This document shows positions 1-31,798 of a stretch of DNA of 31,798 nt, in pieces (position 1 is the first letter of the stretch; each line of letters begins with the position of its first letter). Origin of the DNA: a virus. A program made the position numbers and the translations under genes. The stretch covers positions 1 through 31,798 of IMG/VR virus record IMGVR_UViG_3300045120_000446. One strand, written 5' to 3'. The notes under the pieces were generated by a model. The model was not told where the DNA came from. It did not search any database and saw only the letters and a program-made list of their open reading frames with translations.

Positions 1-68
1 GTGTCCGAGGGGGTGCAGGGTGGCAGCGATGCGATGCCCCTATCCAGTTCCTGCTCGATGCGATGCAT
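1..68 (-). CDS. Start of an unidentified gene cut by the left edge
   Basis: An ATG two bases after the TAA of the HNH gene opens a frame that stays open for the 22 codons left in the window (it begins MHRIEQELDRG). Too little is visible to identify it. In many HK97-like phages an HNH gene lies directly before the small terminase subunit, so a terminase gene is a reasonable guess. That is inference from gene order only. Confidence 0.4.
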   Translation of the reverse strand, partial: MHRIEQELDRGIASLPPCTPSD

Positions 69-69
69 A

Positions 70-369
70 TTATGCAACCGAACTCGATTTCAATCCGACT
101 TTTGCGTGACACGAAGCGCAGAGCGTCCGGAGGTTGCCGGGGTGGTCCCCGCCCCCCAGGGACCGGGGGACCCGGTGGTCCAGGGCTAGCCCCCTGGTGC
201 CCCCGCAGTTTTCGCAAGCCCGACCGCGAACGCGAGAACGCAACGAGCGCCACTCCCGCCCGTATCCCCGCCCCGCCTCGGTGGGGGTGTGGCGGGGGCA
301 GCGTCCACGATTCGCCGCGCGTTCAGGACAACCAGGTTCGAGGCAGGCGGACGCGGGCATCGAGGGCAT
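70..369 (-). CDS. HNH endonuclease
   Basis: This 99-aa protein is a small HNH nuclease, a metal-dependent enzyme that nicks or cuts DNA with a beta-beta-alpha-metal fold. The motif LALDHRVPRSLGG places the catalytic pair at D64-H65, followed by N79 in PGNLRTLC and the last His at H88 in CASCHAK. Two CxxC pairs (C52/C55 and C84/C87) would hold a structural zinc. Further Cys and His residues (C9, C14, C24, H27) near the N-terminus may form another zinc knuckle. HNH proteins of this type beside phage packaging genes are known to be needed for terminase cleavage in HK97. It is the last complete gene of the left-hand operon and its start overlaps the stop of the preceding gene by one base. Confidence 0.9.
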   Translation of the reverse strand: MPSMPASACLEPGCPERAANRGRCPRHTPTEAGRGYGREWRSLRSRVRGRACENCGGTRGLALDHRVPRSLGGGDHPGNLRTLCASCHAKVGLKSSSVA

Positions 370-716
370 CAGGAGCCGGGGGCCGTGCGGGTGATGTCGG
401 CGTGGATGACCATCCGGCCATGCGCGACGGTGTCGATGGTGCCATCGTCGTCGACCGTCTGGACGTCCCAGTAGAGGCGGGTCGTTGCGGTCAGGCTCTC
501 GGTGTCGCTAGCATCCACGTCGACGAGGGCGATGCCACCCGTCCCGACGGGGATGGTAATGCTCCCCTCGTCGGTACTCTTCCGTAGCACCGCATCGTCA
601 TCCGAGTCGGTGACCCGGCGCTTCGCCGTGAACCAGAGGTCGATGCCGGTCGCGTCCTGGGAGAGGGTGATGGTCAGGGGGCGGGTGTCCCCGCGCCGGA
701 TTTCCAGCGTACTCAC
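369..716 (-). CDS. Phage tail or baseplate-associated protein, BppU-like N-terminal fold
   Basis: The frame is open far upstream, but the likely start is the GTG at 716-714, which shares a GTGA overlap with the stop of the repeat-protein gene. That gives 115 aa beginning MSTLEIRRGDTRPLTIT. The pattern of RRGDT, then a hydrophobic strand with DLWFTAKR, then a conserved YWDVQ near the C-terminus resembles small phage proteins of the BppU type, found at the baseplate end of tails. No catalytic motif is seen. The upstream extension of this frame is only a shadow of the repeats in the neighbouring gene. Family assignment is by pattern and moderately sure; that it is a real gene is well supported by the overlap and composition. 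Confidence 0.7.
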   Translation of the reverse strand: MSTLEIRRGDTRPLTITLSQDATGIDLWFTAKRRVTDSDDDAVLRKSTDEGSITIPVGTGGIALVDVDASDTESLTATTRLYWDVQTVDDDGTIDTVAHGRMVIHADITRTAPGS

Positions 717-3181
717 GACACCTCCCCAGTCATCCGACCTTCGACCTCCACGGTAGCGTCCTGGGCCTCCGGGCCGACCTGGGCCGAGGGAGGCGATACG
801 GTCACGGTAGCGCCCACCGGAGCGACGCCGACCGAGGCGACGATACCACCCGCCGTCACCGTCGCGCGAGTGCCCTTCGCGATGACGTGGTGGACGCCGC
901 CCGCCAGGACGGGCGCATAGAGCGCCCCCAGGGCGTCGAGGAGGTCCAGGCCGAGCGATACGGCGCCTGGGGTGATGGCGGGCGCGTAGAGGGCGTTCTG
1001 GGCCGCCAGGAGGGGCATGACGAGGTCGCTCGACGGCGCCTGCCCCGAGAGCAGCGGCGCGTAGACGTCCGGAGCCGCATCGAGCATCGGCAGGGTGACC
1101 CAGGCGGGTCCCGGAGCGACCGTCGGCGCGAAGAGGGCGCTCCCAGCGTCGAGCAACGGCAGGACGGCCCCGATGGCGCCAGGGAGGAGGCTCGGGGCGT
1201 AGAGCGACGCTCCGGCGTCCAGGAGGGGCACCAGGGCCGTCTGCGGGCCGCCCTGGGCCGTGATGACCGGGTCGTAGAGCGCCGGAGCGCCGTCCAGGAA
1301 GGGCACGGTCAGGAACTGGTCCTGGTAGAGCGTCGGCGCGTAGGTCGTGCCTCCGGCGTCGAGCAGGGGCACCGTGAGGGCGTTCAGGGTCGCCAGGGAC
1401 GGCGCGTAGACCGTCGGCGAGCCATCGAGCAGCGGGAGCGTGACGAACTGGTCGGGGATGACCGTCGGGGCGTAGGTCGCGTTCCCGGCGTCGAGGAGCG
1501 GGACCGTGACGAGGTTCGTCGTCGTGACGCTCGGCGCGTAGACCATCCCAGCCCCATCCAGAAGCCCCAGGACGACCGACACGGCCTGGGGGAGCAGGGT
1601 GGGCGCGTAGAGCGCGTTCCCGGCGTCCAGGAGCGGCAGCGTCGCCGTCGCGGCCGCCACGGCCAGGGTCGGGGCGTAGAGGGCGTTCGCCCCATCGAGC
1701 AGGGGCACGTCGACGAAGACGTCCTGGTAGACCGTCGGCGCGTAGAGGGTCGGTCCGGCGTCCAGGAGGCCCAGGGTCAGGGTGACGGGGCCTGCGATGA
1801 CGGTCGGCGCGAAGGGGCCGACCGGCGTCGTCGCGGTGACGTAGAGGTCGTCGTACCAAATGTTGTCGCTGAAGGCCAGGAAGACGTAGAAGTGGCCCGC
1901 CGGGACGGTGCCCGTCGCGTGGGCGCCCGCCCAGTAGCCGCCGTACATCCCCGAGCCGTAGAGTTGCGTCGCGTTCGCGCTGTTCCCATCCGGGCCGGTG
2001 AAGAGGTAGTGCTTCCCGCCGCCGCCATCGCCGTAGGTCCGGCGGTCGTTCGGCGAGGACGTGGAGACGTCCCAGTCGATGGCATCGCCGGGATTGACGG
2101 CGTAGCCCGTCGGGCTGAAGACGACGGCCGGGTTGTTGTAGTGCTTGCTCGTCCCAGACGTCGCCCCAGGCCAGCCCGCCGTACCATCGACGTCGACGAT
2201 GTCGAGGATGACCCTCGGCGTCGCGACGGTCCCATCGAGGAGCGGCAGCGTGACGGTGTTCGTCGGCGTGGCGATGGGCGCGTAGAGGCTCGGCGAGGCG
2301 TCGAGGAGCGGAATGGTCAGGGTCTGCGCGGCTCCGGCGAGCGACGGCGCGTAGAGCGCGTTCCCCGCATCGAGCAGGGTCAGGTCGAGGAGGTTCTTCG
2401 CGACCAGGGTCGGGGCGTAGAGGGCCGGAGAGGCATCGAGCAGGCCCAGGGCGACGGTCATCGACACCGAGGGCGCGTAGAGCGCCGGGGAGGCGTCGAG
2501 GAGGCCGATGGAGATGGCCTGGGTCGACTTGACCTCGATGGCCGACGACCCGAAGGCCGACGCCGTGGCCGCCGTCCAGGCGACCGTCGTCGAGGTATGA
2601 CCGCTCGCCCGGTGGACGGCCTCCAGGCCGCTCGTCGGGGTGTTGTAGCCCTGGTCGGACGCCTCCGAGAACGAGGTCGGCGGTGCGGTGTTCGTGGACG
2701 AGTTCGAGCCGGTGAAGACGGCCCCCAGGATGGCCGAGGCCGAGACGGGGGTCGCGTCGAGGGTCAGGGATGGCGTCCCGGCTGCCGCGTTGTTCTGGAC
2801 GCCCTTGCCGCCGGTCCGCTGGGCGGGCGTGAAGCCTGCGGAGAGCGGCCCGACGCTCCAGACCTGGCAACCGCCGCCCGTATCGCTCGCCGTCGCCATC
2901 GTGACCGTCGTCGACGATGCCGAGCCGATGGGCGCGTTCCGCATGAACCACCAGCCCGAGTCGGCGCTGGTGTTCTTCGTCATCGCCGTCCCGACCTGGG
3001 TATAGGCGCCCAGGCCGTCGGAGTTGTTGTCGGAGACGGTCGGCGGCTGCGCCGTGGTGCGCCCGGAGTTCGCGCAGAAGACGACCAGGACGTCCCCGAC
3101 CGCAGGCGTGAAGGCGCTCGGGGACTTGTTGCCCGCGGCGGTTGTCCAGACGCTCCCGCGGGCGGTGACGGTGAGAGCCAT
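713..3181 (-). CDS. Large repeat protein with 18 LLDA..LYAPT units; probable tail or virion surface protein
   Basis: This 822-aa protein has three parts. Residues 1-225 form a Ser/Thr/Ala-rich beta-type domain that looks like a phage adhesion domain. Residues 226-766 hold 18 copies of a roughly 22-aa unit with consensus PLLDAGxALYAPTV followed by a variable hydrophobic stretch ending in VTL. Residues 767-822 are a short tail with Val/Thr-rich strands. The fifth unit is split: its LLDG lies at 314-317 and its FAPTV at 457-461. The 139 residues between them are Tyr/Trp-rich and may form a lectin-like domain (YGSGMYGGYW, FYVFLAF, WYDDLYV). I know the repeat only as a motif of uncharacterised phage and metagenomic proteins. 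The site in a tail/lysis operon suggests a host-contact or decoration role, which is inference. Confidence 0.85.
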   Translation of the reverse strand: MALTVTARGSVWTTAAGNKSPSAFTPAVGDVLVVFCANSGRTTAQPPTVSDNNSDGLGAYTQVGTAMTKNTSADSGWWFMRNAPIGSASSTTVTMATASDTGGGCQVWSVGPLSAGFTPAQRTGGKGVQNNAAAGTPSLTLDATPVSASAILGAVFTGSNSSTNTAPPTSFSEASDQGYNTPTSGLEAVHRASGHTSTTVAWTAATASAFGSSAIEVKSTQAISIGLLDASPALYAPSVSMTVALGLLDASPALYAPTLVAKNLLDLTLLDAGNALYAPSLAGAAQTLTIPLLDASPSLYAPIATPTNTVTLPLLDGTVATPRVILDIVDVDGTAGWPGATSGTSKHYNNPAVVFSPTGYAVNPGDAIDWDVSTSSPNDRRTYGDGGGGKHYLFTGPDGNSANATQLYGSGMYGGYWAGAHATGTVPAGHFYVFLAFSDNIWYDDLYVTATTPVGPFAPTVIAGPVTLTLGLLDAGPTLYAPTVYQDVFVDVPLLDGANALYAPTLAVAAATATLPLLDAGNALYAPTLLPQAVSVVLGLLDGAGMVYAPSVTTTNLVTVPLLDAGNATYAPTVIPDQFVTLPLLDGSPTVYAPSLATLNALTVPLLDAGGTTYAPTLYQDQFLTVPFLDGAPALYDPVITAQGGPQTALVPLLDAGASLYAPSLLPGAIGAVLPLLDAGSALFAPTVAPGPAWVTLPMLDAAPDVYAPLLSGQAPSSDLVMPLLAAQNALYAPAITPGAVSLGLDLLDALGALYAPVLAGGVHHVIAKGTRATVTAGGIVASVGVAPVGATVTVSPPSAQVGPEAQDATVEVEGRMTGEVS
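884..2506 (-). repeat. 18 tandem degenerate 66-bp coding repeats (LLDA..LYAPT units), interrupted at 1814-2230
   Basis: On the minus strand the DNA is a chain of units about 66 bp long. Each codes for LLDA(G/S)xxLYAPT(V/L) plus a 7-11 residue linker. The LLDA and YAP codons are most alike, while linkers vary freely, which points to old duplication with protein-level selection. Positions 1814-2230 hold a non-repeat insert that splits one unit into halves. Two further units of the same type lie in the separate gene at 14332-14736. Confidence 0.9.
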
Positions 3182-3224
3182 CAGTTACGCCCCTCTAGGG
3201 GGCAGGGCGGTCCGCCCGCCCGGA

Positions 3225-3653
3225 TTAGACCTTGAAGATGCCCGAGGCGTTGAAGGTCACGTTCACGTCGCCACCGTTCGGCGTCAGGGGCAGGCCCGTC
3301 GCGGTGTCGAAGAAGCAAATCAGGTTCGAGGTCGAGGGCGTGCCGGTGTCCTTGAAGAAGACGAGGGCCTCGACGGTCGCGCCCGAGACGGCGGTGAAGG
3401 CTGGCGCCGGGTCGGTGGTGTTGTCGAAGACGCCCGCGGCGACGGTGCCGACCGTCTTCGCGGCCAGGGTGTAGGCCGTGCCCACCAGACCCGCCGAGAG
3501 GTCGTTGTAGAAGTCGTGGGTCGCGGCCGTCGGCGTCCCGCCTGCGCCGTTGTCGTGGAGGTACATCTTGATAGTGTCGGCATCGAGGTCGACGTAGGTC
3601 GCGTGGGCGCCCAGGATGCCGTTGAGGAACGATGCGAAGAACGAGTTCGCCAC
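3225..3653 (-). CDS. Putative phage structural protein, unknown function
   Basis: This 142-aa protein starts at a GTG (MANSFFASFLNGILG). After a short amphipathic N-terminus it is rich in Thr, Ala and Gly with beta-strand periodicity. The motif DTIKMYLHDNG and the segment VEALVFFKDTGT..STSNLICFFDTATGLPLTPNGGDVNV resemble small virion-associated proteins placed near tail fibre genes in siphophages. No enzyme motif or membrane segment is visible. It sits one base after the 112-aa gene and 43 bases before the large repeat protein, in the same transcript. A structural role is inferred from composition and neighbours. Confidence 0.7.
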   Translation of the reverse strand: MANSFFASFLNGILGAHATYVDLDADTIKMYLHDNGAGGTPTAATHDFYNDLSAGLVGTAYTLAAKTVGTVAAGVFDNTTDPAPAFTAVSGATVEALVFFKDTGTPSTSNLICFFDTATGLPLTPNGGDVNVTFNASGIFKV

Positions 3654-3654
3654 G

Positions 3655-3993
3655 TCAGTCTCCTTCGAGGATGGGGATGTTCCCCCAGGCGCCCTCGGCG
3701 GCGTCTGGCGGGAGCAGGCCGATTCCCATCGTCGGGGGCTTGACGACGACGTTCGTTTCGCTGAAGCCGTTCGCCAGGAGGTACGGCTTGACCTTCTCGT
3801 AAAGCGCGTCGTTGATGATGGCGGCGCCCGTCTCGTCGATGTTCAGGTGGTGCGTCTTGTGCGTGTGGACCTGGCCGCAGCCACCGTAGGCGGGCGGCGT
3901 GCAGTTGTACGGGATGTCGTAGGGCTGGTTCGGGTCCGTCATCGTGAAGCGGACGTTCCGCGCCGTCGGATGCTGGATGCGGATGCCAGGCAT
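3655..3993 (-). CDS. Conserved-looking phage protein, unknown function
   Basis: This is a 112-aa soluble protein. Its N-terminal half contains PYDIPYNCTPPAYGGCGQVHTHKTHHLNID, with two Cys and a cluster of His (VHTHKTHHLN) that could bind a metal ion. The C-terminal half holds a short helical segment (DALYEKVKPYLLANGF) and ends acidic. It begins in a TGATG overlap with the holin-like gene. I do not recognise the family. The His/Cys cluster is the only functional hint and could be tested for zinc binding. Confidence 0.7.
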   Translation of the reverse strand: MPGIRIQHPTARNVRFTMTDPNQPYDIPYNCTPPAYGGCGQVHTHKTHHLNIDETGAAIINDALYEKVKPYLLANGFSETNVVVKPPTMGIGLLPPDAAEGAWGNIPILEGD

Positions 3994-4292
3994 CAGCCGC
4001 CAGACGTGGTCGCGTTCGAGGCCACCTCGTGGATGCCGACCGCGGCCAGGCCGCCGGTCAGGCCCGTCAGGAACGCCTGGAGCAGCACGTCACCCGTGGT
4101 GCCGACGAGGATGATGGTCGCCAGGAACGAGAGCAGGATGCCGATGACCGTCGCGATGGCGGCGCCGAATCGGTCCTTCAGGGCGTCCGAGAGGGCCGCC
4201 GTCCGGAAGATGAGCGACGTCAGGAGCCAGGTCACGATGGAGATGCCGCCGACCGTGAGCAACTGGTCGGTGGTGATGTTCTCGATGGGCAT
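3993..4292 (-). CDS. Small membrane protein, holin candidate
   Basis: A 99-aa protein with three likely membrane segments: roughly residues 10-29 (LLTVGGISIVTWLLTSLIF), 43-63 (GAAIATVIGILLSFLATIILV) and 67-90. A short charged loop (SDALKDRFG) separates the first two. Size and topology fit holins, which open the inner membrane to release endolysin. It is two genes downstream of the C39-like peptidase, with only the acidic 60-aa gene between, which fits a lysis cassette. It overlaps both neighbours by one base (TGATG), implying translational coupling. Holin function is inferred; it could also be another virion-encoded membrane protein. Confidence 0.65.
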   Translation of the reverse strand: MPIENITTDQLLTVGGISIVTWLLTSLIFRTAALSDALKDRFGAAIATVIGILLSFLATIILVGTTGDVLLQAFLTGLTGGLAAVGIHEVASNATTSGG

Positions 4293-4474
4293 CAGAGCGC
4301 GTCCGCCGGGAGTTCGCCGCTCTTGACGTCCTCGCCGTCGGCCTCGTCGACCTCGGTCACGTCGCCCTCGACCGCATCAGGGGCGTCCTCGTCCGGGTCG
4401 TCGTCGCCGTCCTCGTCGGGGTCCGGCGGGAGTAGTTTCTCGGCCTCGTCCGCCGAGTTCGCCGTCCAGGTCAT
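4292..4474 (-). CDS. Short, very acidic protein
   Basis: A 60-aa protein in which almost half of the residues are Asp or Glu (for example PPDPDEDGDDDPDEDAPDA). It has no Cys, no membrane segment and no recognised domain. It is likely disordered. It lies between the C39-like peptidase and the holin-like gene and overlaps the latter by one base, so it is probably translated. Acidic phage proteins of this sort can be DNA mimics or chaperones, but nothing in the sequence decides this. Confidence 0.6.
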   Translation of the reverse strand: MTWTANSADEAEKLLPPDPDEDGDDDPDEDAPDAVEGDVTEVDEADGEDVKSGELPADAL

Positions 4475-4483
4475 CGCGTCCTC

Positions 4484-5071
4484 CTAGGTGCCCTTCGGGA
4501 TGAGTAGAGCGTACGCCTTCCCAGCCCCCAGCGGACGGTAGGCGCCGGTCCCCAGGCCCGAGAGGTCGAGTTTCCCGGCCGCGTCCTTCAGGACGGCGGG
4601 CTTGATGCTCTGCCAGCCCTCCGGGCAGCCCTGGTAGCGCCCGTCGGCGAGCGGGTCGAAGTAGCGGAGGTTGCCGTACTTCGTGAGGTGGTTCACATAG
4701 ATTCGGTGGTTGTCCGAGTAGCGCCGCCGGGAGGCGTCATGGGAGGTCACCCGCAGGACGCCGTACCAGATGTCGAGGAGCGCTCCGCGGCCCGCTCGGA
4801 AGTGGTCCATCAGGTCGTCCCAGGCGATGGGCTGGTAGAGGACGCCCCGGACGCCGAAGTCGGTCGTATTGACCAGGTGCAACTGCCGGAGGTTCGTCCC
4901 GCCCTCGGTGTCGCCGGTCCGGGCGCGGATGCCGCGGCTCGATGGCCGCCGCGACCCGTGCGTCGCCCGCCGGATGAAGACCGAGTCGGCCGACGGCCCG
5001 CAGTTCGTCCCCTGGAACTTCGACCCGTCGAGTTGATAGCACTCCTTCTCGATGACCGGGCGGTAGACCAT
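4484..5071 (-). CDS. C39-like cysteine peptidase, candidate endolysin or virion peptidase
   Basis: The protein is 195 aa, starting at the ATG in a TGATG overlap with the preceding small gene; longer versions of the frame are non-coding. The segment GTNCGPSADSVFIRRAT gives a candidate nucleophile C24 at a helix start, as in papain-like C39 peptidases. H122 (NHRIYVNHL, with H128 as alternative) and D139 (YFDPLADGR) would complete the triad. Related proteins in phages of high-GC hosts act on peptidoglycan or are virion-bound. The following acidic and holin-like genes support a lysis role. A second lytic enzyme candidate lies at 5683-6324, so the two may cut different bonds of the wall. Catalysis is inferred from motifs. 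Confidence 0.7.
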   Translation of the reverse strand: MVYRPVIEKECYQLDGSKFQGTNCGPSADSVFIRRATHGSRRPSSRGIRARTGDTEGGTNLRQLHLVNTTDFGVRGVLYQPIAWDDLMDHFRAGRGALLDIWYGVLRVTSHDASRRRYSDNHRIYVNHLTKYGNLRYFDPLADGRYQGCPEGWQSIKPAVLKDAAGKLDLSGLGTGAYRPLGAGKAYALLIPKGT

Positions 5072-5247
5072 CAGACCCCCTTCGTCAGGATGCGGAGGCA
5101 CGACTCGCACGACTTCCCGTCGGGCCTGGTGTCGAAGGTCGGCTCGTTGACCTTCCCCCACTTCCCGCAGAGCGCCTTCGGCGCGTTCGCTCGGGAGAAG
5201 AAGCGGATGGCGTGGGACGAGCGGATGAGGAACCACGTCGCGGTCAC
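5071..5247 (-). CDS. Small Cys-containing protein, possible zinc ribbon
   Basis: Reading back from the TGA that overlaps the next ATG (TGATG), the frame is open for 58 codons to a GTG at 5247, with an in-frame TAG shortly before it. The product contains ALCGKWGK and later SCESCLRIL, three Cys that could bind zinc together with a His (H14) near the N-terminus. It is basic and soluble. A CTG or GTG start is possible and no strong ribosome-binding site is seen, so the start is the uncertain part. Position just after a terminator-like hairpin and just before the peptidase suggests it opens that translational unit. Confidence 0.6.
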   Translation of the reverse strand: MTATWFLIRSSHAIRFFSRANAPKALCGKWGKVNEPTFDTRPDGKSCESCLRILTKGV

Positions 5248-5293
5248 CAGCGGACCCTACGCGGTGCCGGGTATCGGCGTCAAGTCATGAAGC

Positions 5294-5317
5294 GGCCCCG
5301 CCGTTTCGGGCGGGGCC
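5294..5317 (-). terminator. GC-rich hairpin terminator
   Basis: A perfect 9-bp inverted repeat (GGCCCCGCC and GGCGGGGCC) encloses a 6-nt loop. It lies 22 bases after the stop of the 83-aa gene on the minus strand. There is no run of T, so termination may be weak or factor-assisted. Some read-through would be needed to express the genes below it unless they have their own promoter. Confidence 0.55.
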
Positions 5318-5338
5318 TCTGGTGGCTGGTGGTCGGTC

Positions 5339-5590
5339 CTAGCGGCGCAGGAGGTAGAAGCGCTCCTCCTCTTCCGTCGGCTCGTTCAGGAGCGGCATCT
5401 CCGCGGCGATGAGCCAGGCCCGCTCGGCCTCGGCCTCGCCGAGAGCGATGTCCCGTCGGGCGTCGGCGCAAGCGCCGTCGTGGTCGCACATCTCGGGGCA
5501 GTCCCGACCGTCGACCGTGCCATCGAGTTCGAAGAGTTCGCCCTCGGCGATGGCTGCGGCTCGGGTGAGTCCTCGGTAAGGGTTCGTCAT
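5339..5590 (-). CDS. Small phage protein, unknown function
   Basis: An 83-aa acidic protein (MTNPYRGLTRAAAIAEG). It contains three Cys and an Asp/His-rich patch around DCPEMCDHDGACADAR that might bind a metal, then a long helical Glu-rich C-terminus. It is preceded by a GAGGAACAG leader 3 bases before the ATG and by a complete promoter at 5644-5672, and followed by a hairpin terminator. This makes it a self-contained transcription unit. No family is recognised. Confidence 0.75.
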   Translation of the reverse strand: MTNPYRGLTRAAAIAEGELFELDGTVDGRDCPEMCDHDGACADARRDIALGEAEAERAWLIAAEMPLLNEPTEEEERFYLLRR

Positions 5591-5612
5591 CGTCTGTTCC
5601 TCTTTCCGCTTC

Positions 5613-5634
5613 CCCCGGCATTACGTCGCCGGGG
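5613..5634 (-). promoter_or_regulatory. 5' leader hairpin before the 83-aa gene
   Basis: CCCCGGC and GCCGGGG form a perfect 7-bp stem with an 8-nt loop between the -10 box and the ribosome-binding site. On the minus strand it would form at or near the 5' end of the transcript. It could protect the RNA or modulate translation. No known riboswitch fold is recognised. Confidence 0.45.
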
Positions 5635-5643
5635 ATTATAGGT

Positions 5644-5672
5644 AATCTACACCCCATCGCGCAGGTTGTCAA
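5644..5672 (-). promoter_or_regulatory. Sigma70-type promoter with CTGCGCG spacer motif
   Basis: On the minus strand TTGACA, a 17-nt spacer and TAGATT lie in perfect register 54 bases before the 83-aa gene. The spacer carries CTGCGCG 8 nt before the -10, a one-base variant of the CTACGCG seen in the other promoters. The -35 flank (24 nt, 5663-5686) is identical to that of the promoter at 30703. Confidence 0.85.
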
Positions 5673-5682
5673 GCCCCTATTT

Positions 5683-6324
5683 TCAGTACCAGCCCCAGCG
5701 GTAGGCGTGGTCGAGGGCGATGCAGGGGTTCCCGTAGCGGCCCCGGATGTAGTGCAGGCCCCAGCGGACCTGGGTCGTCGCGTTGTCGCGCCAGTCGTCG
5801 CCCGCCCAGGCCATCTTCGAGCCTGGGAGGGCCTGGGGGATGCCGTAGGCGCCCGAGAAGCGGTTCCCGGCGTGGACCCGCCAGCGCGACTCGCGGTCGA
5901 AGAGGACGTCGATGCAGCGCCACGAGGTCCGCGACAGTTGCGCCTGCAACCAGTCGCGCGCGGCCTGGACGTTCGCGTTGAACGTGCGCCAGGGCTTGAA
6001 GGGGCCGCCTGCGAGTTTCGGTCTGGTCCTCGTCCCCGACCCGGACGAGGTATGCGTCGCCGTGGGAACCGCCTTCGGCCTGGCGACCTTCGCAGGCTTC
6101 GGACTGGCGGTCGGAGCGACCCGCAGGGGAGCGGCGTACTCGTGGTCGACGGGCATCGCCGTCGGCAGGGGGAGGTCGAAGGAGCGGAAGACGGCGTCGG
6201 CCGGGATGGTGACGGGGACGGCCCTATACCCGAGGAGGTCGCCTGGTCTGGCAGCGAACCAGCCCAGGACTAGACCGGCCAGGACCATCCCCATCAAGTA
6301 GGCCGCCTCGCGCCGTTCAAGCAT
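5683..6324 (-). CDS. Membrane-anchored lytic transglycosylase-like lysin
   Basis: The 213-aa product starts with MLERREAAYLMGMVLAGLVLGW, a signal anchor (about residues 8-24). Then comes a Pro/Ala/Thr-rich linker to about residue 105, then a catalytic domain of about 100 residues. That domain contains LFDRESRWRV (Glu in the position of the catalytic acid), GAYGIPQALPGSKMA, and TQVRWGLHYIRGRYGNPC. These are hallmarks of the transglycosylase-like domain in secreted actinobacterial wall enzymes. It would cleave the glycan strands of peptidoglycan. It follows two nuclease genes with short overlaps and its stop codon lies within the 24-nt block upstream of the 5644 promoter. The anchor suggests a membrane-bound form, like signal-arrest endolysins. 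Confidence 0.85.
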   Translation of the reverse strand: MLERREAAYLMGMVLAGLVLGWFAARPGDLLGYRAVPVTIPADAVFRSFDLPLPTAMPVDHEYAAPLRVAPTASPKPAKVARPKAVPTATHTSSGSGTRTRPKLAGGPFKPWRTFNANVQAARDWLQAQLSRTSWRCIDVLFDRESRWRVHAGNRFSGAYGIPQALPGSKMAWAGDDWRDNATTQVRWGLHYIRGRYGNPCIALDHAYRWGWY

Positions 6325-6979
6325 CGCTCGGCATCGGCAGCGGGTGGAGTTCGCCCTGGTCGGCGTAGTACGACGCCTCCCAGCCCGCCTTCAGGGTCCG
6401 GAGGCGGGGGCGGACGATGAGTTCCGACCCCTCCATCCAGCCCACGACGCGGTACGTCGGCAGGCGGCCGATGACCAGGAGGTAGCACCACTCGACGGGG
6501 TCGCCCGCCTTGCGGCCCTTCGGTGGGAAGGCGCGCAGTTGCCCGCCCGCCGAGGCCACGTTGCGGACCTCGGTCCGCCTGCCCAGGTCGGGCAGTTTCC
6601 GCCGCTGGCCCTTGACCCAGAGATGCTTATGCCAGCGCAGGCCGGTCGCCTTCGCGGCCGCCAGTTCGGCGCCGAAGCCGCGAGCGTTCAGGTCGACCTC
6701 CGACTCCCGCTCCTCCGCCCAGCGCATCGCGACCTTGATGGAGCGGGCGTGACCGACGACGGCGCGGGCGTGGTCGGTGACCTCCTCGACCTCGTCGGGC
6801 GTGAGGGTGACCCAGACGCCCAGGCTGCGGTCGGCGTCGAGGTAGGCGCCCGCCCAGGCGATGGCCTTCGGGTGGCCTTCGAGGGGCTTGCGGTTCGTCA
6901 CGATGCCCCAGGCGGCCTCGCGGGTGCAGCGCGGGCAGTCGGCCTCGACCAGGCCGTGGCCGCACATGACGAGGGTCAC
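6317..6979 (-). CDS. Putative PD-(D/E)XK-like nuclease with N-terminal Cys/His knuckle
   Basis: A 220-aa protein with a GTG start in a GTGA overlap with the preceding nuclease gene (ATG at residue 5 is an alternative). C6, H8, C15 and C18 (MCGHGLVEADCPRC) could bind zinc. A central region DLNARGFGAELAAAKATGLRW followed by LPDLGRRTEVRNV gives E105, D131 and E137/R139, a plausible PD-(D/E)XK active site with Arg in place of Lys. A C-terminal WCYLLVIGRLPTYRVVGWM fits the beta strands of this fold. I recognise the pattern from uncharacterised phage proteins. The substrate is unknown. Pairing with another nuclease gene suggests DNA processing or host DNA breakdown. Confidence 0.6.
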   Translation of the reverse strand: MTLVMCGHGLVEADCPRCTREAAWGIVTNRKPLEGHPKAIAWAGAYLDADRSLGVWVTLTPDEVEEVTDHARAVVGHARSIKVAMRWAEERESEVDLNARGFGAELAAAKATGLRWHKHLWVKGQRRKLPDLGRRTEVRNVASAGGQLRAFPPKGRKAGDPVEWCYLLVIGRLPTYRVVGWMEGSELIVRPRLRTLKAGWEASYYADQGELHPLPMPSDA

Positions 6980-7299
6980 CCGAGCGCCTCCTCGATGAGC
7001 GCCAGGCCCTGGCCCGACTCGACCATCTCGCGCGTGAAGCGCAGCACGCGCCAGCCCATCGCGGCGGCGTGCGAGAACTTCTGGGCGTCGGCCTCGATGC
7101 CCCGGCCGGTCGTATGGCGGCCCCCGCTCCAGGTCCCGCCGTCTACTTCCACGGCGACCATGCTAGACGGCCAGGCAAGGTCGAACCGCCAGCGGCGGGT
7201 CGGGTGGAAGCGGTACTCGGCGATGGGCACGGGGCAAGTACCCGCCGCGCGGAGTTGCCAGAGGAGGAGGTCGACGATGCTTGACAATCTACGCGCCAC
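6976..7299 (-). CDS. Vsr/DUF559-like endonuclease
   Basis: A 107-aa protein. RRWRFDLAW (D40), VAVEVDGGTW (E51-V-D53) and GRHTTGRGIEADAQK (H62, D71) follow the order of active-site residues in the small endonucleases related to Vsr and DUF559, a branch of the PD-(D/E)XK superfamily. WRVLRFTREMV is the usual closing strand and helix. Such phage enzymes are proposed to resolve or nick DNA. The first possible start is GTG at 7299, with TTG at 7287 as alternative. Both overlap the plus-strand promoter at 7281-7309, so transcription of this gene and of the HTH operon may interfere. Confidence 0.75.
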   Translation of the reverse strand: MARRLSSIVDLLLWQLRAAGTCPVPIAEYRFHPTRRWRFDLAWPSSMVAVEVDGGTWSGGRHTTGRGIEADAQKFSHAAAMGWRVLRFTREMVESGQGLALIEEALG

Positions 7300-7309
7300 C
7301 GACTACGAT
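7281..7309 (+). promoter_or_regulatory. Promoter of the HTH operon, CTACGCG class
   Basis: TTGACA, 17 nt, TACGAT, with CTACGCG two bases after the -35 and 8 nt before the -10. The -10 ends 39 bases before the ATG of the HTH gene. It lies over the 5' end of the divergent nuclease gene. Confidence 0.85.
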
Positions 7310-7348
7310 GAGCGCGGGTCGCCATGTCGGGGACGCAGGGAGAACTAG

Positions 7349-7537
7349 ATGAAGACACTCTCCGAGGCGGGAGCGCTCCTGGGCCGTTCGCCCTCGACCC
7401 TCCGACGCCAGGTCGCGAACGGGCGCCTCCGCGCCCGGATGGTCGGCAAGACGTGGACGGTGAGCGAGCGAGAAATCGAGCGCTATCGCCGGACGTCGCT
7501 CGGTCGTCCAGGTCGTCCGACGAAGACGGCCGCCTAG
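7349..7537 (+). CDS. Excisionase/MerR-like helix-turn-helix DNA-binding protein with AT-hook-like tail
   Basis: A 62-aa basic protein. Residues 3-46 (TLSEAGALLGRSPSTLRRQVANGRL...WTVSEREIERY) match the winged HTH of the excisionase/HTH_17 type, in which the first helix carries the 'EAG..LG.S.STLRR' pattern. The C-terminus LGRPGRPTK is AT-hook-like, so it may hold the minor groove. It has its own promoter and a GGGAGAA ribosome-binding site and is followed at once by a hairpin. As the only clear plus-strand regulator in the middle of the window, it is a candidate controller of the CTACGCG promoters or a recombination accessory factor. No integrase is visible, so a true excisionase role is unproven. 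Confidence 0.85.
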   Translation: MKTLSEAGALLGRSPSTLRRQVANGRLRARMVGKTWTVSEREIERYRRTSLGRPGRPTKTAA

Positions 7538-7543
7538 GACTTG

Positions 7544-7564
7544 CACCCGGCGGGGCGCCGGGTG
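7544..7564 (+). terminator. Hairpin after the HTH gene
   Basis: A perfect 8-bp stem, CACCCGGC and GCCGGGTG, with loop GGGGC starts 6 bases after the stop codon. There is no T-run. It may attenuate rather than stop transcription, since two more plus-strand genes follow with no other clear promoter. Confidence 0.55.
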
Positions 7565-7645
7565 TACGGTCCGCCCCCTAAACGCAGCGAAGCCGCCGGA
7601 CGAACCGACGGCAACGACTGCGGCTCCGTTTCCACCAGAGGCTTT

Positions 7646-8074
7646 ATGCACTCTACCGGACGAAGTCAAGAGAGCGCAAGCCCCGCCAGCGACTGGCGCT
7701 GGGCGCAACTGTCCGCCGACGAGCGGCGCCTCTGGACCGAGTGGCGCCGAGCGCACCCCGACGAGAACTGGCGACCGCTCTGCCGCGCCATCCTCTGCCA
7801 GGGCTTCCGCCTCCCGCCGACCGAGGCCGAGACGGCCATCCTCTGGCCCCTGGTCGACGCGCGGCCGAACGACGCGGCCGCCTGGTTCGTCGAGGCGGCG
7901 AAGCCCCAGGGCGAACTCCGGCTCCAGCCCTCCTGGGCGCTCATCCTGCGCGCCCTGGCGCAGCGCTGGTTCGCCCTCGAAGCGTCCATCCCCGAAGACG
8001 AGACGCCCGACTGGCGCGAGGTCCGAGCCGACGATAGCGCCCAGGTCCTGAAGCGCATCGGCTGGTTCCGATGA
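7646..8074 (+). CDS. Unknown phage protein, Trp-rich
   Basis: The frame opens further upstream, but the ATG at 7646 has a good AGAGG site 5 bases before it, giving 142 aa that begin MHSTGRSQESASPASDWRW. The protein is helical and rich in Trp, Ala and Arg (DERRLWTEWRRAHP, AQRWFALEASIPEDE). No known domain or membrane segment is evident. Its stop overlaps the start of the next gene (ATGA), so they are coupled. Confidence 0.65.
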   Translation: MHSTGRSQESASPASDWRWAQLSADERRLWTEWRRAHPDENWRPLCRAILCQGFRLPPTEAETAILWPLVDARPNDAAAWFVEAAKPQGELRLQPSWALILRALAQRWFALEASIPEDETPDWREVRADDSAQVLKRIGWFR

Positions 8075-8262
8075 CGAAGCGGCTGCGGCGCATCCATACG
8101 CTCGGGACGCCCGTCCACCAGGACGTCCAGCACGCCCGTCGGCCCTGCTACGGCTGCACTCACCCCGAGTACGAGCATCGCCCCGGCTGCCTCCACGTCT
8201 TCTGCAAGTGTGAGTCGTGGCGCCCGCCCGTCCGGCGCCTCCACGACTGGGAACTGCGGTGA
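8071..8262 (+). CDS. Small zinc-knuckle protein
   Basis: A 63-aa basic protein with CYGCTHPEYEHRPGCLHVFCKCESW. The Cys and His residues (CxxC-H, then C-H, then CxC) could bind one or two zinc ions. Proteins with this CxxCxH..H..C..C spacing are common short genes in actinobacterial phages and have no assigned role. It is translationally coupled to the 142-aa gene by ATGA. It is the last gene of the plus-strand operon. Confidence 0.7.
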   Translation: MTKRLRRIHTLGTPVHQDVQHARRPCYGCTHPEYEHRPGCLHVFCKCESWRPPVRRLHDWELR

Positions 8263-8496
8263 GACGTCGGGGCGACCGGCCCGACATACGGCACCCCCCT
8301 GGGTCACGCGGCTCCGACCGCGACGGACGAATGGTCGGCCAGCGCGATACGAAGGGGCCGACCCGGACCAGGTCATGGGGGGAACAGAAGGGGGGCGAAG
8401 TAGCCGCGCCGCAGGCGCGACCCGCCCCGTCGGGACAGTCTTTCAGTCGACCTGAAGGAGGGACGAAGAAGCCCGACGGCCCCATCGGAGGAACAG
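8263..8496. other. Convergent intergenic region, no gene seen
   Basis: This 234-base stretch lies between the ends of the plus HTH operon and the minus early operon. Frames cross it but have the composition of shadows. It holds one side of a long hairpin (8472-8515) and, on the plus strand, an orphan copy of the GAGGAACAG leader at 8488-8496. No start codon with a usable frame follows that copy. Confidence 0.6.
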
Positions 8497-8515
8497 TCAC
8501 GACGAGGCCGTCGGG
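8472..8515. terminator. Long hairpin between convergent operons, probable bidirectional terminator
   Basis: CCCGACGGCC and GGCCGTCGGG form a perfect 10-bp stem around a 24-nt loop. The right arm overlaps the last codons of the HNH gene on the minus strand (stop at 8497). Its site between converging operons fits a shared terminator. There is no T-run in either direction. Confidence 0.6.
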
Positions 8516-8853
8516 TCCGATGCGAGAGTAGCGGCCTCGCGGAGCGATAGCAAGTAGGTTCGCTCGGCCATCCGGACCTCCTTCGAGGGGACGGCGACGT
8601 TCCCGGCGTAGCACATCGCGACCAGGTGCCACTCGTCCGAGGGCGCCCGCTTGCCGAGCATCGGCCCGTCCTTGACGTGGTCCAGGGAGAGGCGCCACAT
8701 GAGGTACGGCGAGTGCGGCCGCCCCCAGCGGTCCTTGCAGACGTGGTCACGGTCGAGCCGGAACAGGAAGCATTGCAAGTCGCGCAACAGGACCCGGCGC
8801 CGGACGTCCTCGGTCACGCCCTCGCCAGTCCTGGCCCGCCAGTTCGTCCTCAC
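8497..8853 (-). CDS. HNH-type endonuclease
   Basis: The protein is 118 aa from a GTG in a GTGA overlap with the preceding gene; longer starts are shadows. VLLRDLQCFLFRLDRDHVCKD is followed by SLDHVKDGPMLGKRAPSDEWHLVAMCYAGN. That fits an HNH core with the His in LDHV as catalytic residue, a second His in EWHLV and a final Asn in AGN. Phage HNH proteins of this layout, with GKRAPSD before the second His, are familiar from actinobacterial phages. It closes the early replication operon, so it may act in recombination or genome processing. Confidence 0.75.
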   Translation of the reverse strand: MRTNWRARTGEGVTEDVRRRVLLRDLQCFLFRLDRDHVCKDRWGRPHSPYLMWRLSLDHVKDGPMLGKRAPSDEWHLVAMCYAGNVAVPSKEVRMAERTYLLSLREAATLASDPTASS

Positions 8854-9149
8854 CGCGGCTCCTCGATGGTGAAGTACCAGGCCGGGACCGTGCAGACGTC
8901 GTAGCCCTCCTCCGGCTCGGGGATGTCGGAGTCGTCCTCGGTCGCCTTCAGTTCGCAGACCTCGTCGCACCAGCACTCGCGCACGAAGCCGAGCAGGGCC
9001 GCGTCGACCTTGCCCTGGTAGACCAGCCGGTCGCCGTACTCCTGGATAGCCTCCTTCGCGATGCCCCGCGCCTTCAGGTAGGGCACGGTCCGCGGGACCC
9101 AGACCCCGCCCTCCATGTCGGTATACGGCCCAGGGTCGCCGACGCTCAC
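8850..9149 (-). CDS. Unknown small phage protein
   Basis: A 99-aa protein from the GTG at 9149, which overlaps the stop of the membrane gene (GTGA). It contains YLKARGIAKEAIQEYGDRL, then FVRECWCDEVCELKA with three Cys, and an acidic stretch ATEDDSDIPEPEEGYD. Further upstream residues in this frame are Arg-rich shadow sequence. No domain is recognised. It is coupled to both neighbours by overlaps. Confidence 0.65.
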   Translation of the reverse strand: MSVGDPGPYTDMEGGVWVPRTVPYLKARGIAKEAIQEYGDRLVYQGKVDAALLGFVRECWCDEVCELKATEDDSDIPEPEEGYDVCTVPAWYFTIEEPR

Positions 9150-9271
9150 GGGACTAGGTCCAGGCCGACGGCGAAGACGTAGAGGCCCGCCAGGATGCCC
9201 GCGATGACGACGATGACCAGGAGCGCCAGGAAGCCCAGCACGACGACGCAGGCCCCGAGGTCGTCGCTCAC
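9146..9271 (-). CDS. Single-span membrane peptide
   Basis: A 41-aa product (MSDDLGACVVVLGF...) with one strong hydrophobic segment, about residues 7-36 (LGFLALLVIVVIAGILAGLY), and almost no soluble part. It starts at GTG in a GTGA overlap and ends in another. The two overlaps make it very likely to be translated. The function is unknown; single-span peptides in early operons may alter the host membrane or anchor replication proteins. Confidence 0.65.
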   Translation of the reverse strand: MSDDLGACVVVLGFLALLVIVVIAGILAGLYVFAVGLDLVP

Positions 9272-9459
9272 GGCTCCTCCTCGGCGTACTTCGCCCGCCG
9301 CCGGAGCGACGTCGCCATCTCCCGCGCGTCCGCGGGCGTGAGGACGGCATAGGCTAGGACGTTGTCCATCGTCACCTCCACGACGACGAGGTGGTCGCCC
9401 TGCATCAGGCGGATGCGGGAGCGGCCATCGGGCGAGCGGAAGATGACGCGGTCGGTCAC
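9268..9459 (-). CDS. Unknown small protein
   Basis: A 63-aa protein starting at a GTG in a GTGA overlap (MTDRVIFRSPDGRSRIRLMQGDHLVVVEV). The first half alternates hydrophobic and charged residues as in a small beta sheet, and the second is a basic helix (ADAREMATSLRRRAKYAEEEP). No family is recognised. Its start and end overlaps with neighbours support it. Confidence 0.65.
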   Translation of the reverse strand: MTDRVIFRSPDGRSRIRLMQGDHLVVVEVTMDNVLAYAVLTPADAREMATSLRRRAKYAEEEP

Positions 9460-9866
9460 GTCCCCGACTCCCAGAGGTACGGGTCGGTCGGCGCGTCCGG
9501 GTCGTCTTTCGCCTTCGCCAGGGCCTCCCACTCCTCGCGGGTGTGGCGGGTCGAGGTCGTGATGACCTCCGGCTTCCCCAGCGCGTCGGCCTCCAGTCGG
9601 CGGTCGATGGCGGCGACCGTGATGTCGATGCCGCCGATGATGTCCCGCCACTTGTCCTCGCCGTCGTAGTCCTTCAACGCCTCTGCGCCACTCGCAGCAT
9701 CGACGTATCGCTTCCGCTCGACGGCAACCTCGGCCCGTACCTCGCGCAGCACGGCAGCGCGGGCCTCTTGCTCGATGGCGGCGATGGCATCCTCTAGCGG
9801 ACCCTCGTTGCCGTCCGAGAACATGATGACCAGCCGCTTCCCGGCTTCGGTCGTCGGCTCGCTCAT
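9456..9866 (-). CDS. Unknown early protein sharing its N-terminus with the 126-aa gene at 12754
   Basis: A 136-aa protein beginning MSEPTTEAGKRLVIMFSDG. The segment TTEAGKRL recurs at the N-terminus of the product of 12754-13134. The underlying DNA is nearly identical over about 22 bases. A helical Ala/Glu/Arg-rich middle follows (EQEARAAVLREVRAEVAVERKRY). The C-terminal part contains HTREEWEALAKAKDDP. No catalytic motif is evident. It starts in an ATGA overlap with the LuxR-type gene. Confidence 0.7.
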   Translation of the reverse strand: MSEPTTEAGKRLVIMFSDGNEGPLEDAIAAIEQEARAAVLREVRAEVAVERKRYVDAASGAEALKDYDGEDKWRDIIGGIDITVAAIDRRLEADALGKPEVITTSTRHTREEWEALAKAKDDPDAPTDPYLWESGT

Positions 9867-10078
9867 GTGCCGATGCTCGGCGGCGTCATCCAGCCGAGTT
9901 CCATGAACGCCTGGAATCGGTTCTTGACGCCGAGTTTCGAGTAGGCGAAGCCGACGCGGTTCTTCGCCGACTGCGGCTTGATGCCGATGGCCTTCGCCGC
10001 CTCGGCGATGGTGTAGCCGTTCGCCAGGAGGGCGAGCAGGGTCCGCTCGGTGACCGTCAGTTCGGTCACGGCCGACAT
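9863..10078 (-). CDS. LuxR/GerE-type helix-turn-helix protein
   Basis: A 71-aa protein made up almost only of a LuxR-type HTH. LTVTERTLLALLANGYTIAEAAKAIGIKPQSAKNRVGFAYSKLGVKNR reads as the usual 'LT.rE...L.....G.t..EiA..L.i...TVk.r....y.KLgv..R' pattern, residues 7-54. It lacks any receiver or ligand domain. It may act as a phage transcription regulator, or mimic sigma region 4 to redirect RNA polymerase. It lies just after the RecT and zinc-ribbon genes and overlaps the latter by 13 bases. Confidence 0.8.
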   Translation of the reverse strand: MSAVTELTVTERTLLALLANGYTIAEAAKAIGIKPQSAKNRVGFAYSKLGVKNRFQAFMELGWMTPPSIGT

Positions 10079-10194
10079 CTCGCGGTCGCGTGCCAGTAGC
10101 GGGGGTCACCCCAGCGCTGGTTCGTCAGGACATAGTCGAAGCCGTAGCGCTGCCAGGGCCATATCCGGCCCCCGCAGGAGGTGCAGCGCCTCAC
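10066..10194 (-). CDS. Tiny zinc-ribbon-like protein
   Basis: A 42-aa product from a GTG in a GTGA overlap with the recT stop (VRRCTSCGGRIWPWQRYGF...). C4 and C7 form a CxxC, and H35 and C40 near the end (YWHATARC) could complete a zinc site. It is too short for the open-frame listing by size but fits the coupling pattern. Function unknown. Confidence 0.6.
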   Translation of the reverse strand: MRRCTSCGGRIWPWQRYGFDYVLTNQRWGDPRYWHATARCRP

Positions 10195-11210
10195 TTCTTC
10201 GGCCAGGTCTGGACGACCTCGTCGTCGACGATTTGTCGATGGACGCCCTTGTGGTCCGGGTCCTCCTCGGAGCAGACGGCCCCGTCGATGGGCGAGCGGG
10301 ACGCGCACGTCTCCGGGTCGCGCTCGGCCGCCACGACGGCCGCTGGCGCCGGGTTCTCCTCGATGACGTCGGGTTCTGCCTCCTGGGCCTGGGCGGCCGT
10401 CTCCGTGGCTCTGGCGCGCTCTGGAGCGATGGCCGCGACCAGGCGCTCGCGCCGCTCGACCGACGGGTGCCGGTTCGCCGGTTCGTCCCAGGCCGTCTCG
10501 ACCGCGTCCTCGCGGGCCAGGGCGTCGTACATCTCGGGCGTCGTGGCGCGCAACTTCAGGGCGTGCCGGACGGCCGTCTTGATGACCATCTCGTCGTACC
10601 AGTCGGCCCAGGGGCCGCGCTTCCCGCCGCCGCGCGTCGAGTTGCGGACCTTGTTGATGTCCTCGATGGTCTGGTAGGTGATGGCCTGCGGCGTGGCCGG
10701 GTCCTTGAAATGGAGGACGGTGTAGACGCCCTGGTAGTTGCCGCGCATCGAGCCGTCCCGGACGGGGATGAAGCGGACGTGCGGTTCGCTCCCCATCACC
10801 AGGTCGAGGTGGTCGCCCTCGTGGACGATGTTGACCTCGATTTGCCGGACGTCCCCCCGGAGGGCCATCTTGAACAGGCCCCGGTAGTCGCGGATGAGGA
10901 CGGCCTCCAGGACGCCCGACGAGTTCCGGAAGGGGACCAGGTGCGCCCCGCCCGCCGGACCCGTCGGCTCCAGCCCGTCCTGGGCCGCTTCGAGGATGGC
11001 CCGCAGGAGCGACTCGCGGGTGCAATCCTGGAGTTCGGGGTTCTTGCTCACGGCCAGCACGACGACCCGCTTGAAGCGGTCGACGCTCATGCGCGAGCCG
11101 AGGACGTCCATCAGGGCGTCCGTCCGCGCCTCCAGGTCGGCGGCCAGTTGCTCGGACTTCTGGCGCCGCTCCTCGGCTACGGTGATACGAGTCTCCGTCT
11201 CGGCGGTCAT
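10191..11210 (-). CDS. recT: RecT-family single-strand annealing protein
   Basis: The protein is 339 aa from an ATG preceded by the GAGGAACAG leader at 11214-11222. Residues about 20-250 follow the RecT core: DRFKRVVVLAVSKNPELQDCTRESLLRAILEAAQDGLEP, HLVPFRN, AVLIRDYRGLFKMALR, and WYDEMVIKTAVRHALKL. RecT binds single-stranded DNA and anneals complementary strands during phage recombination and replication. The C-terminal 90 residues are Ala/Glu/Pro-rich and acidic, with a short CASRSPIDGAVCSEEDPDHKG end that could bind metal. The YqaJ-type exonuclease two genes upstream is the expected partner, which makes the strand that RecT anneals. Confidence 0.92.
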   Translation of the reverse strand: MTAETETRITVAEERRQKSEQLAADLEARTDALMDVLGSRMSVDRFKRVVVLAVSKNPELQDCTRESLLRAILEAAQDGLEPTGPAGGAHLVPFRNSSGVLEAVLIRDYRGLFKMALRGDVRQIEVNIVHEGDHLDLVMGSEPHVRFIPVRDGSMRGNYQGVYTVLHFKDPATPQAITYQTIEDINKVRNSTRGGGKRGPWADWYDEMVIKTAVRHALKLRATTPEMYDALAREDAVETAWDEPANRHPSVERRERLVAAIAPERARATETAAQAQEAEPDVIEENPAPAAVVAAERDPETCASRSPIDGAVCSEEDPDHKGVHRQIVDDEVVQTWPKK

Positions 11211-11470
11211 CGTCTGTTCCTCTCTGCCGCCCAGTTCGCGGCCTCTTCCTTCGCGGCTAGGGTGGCCTTGCGCTTCGCCAGGGCCTTCGCCTTCTTCGTT
11301 GCCAGGAGTCGCTCGACGTACGCCTGGTCGGTGTAGGCCATGCGCTCGGTCGGCTCCGCGGTCGGGTCGTTCGTCCCGCAGAGGACGATGCCGAAGCGCT
11401 CGTCGAGCGGGAGGTAGCCGCCCTTCAGCGGGCGGGGTTTTCCACAATGTCCACAGTAGTAGGTCGTCAC
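11207..11470 (-). CDS. Small protein with N-terminal zinc finger
   Basis: An 87-aa product starting at a GTG in a GTGA overlap with the exonuclease. The N-terminus YYCGHCGKPRP has a CxxC pair, and C31 (IVLCGTND) may add a ligand. The C-terminus is a long Lys/Ala-rich helix (ATKKAKALAKRKATLAAKEEAANW), which could bind nucleic acid. It sits between the exonuclease and the annealing protein and is coupled to both, so a helper role in recombination is plausible, but that is inference. Confidence 0.65.
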   Translation of the reverse strand: MTTYYCGHCGKPRPLKGGYLPLDERFGIVLCGTNDPTAEPTERMAYTDQAYVERLLATKKAKALAKRKATLAAKEEAANWAAERNRR

Positions 11471-12543
11471 GGGCGCTCCTCGTCGAAGGTCGCCCGGAAC
11501 GGCCGGTCGGTGCGGGTCAGGGTGTGGACCGACGCGATGGCATCGAGGTCCCGCAGGCCCGCCTGGATGGTCGAGGGGAGGTCCTGGAACTCGGGCGAGT
11601 CGACGGCCGGGGCCGTCTCCTCGACGAGGGTCCGGTAGGCGGCGGCGACCGCCTCCCAGGCGACGACGTCGACGTCGTGCGCCCGCCAGGTGATGCGCCC
11701 GCCGGGGAACGTCATCCCCGCGTGGGCACCGATGGCGTCCTGGAGGCGTTGCTTGACCCGCCCCTCGACGTCCTGGTAGTTCTTGACCAGGGCCTTCGCG
11801 GCGCGGTACTCGGCGGCCAGCGCCGCCTGCTCCGGGGTCGCGGTGATGACGTCGTCCTCGTCGCGCGGGTAGCGCAACTTCAGGTAGGCCGCGGCCCCGT
11901 CGGAGCCGTCGACCGGCGGCGGCGTCTTCGTCCGGACGTAGGCGTACCACCACTCCTCCAGTTCGGTCACCAGGTCGGCGATGATGGCGTCGTCGCGGGG
12001 GATGACGTAGTCGCGCCGCTGGTAGCCGCCGATGAGGACGGCCACGATGGCCTCCCCGTAGCCGGTCACGGCGAGTTGCTCGTAGACCTGGACGCGGACC
12101 CGCGCCGGGACGCCCTCCGGTCCGCCTGCCCGTCCGTCGGCGTACTCGCCCGCCTCCCCGTAGCCCTGCCCGTAGGGCGAGGTCTTGACCTCGACGATAC
12201 GCATCGGCTTGCGGAGCGTCCGCCGGTCGATGCGGGCGGTGATGAGCGGGTGCCCCTTCATCCGGAGGGTCCGCTGGTAGCGCTCGCGGAGGCCGCGGGT
12301 GTTGTTGACCTGGGCGAGGACGCGGTTCAACCGGATGCCGGTCCGCTCCTCGAAGTCGGCCGCGACGACGTCTTCGAGGATGCGACCCCAGCGCATCATC
12401 GGCGAGTCGCCGCCGCGGTGGATGCCGTGGACCTTCGCGTTCCAGACGTCGAACTGGGAGAGGAAGGTGTCGAGGCCCAGGATGGCGGCCGCCTCCGATG
12501 AGCCGATGCCGTCCTGGGGCGGGGGTGAGCCGGTGGGCGTCAT
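11467..12543 (-). CDS. YqaJ-type exonuclease (PD-(D/E)XK), partner of RecT
   Basis: A 358-aa protein with the YqaJ/lambda-exonuclease layout. IGSSEAAAILGLD opens the domain, and MRWGRILEDVV supplies E57. PLITARIDRR supplies D106, and RIVEVKTS gives E118 and K120 of the ExK motif. A Gln/Tyr motif follows in RVQVYEQLAV. The enzyme degrades one strand of duplex DNA from ends and leaves a single strand for RecT. Residues 230-358 form a helical C-terminal part of unknown role with a coiled-coil-like run (AALAAEYRAAKALVKNY). Gene order with recT is the standard phage recombination pair. Confidence 0.9.
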   Translation of the reverse strand: MTPTGSPPPQDGIGSSEAAAILGLDTFLSQFDVWNAKVHGIHRGGDSPMMRWGRILEDVVAADFEERTGIRLNRVLAQVNNTRGLRERYQRTLRMKGHPLITARIDRRTLRKPMRIVEVKTSPYGQGYGEAGEYADGRAGGPEGVPARVRVQVYEQLAVTGYGEAIVAVLIGGYQRRDYVIPRDDAIIADLVTELEEWWYAYVRTKTPPPVDGSDGAAAYLKLRYPRDEDDVITATPEQAALAAEYRAAKALVKNYQDVEGRVKQRLQDAIGAHAGMTFPGGRITWRAHDVDVVAWEAVAAAYRTLVEETAPAVDSPEFQDLPSTIQAGLRDLDAIASVHTLTRTDRPFRATFDEERP

Positions 12544-12761
12544 TGCGTGGCCCTCGTTCGGTGGCAGAAGACGACGTACTCGCCCCGCCGCTGGGTCACC
12601 CGGTCGACGACCCAGGCGATGGCGCCGACGCCCTCGATGCGGAAGGTGAAGGTGTCGCCGGGGAGGGGGCCGCGGCGGGCCTGGGCGGCGGGGACCTCGT
12701 CGAGCGGGAGGCGGACGATGGCCGTCTCCTGGTCCAGGACCTGGAGGTACGCCTCAGACAT
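12540..12761 (-). CDS. Unknown small beta-type protein
   Basis: A 73-aa protein (MSEAYLQVLDQETAIVRLPLDEVPAA). It has alternating strands such as DTFTFRIEGVGAIAWVVDRVTQ and GEYVVFCHRT, which suggests a small barrel. It is coupled by ATGA to the exonuclease gene below it. OB-like or SH3-like folds are possible, but no motif decides it. Confidence 0.65.
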   Translation of the reverse strand: MSEAYLQVLDQETAIVRLPLDEVPAAQARRGPLPGDTFTFRIEGVGAIAWVVDRVTQRRGEYVVFCHRTRATQ

Positions 12762-13134
12762 CGTCGGCCTCCGGGCTGGCGAGGGCGTGCAGCACGTCGG
12801 CCATCGGAACGTAGCGGTTCTCGCCGCGCTCGATGTAGAGGTTCCGGATGCGCCGCTCCTGACGCTCCCGCAACCGCGCCTCGGCGACCCGCAACCGCGC
12901 CTCGGCGACCTTCGCCCCTTCAGCCATGCCCTCGCCGTAGTTGACGGCGAGGTTCGTCTCGACCTCGTACTCGTCCCACCAGCCGCGCGCCTTCAACGTG
13001 GCCTCGTAGCCCTCACGGGCCTCGGCTTCGATGTCCTCGACCGCCCTGGCGAGGAAGTCGTTCACGACGCCCCCGCTCCAGCCCGTGGTCGCGACGTCGC
13101 TCTGGAGGAGCCGCTTCCCGGCCTCGGTCGTCAT
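12754..13134 (-). CDS. Unknown early protein with tandem VAEARLR repeat
   Basis: A 126-aa protein beginning MTTEAGKRLLQSD. Its N-terminus matches that of the 9456-9866 product. A helical region contains KVAEARLRVAEARLRERQERR, where VAEARLR is encoded by two direct DNA copies of about 21 bases. The rest is charged and helical, ending NRYVPMADVLHALAS. No catalytic motif is visible. It overlaps both neighbours. Confidence 0.65.
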   Translation of the reverse strand: MTTEAGKRLLQSDVATTGWSGGVVNDFLARAVEDIEAEAREGYEATLKARGWWDEYEVETNLAVNYGEGMAEGAKVAEARLRVAEARLRERQERRIRNLYIERGENRYVPMADVLHALASPEADDV

Positions 13135-13280
13135 GCCAGCCCCAGGAGGGCGACGAGGAAGCCCCAGGCGACCAGGAGCAGGACGACGCCGCCGATGCCG
13201 ACGAGGACGCCGCGCCGGAGGGCCTGCCGCCGGAGGGACCGTTCGAGTTCCCAGCGGGGGCGGGCCTGGTAGCGCCGCAT
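13131..13280 (-). CDS. Short membrane protein with basic N-terminus
   Basis: A 49-aa protein: an Arg-rich N-terminal half (MRRYQARPRWELERSLRRQ) followed by one hydrophobic span, about residues 25-47. The topology would be basic end inside. TGATG couples it to the upstream gene and ATGA to the downstream gene. Function unknown. Confidence 0.65.
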   Translation of the reverse strand: MRRYQARPRWELERSLRRQALRRGVLVGIGGVVLLLVAWGFLVALLGLA

Positions 13281-13510
13281 CAGACGTACTCGTGGCCGAC
13301 GAAGGCCGGGTTCAGGGGGTGGGGATTGTGGACGGCCGGGGTCCCGCCGCATCGCTCGCAGGGGCGGTAGCGGCCCGTCTTCTCGACCATCGCGAAGGGG
13401 GCGGCCGCCCAGAGGGCGTCGGGGGAAGCGCCTGCCCGTGCATCGGCAGGAATCCCGCTCCCCCTCTCGGCCTCCGGCTGGAGGTGTTCGTAGTCGGTCG
13501 CGTGGCACAT
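13280..13510 (-). CDS. Small protein with CxxC motif
   Basis: A 76-aa protein from the ATG at 13510 (MCHATDYEHLQPEAERG). Two Cys near the middle (RPCERCGGTPAVHNPHPL) and nearby His residues suggest a zinc site. C2 and H3 at the start could also take part. It is 5 bases after the 100-aa gene and coupled to the next gene by TGATG. No family is recognised. Confidence 0.65.
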   Translation of the reverse strand: MCHATDYEHLQPEAERGSGIPADARAGASPDALWAAAPFAMVEKTGRYRPCERCGGTPAVHNPHPLNPAFVGHEYV

Positions 13511-13515
13511 CGCGG

Positions 13516-13818
13516 CTACCCCTTGCTCGGCCGGAGGGTGCCGCGATAGACGGCGAAGACCTGGCGCTTCGTAACCTCGACGAATCGGACCTCGCCGTCG
13601 GGCGCGTAGCGGTACTCCGCCCGGTCGCCGATGATGGCGGCGATGGGGCCGGTCACGTCCTGGACCGTCGCGTTGAGGAGGGGGCCGTGGTCGTAGGCGA
13701 GGCCCTCGATGGCCTCCTCGACAGACTCCGCGCCGGTCGCCTGACCGGACCCGATGTAGACCCTCGATAGCCCGTGGTCGGTGACGTTGTCGACCCGGAT
13801 GACCTTCGTTGCTGGCAT
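13516..13818 (-). CDS. First gene of the early operon, unknown protein
   Basis: A 100-aa protein (MPATKVIRVDNVTDHGLSRVYIG) with a mixed alpha/beta pattern, one helix around SVEEAIEGLAYDHG, and C-terminal strands EYRYAPDGEVRFVEV. It has the GAGGAACAG leader at 13822-13830 and the minus promoter 13863-13891, so it is likely made early and abundantly. No domain is recognised. Confidence 0.7.
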   Translation of the reverse strand: MPATKVIRVDNVTDHGLSRVYIGSGQATGAESVEEAIEGLAYDHGPLLNATVQDVTGPIAAIIGDRAEYRYAPDGEVRFVEVTKRQVFAVYRGTLRPSKG

Positions 13819-13862
13819 GGTCTGTTCCTCGTTTCAGCGCCCGACATGGGTCGCCTAGTACG

Positions 13863-13891
13863 AAGATACTCGGCCGATTTCGGGCTGTCAA
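13863..13891 (-). promoter_or_regulatory. Promoter of the early replication operon
   Basis: On the minus strand TTGACA, 17 nt, TATCTT, 45 bases before the first start codon. It lacks the CTACGCG spacer motif of the other promoters, so it may be controlled differently. It faces away from the promoter at 13944. Confidence 0.75.
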
Positions 13892-13943
13892 TCCCTCCCG
13901 ATGGAGTGCATATTCCGCCGAAAAATATTCATGCCGAAAGTAC

Positions 13944-13974
13944 TTGACAAAATCTACGCGGTATGCATTAGAGG
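13944..13974 (+). promoter_or_regulatory. Divergent promoter reading into the structured intergenic region
   Basis: TTGACA at 13944 is followed by CTACGCG at 13954-13960 and, 8 nt later, TAGAGG, which keeps the CTACGCG-to--10 distance of the other promoters but with a 19-nt spacer. The -10 is weak. No protein-coding gene follows on this strand for several kilobases, so its product would be an RNA. Confidence 0.6.
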
Positions 13975-13978
13975 CCGA

Positions 13979-14106
13979 AAAGGTCTAGAACGGCCCAGGT
14001 GACCCGTTTATCTACGCGGTAGCGTGATTTCCTTATTTGGGGGGTCTGAAGCCGTCCTGGGCCGTTCTAGGGCCTCACGGGCCGAATCGGCAGAATCGGC
14101 CTTCTT
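13979..14106 (+). ncRNA. Candidate structured small RNA (or replication origin element)
   Basis: A perfect 15-bp inverted repeat (13985-13999 with 14056-14070; arms CTAGAACGGCCCAGG and its complement) encloses 56 nt. That loop contains the palindrome CTACGCGGTAG (14012-14022). Next comes GGCCGA/TCGGCC (14080-14101) followed by TTCTT, which resembles an intrinsic terminator. A promoter lies just upstream. No frame of note is present. The layout of promoter, long stem and terminator fits a small RNA of about 125 nt. The same hairpins could instead end the late operon on the other strand or mark an origin. Confidence 0.5.
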
Positions 14107-14122
14107 GCATATCCGAGGGCCG

Positions 14123-14335
14123 TCAATGCCCGTTTCCGTTCCTCGCGCGGCCCGCGATGTAGCCCGCCAGGAGGGCGACCATGATGCCGATGAGGCGCCC
14201 GATGGCCTCCGCGCCCTTCGACGTGTCCTGGTCCGGGGACCGGAGTTCGATGACCAGGACCGTCGCCGCGGTGGCGAGGACGACGATGGCGACGACGATG
14301 GCGAAGATGAGGGCGACCCAGTCGGCGGGCTTCAT
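14123..14335 (-). CDS. Small two-span membrane protein, holin-like
   Basis: A 70-aa protein with spans at about residues 7-29 (ALIFAIVVAIVVLATAATVLVI) and 45-62 (IGRLIGIMVALLAGYIAG), joined by a short acidic loop, and a basic C-terminus (RARNGNGH). Size and hairpin topology fit class II holins. It ends the late structural operon, far from both lytic enzymes. With the membrane protein at 3993-4292 the phage has two holin-like genes. One may be a holin and the other an antiholin or a virion protein; sequence cannot tell. Confidence 0.65.
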   Translation of the reverse strand: MKPADWVALIFAIVVAIVVLATAATVLVIELRSPDQDTSKGAEAIGRLIGIMVALLAGYIAGRARNGNGH

Positions 14336-14736
14336 CCGACGATGATGACCTGGGAGCCGCCTTCGGAGTTCGAGCGACGGAGGACCTCGACGGCCTCCTG
14401 GGTCACGCGGACCGTTCCGGCGTCTCCGGCCGTCAGGACCTCGACGGCCTCCTGGGTCACGCGCGCGTCCCCGCTGGTCGGACTAACGAGGACCTCGATG
14501 GCGACCTGGGTGACGCGCATCGGCGAGGGGACGATGGTCGGGGCATAGACCGCCCCAGCCCCGTCGAGCAGGCCGAGGGTGACGGTCTGGGTGTAGATGA
14601 GCGCCGGGGCGTAGAGCGTCGCCGAGCCATCGAGCAGGCCGAGGACGATGGTCTGGACGCCGCCCGTGTCGGGGCCGACCAGCCCACCTCCAGGGCCGAC
14701 CAGTCCACCGGCTGGCCCGACCTTCGCGACAGCCAT
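14332..14736 (-). CDS. Small repeat protein with two LLDG..LYAPT units and three RVTQ.AVEVL units
   Basis: A 134-aa protein of repeats only. The N-terminus has a Gly/Pro run with GGLVGP repeated. Two units match the LLDA..LYAPT repeats of the 822-aa protein (TIVLGLLDGSATLYAPAL, VTLGLLDGAGAVYAPTI). Three units of RVTQxAxEVL follow, the last two coded by nearly identical DNA (about 29 bases repeated near 14382 and 14438). Both motifs occur in uncharacterised phage proteins. It lies after fibre genes in the late operon and is probably a virion or fibre-tip component (inference). Confidence 0.75.
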   Translation of the reverse strand: MAVAKVGPAGGLVGPGGGLVGPDTGGVQTIVLGLLDGSATLYAPALIYTQTVTLGLLDGAGAVYAPTIVPSPMRVTQVAIEVLVSPTSGDARVTQEAVEVLTAGDAGTVRVTQEAVEVLRRSNSEGGSQVIIVG

Positions 14737-14739
14737 GAC

Positions 14740-15522
14740 CTAGGGGAGGCTGCCCTGGAAGATGCGGAAGGTGAAGGTTCGCCCGAAGCCCGCGTTATTG
14801 TTCTTGACGCCCAGGCGCCCGCCCGCGGTGTTGTTCTCGATGAAGAACGAGAAGCCGACCGAGCCGCCGGAGTAGGTCGAGCCGCGGAACTCGTAGCCGT
14901 GGCCGCTGGTCGCGACGCCCTGGAGGGAGTTGAACGTCCCCGCTCGATACCATTGCATCATGCCCGCACCGGAGTTGCCGCCCGTGTCGTCGAAGAAGGC
15001 GGACCCGGTTCGGCCGACGTCGGCGTCGGCGATGAAGGCCGTCGACGAGGCGCCGACCGTCAGGGACGAGATGCGGTAGTGGATGTTCGAGAGGACGGCC
15101 CGCTTGTCGGTGATGTGGTCCGTCTCGATGGTCGTGTCGGTCGCCGGGACGTAGACGAAGGCCAGGCCGACGTGCCCCGACGGCAGGGCGGGCGGCTTCG
15201 GCGCGGCGGCCGCGGTGCCCGCGGTACAGGTCTTCGTGCCGGTGTCACTTACCGAGATGAGGTCGATGCGAGGGTTCGTCGCGTCGGCGGTGCCGATGGT
15301 CACGTTGCCCGCCGCGACCGCGATGTAGAAGCCGGACGCGATGCGGATGTAGCCCGCGGCGACGGCGACGGTCATGTTCGGGCTGCCCTGGGCGGTGACG
15401 TCGCAGCCGGAGACGACGCCGACGCCCGCCAGGCTGGCCGCCAGGATTGCGATGTCGGTCGCGAACCAGACGGACTGGTTCGAGTTGAATACGGTGTCGT
15501 TGTCGGGGATGGTGAAGGGCAT
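14740..15522 (-). CDS. Putative tail fibre or appendage protein
   Basis: A 260-aa protein. Residues 1-150 (MPFTIPDNDTVFNSNQSVWFATDIAIL...VAVAAGYIRIASGFYIAVAAGNVTIG...NPRIDLISVSDTG) match the N-terminal fibre module of many siphophages. This is a repeated 'v.aG...i.G....v......t......PRiDli.v' pattern. The C-terminal 110 residues are Gly/Ser-rich beta sequence with GYEFRGSTYSGG, likely a trimeric or receptor-facing part. It lies in the fibre block after the lectin-like gene. No enzyme motif is seen. Confidence 0.75.
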   Translation of the reverse strand: MPFTIPDNDTVFNSNQSVWFATDIAILAASLAGVGVVSGCDVTAQGSPNMTVAVAAGYIRIASGFYIAVAAGNVTIGTADATNPRIDLISVSDTGTKTCTAGTAAAAPKPPALPSGHVGLAFVYVPATDTTIETDHITDKRAVLSNIHYRISSLTVGASSTAFIADADVGRTGSAFFDDTGGNSGAGMMQWYRAGTFNSLQGVATSGHGYEFRGSTYSGGSVGFSFFIENNTAGGRLGVKNNNAGFGRTFTFRIFQGSLP

Positions 15523-15533
15523 CGGCCGCTCCC

Positions 15534-16520
15534 CTAGGTCACGAGTTTGTAGCCGAACTCGTCGGCGTTGACGTTGCTGACCGTCCAGTTCGCCGCCGCG
15601 GGGTCTTGCTGGTAAATCTGCCGCAACTGGGTATAGGTCGTCCCCAGCGTCTGGGTCGTGCCGACGTAGTCGGTCCCGCCCTGGCGGATGACCGGGGCGA
15701 CCTGGCGCAGACCGGCGTCCGTCTTGCGGGCGACCATGATGTGCTGCACCGCGAAGATGGTCCCGCCGGTCGTCGCCAGGTCGCTCGTGACCATCGTGTC
15801 AAGGGAGTTCACGGCCCCGCTGGAGTTGTAGTCGGTGTCGCCGTTCGGCGTCGTCTCGTCGACCAGGAGCGCGTTGTCGGTGCCCGTCGAGGGCGTGAAG
15901 TCGGAGTGCGCGCCCTCGGCCGTCGGGCGCGGCGTCTCGACCTTGCAGTCGCCGAGCAGGGCGTTCCAGGGCGCCGAGCCGGTGCCATCGAGGACGTAGA
16001 TGTCGGAGAAGTCGGTCGTCGCCGAACCGGCGTGCTGGCGGACGACGATGCCGCCAGGCGTGGCGCCGGTATTGAGGCCGGTCGTGAGCGGGATGGCGTC
16101 GGCGCCGTTGACCTGGAGGCGCACGCTGCCCGCCGAGGCATGATGCACGACCTCCAGGCCGATGTGGTAGTAGACGTTCGATGAGAGGACGACGGCCGTC
16201 GTGCTTGCGATGTTCGTCCCGGAGCGGTCGATGAAGATGCCCGACGAGTTGAAGCGGACCTGGATGGCGCCGACCTCGAAGTCGTCGCTGATGGGTCCAC
16301 CGGCCAGGTTCGTCGTGCGCCAGGCGAAGCCGCACACGCTCCGGTTATCGCCGAAGGTGATGGACTTCGTGGCCGCCGCCGTGCCGCCCGTGTAACGCAG
16401 GCTGCCGTTCCCGAAGCGCCCGCCGCTGCTCGTCATCGCAGAGAAGGAGTCCGAGGTCCACTTCTGGAGGAAGTCGGCTATCGCGTAGTGGCTGAAGCCG
16501 TCGATGAACAGGACCGCCAT
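15534..16520 (-). CDS. Concanavalin A/LamG-like virion protein
   Basis: The start is the ATG at 16520 in a TGATG overlap with the upstream gene, giving 328 aa (MAVLFIDGFSHYAIADFLQKW). The pattern FGNGSLRY, then strands such as VCGFAWRT, IQVRFNSSGIFIDRSG, YYHIGLEVVHHASAGSVRLQVNG and TDFSDIYVLDGTGSAPWNALLGDCKVE is typical of a phage jelly-roll (LamG-like) protein. Such proteins can bind sugars. The C-terminal 120 residues carry a second beta domain. Neighbours are the fibre genes, so a receptor-binding or appendage role is likely. Confidence 0.8.
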   Translation of the reverse strand: MAVLFIDGFSHYAIADFLQKWTSDSFSAMTSSGGRFGNGSLRYTGGTAAATKSITFGDNRSVCGFAWRTTNLAGGPISDDFEVGAIQVRFNSSGIFIDRSGTNIASTTAVVLSSNVYYHIGLEVVHHASAGSVRLQVNGADAIPLTTGLNTGATPGGIVVRQHAGSATTDFSDIYVLDGTGSAPWNALLGDCKVETPRPTAEGAHSDFTPSTGTDNALLVDETTPNGDTDYNSSGAVNSLDTMVTSDLATTGGTIFAVQHIMVARKTDAGLRQVAPVIRQGGTDYVGTTQTLGTTYTQLRQIYQQDPAAANWTVSNVNADEFGYKLVT

Positions 16521-17383
16521 CAGGACCTCCGGACTTTCAGCGCGCACGTCACGACGAAGATGCCCGACATCGAGTCCAGTTGAAAGACGAGGACGTCGCC
16601 CGCCGCCAGGCCCGTCGTCCAGCCCGAGAGCGTCGTGTCCTCCGACTTGCTGGCGCCCGAGAGGGTCGGCTTCGCGCTGGCGCAAATGGACGACGTCGTC
16701 GGATAGCCCGAGTAGGTCGCCTTCTCGATGTCGACGACCGCCGACCCGGAGCCGAAGGCGAGCATCCGGGCCGACACGATGGTCCCAGGCGCGTCGATGC
16801 TGACGCTGCCCTGGTTGCCCAGTTGCGGGATGGCGGTCCCGCCCGCCGAGATGAGGAAGTTGATGGTGTAGAACTGTTGCGGTGCGCCCGCCGCGCTGCC
16901 CGAGAGGACGACGTCGGCCTCCCCGCCAGAGGCGGTCGAGTCGAAGCGGCCGATGCCGCCGACGAGCGCCACGGCAGACGCGGCGGCCTTGCCCGACGTC
17001 GAGGAGGCGTAGGCGTACTGGCCGATGGTCGGGCTGCCGACCGTCAGGACCCGGCAGCGTCCGGCGACGCAGACCGCGACCGTCTCGCCATGCGCCGGGG
17101 CGCTGGCGACGAACGACCCGTACGGCTCCGCGCCCGTGAGGTACTTCCCGACCACCACGCCGACGACGGCCTGGTCCTGGGCCGTGGTGGTGGGCGTGAC
17201 GCGGCGGTCGCTGTACGCCCCGAGCAGTTTGACCACCGTCCCCACCGCGAGCGACCCGCCCGTGTCGTTCATATACGGCAGGATGAGGCGCTCCTTCGCG
17301 TAGCCCCCGGTGTTGCCCGTGCCGCCGTGCTGCGTCTGGAGGGTGTCCTGGACCTGGGCGACGAGGTCGACGAAGGTCGGCAT
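16520..17383 (-). CDS. Tail fibre/appendage protein with HGGTGNT motif
   Basis: A 287-aa protein. HGGTGNTGGYAKERLILPYMND near residue 20 contains the GGTGNT motif common in tail fibre proteins. A beta-rich middle region (LAVGTVVKLLGAYSDRRVTP) follows. The C-terminal third (FLISAGGTAIPQLGNQGSVSIDAPGTIVSARMLAFGSGSAVVDIEKATYSGYPTTSSIC) resembles the exposed beta domain often found at the end of phage appendage proteins. It begins immediately after the tail hub gene and overlaps the next gene by one base. Confidence 0.75.
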   Translation of the reverse strand: MPTFVDLVAQVQDTLQTQHGGTGNTGGYAKERLILPYMNDTGGSLAVGTVVKLLGAYSDRRVTPTTTAQDQAVVGVVVGKYLTGAEPYGSFVASAPAHGETVAVCVAGRCRVLTVGSPTIGQYAYASSTSGKAAASAVALVGGIGRFDSTASGGEADVVLSGSAAGAPQQFYTINFLISAGGTAIPQLGNQGSVSIDAPGTIVSARMLAFGSGSAVVDIEKATYSGYPTTSSICASAKPTLSGASKSEDTTLSGWTTGLAAGDVLVFQLDSMSGIFVVTCALKVRRS

Positions 17384-19500
17384 CAGGGCGTCGATTCGGG
17401 GTAGGTCCAGAGGACGAGCGCGCCCTCTGGCGGGGCGTAGGCCAGGGTCGCCGTCATGAGGACGGTGTCGAAGGTGATGTCGGCCGTCGGCTGTTCGAGG
17501 CCGTTGATGGAGAGGCTCGGCGTCCCCGTGCCGTCCCAGCCGATGAGGGTGAAGACGGTGTTCGTGCCATCGACGTCACCATAGCCCGCCACGGCCACCG
17601 CCAGGCCCGAGCCGCTGGCGAAGACGAGCGTACAGACCTGGTTCGAGGTCAGGGCGAAGTCGTTCCATTGACCCGACGCGCCGCGGCCGTCGTCCAGCGG
17701 GGAGTTGAACGTCGCAATCGGGTTGCAGTAGAAGGCGCCCCGCTCGCAGTCCCAGGCGTTGCGGATGAAGATGCAGTTCGCGCCGCCCCAGTTGACCAGC
17801 GAGCGCGGGACGTAGAACGGGATGAGCGCGCCCGGAGTCGCGGTCCCCAGGAGCGTCCCCTGGTTCGGGAAGGCTCCAGCGGCCCCGGCGTAGACGCCCC
17901 ACTCCATCGGCCCCTGGTAGCCGCCAGGCGTGCCGCCGATGCCGGTCCCGGTCAGGTCCAGGACGCCCGACAGGCCGAGGTAGTCCGGGTCGTCGGCGGG
18001 CGCCGTGAACTGGAACCACGTCTCGGCGTCATGCCAGCCGACCCAGGCGCCGCCGCCGATGGGGCAGCCGGTGACCGTGTACGCCTCGTTGTAGTAGACC
18101 CACGACCCGACCGTGCCGCCCGTGAAGTCGGTCCCATACGAGGCAGCGTAGGCGCCCGAGGGGTCGACTTGCTCGGTGACCGCGTACTGGGTCGCGCTGG
18201 CGCAGGCGGTCGTCGAGGTCGGGGCGGGCGTGGTCGCGCCGCCTGGGACGCCGGGGGGCTGGTCCCCGCCGAACTCGGGGCCGCCCGATGGCCCGCCGCC
18301 TCCGGGCTGGAGTTCGCCGACGCCGGGGTTGTAGTCGGGCACGTCGAACTGGATGGACGGGTCGTACTCGCCCGCCTCGGTGTCTTCGAGGACGATGCCG
18401 CCGAGCATCTTCACCAGGCCCTCGTACTCGCCGGGGACCTCCAGGGTGACCGTCTCGCCAGGCGAGTAGTCGGTGAACGGGACGTAGTGCCCCTCCGCCG
18501 TGCCGCGCACGCCTGCGCTGCCATCGCCGACCGTGACGCCGACCGTCGTGGCCCCGTCGTGGAGCCGCTTCAGGGCGCGCAGGCGCCGCTGTCCGGCCTT
18601 CTCCAGGCGGGCGACGGTGGCGTTGCGGTTGTAGCGGAAGAAGCCCTCGAAGACGCCCTCCTCGGCCTCGACCGTGGGGTCCGTCGAGGTCTTGTAGATG
18701 GTCGCCCCGGACTTGCGCGTGCCCTGGACGAGCATCCGCGACTTCGCCGTCGTGGCGTGGACCTCGCGGTCGGCCGCCTCGCGGATGTTGATGCCCTTCT
18801 CGAACGTCACGCCCGACGAGGGCGGCGACCAGTCCTGGTAGGCGTGGAGCATCAGGTCGGGCGTCATGACGACCGAGAGGCCCTGCCCCTTCAGCGGCTC
18901 GATGGCGGCCAGGAGGTCGAGGCCGATGGGGATGTTGAACTCGTCGTCGATGGTGTCCCAGGGGTCGCCGTTGCTGTCGACGCTGTCGGTGAAGTCGATG
19001 GTCAGGTCGGGCAGCGGGTCGGGCGAGCGGGCGTGGGCCTCGTCGATGAGGTCATGCAGGACCCGCCCGACCTTCTTGTCGGTCCAGACGAGGTTCATCT
19101 TGTCGGCGTCGATGGAGAAGGCGTTCGCCGTCCGCTGGATGTGGTCGACGATGGCGCGTTCGAGGTAGATGAGGGCGCCCCGACCGCCGCGCTTGAACGC
19201 CTCGCCGCCCTCCTCGTCGCGCGAGACGATGACGTCGAGGCCCTCCTCGACGAAGAAGCCGAAGACGGCCGGGTGGTCCTCCGGGTCGTCGACGTCCTGC
19301 TCGGTCGCCAGGTGGACGGTGATGTAGTTGCGGGTCGCGACCCAGGCCGCCTGGGCGGAGTGGCGGTTGATGACGAAGGAGCCGGACCCGGCGCCGTCCC
19401 AGGGCACGAGGCACTCGCGCTCGGAGAGGTCGGTGAAGACGCCCAGTTGCGTCCCCAGGGGGTCGAGTTTGTCCCAGGCGACCCAGGCCCAGCGGGACAC
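17383..19500 (-). CDS. Tail hub protein (Gp37-like/Tal-type), with C-terminal adhesion domain
   Basis: A 705-aa protein. Residues 1-390 fit the ReqiPepy6 Gp37-like hub (DLSERECLVPWDGAGSGSFVINRH near the start, then a long alpha/beta part with TPDLMLHAYQDW). This forms the ring below the distal tail protein. Residues 391-430 are a Gly/Pro linker (GELQPGGGGPSGGPEFGG). Residues 431-705 form a beta-rich domain rich in Cys, Trp and Tyr (VYAGAAGAFPNQG, FIRNAWDCERGAFYCNP), plausibly a carbohydrate-binding module on the tail tip. Order after tape measure and distal tail protein is standard. Confidence 0.8.
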   Translation of the reverse strand: MSRWAWVAWDKLDPLGTQLGVFTDLSERECLVPWDGAGSGSFVINRHSAQAAWVATRNYITVHLATEQDVDDPEDHPAVFGFFVEEGLDVIVSRDEEGGEAFKRGGRGALIYLERAIVDHIQRTANAFSIDADKMNLVWTDKKVGRVLHDLIDEAHARSPDPLPDLTIDFTDSVDSNGDPWDTIDDEFNIPIGLDLLAAIEPLKGQGLSVVMTPDLMLHAYQDWSPPSSGVTFEKGINIREAADREVHATTAKSRMLVQGTRKSGATIYKTSTDPTVEAEEGVFEGFFRYNRNATVARLEKAGQRRLRALKRLHDGATTVGVTVGDGSAGVRGTAEGHYVPFTDYSPGETVTLEVPGEYEGLVKMLGGIVLEDTEAGEYDPSIQFDVPDYNPGVGELQPGGGGPSGGPEFGGDQPPGVPGGATTPAPTSTTACASATQYAVTEQVDPSGAYAASYGTDFTGGTVGSWVYYNEAYTVTGCPIGGGAWVGWHDAETWFQFTAPADDPDYLGLSGVLDLTGTGIGGTPGGYQGPMEWGVYAGAAGAFPNQGTLLGTATPGALIPFYVPRSLVNWGGANCIFIRNAWDCERGAFYCNPIATFNSPLDDGRGASGQWNDFALTSNQVCTLVFASGSGLAVAVAGYGDVDGTNTVFTLIGWDGTGTPSLSINGLEQPTADITFDTVLMTATLAYAPPEGALVLWTYPESTP

Positions 19501-19959
19501 CTACGACCCCAGCACGACCCACTCGGGGTCGACGGACTCCATCTCGACCGACACCTCGTGGAGCGACGGGGCGACCTGGTTCCAGACGACGTTCGTGGCC
19601 CGCGCCTCGATGGTCGCCGAGCCGCCGTCCTCCAGGGCTGCGGCCAGGGTGCCGGGGTCGAGCGTCGGGTCGAACAGGTCGCGCAGTTCCTCGACGCGGT
19701 GCCGGAAGTCGCGCCGGTCGGCGGCCTCCGAGGGCGTCGCGTCGTAGCCCGACACGAAGCCCACGAGTTCGATGACCCGCCGGTCCGCGACGCGGTTGCG
19801 GAAGTAGCGCCCGGTCAATCCGGGGACGATGGTGTCGACGCCGCGCGTCTCCGGAATCTCGTTCAGGCCGCGCTTGATTTCGAGGAAGACGCTGAAGTCG
19901 GCGCGCTGGATGTCGACCGACCGGAAGGTGAGGCCGATGACGGCGGCGGCGTTGCTCAT
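19501..19959 (-). CDS. Distal tail protein (Dit-like)
   Basis: A 152-aa protein. GLTFRSVDIQRADFSVFLEIKRGLNEIPETRGVDTIVPGLTGRYFRNRVADRRVIELVGFVSGYD follows the N-terminal belt fold of distal tail proteins. The IV.G..GR pattern before an RVIEL strand is characteristic. The second half has VEELRDLFDP..D and ends in strands. It joins the tail tube to the hub. Position between the tape measure and the hub supports the call. Confidence 0.75.
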   Translation of the reverse strand: MSNAAAVIGLTFRSVDIQRADFSVFLEIKRGLNEIPETRGVDTIVPGLTGRYFRNRVADRRVIELVGFVSGYDATPSEAADRRDFRHRVEELRDLFDPTLDPGTLAAALEDGGSATIEARATNVVWNQVAPSLHEVSVEMESVDPEWVVLGS

Positions 19960-20144
19960 GCCCGTTCAGCCTGGGCCAGGAAATACGCCTTGACGACCTC
20001 GCGATGTTCAGCGCAGAGGTCGAGCGCGTCCTCGGGCTTGCCCAGGGCGCGCGCGTCGGTCTGGCGCTCGGCGTCGTTGAGGCAATGGTTCGCGTCGTCC
20101 CGGTTCTCGCCCACGGGTCCGATGTACTGGCAGCGGTCGGTCAT
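19956..20144 (-). CDS. Small Cys/His protein between tape measure and distal tail genes
   Basis: A 62-aa product from the ATG at 20144 (MTDRCQYIGPVGENRDDANHC). C5, H20, C21, C46 and H49 (LCAEHREVV) could form a zinc site. It starts 5 bases after the tape measure stop and its end overlaps the distal tail start (ATGA). Small genes here are not typical of classic tail modules, so it may be an insertion. Function unknown. Confidence 0.65.
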   Translation of the reverse strand: MTDRCQYIGPVGENRDDANHCLNDAERQTDARALGKPEDALDLCAEHREVVKAYFLAQAERA

Positions 20145-20148
20145 CAGG

Positions 20149-22842
20149 TCACCTATACGCGGGCTTCTTCGGGGACAGAACGCCCAGGTCGGCCAGGCGC
20201 CGGAGTTGTCCGGAGACTTCGAGCGGGTCGCGCGCCCGGACCAGCCCGTCGACGTGGGTCTGGATGTTGTAGGTATCGCCGCCGTGGGCGACGCTGGATG
20301 CCCCCAGAGCGCCAGGAATCGACGGAGACGCCCGCATCGCGAGCGAGGTGCCCGATACCGCACCCGAGAGCGACGGGGCCGCTACGCCCGAAATCGTCTG
20401 CGCCGCTCGCCGGACGTTCTTGCTCTGGGAGAGGAGGCCGTCGACCCAGGCCGAGACGGTGTTCGCGCCCCAGGTGTCGATATGGTGGAGGGGCGAGGCG
20501 GGACCAGGCGGCGAGTCCGCCCGCCAGATGGTCTGGGCGGCCTTGCTGACGGCGATGGCGGCGTTGCGGGTCGCGATGACCTTCGCGCGGATGCCGTCGG
20601 CGAACGCCTGCGCGGTGTTCTTGCCGAACGTCTCCGCCGCGCCGATGCTCCCCGACAGCGGGTTCTTGACGGCGTTCGCCACGCCCTTCGCCGCCGTCGT
20701 GACCTTCGGCGTGGCGGAGGTGATGCCGCCCGCGTAGGCGGTCGTGGTCGCGGCGCCGCCGGTCGCGGCGCCCTTCTGGAGGTCCGTCATCTGAGCCGTG
20801 AGGACCCGCTTCCACTCGTCGATGGCGGCCCGCTGCTCGGGCGTCCCGTTCGCGTAGGCGTCGGCGACCGACTTCGAGGCGAGCGCCGCCTGGATGGCCG
20901 AGATGCGCTGGGCGTCGGTGCCGTAGGTCGTCAGGTCGGTCAACTGGACGAACAGTTGCTTCGACAGTTCGGTCCGCCGGATAGTGGCCTCGCGGATTTG
21001 CTTCTTCGTCGAGTCCTTGTCCTTGATGATGCGCGTCTGCTCCGCGATGTCGCGCTTCGTCTGGGCCAGTTCCTGGCCCTTCAAGAAGGGGTCGAAGATG
21101 GCGTCGGCTGCCGACTGGGCGGCCCCGCCGACCTCGCCCCGGAGGCCCTGGATGGCGGAGAGAATCTTGCCCGCCGCCGTCTCGACCTTGAGCGCCGTGA
21201 AGTCGGCCGAGTCGCCGATGCCGTCCTCGATGTCCTGGCCCGCATCGTCGGCGGCGTCGCCGATGCGGTCGTCCTTCAGGTCGCCGACGACGTGGTCGAC
21301 CATGCCCGTCACCGACGAGGTCGTCGAGGCCGCACGAGCGGCGACCGCGGCGTTGACCTGGTCGAGTTCTTGCTGGATGCCCTTCTGGCCGAAGACGCCC
21401 GAGAGGCCCGTCTGCAACTGCCCGAGCGGGCTGGCGACGGCCTCGGAGAGGTTCTTCTGGAGGTCCTTCAGTTGCTGGTCGGAGAGGTCCTTCGTGAAGC
21501 GCTCGAAGTCCTCCGACATCTTCGTCTCGATGACCGAGAGGTTTTGCTTCTGGGCTTCGTACATCCCGGCCGCCCCGGCCGCGATGATGCCGCCCACGAT
21601 GCCGCCCGACATGAGGGCGCCGAGTTTCGTGCCCGACAACTTCGCCGCCGCCCCGACGGGGCCAGACGGCATCCCCTCGATGGCCGTCGCGACCGTCTTG
21701 CTGGCGGCGAGTTCGATGCCCAGGGCGGCCGCAATCTTGACGCCCATCTGCGTCCCGACCGTTTTCAGGACGGGCGCCAGGAGGCCGATGGCGCCGCCCA
21801 GGGCGCCGCCCACGACGCGGGTCAACTGCGGCCCGAAGGCGCTCGCGACCATCAGCACCGGGCCGAACTTCTGGCCGAACTCGGCCAGGGCGCCGCCCGC
21901 CTGGTGCATGAGGAGGGTGAACTTGTGGCCCCAGCCCGACTCGACCGCGTCGGCCGCCTTCTCGGTCGCGCCCGCGGCCTCGCTCATGTCGACCTTGTAG
22001 TCGTCGAGGTTCGCGCCCTGGAGGGCGTTCGCCAGTTTCGCGCCCGCCCGCGCGCCGAAGAGTTTCGCCGCCTTCTCCGCCCGCAGGAACGGGTCCTCGG
22101 TGTTCGAGATGTCGGTGATGAGGGCCTGGAGTTCCTCCGGCGACTTGACCTTCGTCAGGGACTTCGCGAAGGCGGCCGACGCGGTGTTCGCGTCGATGCC
22201 CTTCGCCCCGAAGAGGTTCAGGAGGGCGATGCCGTCGTCGATTTGGAGGTTCGCCGCCTGCATCGCGGGGGCCAGGGCGGCGAGCGTCTTCTCGTTGTCG
22301 GCGATGGTGCCGCCGTACTCCTGGTGACTGACGATGAGTTTGTCCATCACCTCCTGGGCGTCGGCCGCGGTCAGGCCCCAGGAGTCGAGGATGTCGTCGA
22401 ACTGGGAGGCGGCCTCGGCCGCGTCCTGGCCCGTCGCCGTGGCGAACTTCAGGAAGGCGTCGGTCGTCTCGGTCGCCGCGTCGCCCGTCAGGCCGAGGTC
22501 GGTGGTCACGACCGAGAGGGCGCGCGAGATGTCGGAGAAGCCCTGGATGTTGTTCTGGTAGAGGCCCGCGATGGCGTGCTGCGCCTTCGCCGCCTCGTCG
22601 GCCGTCATGCCCGTGTCGGCCTGGAGTTGCCGGGTCGCGGCGTCCAGTTCGTTCGCCCCCGAGAGGGCGGCCCCGACGGCGAAGCCGACGCCCGCCCCGA
22701 CCGCCGTCCGGAGGCCCCGGCCGATGGTCAGGCCGAACTGTTGCCCGAACGTCTGACCGGCCTTCTGGCCCGCCTTCGTGACGTCCTGCTGAAGCATCGT
22801 CCCGTCGCCCCGGAGGGCGAGGAACAGGTCGCCGATGTTCAT
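20149..22842 (-). CDS. Tape measure protein
   Basis: An 897-aa protein. It sets tail length and enters the host during DNA ejection. It starts MNIGDLFLALRGDGTMLQQDVTKAGQKAG, typical of this family. An Ala-rich helical stretch follows with a TP901-type core (TGMTADEAAKAQHAIAGLYQ...FLKFATATGQDAAEAASQFDD...VSHQEYGGTIADNEKTLAAL). A central part holds hydrophobic segments around residues 330-350 and 410-430 (GGIVGGIIAAGAAGMY), and a long coiled-coil region comes after. At about 1.5 angstrom per residue it implies a tail near 130 nm. The open frame in another register over the same DNA is a shadow. The start overlaps the chaperone stop (ATGA). Confidence 0.92.
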   Translation of the reverse strand: MNIGDLFLALRGDGTMLQQDVTKAGQKAGQTFGQQFGLTIGRGLRTAVGAGVGFAVGAALSGANELDAATRQLQADTGMTADEAAKAQHAIAGLYQNNIQGFSDISRALSVVTTDLGLTGDAATETTDAFLKFATATGQDAAEAASQFDDILDSWGLTAADAQEVMDKLIVSHQEYGGTIADNEKTLAALAPAMQAANLQIDDGIALLNLFGAKGIDANTASAAFAKSLTKVKSPEELQALITDISNTEDPFLRAEKAAKLFGARAGAKLANALQGANLDDYKVDMSEAAGATEKAADAVESGWGHKFTLLMHQAGGALAEFGQKFGPVLMVASAFGPQLTRVVGGALGGAIGLLAPVLKTVGTQMGVKIAAALGIELAASKTVATAIEGMPSGPVGAAAKLSGTKLGALMSGGIVGGIIAAGAAGMYEAQKQNLSVIETKMSEDFERFTKDLSDQQLKDLQKNLSEAVASPLGQLQTGLSGVFGQKGIQQELDQVNAAVAARAASTTSSVTGMVDHVVGDLKDDRIGDAADDAGQDIEDGIGDSADFTALKVETAAGKILSAIQGLRGEVGGAAQSAADAIFDPFLKGQELAQTKRDIAEQTRIIKDKDSTKKQIREATIRRTELSKQLFVQLTDLTTYGTDAQRISAIQAALASKSVADAYANGTPEQRAAIDEWKRVLTAQMTDLQKGAATGGAATTTAYAGGITSATPKVTTAAKGVANAVKNPLSGSIGAAETFGKNTAQAFADGIRAKVIATRNAAIAVSKAAQTIWRADSPPGPASPLHHIDTWGANTVSAWVDGLLSQSKNVRRAAQTISGVAAPSLSGAVSGTSLAMRASPSIPGALGASSVAHGGDTYNIQTHVDGLVRARDPLEVSGQLRRLADLGVLSPKKPAYR

Positions 22843-23216
22843 CCGTCACCGACCACGACGTACTCCGGGTTCGAGATGGCGAGGTGCGCGACGGCGCGTT
22901 CGAGGTCCATGCCCGTCAGGCCCCGCGAGCGGACGGCGGACCGCTTGCGCGTCTGCCACTTCCGGGCCGCCTTCGCGTCGTGGGCGATGATGGTCCCCAC
23001 CCGGACCGCCTCGACCATCGCGTCGAAGTCGGACTGGACCCGCGCGCTCCGGCGCTCGTATGCGGCGTCGAAGAGGGCGACCAGTTGCTCATCCGTCAAC
23101 TGGCCTTCGATGACGCTCGGGGTCCAGCCGTACGACGCCGCCGCAAACTCGTAGGCGGAGAGGAGTTGTTCGTCTGGGGAGCGGGCATCGGCATCGCCGA
23201 TAGCCCCATGCCGACT
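22839..23216 (-). CDS. Tail assembly chaperone, frameshifted part (T-like, -1 frame)
   Basis: The -1 frame relative to the G-like gene is open from the slippery site to the TGA at 22839. It reads SRHGAIGDADARSPDEQ, then LLSAYEFAAASYGWTPSVIEG, then QLTDEQLVALFDAAYERR. The part EQLLSAYEFAAASYGWTPS is typical of these chaperones but has no ATG, GTG or TTG in frame before it. It can therefore only be made by frameshifting from the upstream gene. A short internal TTG (23099) is not a convincing start. The fusion would be about 245 aa and its stop overlaps the tape measure start. It would hold the tape measure during tail assembly. Confidence 0.8.
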   Translation of the reverse strand, partial: SRHGAIGDADARSPDEQLLSAYEFAAASYGWTPSVIEGQLTDEQLVALFDAAYERRSARVQSDFDAMVEAVRVGTIIAHDAKAARKWQTRKRSAVRSRGLTGMDLERAVAHLAISNPEYVVVGDG

Positions 23217-23575
23217 AAAGGGTTTGCAGCCGTCCAGACCTCCAGCACGGCGGAGAGGAGTTGCGCCTCGGTCATGACCTCTTCGAGTTCCTCGCGCGGC
23301 GGGAGGACGCGGGACTGGTCGTACGAGAGGAGGAGGTCCATCAACTGGTCGGACGCGGCCGAGAGCAGGGTCAGGATGGCCGCGGTGTCGGTGCCCGCGG
23401 CATCCAGGCCACCGATGAGCAGGGTCAGGCGGGTGTCGATGTCCTCCTTCCAGAGGCGGTTCTTCGTGATGGGCAGAGCGGGGAGGTCGTAGACCGCCTC
23501 GCCGATGACGAGCCGGACCCGCCCCGAGAGGATGTCCTCTGCGGAGCGGGTCGGCGAGAGCGACGCCAGGTCCAT
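23096..23575 (-). CDS. Tail assembly chaperone (G-like), zero-frame product
   Basis: A 159-aa protein beginning MDLASLSPTRSAEDILSGRV. The first 120 residues are helical and conserved-looking (TRLTLLIGGLDAAGTDTAAIL, LMDLLLSYDQSRVLPPREELEEVM). After the slippery site the last 40 residues become low-complexity (PQTNNSSPPTSLRRRRTAGPRASSKAS), as expected for the terminated short form. It lies between the major tail and tape measure genes, its standard place. Two products, short and fused, are expected in a fixed ratio. Confidence 0.85.
   Translation of the reverse strand: MDLASLSPTRSAEDILSGRVRLVIGEAVYDLPALPITKNRLWKEDIDTRLTLLIGGLDAAGTDTAAILTLLSAASDQLMDLLLSYDQSRVLPPREELEEVMTEAQLLSAVLEVWTAANPLVGMGLSAMPMPAPQTNNSSPPTSLRRRRTAGPRASSKAS
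23216..23225 (-). promoter_or_regulatory. Programmed -1 ribosomal frameshift site
   Basis: On the minus strand the zero-frame codons GCA AAC CCT TTA contain two overlapping slippery heptamers, A AAC CCT and C CCT TTA. TTA is a very rare codon in this GC-rich genome, which would help pausing. The -1 frame that follows carries a conserved chaperone sequence. A downstream stimulatory structure was not worked out. Confidence 0.75.
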
Positions 23576-23584
23576 ATCGCCCGG

Positions 23585-24112
23585 TTAGGACGCGACGTCG
23601 AGGATGCGGATGCGGTGCGGGGACTGGGTCAGGTTCGCCGGGTCCCAGGTCCCGTGAATCTCGTAGCGCGGTCCCATCGCGGCGTCGTCGGCCCCCTCGA
23701 ACTCCAGGGTGCCGCGGTTGATGCCGTTGTCGACCTCGAACTGGAACTCGCCGCCGCCCAGGCGCGGGACCTGGAGTTCCCAGTCGGCGTAGTCGGTGAC
23801 CGGGATTCGGCGCTCGTCGTCCTCGTCGATGATGACCATCCCGGCGGTCGGGGTCGACGTCGACCCAGGCCAGCCCGCGGCCATCACCGCCCCCGACACC
23901 TCGGGGATGGTCGTCTCCAGGATGCCGTCGGAGCGGATGATGTAGTCCGTCCCGATGAGGTCACCCTTCACCCCGTTCAGGTCCGGGGTGTAAATCTCCC
24001 GCTCGATGCGGTAGACGTTGTTGTCCATGCTGGCGCCGAGGTTCGCGTGCGCCCGCAGGACGTCGCCTGCTCCGACGACGATGTTCGTCGGGGTGTCTGC
24101 CGTGACCGTCAT
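23585..24112 (-). CDS. Major tail protein
   Basis: A 175-aa product from the ATG at 24112 with a GGGAGAG site upstream and ATGA overlap. MTVTADTPTNIVVGAGDVLRAH is the usual N-terminal 'VvgaGdv' strand of tail tube proteins. Strands and loops then follow (TGGVDEL-type pattern in DLNGVKGDLIGTDYIIRSDGILETTIPEVSG), with EFQFEVDNGINRGTLEFEGADDAAMGPRYEIHG near the end. It forms the tail tube. Placement just before the chaperone pair is standard. Confidence 0.85.
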   Translation of the reverse strand: MTVTADTPTNIVVGAGDVLRAHANLGASMDNNVYRIEREIYTPDLNGVKGDLIGTDYIIRSDGILETTIPEVSGAVMAAGWPGSTSTPTAGMVIIDEDDERRIPVTDYADWELQVPRLGGGEFQFEVDNGINRGTLEFEGADDAAMGPRYEIHGTWDPANLTQSPHRIRILDVAS

Positions 24113-24519
24113 GTCGCTCTCCCGTAGGTCCTCTGGTTCCGGCGAGCGCCGGAATACCAGCCGATGACGTGGTCGCGTCGCCTGGGGAACTGCCGCGTCG
24201 CGGTGGGCAGGCGGTCGTAGGATACGTCCCGGACTTCGACCGCTTCGCAGTCCTGGCACATCGAGAGTCGGAGGTCGCGCACGACGCCGTCGAGGCCGAC
24301 GTGGCGCCCCGTGATGATGGGGAAGAGGCGGTGGTCCTGGTCGCTCACGCACTCGGTCCGCGCGCCCTGGCGGGTGATGGTCGTCGACCAGGAGACGGCC
24401 ATCGACCGGCGCAGGCCCTCCAGCGTCGGAGGCAGCGGCGGGCGGCGCTCGACGACCAGCACGCGACGACCTTCGATGACCGCGACCCGCGGCTCCGGCA
24501 CCTCCGCCGGGAGTCCCAT
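24109..24519 (-). CDS. Unknown protein in the head-tail joining region
   Basis: A 136-aa basic protein. It has a CxxC (SMCQDCEAVEVRDVSYDRLP) and a C-terminus DHVIGWYSGARRNQRTYGRAT. The N-terminus is Pro/Arg-rich (EPRVAVIEGRRVLVVERRPPLPP). It lies between the tail terminator and the major tail protein, where many siphophages have a small gene of unknown role. No family is named. Confidence 0.65.
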   Translation of the reverse strand: MGLPAEVPEPRVAVIEGRRVLVVERRPPLPPTLEGLRRSMAVSWSTTITRQGARTECVSDQDHRLFPIITGRHVGLDGVVRDLRLSMCQDCEAVEVRDVSYDRLPTATRQFPRRRDHVIGWYSGARRNQRTYGRAT

Positions 24520-24564
24520 ATTCCTCTCCTTCGTCCCGTGTCCGGCCGTGACCGGGCGGGCTGG

Positions 24565-24972
24565 TTAGGCCAGGGCTTCGGTCCCGACCCAGAGCGCGAT
24601 GGTGCCAGGCGTGAACGGCTGGCCCGTCCCAGGGTCCGAGGCGGGCTGGTCGGCCCCCTCGTCCAGGGACTGATAGATGGGCACGCTCGACGCCCCGACC
24701 CGTGGGCCGAGGTTGTCGATGGCGTCCGAGAGTTCGTCGTAGAGCGCCTGGGCGTCCTGGTAGGTCGCGCCGTAGCACGTCGCGACGTAGCGGACCTCCT
24801 GGAGCGGCGTCCGGTGGAAGCGCATGGCCGGGAGCCGGACGAGGACGATGAAGCGCTGGTAGGCGGGCGGCGACTTCGCCGCCCCAGGCGGGACCTCGCC
24901 CGCGTAGACGCGGCCCGAGGCGAGGCCCGCCGTCCGCAGTTCCTGCACCAGGGCGCCGGTCGGGTCAATCAT
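24565..24972 (-). CDS. Tail terminator/tail completion protein
   Basis: A 135-aa product from the ATG at 24972 (MIDPTGALVQELRTAGLASGRVYAGEVPPGAAKSPPAYQRFIVLVRL). The pattern of N-terminal helix, RVYAGEVP strand, and a conserved helix DAQALYDELSDAIDNLG is that of the tail terminator family. It caps the tail tube and joins it to the head-completion proteins. It is coupled (ATGA) to the HK97-gp10-like gene upstream. Confidence 0.75.
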   Translation of the reverse strand: MIDPTGALVQELRTAGLASGRVYAGEVPPGAAKSPPAYQRFIVLVRLPAMRFHRTPLQEVRYVATCYGATYQDAQALYDELSDAIDNLGPRVGASSVPIYQSLDEGADQPASDPGTGQPFTPGTIALWVGTEALA

Positions 24973-25412
24973 CGGGTGACCCCCCTGGCGGCCAGGGACG
25001 CACCGAGAGCGCGGCCGATGGCGGCCTTCGCCCCTGGGGCCTCTGCCGCCGCCGCAGGCCCCAGGAACGGCTCTGCGGGCGTGTCGATGGTGCCCAGTTC
25101 CACGAACCGGGCCGGGAAGCCCCAGCCCGCGATGGCGGTCACCTTCGTCGGGTCGAGTTTCAGGGCGCGGGGCTTGACGATTTGCTTGCCCCCGATGGTC
25201 GTGCCGTTGACCTTCTTCGTCCCGGCCCAGGCGATGGCGCCGCCGCCTTCGAGCAGGCCCTCGCCGAAGGGCGGCGCGTCGGGCGGGTGCGCGGACTCGA
25301 CGATGCGGACGGCCTCCTCGAAGAGGGCGTCGGCCAGGGCGAGGTCTATCTCGTGGAAGGCGGCCCGGTTGAGGACCGTCCGGCTGGTCATCTTGCGGGT
25401 GAGCGCGGCCAT
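24969..25412 (-). CDS. HK97-gp10-like head-tail joining protein
   Basis: A 147-aa protein. A helix-rich N-terminal region (NRAAFHEIDLALADALFEEAVRIVESAHPPDAPP) is followed by GWGFPARFVELGTIDTPAEPFLGPA. The latter is the common 'yaryvEfGT....a.PFlrPA' signature of HK97 gp10. The last helix is basic. It lies between the head closure and tail terminator genes as in HK97. TGATG couples it to the gene upstream. Confidence 0.85.
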   Translation of the reverse strand: MAALTRKMTSRTVLNRAAFHEIDLALADALFEEAVRIVESAHPPDAPPFGEGLLEGGGAIAWAGTKKVNGTTIGGKQIVKPRALKLDPTKVTAIAGWGFPARFVELGTIDTPAEPFLGPAAAAEAPGAKAAIGRALGASLAARGVTR

Positions 25413-25792
25413 CAGGACCCCGGCTCCTCGGCCGGGTCGACCAGGCGGGCGTCGACCTCCAGGTGGTGCCCGACACCGGCCGCGTTGCGGACGCCGGTCG
25501 GCTCGAAGATGCCCGCCGGGAGGTCGTTCGCGTGGCCGCAGACGGCCGGGTCGTGGACGATGCGGTCGGCCTCGGTGATGTCGGTCGGGTTCAGGAAGAC
25601 GGTCCAGTCGCCGATGACCGACCCGGCCTGGTGGACGGCGGCCTGCTCGCGCAGCGACTTCGGCTGCGGGAGGCCCTTGACCGTCGCCAGGGTCGCGTAG
25701 GTCCGGGCGGCCTGGCCGTAGTCGTCCTCGACGCCGTAGACGACGCGCTCGATGGTCAGGACGTGGAGCAGGCGGACGGCCGAGATGCCCAT
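25412..25792 (-). CDS. Head closure (stopper) protein
   Basis: A 126-aa product from the ATG at 25792. It starts MGISAVRLLHVLTIERVVYGVEDDYGQAARTYATLATVKGLPQPKS and ends with ...IGDWTVFLNPTDITEADRIVHDPAVCGH. The pattern of a strand with 'tierv', a 'DDyGq' turn, and 'GdwtvfL.p..dit..DRi' is typical of the small beta-barrel head closure proteins (SPP1 gp16-like). Gene order after the connector supports it. Overlaps are TGATG at both ends. Confidence 0.8.
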   Translation of the reverse strand: MGISAVRLLHVLTIERVVYGVEDDYGQAARTYATLATVKGLPQPKSLREQAAVHQAGSVIGDWTVFLNPTDITEADRIVHDPAVCGHANDLPAGIFEPTGVRNAAGVGHHLEVDARLVDPAEEPGS

Positions 25793-26325
25793 CAGACGAT
25801 GACCATTTGCGGCGGGCCTTCGAGTTGCTTCAGGATGGACTCCCGCTCGACCTTCGCGAGGCCGCCCTGGCCGAACTGTTGCAGCCAGGCGCCGACTTGT
25901 TCCATCGTCACGCCGGGGTTGCTCGTCAGGGCCAGGCGGACGAGGTCGCGCTGGACCATCTCGCGCGACGCGGTGTCGTCGACGGGGACGAAGGTCACGG
26001 TCGCGCGGCAGTACCAGCCCCAGTACCAGAGGGAGCCGGACGAGGTGAGGCGCTCGACCAGGTAGCCGTCCGGCCGGAGCCGGTAGGTCGCCGGGTCGAG
26101 CGTCGTCGTCGTACTCCCGACGAGTTCCTCTATCGAGGTGATGGAGGACGCTCGCCGGGAGAGCGACAGGAACCGATGACCACCGCCGATGGTGTCGACC
26201 TGGACGAGCGGGTCGCCCGCATACCGCACCACCATCTCCTCCGTCGCATCGAGGAGCAACTGGAGCGCTGTTACCTCGATGCCGGAGATGTTGAAGTCGG
26301 TCAGGTCGTCGACGGTGAGAATCAA
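25792..26325 (-). CDS. Head-tail connector (adaptor) protein
   Basis: A 177-aa protein. It starts at TTG (26325), two bases after the capsid stop, with no ATG or GTG nearby and with AGGGG upstream. Residues MILTVDDLTDFNISGIEVTALQLLLDATEEMVVRYAG match the N-terminal helices of phage connector adaptor proteins (HK97 gp6/SPP1 gp15 type). Strands and helices follow, ending AWLQQFGQGG. The TTG may lower its level relative to the capsid protein. Confidence 0.8.
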   Translation of the reverse strand: MILTVDDLTDFNISGIEVTALQLLLDATEEMVVRYAGDPLVQVDTIGGGHRFLSLSRRASSITSIEELVGSTTTTLDPATYRLRPDGYLVERLTSSGSLWYWGWYCRATVTFVPVDDTASREMVQRDLVRLALTSNPGVTMEQVGAWLQQFGQGGLAKVERESILKQLEGPPQMVIV

Positions 26326-26327
26326 GG

Positions 26328-27590
26328 CTAGGACCCCTGGACGAAGCCTTCAACCTTGCAGAACGCGGACGGCCGGTAGACCGCGAGCGCGAGGCGCTCC
26401 TCGGCCCGGACGGCCACCTTGTTCTTGATGAAGTAGTCCTCGTTCTCGGTCGAGATGGCGATGGAGAGGCCGCTCCGCCGGAAGACCTGGGCGTGCGGGG
26501 TGAAGGCCCCGACGAGCGCGGTGTTCTGGAGGGCGTTCGTGGTCACCCGGACCTGGAGGCCCCAGGGGCGGACGTCCACGGGACCGACGGCCGGACCCAG
26601 GAGGTAGTTGCCCGTGGTGTCCTTCGACGTCCGGAGGTCGAAGTAGTCGCGGGGATGGATGACCATCGCCGTCGGCTCCGCGAAGGCGTCGGTCTGAATC
26701 TCGGTGATGGCGGCCAGGATGGAGTCGATGGTCGACATCCCGACGCCCGTTACCGTCTGGACGCCGGTCCGGTTGTAGAGGCCCTGGATGGTGATGCCCG
26801 TCCCCGGACCCTGGAGGAGGTTGAACTCCTCGATGCTCTTGACGAAGAACGCCAGGCGGCCGCGGAGGTACGCCTCGAACGCCGGGACGTCTTCGAGCAT
26901 CTCGTCGGTGACCGGGAGCCAGGTCGCAATCTTCCGGACGTTGTCCTGGCGGAGGGAGAAGTCGATGGCCGACTCAGGCTTCGCGGCGCCCTCGTCGACG
27001 AACGCGGCGGCGTTCGTGGTGGTCGTCTCCTGGAAATAGGAGATGACCTGGGCCGTCGTGGTGCCCTGAAGCATCAGGTCGGCGACGGTCCGCTCCTCCT
27101 GGGGCGGGGGCTGGATGGCCGCCTGGCGGTCCTCCAGGGGCGTCAGGTCGGCGCTCGTCGAGAGCGTCTTGATGGCGAGGTCGCCCAGTTCCCCGCGGAA
27201 GCCGTGGAACGACTTGATGCCGTGCGACTCCAGCGCCGAGAGGAGCATCGAGCCGACCGATTTGTGGCCCGCCATCAGGACCTCGTCCTGGGGGCTGCGG
27301 GCGCGGTCGACTTGCTCGTCGTCGCGGGGGTCGATTTGCCGGGGGCCTGGTCCGCGCATCGCCTTGATGGCGTCGGCGTTCGCCCTCTCGGCGATGACCA
27401 GGTCCTGGAGCGGCTCGATGGCGTCGACCAGGGCCGACAGTTCGTCGTTGCTGGTCTTGATGGACGTGGCGAGTTCGTCACGCTTCGCCGGGTCCGTCTC
27501 GGTGTTCGCCTGCGCGAAGAGTCCGGCGAGCGCCGTCCGCTTGACGGCAATCTCCTCCTTCTTCGCGAAGTACTCGGTCTGAAGACTCAC
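26328..27590 (-). CDS. Major capsid protein (HK97 fold)
   Basis: A 420-aa protein. Residues 1-85 are a helical delta domain (MSLQTEYFAKKEEIAVKRTAL...KTSNDELSALVDAIEPL), the scaffold usually removed by the protease. The rest has the HK97 pattern. It includes a conserved TTTNAAAFVDEGAAKPESAIDFSLRQDNVRKIATWLPVTDEMLEDVPAFEAYLRGRLAFFVKSIEEFNLLQGPGTG stretch (E-loop, spine helix), IDSILAAITEIQTD and PTAMVIHPRDYFDLRTSKDT. It also has an axial-type end VRAEERLALAVYRPSAFCKV. It follows the protease gene directly. Confidence 0.93.
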   Translation of the reverse strand: MSLQTEYFAKKEEIAVKRTALAGLFAQANTETDPAKRDELATSIKTSNDELSALVDAIEPLQDLVIAERANADAIKAMRGPGPRQIDPRDDEQVDRARSPQDEVLMAGHKSVGSMLLSALESHGIKSFHGFRGELGDLAIKTLSTSADLTPLEDRQAAIQPPPQEERTVADLMLQGTTTAQVISYFQETTTTNAAAFVDEGAAKPESAIDFSLRQDNVRKIATWLPVTDEMLEDVPAFEAYLRGRLAFFVKSIEEFNLLQGPGTGITIQGLYNRTGVQTVTGVGMSTIDSILAAITEIQTDAFAEPTAMVIHPRDYFDLRTSKDTTGNYLLGPAVGPVDVRPWGLQVRVTTNALQNTALVGAFTPHAQVFRRSGLSIAISTENEDYFIKNKVAVRAEERLALAVYRPSAFCKVEGFVQGS

Positions 27591-27604
27591 GGTTCGGGAC
27601 TCCT

Positions 27605-28459
27605 TCAGTTCGGGACGCCGAGCAGGCGCGCTTCGATGCGGGCCGTCTCGACGATGAGGTCTGCGATGGACGCGACCGACTTCTCGGCGTCCGCCTCGGA
27701 GAGGAGGGTTTCGAGGTCGTCGGCCAGTTCGCGCAAGGACCCTGGATGCTGCGCCAGCCGCTCGCGCGTGGCGGCTGAGAGGACCCGTCCCGACTTGCCG
27801 CGCACGGAGGCGACATCGGCCAGTCGTTCCCGGAACTCACGGACGTCGGCCAGCACGCGGTCGGCGTCGTCGGCGAACTTCGTCCCGGCAGGCGGGGCGT
27901 CATCAGGGCGGGAGGCGGCCCACTCGTCGAGCGCCGCCAGGGCGGCGCGCAACGGCTCCGACGCCTCGACCTCCAGGAGGTCGAGGGCGGCCTGGGCGGA
28001 CTTGACGTAGTAGACGCCGAGCGTCGACGGCTCGGCGGGGATGGGCGTCAGGGAGAGTTCGACCCAGGGCCAGCGGGTGATGATGCCGGTCCGGGCGTTC
28101 TTGCTCGCGAGGTGGGCCATCGAGCCGGACGAGTAGCCCAGGGCCTCGGCCTCGATGAGGCCGTCGACGGCCTTGCGGTACTTCGCGTTGCGGTCCAGTT
28201 GCGACTGCGCCCAGACGCCGCTCTCGCGCTCCTCGTAGTCGTCCTGGCGGCCGATGACCTTCGCCTTCATGGCCTGGTCGAAGCCGTGGTCGTAGAGGAC
28301 GGGGCGGCCGGACTTGCCGAACCACTCGATACAGAGGTCGGTGTTCGCGTCGAAGGCTTCGCCGAGGAGGTCCTTCCCCGCGAACGTCCCGCCGTAGGGG
28401 ATGGCGAGGCCCTCGATGGTGTCGCGGCCGACGAACTTGACGGCCAGGGAGTCGGACAT
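27605..28459 (-). CDS. Prohead (HK97-type) protease
   Basis: The protein is 284 aa from the ATG at 28459 with GGAGGGT upstream (an in-frame GTG further up is a weaker choice). DTIEGLAIPYGGTF starts the S78/U35 fold. H58 (LYDHGF) and S110/S111 (ALGYSSGSMAH) are the likely catalytic pair, and VELSLTPIPAEP closes the domain near 150. The C-terminal 110 residues are helical and acidic, possibly scaffold. The enzyme cuts the capsid N-terminal delta domain. There is no portal gene before it, which is unusual. Confidence 0.9.
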   Translation of the reverse strand: MSDSLAVKFVGRDTIEGLAIPYGGTFAGKDLLGEAFDANTDLCIEWFGKSGRPVLYDHGFDQAMKAKVIGRQDDYEERESGVWAQSQLDRNAKYRKAVDGLIEAEALGYSSGSMAHLASKNARTGIITRWPWVELSLTPIPAEPSTLGVYYVKSAQAALDLLEVEASEPLRAALAALDEWAASRPDDAPPAGTKFADDADRVLADVREFRERLADVASVRGKSGRVLSAATRERLAQHPGSLRELADDLETLLSEADAEKSVASIADLIVETARIEARLLGVPN

Positions 28460-28590
28460 GGCGGTGACCCTCCAGCGCTTCAGGGCACGATGCGCGAGGG
28501 CCACGAGGTCGGCGCAGGCCACCAGGGGCACGGGCCGGAGGTCTTCTGTTAGGCCGGAGGATGCCCCAGGCGGGCCGCCCCCGTCAAGGA
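28460..28590 (-). other. Gap between terminator and protease gene
   Basis: 131 bases with no clear gene of their own. The minus-strand frame of the protease continues open through them, with possible GTG starts, so a longer protease is possible but less likely. Only a poor promoter match (TTGACG with GCATCC) is visible just after the hairpin. How the capsid operon is transcribed is therefore unclear. Confidence 0.5.
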
Positions 28591-28622
28591 GGAGCCGGGA
28601 GGGGGCTGGCCCTCCCGGCTCC
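28591..28622 (-). terminator. Strong hairpin before the capsid operon
   Basis: A perfect 13-bp stem (GGAGCCGGGAGGG and CCCTCCCGGCTCC) with a 6-nt loop lies about 40 bases after the stop of the 122-aa gene on the minus strand. It should end the early transcript of 28.66-29.76 kb. There is no T-run. Late genes lie directly downstream, so it is a natural point for antitermination control. Confidence 0.7.
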
Positions 28623-28661
28623 GGCAGGCGCGACGCTTGTCCAGACCATCGCGCCCTGAGT

Positions 28662-29030
28662 CTACTTCGCCTTGCGGAGGCGGGCAACGCTGGCGGCGCG
28701 TTGCTCGTCGGTCATCCGCTCCCAGCGGTCACGGCCCTTCCGCTTCCTGGCCGTCTTCACCAGCGCGTCCCGCTGGCGGTAGATGGCCTCGGCGACCTTC
28801 GGCGGGATGGCGACTCTCGCCCGCCCCTCCGCGTCGACCATTTGCAGGAAGACGTAGAAGCCGTCGTCGCCTTTGTACGTCTGGACGACGTAGGTCTGGG
28901 CGTTGCCCAGGATGGGCATGACGGTCGTGACGGTCGAGGGCCTCGCCTTCGAGACGCCTGGCAGGCCGTCGATGGTGCCGATGATGCGGTCGAACGCATC
29001 CCGGCGGGGTCCGTCCTGGTCCTGATTCAT
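28662..29030 (-). CDS. Unknown small phage protein
   Basis: A 122-aa protein (MNQDQDGPRRDAFDRIIGTIDGLPG). The middle is a beta sheet-like region (TTVMPILGNAQTYVVQTYKGDDGFYVFLQMVDAEGRARVAIPPKVAEAIYRQRDALV). The C-terminus is a basic helical tail (KRKGRDRWERMTDEQRAASVARLRKAK). I know this layout from uncharacterised phage proteins. It may bind nucleic acid through the tail. It ends the early unit, ahead of the strong hairpin. Confidence 0.7.
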   Translation of the reverse strand: MNQDQDGPRRDAFDRIIGTIDGLPGVSKARPSTVTTVMPILGNAQTYVVQTYKGDDGFYVFLQMVDAEGRARVAIPPKVAEAIYRQRDALVKTARKRKGRDRWERMTDEQRAASVARLRKAK

Positions 29031-29242
29031 GCTGGTTCCTCCCGGATGATGGCTCCGCCTGGGTAGCGGAGGATGGCCTTGCGCGCCTCGTGCGCGTGGC
29101 GCGAGCAGCGGTCGAAGACGCGCATCCGCTCGTCGTCCCGGCCGACGATGTGGACGTCGGCCTTCGCTCCGCAGGGGATGGCGTAGAGGTCCCCGCGCAG
29201 GGTCGTCGCCCGGTCGCAGTCGGGGCGGAGGTCGACGGTCAT
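29027..29242 (-). CDS. Unknown small protein with Cys and His
   Basis: A 71-aa product from the ATG at 29242 (MTVDLRPDCDRATTLRG). Cys and His residues at C9, C24 (AIPCGAKA), C46 (RCSRHAHEA) and H49/H51 are compatible with zinc binding. The C-terminus ILRYPGGAIIREEPA is short. It is coupled by ATGA at both ends. Function unknown. Confidence 0.65.
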   Translation of the reverse strand: MTVDLRPDCDRATTLRGDLYAIPCGAKADVHIVGRDDERMRVFDRCSRHAHEARKAILRYPGGAIIREEPA

Positions 29243-29535
29243 CGGGCGGCCGCCTGGCGGGCCTCGGCCTCGGCGATGGCGGCGAGTTCGAGGGAGTTGT
29301 CGAAGCGGCCGCCGACCTTCTGGTAGGCGCTCCAGGGGCGGGGCGCCTTCACGATGTAGGACTCGGGGACGTTCCACGTCTTGTGGTCGAACGTCTCGAT
29401 GCTCGTCAGGACGACGGTCCCGATGCGATGGTGGCCCGTCACGCGGGCGATGGTGCCGACCGTGGTGACCTTGCCGGGGGTCGTCAGGTGGTGCGCGACG
29501 ATGACCGTCTGGCGCTTCCGGAATAGGTTCGTCAT
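29239..29535 (-). CDS. Unknown small protein
   Basis: A 98-aa product from the ATG at 29535 behind the GAGGAACAG leader at 29542-29550. It begins MTNLFRKRQTVIVAHHLTTPGKVTTVGTIARVTG, a small beta-barrel-like pattern, followed by VLTSIETFDHKTWNVPESYIV. The last 20 residues are an Ala/Glu helix. No known domain. Confidence 0.7.
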   Translation of the reverse strand: MTNLFRKRQTVIVAHHLTTPGKVTTVGTIARVTGHHRIGTVVLTSIETFDHKTWNVPESYIVKAPRPWSAYQKVGGRFDNSLELAAIAEAEARQAAAR

Positions 29536-29564
29536 CTCGTTCTGTTCCTCTCTGGGGACCCGGC

Positions 29565-29762
29565 CTACTGGCCGAGTTCCCGCTTCGCCGCCAGGTCGGC
29601 GACGTGGTTCGCCTCGGCCTCCGAGGCGACGGGGATGGTCCTTCCGGACCTGGTGGCGACCCACCACGACCCGTCGGGGTCCTGGTAGGTGGCGGTCAAG
29701 GCGTTCGCCTCGACCAGCCAGAGGACCATCTCAGGCCCTCGGGTCGTGGTGTGGAGGTCCAT
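29565..29762 (-). CDS. First gene of the early minus unit, small unknown protein
   Basis: A 65-aa protein (MDLHTTTRGPEMVLWLVEANALTATYQDPDGSWWVATRSGRTIPV...). Strands with Trp and a C-terminal Ala/Glu helix are visible, no motif. A GGAGG/AAGGAG site precedes the ATG, and the promoter 29832-29860 lies 70 bases upstream. That leader also has a small CCGGC/GCCGG hairpin. Confidence 0.65.
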   Translation of the reverse strand: MDLHTTTRGPEMVLWLVEANALTATYQDPDGSWWVATRSGRTIPVASEAEANHVADLAAKRELGQ

Positions 29763-29831
29763 TCGGAACTCCTTCCTCCCCGTCTCCGGGGATTGCGTCC
29801 GGCGACTTGCCGGTCCGTTCTCGATGTGACT

Positions 29832-29860
29832 AATCTAGCCGATGGCGCGTAGGTTGTCAA
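29832..29860 (-). promoter_or_regulatory. Promoter, CTACGCG class, left-reading
   Basis: On the minus strand TTGACA, AC, CTACGCG, 8 nt, TAGATT. This is the closest match to the family consensus. It drives the four genes at 29.76-28.66 kb and faces away from the promoter at 29929. Confidence 0.88.
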
Positions 29861-29928
29861 GGGGTCGAAGGTTGCGAAATGGTGAAGGAATCTACACCAT
29901 ATCGCCGAGAATATTCCGCCCTGGGGGC

Positions 29929-29957
29929 TTGACACCTCGCGCGGTATCGGTTAGATT
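29929..29957 (+). promoter_or_regulatory. Promoter, right-reading, divergent partner
   Basis: TTGACA, a 17-nt spacer with TCGCGCG 8 nt before the -10, and TAGATT. It lies 38 bases upstream of the ATG at 29996. The 68 bases between the two -35 boxes are AT-richer and contain ATATTCCGCC, also present between the divergent promoters at 13.9 kb. Confidence 0.88.
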
Positions 29958-29995
29958 ACGCGTATCAGGAAGCCACCCGCACGAGGAACAGAACG

Positions 29996-30244
29996 ATGAC
30001 GAACGAGACGACCACCATCAGCATCCAGGGCCGCGAGTTCCAGGTCGAAGGCCCGACCCCCCGATATGGCACCTACCTCCTGACCGGCCCCCGCGGCTAC
30101 GTCGGCATCGCGGTCCCCGCCTACATCGGCGACGAGAACACCTACAAGGTCATCGGCGGCCGCAACTGCTCGACCGAACTCCGCATCAACGGCAACGCGG
30201 TCCGACTGAGCAACGCCTCCGGGCGCCTGGTCCCCGTCCGATGA
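29996..30244 (+). CDS. Unknown small protein
   Basis: An 82-aa protein behind the GAGGAACAG leader at 29983-29991 (MTNETTTISIQGREFQVEGPTPRYGTYLLTGPRGYVGIAVPAYIGDEN). It has a beta-rich pattern (TYLLTGPRGYVGIAVPAY) and one Cys. It is first in a coupled three-gene unit (ATGA overlaps). No family recognised. Confidence 0.7.
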   Translation: MTNETTTISIQGREFQVEGPTPRYGTYLLTGPRGYVGIAVPAYIGDENTYKVIGGRNCSTELRINGNAVRLSNASGRLVPVR

Positions 30245-30474
30245 CGAAGGACCTTCTCGTCGAGGGGTGGGACCAGACCGGGAGCCGTTGTTACGGCTTC
30301 CGGCGGGTCGCCCGCCCGATGACCGCCGTCCGCCAGGCCGAGGAGTACATCCTCGACCGGGGCGCGACGCGGGTCTACATCCGCCGCGACGGCCGCGCCA
30401 TCGGGACCTACTCGAACGGCTTCTGGCGGGTCGAGGACGAGGCCCTTCAGGCGGCCCTGGACGGCGACCGATGA
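30241..30474 (+). CDS. Unknown small protein
   Basis: A 77-aa product in an ATGA overlap with the preceding gene (MTKDLLVEGWDQTGSRCYGFRRVARPMTAVRQAEEYILDRGATRVYIRRDGRAIGTYSNGFWRVEDEAL). Helix-strand alternation and an Arg-rich surface suggest a small alpha/beta fold. No motif identifies it. Neighbour overlaps support translation. Confidence 0.68.
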   Translation: MTKDLLVEGWDQTGSRCYGFRRVARPMTAVRQAEEYILDRGATRVYIRRDGRAIGTYSNGFWRVEDEALQAALDGDR

Positions 30475-30692
30475 CCGAGAAGCCCCGCTGCTACGTCTGC
30501 CGGAAGACCCTGAAGGGCGAGCCGTCCTGGGCGCACCTCCGGACCGACCTCTACCTCTTCGCCTCCGACCAGGACCCCATCGTCACGGGCGCCCCGGATG
30601 ACCAGGGCTGGTTCGAGGTCGGCCCCGACTGCTACCGCCGCATCCGCGCCGCGGGCCTCGACGGCCTCGACGTCGGGTCGTTGCCACGCTGA
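30471..30692 (+). CDS. Small zinc-finger-like protein
   Basis: A 73-aa product in an ATGA overlap. CYVCRKTLKGEPSW near the N-terminus gives a CxxC pair, H22 and C54 (GPDCYRRIRAAGLDG) may complete a zinc site. The last codon is followed by a stop which is the first base group of the 24-nt block before the next promoter. Confidence 0.7.
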   Translation: MTEKPRCYVCRKTLKGEPSWAHLRTDLYLFASDQDPIVTGAPDDQGWFEVGPDCYRRIRAAGLDGLDVGSLPR

Positions 30693-30702
30693 AAATAGGG
30701 GC

Positions 30703-30731
30703 TTGACAACCTACGCGACACCGAGTACATT
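30703..30731 (+). promoter_or_regulatory. Promoter, CTACGCG class
   Basis: TTGACA, AC, CTACGCG, 8 nt, TACATT. The 24 bases 30689-30712 are identical to those before the minus promoter at 5644-5672. It is 36 bases upstream of the ATG at 30768. Confidence 0.88.
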
Positions 30732-30767
30732 ACGTCCATCAAGCAACCGCAACGAGGAACAGGACCG

Positions 30768-30938
30768 ATGTTCAAGGACATGACCGACGAGGGCCTCGAC
30801 CAGGCCATCAAGAGCCTCCAGGCTCTCCTCTACGTCGCAGGGGCCACCGGCCTCCACGTCTTCAAGATTGCGAAGGACCTCGACATCGCAGTCGCCGTCA
30901 AGCGCCAGCGCATCCGCCAGGGCGCCTGGACCATCTAG
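30768..30938 (+). CDS. Short helical protein
   Basis: A 56-aa product behind the GAGGAACAG leader at 30754-30762 (MFKDMTDEGLDQAIKSLQALLYVAGATGLHVFKIAKDLDIAVAVKRQRIRQGAWTI). It reads as two amphipathic helices, the second being basic. Too short for an automatic frame cut-off but has a strong promoter and a terminator-like hairpin. Function unknown. Confidence 0.65.
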   Translation: MFKDMTDEGLDQAIKSLQALLYVAGATGLHVFKIAKDLDIAVAVKRQRIRQGAWTI

Positions 30939-30951
30939 TCCACCAGAGAGC

Positions 30952-30971
30952 GGCGGGGCTTCGGCCCCGCC
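30952..30971 (+). terminator. UUCG-tetraloop hairpin
   Basis: GGCGGGGC, TTCG, GCCCCGCC: a perfect 8-bp stem capped by a C(UUCG)G tetraloop, a very stable form. It lies between a stop codon and the next leader. With no T-run it is probably a partial terminator or an RNA stability element. Confidence 0.65.
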
Positions 30972-30989
30972 AGAGAGGAACAGAGAGAG

Positions 30990-31244
30990 ATGTTCATCCA
31001 GACCACCGAGTTCGCAGAGTTCACCGTCCTCACCGCGAACACCGCTCGCAAGGCCACCAGCCGCGAGACGAACATCGCGACCGAGGCCCTCCCCTGGGGC
31101 GGCGCCGAGGTCCGCATCGAGAGCAACATCTCCGACGTCAACTACCCCGGCAACCTGGGCGAACTCCGCCTCCACCTGACACCCGACCAGGCCCGCGCCC
31201 TGGGCGAGGCCCTCCTGGCCGTCGCCGCCGAGCCGGTCCGATGA
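30990..31244 (+). CDS. Unknown small protein
   Basis: An 84-aa protein behind the GAGGAACAG leader at 30975-30983 (MFIQTTEFAEFTVLTANTARKATSRETNIATEALPWGGAEVRIESNISDV). A beta-rich N-terminal half and an Ala/Leu helix at the end (DQARALGEALLAVAAEPVR) are visible. No family recognised. Coupled by ATGA to the next gene. Confidence 0.7.
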   Translation: MFIQTTEFAEFTVLTANTARKATSRETNIATEALPWGGAEVRIESNISDVNYPGNLGELRLHLTPDQARALGEALLAVAAEPVR

Positions 31245-31489
31245 ACGGCTACGTCCGCGTCAACCCGACCGAGGCGGAGCGGAACGACTACCGCGCCAGC
31301 CACGGCGGCTTCCCGCCCGCCGTCTACCGCGTCCGGTGCCTGGCCTGCGGCAAGCGTCTCTGGAACTCCGGCCTCGGCATCGGCTCCCACAACGGCTTCC
31401 ACAAGAAGCAACGCGCCCAGGCCGCCTGGGACCGTCAGCACATGAGCGCAGAGCAGGCGAAAGCCGAGAGAGGATGGGACCCACGATGA
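31241..31489 (+). CDS. Small C2H2-like zinc finger protein
   Basis: An 82-aa protein. CLACGKRLWNSGLGIGSHNGFHKKQ spaces two Cys and two His like a zinc finger (CxxC then HxxxH), residues about 33-55. The C-terminus is a charged helix. ATGA overlaps at both ends. DNA or RNA binding is plausible from the fold alone. Confidence 0.72.
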   Translation: MNGYVRVNPTEAERNDYRASHGGFPPAVYRVRCLACGKRLWNSGLGIGSHNGFHKKQRAQAAWDRQHMSAEQAKAERGWDPR

Positions 31490-31798
31490 CGACCGAGAAG
31501 CGACTCGTGATGGCCGACGCCGACGTCATCCAGACGCTCGACATCACCGGCCAGGTCATCGACCAGCGGACCGAGTGGCACGTCGGGACGCCCGAGTATG
31601 CCGAGGCCGCCTGGGACCGCCAGACCCTCACCTCCGAGGCCGTCCACGGCGGCCGGTTCCTGACCCACGACGAGGGGCGGATGTTCGACCGCAACATCAG
31701 TAACGAGAACCTCGCCTACTGGTCCCAGGTCGCGGCGACGGGCCGCGACATCCACGGCCGCCCGTACCGGCCCATGCTGCCCGAGCGGGCGGTCGAGT
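31486..31798 (+). CDS. Unknown protein, cut by the right edge
   Basis: The ATG at 31486 shares an ATGA overlap with the preceding gene. The frame stays open for at least 104 codons (MTTEKRLVMADADVIQTLDITGQVIDQRTEWHVGTPEYAEAAWDRQT...). It is soluble and mixed alpha/beta. It carries HDEGRMFDRNISNENLAYWSQ. No family recognised, and the C-terminus lies outside the window. Confidence 0.6.
   Translation, partial: MTTEKRLVMADADVIQTLDITGQVIDQRTEWHVGTPEYAEAAWDRQTLTSEAVHGGRFLTHDEGRMFDRNISNENLAYWSQVAATGRDIHGRPYRPMLPERAVE

Follow-up and report, generated by a model that had tools for sequence, protein, structure and literature searches.

The 15-bp inverted repeat located between the late genes of this uncultured phage and its early operon is a shared element and not an accident: it belongs to a rare family of ~85-nt elements carried in phage genomes, mostly GC-rich and related to phages of actinobacteria. 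Its copies have a conserved spacing and one conserved orientation, and two relatives of one carrier phage, L023 (L numbers are our handles for loci and contigs), lack it at the matching site. Moreover, the changes seen in the stem suggest that it is kept as RNA on the plus strand of the window, by which we mean the whole stretch of DNA analysed here, a virus record of 31.8 kb (31,798 nucleotides) with a GC content of 0.70.

The main genes of the window are on the minus strand. The closest matches of its major capsid protein, at 32-38% identity, are from phages of Arthrobacter, Gordonia, Curtobacterium, and Xanthomonas, and a search for close relatives, meant to allow a covariation test at the same site, found none and matched distant structural-gene relatives only. 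The gap at 13819-14122 separates the end of the tail block from the first early gene; both flanking genes are on the minus strand, and the supposed plus-strand RNA would therefore be antisense. The genes that frame this region are as follows:

10191-11447, minus strand: RecT-like gene
11467-12543, minus strand: RecE-like gene
13516-13818, minus strand: first early gene (100 aa), with RecE and RecT downstream
14123-14335, minus strand: closing gene of the tail/late block (70 aa with a hydrophobic stretch at its N terminus)
20149-22842, minus strand: tape measure gene
26328-27590, minus strand: major capsid gene

As the original prediction had proposed, this gap is an AT-richer island between the late and early operons, with a GC content of 0.55 at 13801-14100 vs ~0.70 elsewhere. 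On the plus strand, for which it had stated that there is no coding frame, the sole ORF there, at 14024-14548, lies opposite minus-strand genes and is probably spurious. The structures predicted within the island were all recovered, namely the perfect inverted repeat (13985-13999 and 14056-14070) around a 56-nt loop, the GGCCGA (14080-14085)/TCGGCC (14096-14101) hairpin followed by TTCTT, and a loop palindrome containing the promoter-spacer motif: CTACGCGGTAG is within the loop, and the 12-mer ATCTACGCGGTA occurs exactly at 13952 and 14010. On the plus strand, the features are:

13952-13963, plus strand: ATCTACGCGGTA, promoter-spacer motif, copy 1 (exact repeat)
13971-13976, plus strand: GAGGCC, which may lengthen the stem outward past an 8-nt bulge (fold and direct reading)
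13985-13999, plus strand: left arm of the inverted repeat, CTAGAACGGCCCAGG, identical in L023, L028, and L026
14000-14055, plus strand: 56-nt loop, related by homology to that of L023 when read in this orientation
14010-14021, plus strand: ATCTACGCGGTA, copy 2, within the loop (exact repeat)
14056-14070, plus strand: right arm, CCTGGGCCGTTCTAG, whose minus-strand reading, CTAGAACGGCCCAGGACGG, is a fuller form of the motif
14071-14076, plus strand: GGCCTC, partner of 13971-13976 (fold and direct reading)
14080-14106, plus strand: hairpin GGCCGA..TCGGCC with TTCTT, weakly terminator-like (fold and direct reading)

No longer perfect repeat of this type than the 15-bp one occurs in the window, where the runners-up have 13 bp with a 6-nt loop and 12 bp with a 66-nt loop, and by our estimate ~0.04 such repeats per window would be expected from base composition alone. 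The RNA fold of the hairpin region has a z score of about -6 on either strand. The GGCCGA/TCGGCC hairpin is not among the terminators listed by a consensus scan of the window, and no U-tract of the kind that marks an intrinsic terminator directly follows the 15-bp stem on either strand.

The plus-strand promoter that had been proposed ahead of the stem could be sustained in part. A perfect TTGACA stands at 13944, in a variant of a promoter family of this phage; no consensus -10 was found 16-18 nt past it (3/6 at best), and the promoter scan lists no promoter on the plus strand. The family itself was found from all TTGACA sites and consists of TTGACA, a 17-nt spacer starting with ACCTACGCG or similar, and TAGATT. 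The 13944 site aligns to it only when two spacer bases are removed, its -10 (TAGAGG) is poor, and it ends ~10 nt upstream of the stem; both minus-strand sites near it (13891 and 13950) have a better consensus. These promoters are:

5644-5672, minus strand: family promoter, TTGACA-ACCTACGCG-N8-TAGATT or TACATT
13863-13891, minus strand: promoter TTGACA-17-TATCTT into the early operon (promoter scan)
13922-13950, minus strand: promoter-like site TTGTCA-17-TATTTT, also toward the early operon (promoter scan)
13944-13974, plus strand: variant family promoter, TTGACA, 19-nt spacer with ATCTACGCGG, TAGAGG
29832-29860, minus strand: family promoter, same pattern as at 5644-5672
29929-29957, plus strand: family promoter, same pattern
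30703-30731, plus strand: family promoter, same pattern

Two of the family promoters are divergent, 69 bp apart, and stand ahead of rightward small genes at the right end. A weaker member at 7281-7309 (plus strand), TTGACA-atctacgcgccaccgac-TACGAT, is antisense to coding sequence.

A scan of 2.9 million viral contigs for the exact 15-mer arm gave 19 loci. In L023 and L025, which are contigs of one phage, both arms were found 71 bp apart, exactly the spacing of the window with its 56-nt loop, and in L028 both arms, carrying two changes and forming 13/15 pairs, were found 70 bp apart with a 55-nt loop. The window, L023, and L028 carry one copy each; L023, itself a tiny phage, and L028 are distantly related to tiny Microbacterium phages, and BLASTN of the window against either of them detected no similarity outside the element. 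Furthermore, L026 holds a half copy, made of the left arm and an interior that it shares, offset for offset and in one orientation, with L023 and L028, and L031 holds two copies, each with one degenerate arm. The element can be recognised by a conserved arm, CTAGAACGGCCCAGGAC, to which its 3' arm is complementary, and by CCG at positions 20-22. Patterns wider than the exact arm yielded no further copies, and the element was absent by pattern from 84,980 bacterial genomes and was also absent from annotated phages and plasmids. Rfam covariance models gave no match at gathering score (the best, CRISPR-DR56 with an E of 4.6, lies outside the element), and a literature search for the arm sequence found no relevant paper. 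Single-arm matches were used only as leads: by our own estimate their bacterial counts do not exceed chance, and several of the phage ones are in coding sequence.

A covariance model built from the three full copies was run on 396 genomes of the phylum of an actinobacterial MAG, among which that MAG (L068) gave the one strong match, at 41.9 bits; background matches reach 25-27 bits in ~750 genomes of two phyla. The L068 copy is treated as a probable member only, because it overlaps an apparent signal-peptide coding region. No second copy was found in the MAG's own lineage by a class-level search, and 395 genomes of the class of G001 held no further copy.

Several other hairpins and repeats were observed during these searches. 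Four unrelated phage contigs (L020 11473, L028 5073, L029 1478, and L033 1258) have tandem CTAGAAC(G) units 10-11 bp ahead of the arm motif, and the arm itself is readable as two 10-bp CTAGAAC(G)-type units. The same 10-bp units make up the hairpin CTGGAACGGCCCAGAACGGCCGTTCTGAGCCGTTCCAG at L074 1501-1538, between divergent genes of an actinobacterial genome; this 38-nt hairpin (CTGGAACGGC..) was rejected as a member for its near lack of a loop and its divergent-promoter setting, despite two compensatory pairs. A different perfect 16-bp inverted repeat with a loop of 43, containing CTAGAACGTCGTCCCAGGA, occurs at L048 1072-1146, within the 3' portion of a winged-helix-like ORF, and hairpins of 12-17 bp are present shortly past the major capsid gene in small phages (L045 3390, L046 3049, L050 1728, L051 2231, and L052 3713).

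Homology between copies extends into their interiors. The window and L023 loops align in one orientation (z 4.2, 0/2000 shuffles), and the left half is common to L026, L023, and L028 in one orientation (p <= 0.0004), the reverse-orientation control for these three being not significant save for a borderline L023/L026 value (p 0.05). The interior of the longer L031 copy is also related to that of L026, in the same orientation (p 0.0015). This conserved orientation corresponds to the plus strand in the window.

The genomic settings of the copies are diverse. In L023 the element is 5 nt past the point where a 76-aa hydrophobic ORF stops, and the tape measure start follows it by 21 nt. The nearest relatives with this region, L049 and L047, are without the element at that site, and the adjacent gene is different as well: the tape measure gene directly follows the neck gene in L049, and a collagen-repeat gene separates the two in L047. 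Since both relatives lack it there, the hydrophobic ORF and the element of L023 look like an insertion, and the element looks horizontally acquired. The L028 copy has the portal gene on one side and, on the other, a small ORF close to an HNH gene, and the L068 and L026 copies are inside apparent coding sequence. Relative to gene direction, the element is antisense in the window and L028, and sense in L023, L026, L031, and L068.

Such a distribution raises the question of a palindromic mobile DNA unit, MITE-like, whose terminal inverted repeats would be recognised by a transposase or recombinase from elsewhere and which would have no RNA function. The absence from two L023 relatives, the unrelated positions in both orientations relative to genes, the terminal inverted repeats themselves, with arms far better conserved than interiors, and a length fixed at 85-86 bp in three phages are all in line with it, as are the changes that affect one side without compensation, in the arms of L028 and just inside the stem of the window; yet the interior is conserved in one orientation, the stem changes of L031 comprise four G-U pairs on one strand, and no autonomous partner, target-site duplication, or multicopy genome was found, save for the two degenerate L031 copies. 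We regard this explanation as rather unlikely.

The stem changes bear directly on whether RNA or DNA is conserved. Compensatory changes in relatives had been suggested as a check, and the outcome was divided. In the three full phage copies, covariation is absent from the stem, and their four deviations are one-sided and unpaired, two of them just inside the 15-bp stem; those of L028, and one just inside the window stem, are uncompensated. Pairing-preserving changes did occur in L031 and L068. The L031 stem forms 14/15 pairs on the conserved strand (10 Watson-Crick and 4 G-U), against 5 mismatches when the opposite strand is read. In L068 the stem is paired throughout (15/15), two of its pairs being G-U and one the product of a compensatory change. 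Taken together, L068 and L031 show one compensatory and six G-U changes valid on one strand, a strand that is supported independently of pairing for L031 but not for L068. By our own count, these changes favour RNA at a suggestive level (p ~0.03). Interior folds differ between copies, and the pairing that flanks the stem is made by differing sequences: by direct reading, CCAGCAAGGCCC pairs with GGGCCTTGCTGG in L031, and GAGGCC with GGCCTC in the window.

A role at transcript boundaries was also considered, in which the hairpin would be a terminator, an insulator, or an RNase III-type processing site between transcription units. The L023 copy 5 nt past a stop codon, the L028 copy that overlaps one, and the position just upstream of the next unit's promoter in the window and L031 would suit such a role, for which a stem very stable on both strands is apt; however, a terminator or RNase III site needs neither an exact sequence nor a conserved interior, and the stem has a 56-nt loop, lacks a U-tract after it, and is unlisted by the terminator scan. 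On this basis we judge a boundary hairpin unlikely.

A DNA site bound by an initiator or regulator, at the arms or at 10-11-bp half units (CYAGRACGGC), or a replication origin, is in our view decidedly unlikely. The strand-specific G-U pairs are not predicted by it, the window showed one arm pair only and no initiator or iteron array, and single-arm matches are partly chance. These points are set against the AT-richer island, the operator-like 12-mer present twice, CTAGAAC(G) units that follow each other in tandem at 10-11 bp (L020, L028, L029, and L033), a DnaA-box-like TTATCCACA nearby in L022, L029, and L033, and the occurrence of copies, or of a related motif, within the 3' portion of winged-helix-like ORFs (L026 and L048).

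The explanation that we tentatively prefer, while granting it somewhat less than an even chance, is a horizontally shared hairpin element that may be kept partly as RNA and that in the window is possibly made as an RNA of ~125 nt. Here the variant promoter would start transcription ~5-10 nt before the stem, and the weak hairpin would stop it near 14106, releasing a structured RNA of about that length. The original prediction of an independent RNA gene thus gains from the strand preference and from an element common to other phages, and loses in that promoter and terminator, a family-variant site before the stem and a weak terminator-like hairpin after it, are weak and not common to relatives: no own promoter precedes the L023 or L026 copies. 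Since the promoter-spacer motif recurs in the loop, a regulator of the early promoters might be bound by the RNA, or else by the DNA. More broadly, and with rather low confidence, the copies may represent an undescribed family of ~85-nt phage-borne structured RNAs, with the invariant 5' arm CTAGAACGGCCCAGGAC and a strand-specific stem, that would act in trans during infection, spread between unrelated phages and other actinobacterial mobile elements, and come under the control of any promoter available.

Because annotation tracks genes, non-coding elements passing from one phage to an unrelated one are easily overlooked. The present one is recognisable by its 15-17-bp arm and fixed 56-nt spacing, which makes its spread and function directly testable, and the promoter family with its conserved spacer motif, a copy of which is in the hairpin loop, suggests a concrete regulatory link.

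Known systems offer partial parallels. The mycobacteriophage mobile elements MPME1 and MPME2 are small, have inverted repeats, and insert in actinophage genomes (PMC3029335). The window element resembles them as a small element with inverted repeats in a phage genome, and identity was rejected on size, MPME1 being 439 bp vs 86 bp here. The ESAS of Cluster K and EF are 17-bp imperfect repeats with a 4-13 bp spacer, present in many copies and tied to start sites (PMC3203893, PMC7302621); they are likewise conserved inverted repeats in actinophage intergenic gaps, and identity was rejected for an element that is single copy, has a 56-nt spacer, and is not start-associated. Finally, small non-coding RNAs have been demonstrated by RNA-seq in mycobacteriophages D29, L5, and StarStuff (PMC5712189) and in Rhodococcus phage WC1 (PMC10986025), their function being unknown (PMC5712189, PMC10986025). 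The putative RNA of the window shares with those detected transcripts an intergenic location, the lack of a long ORF, and a phage promoter nearby, and its element matched no phage of the collection searched.
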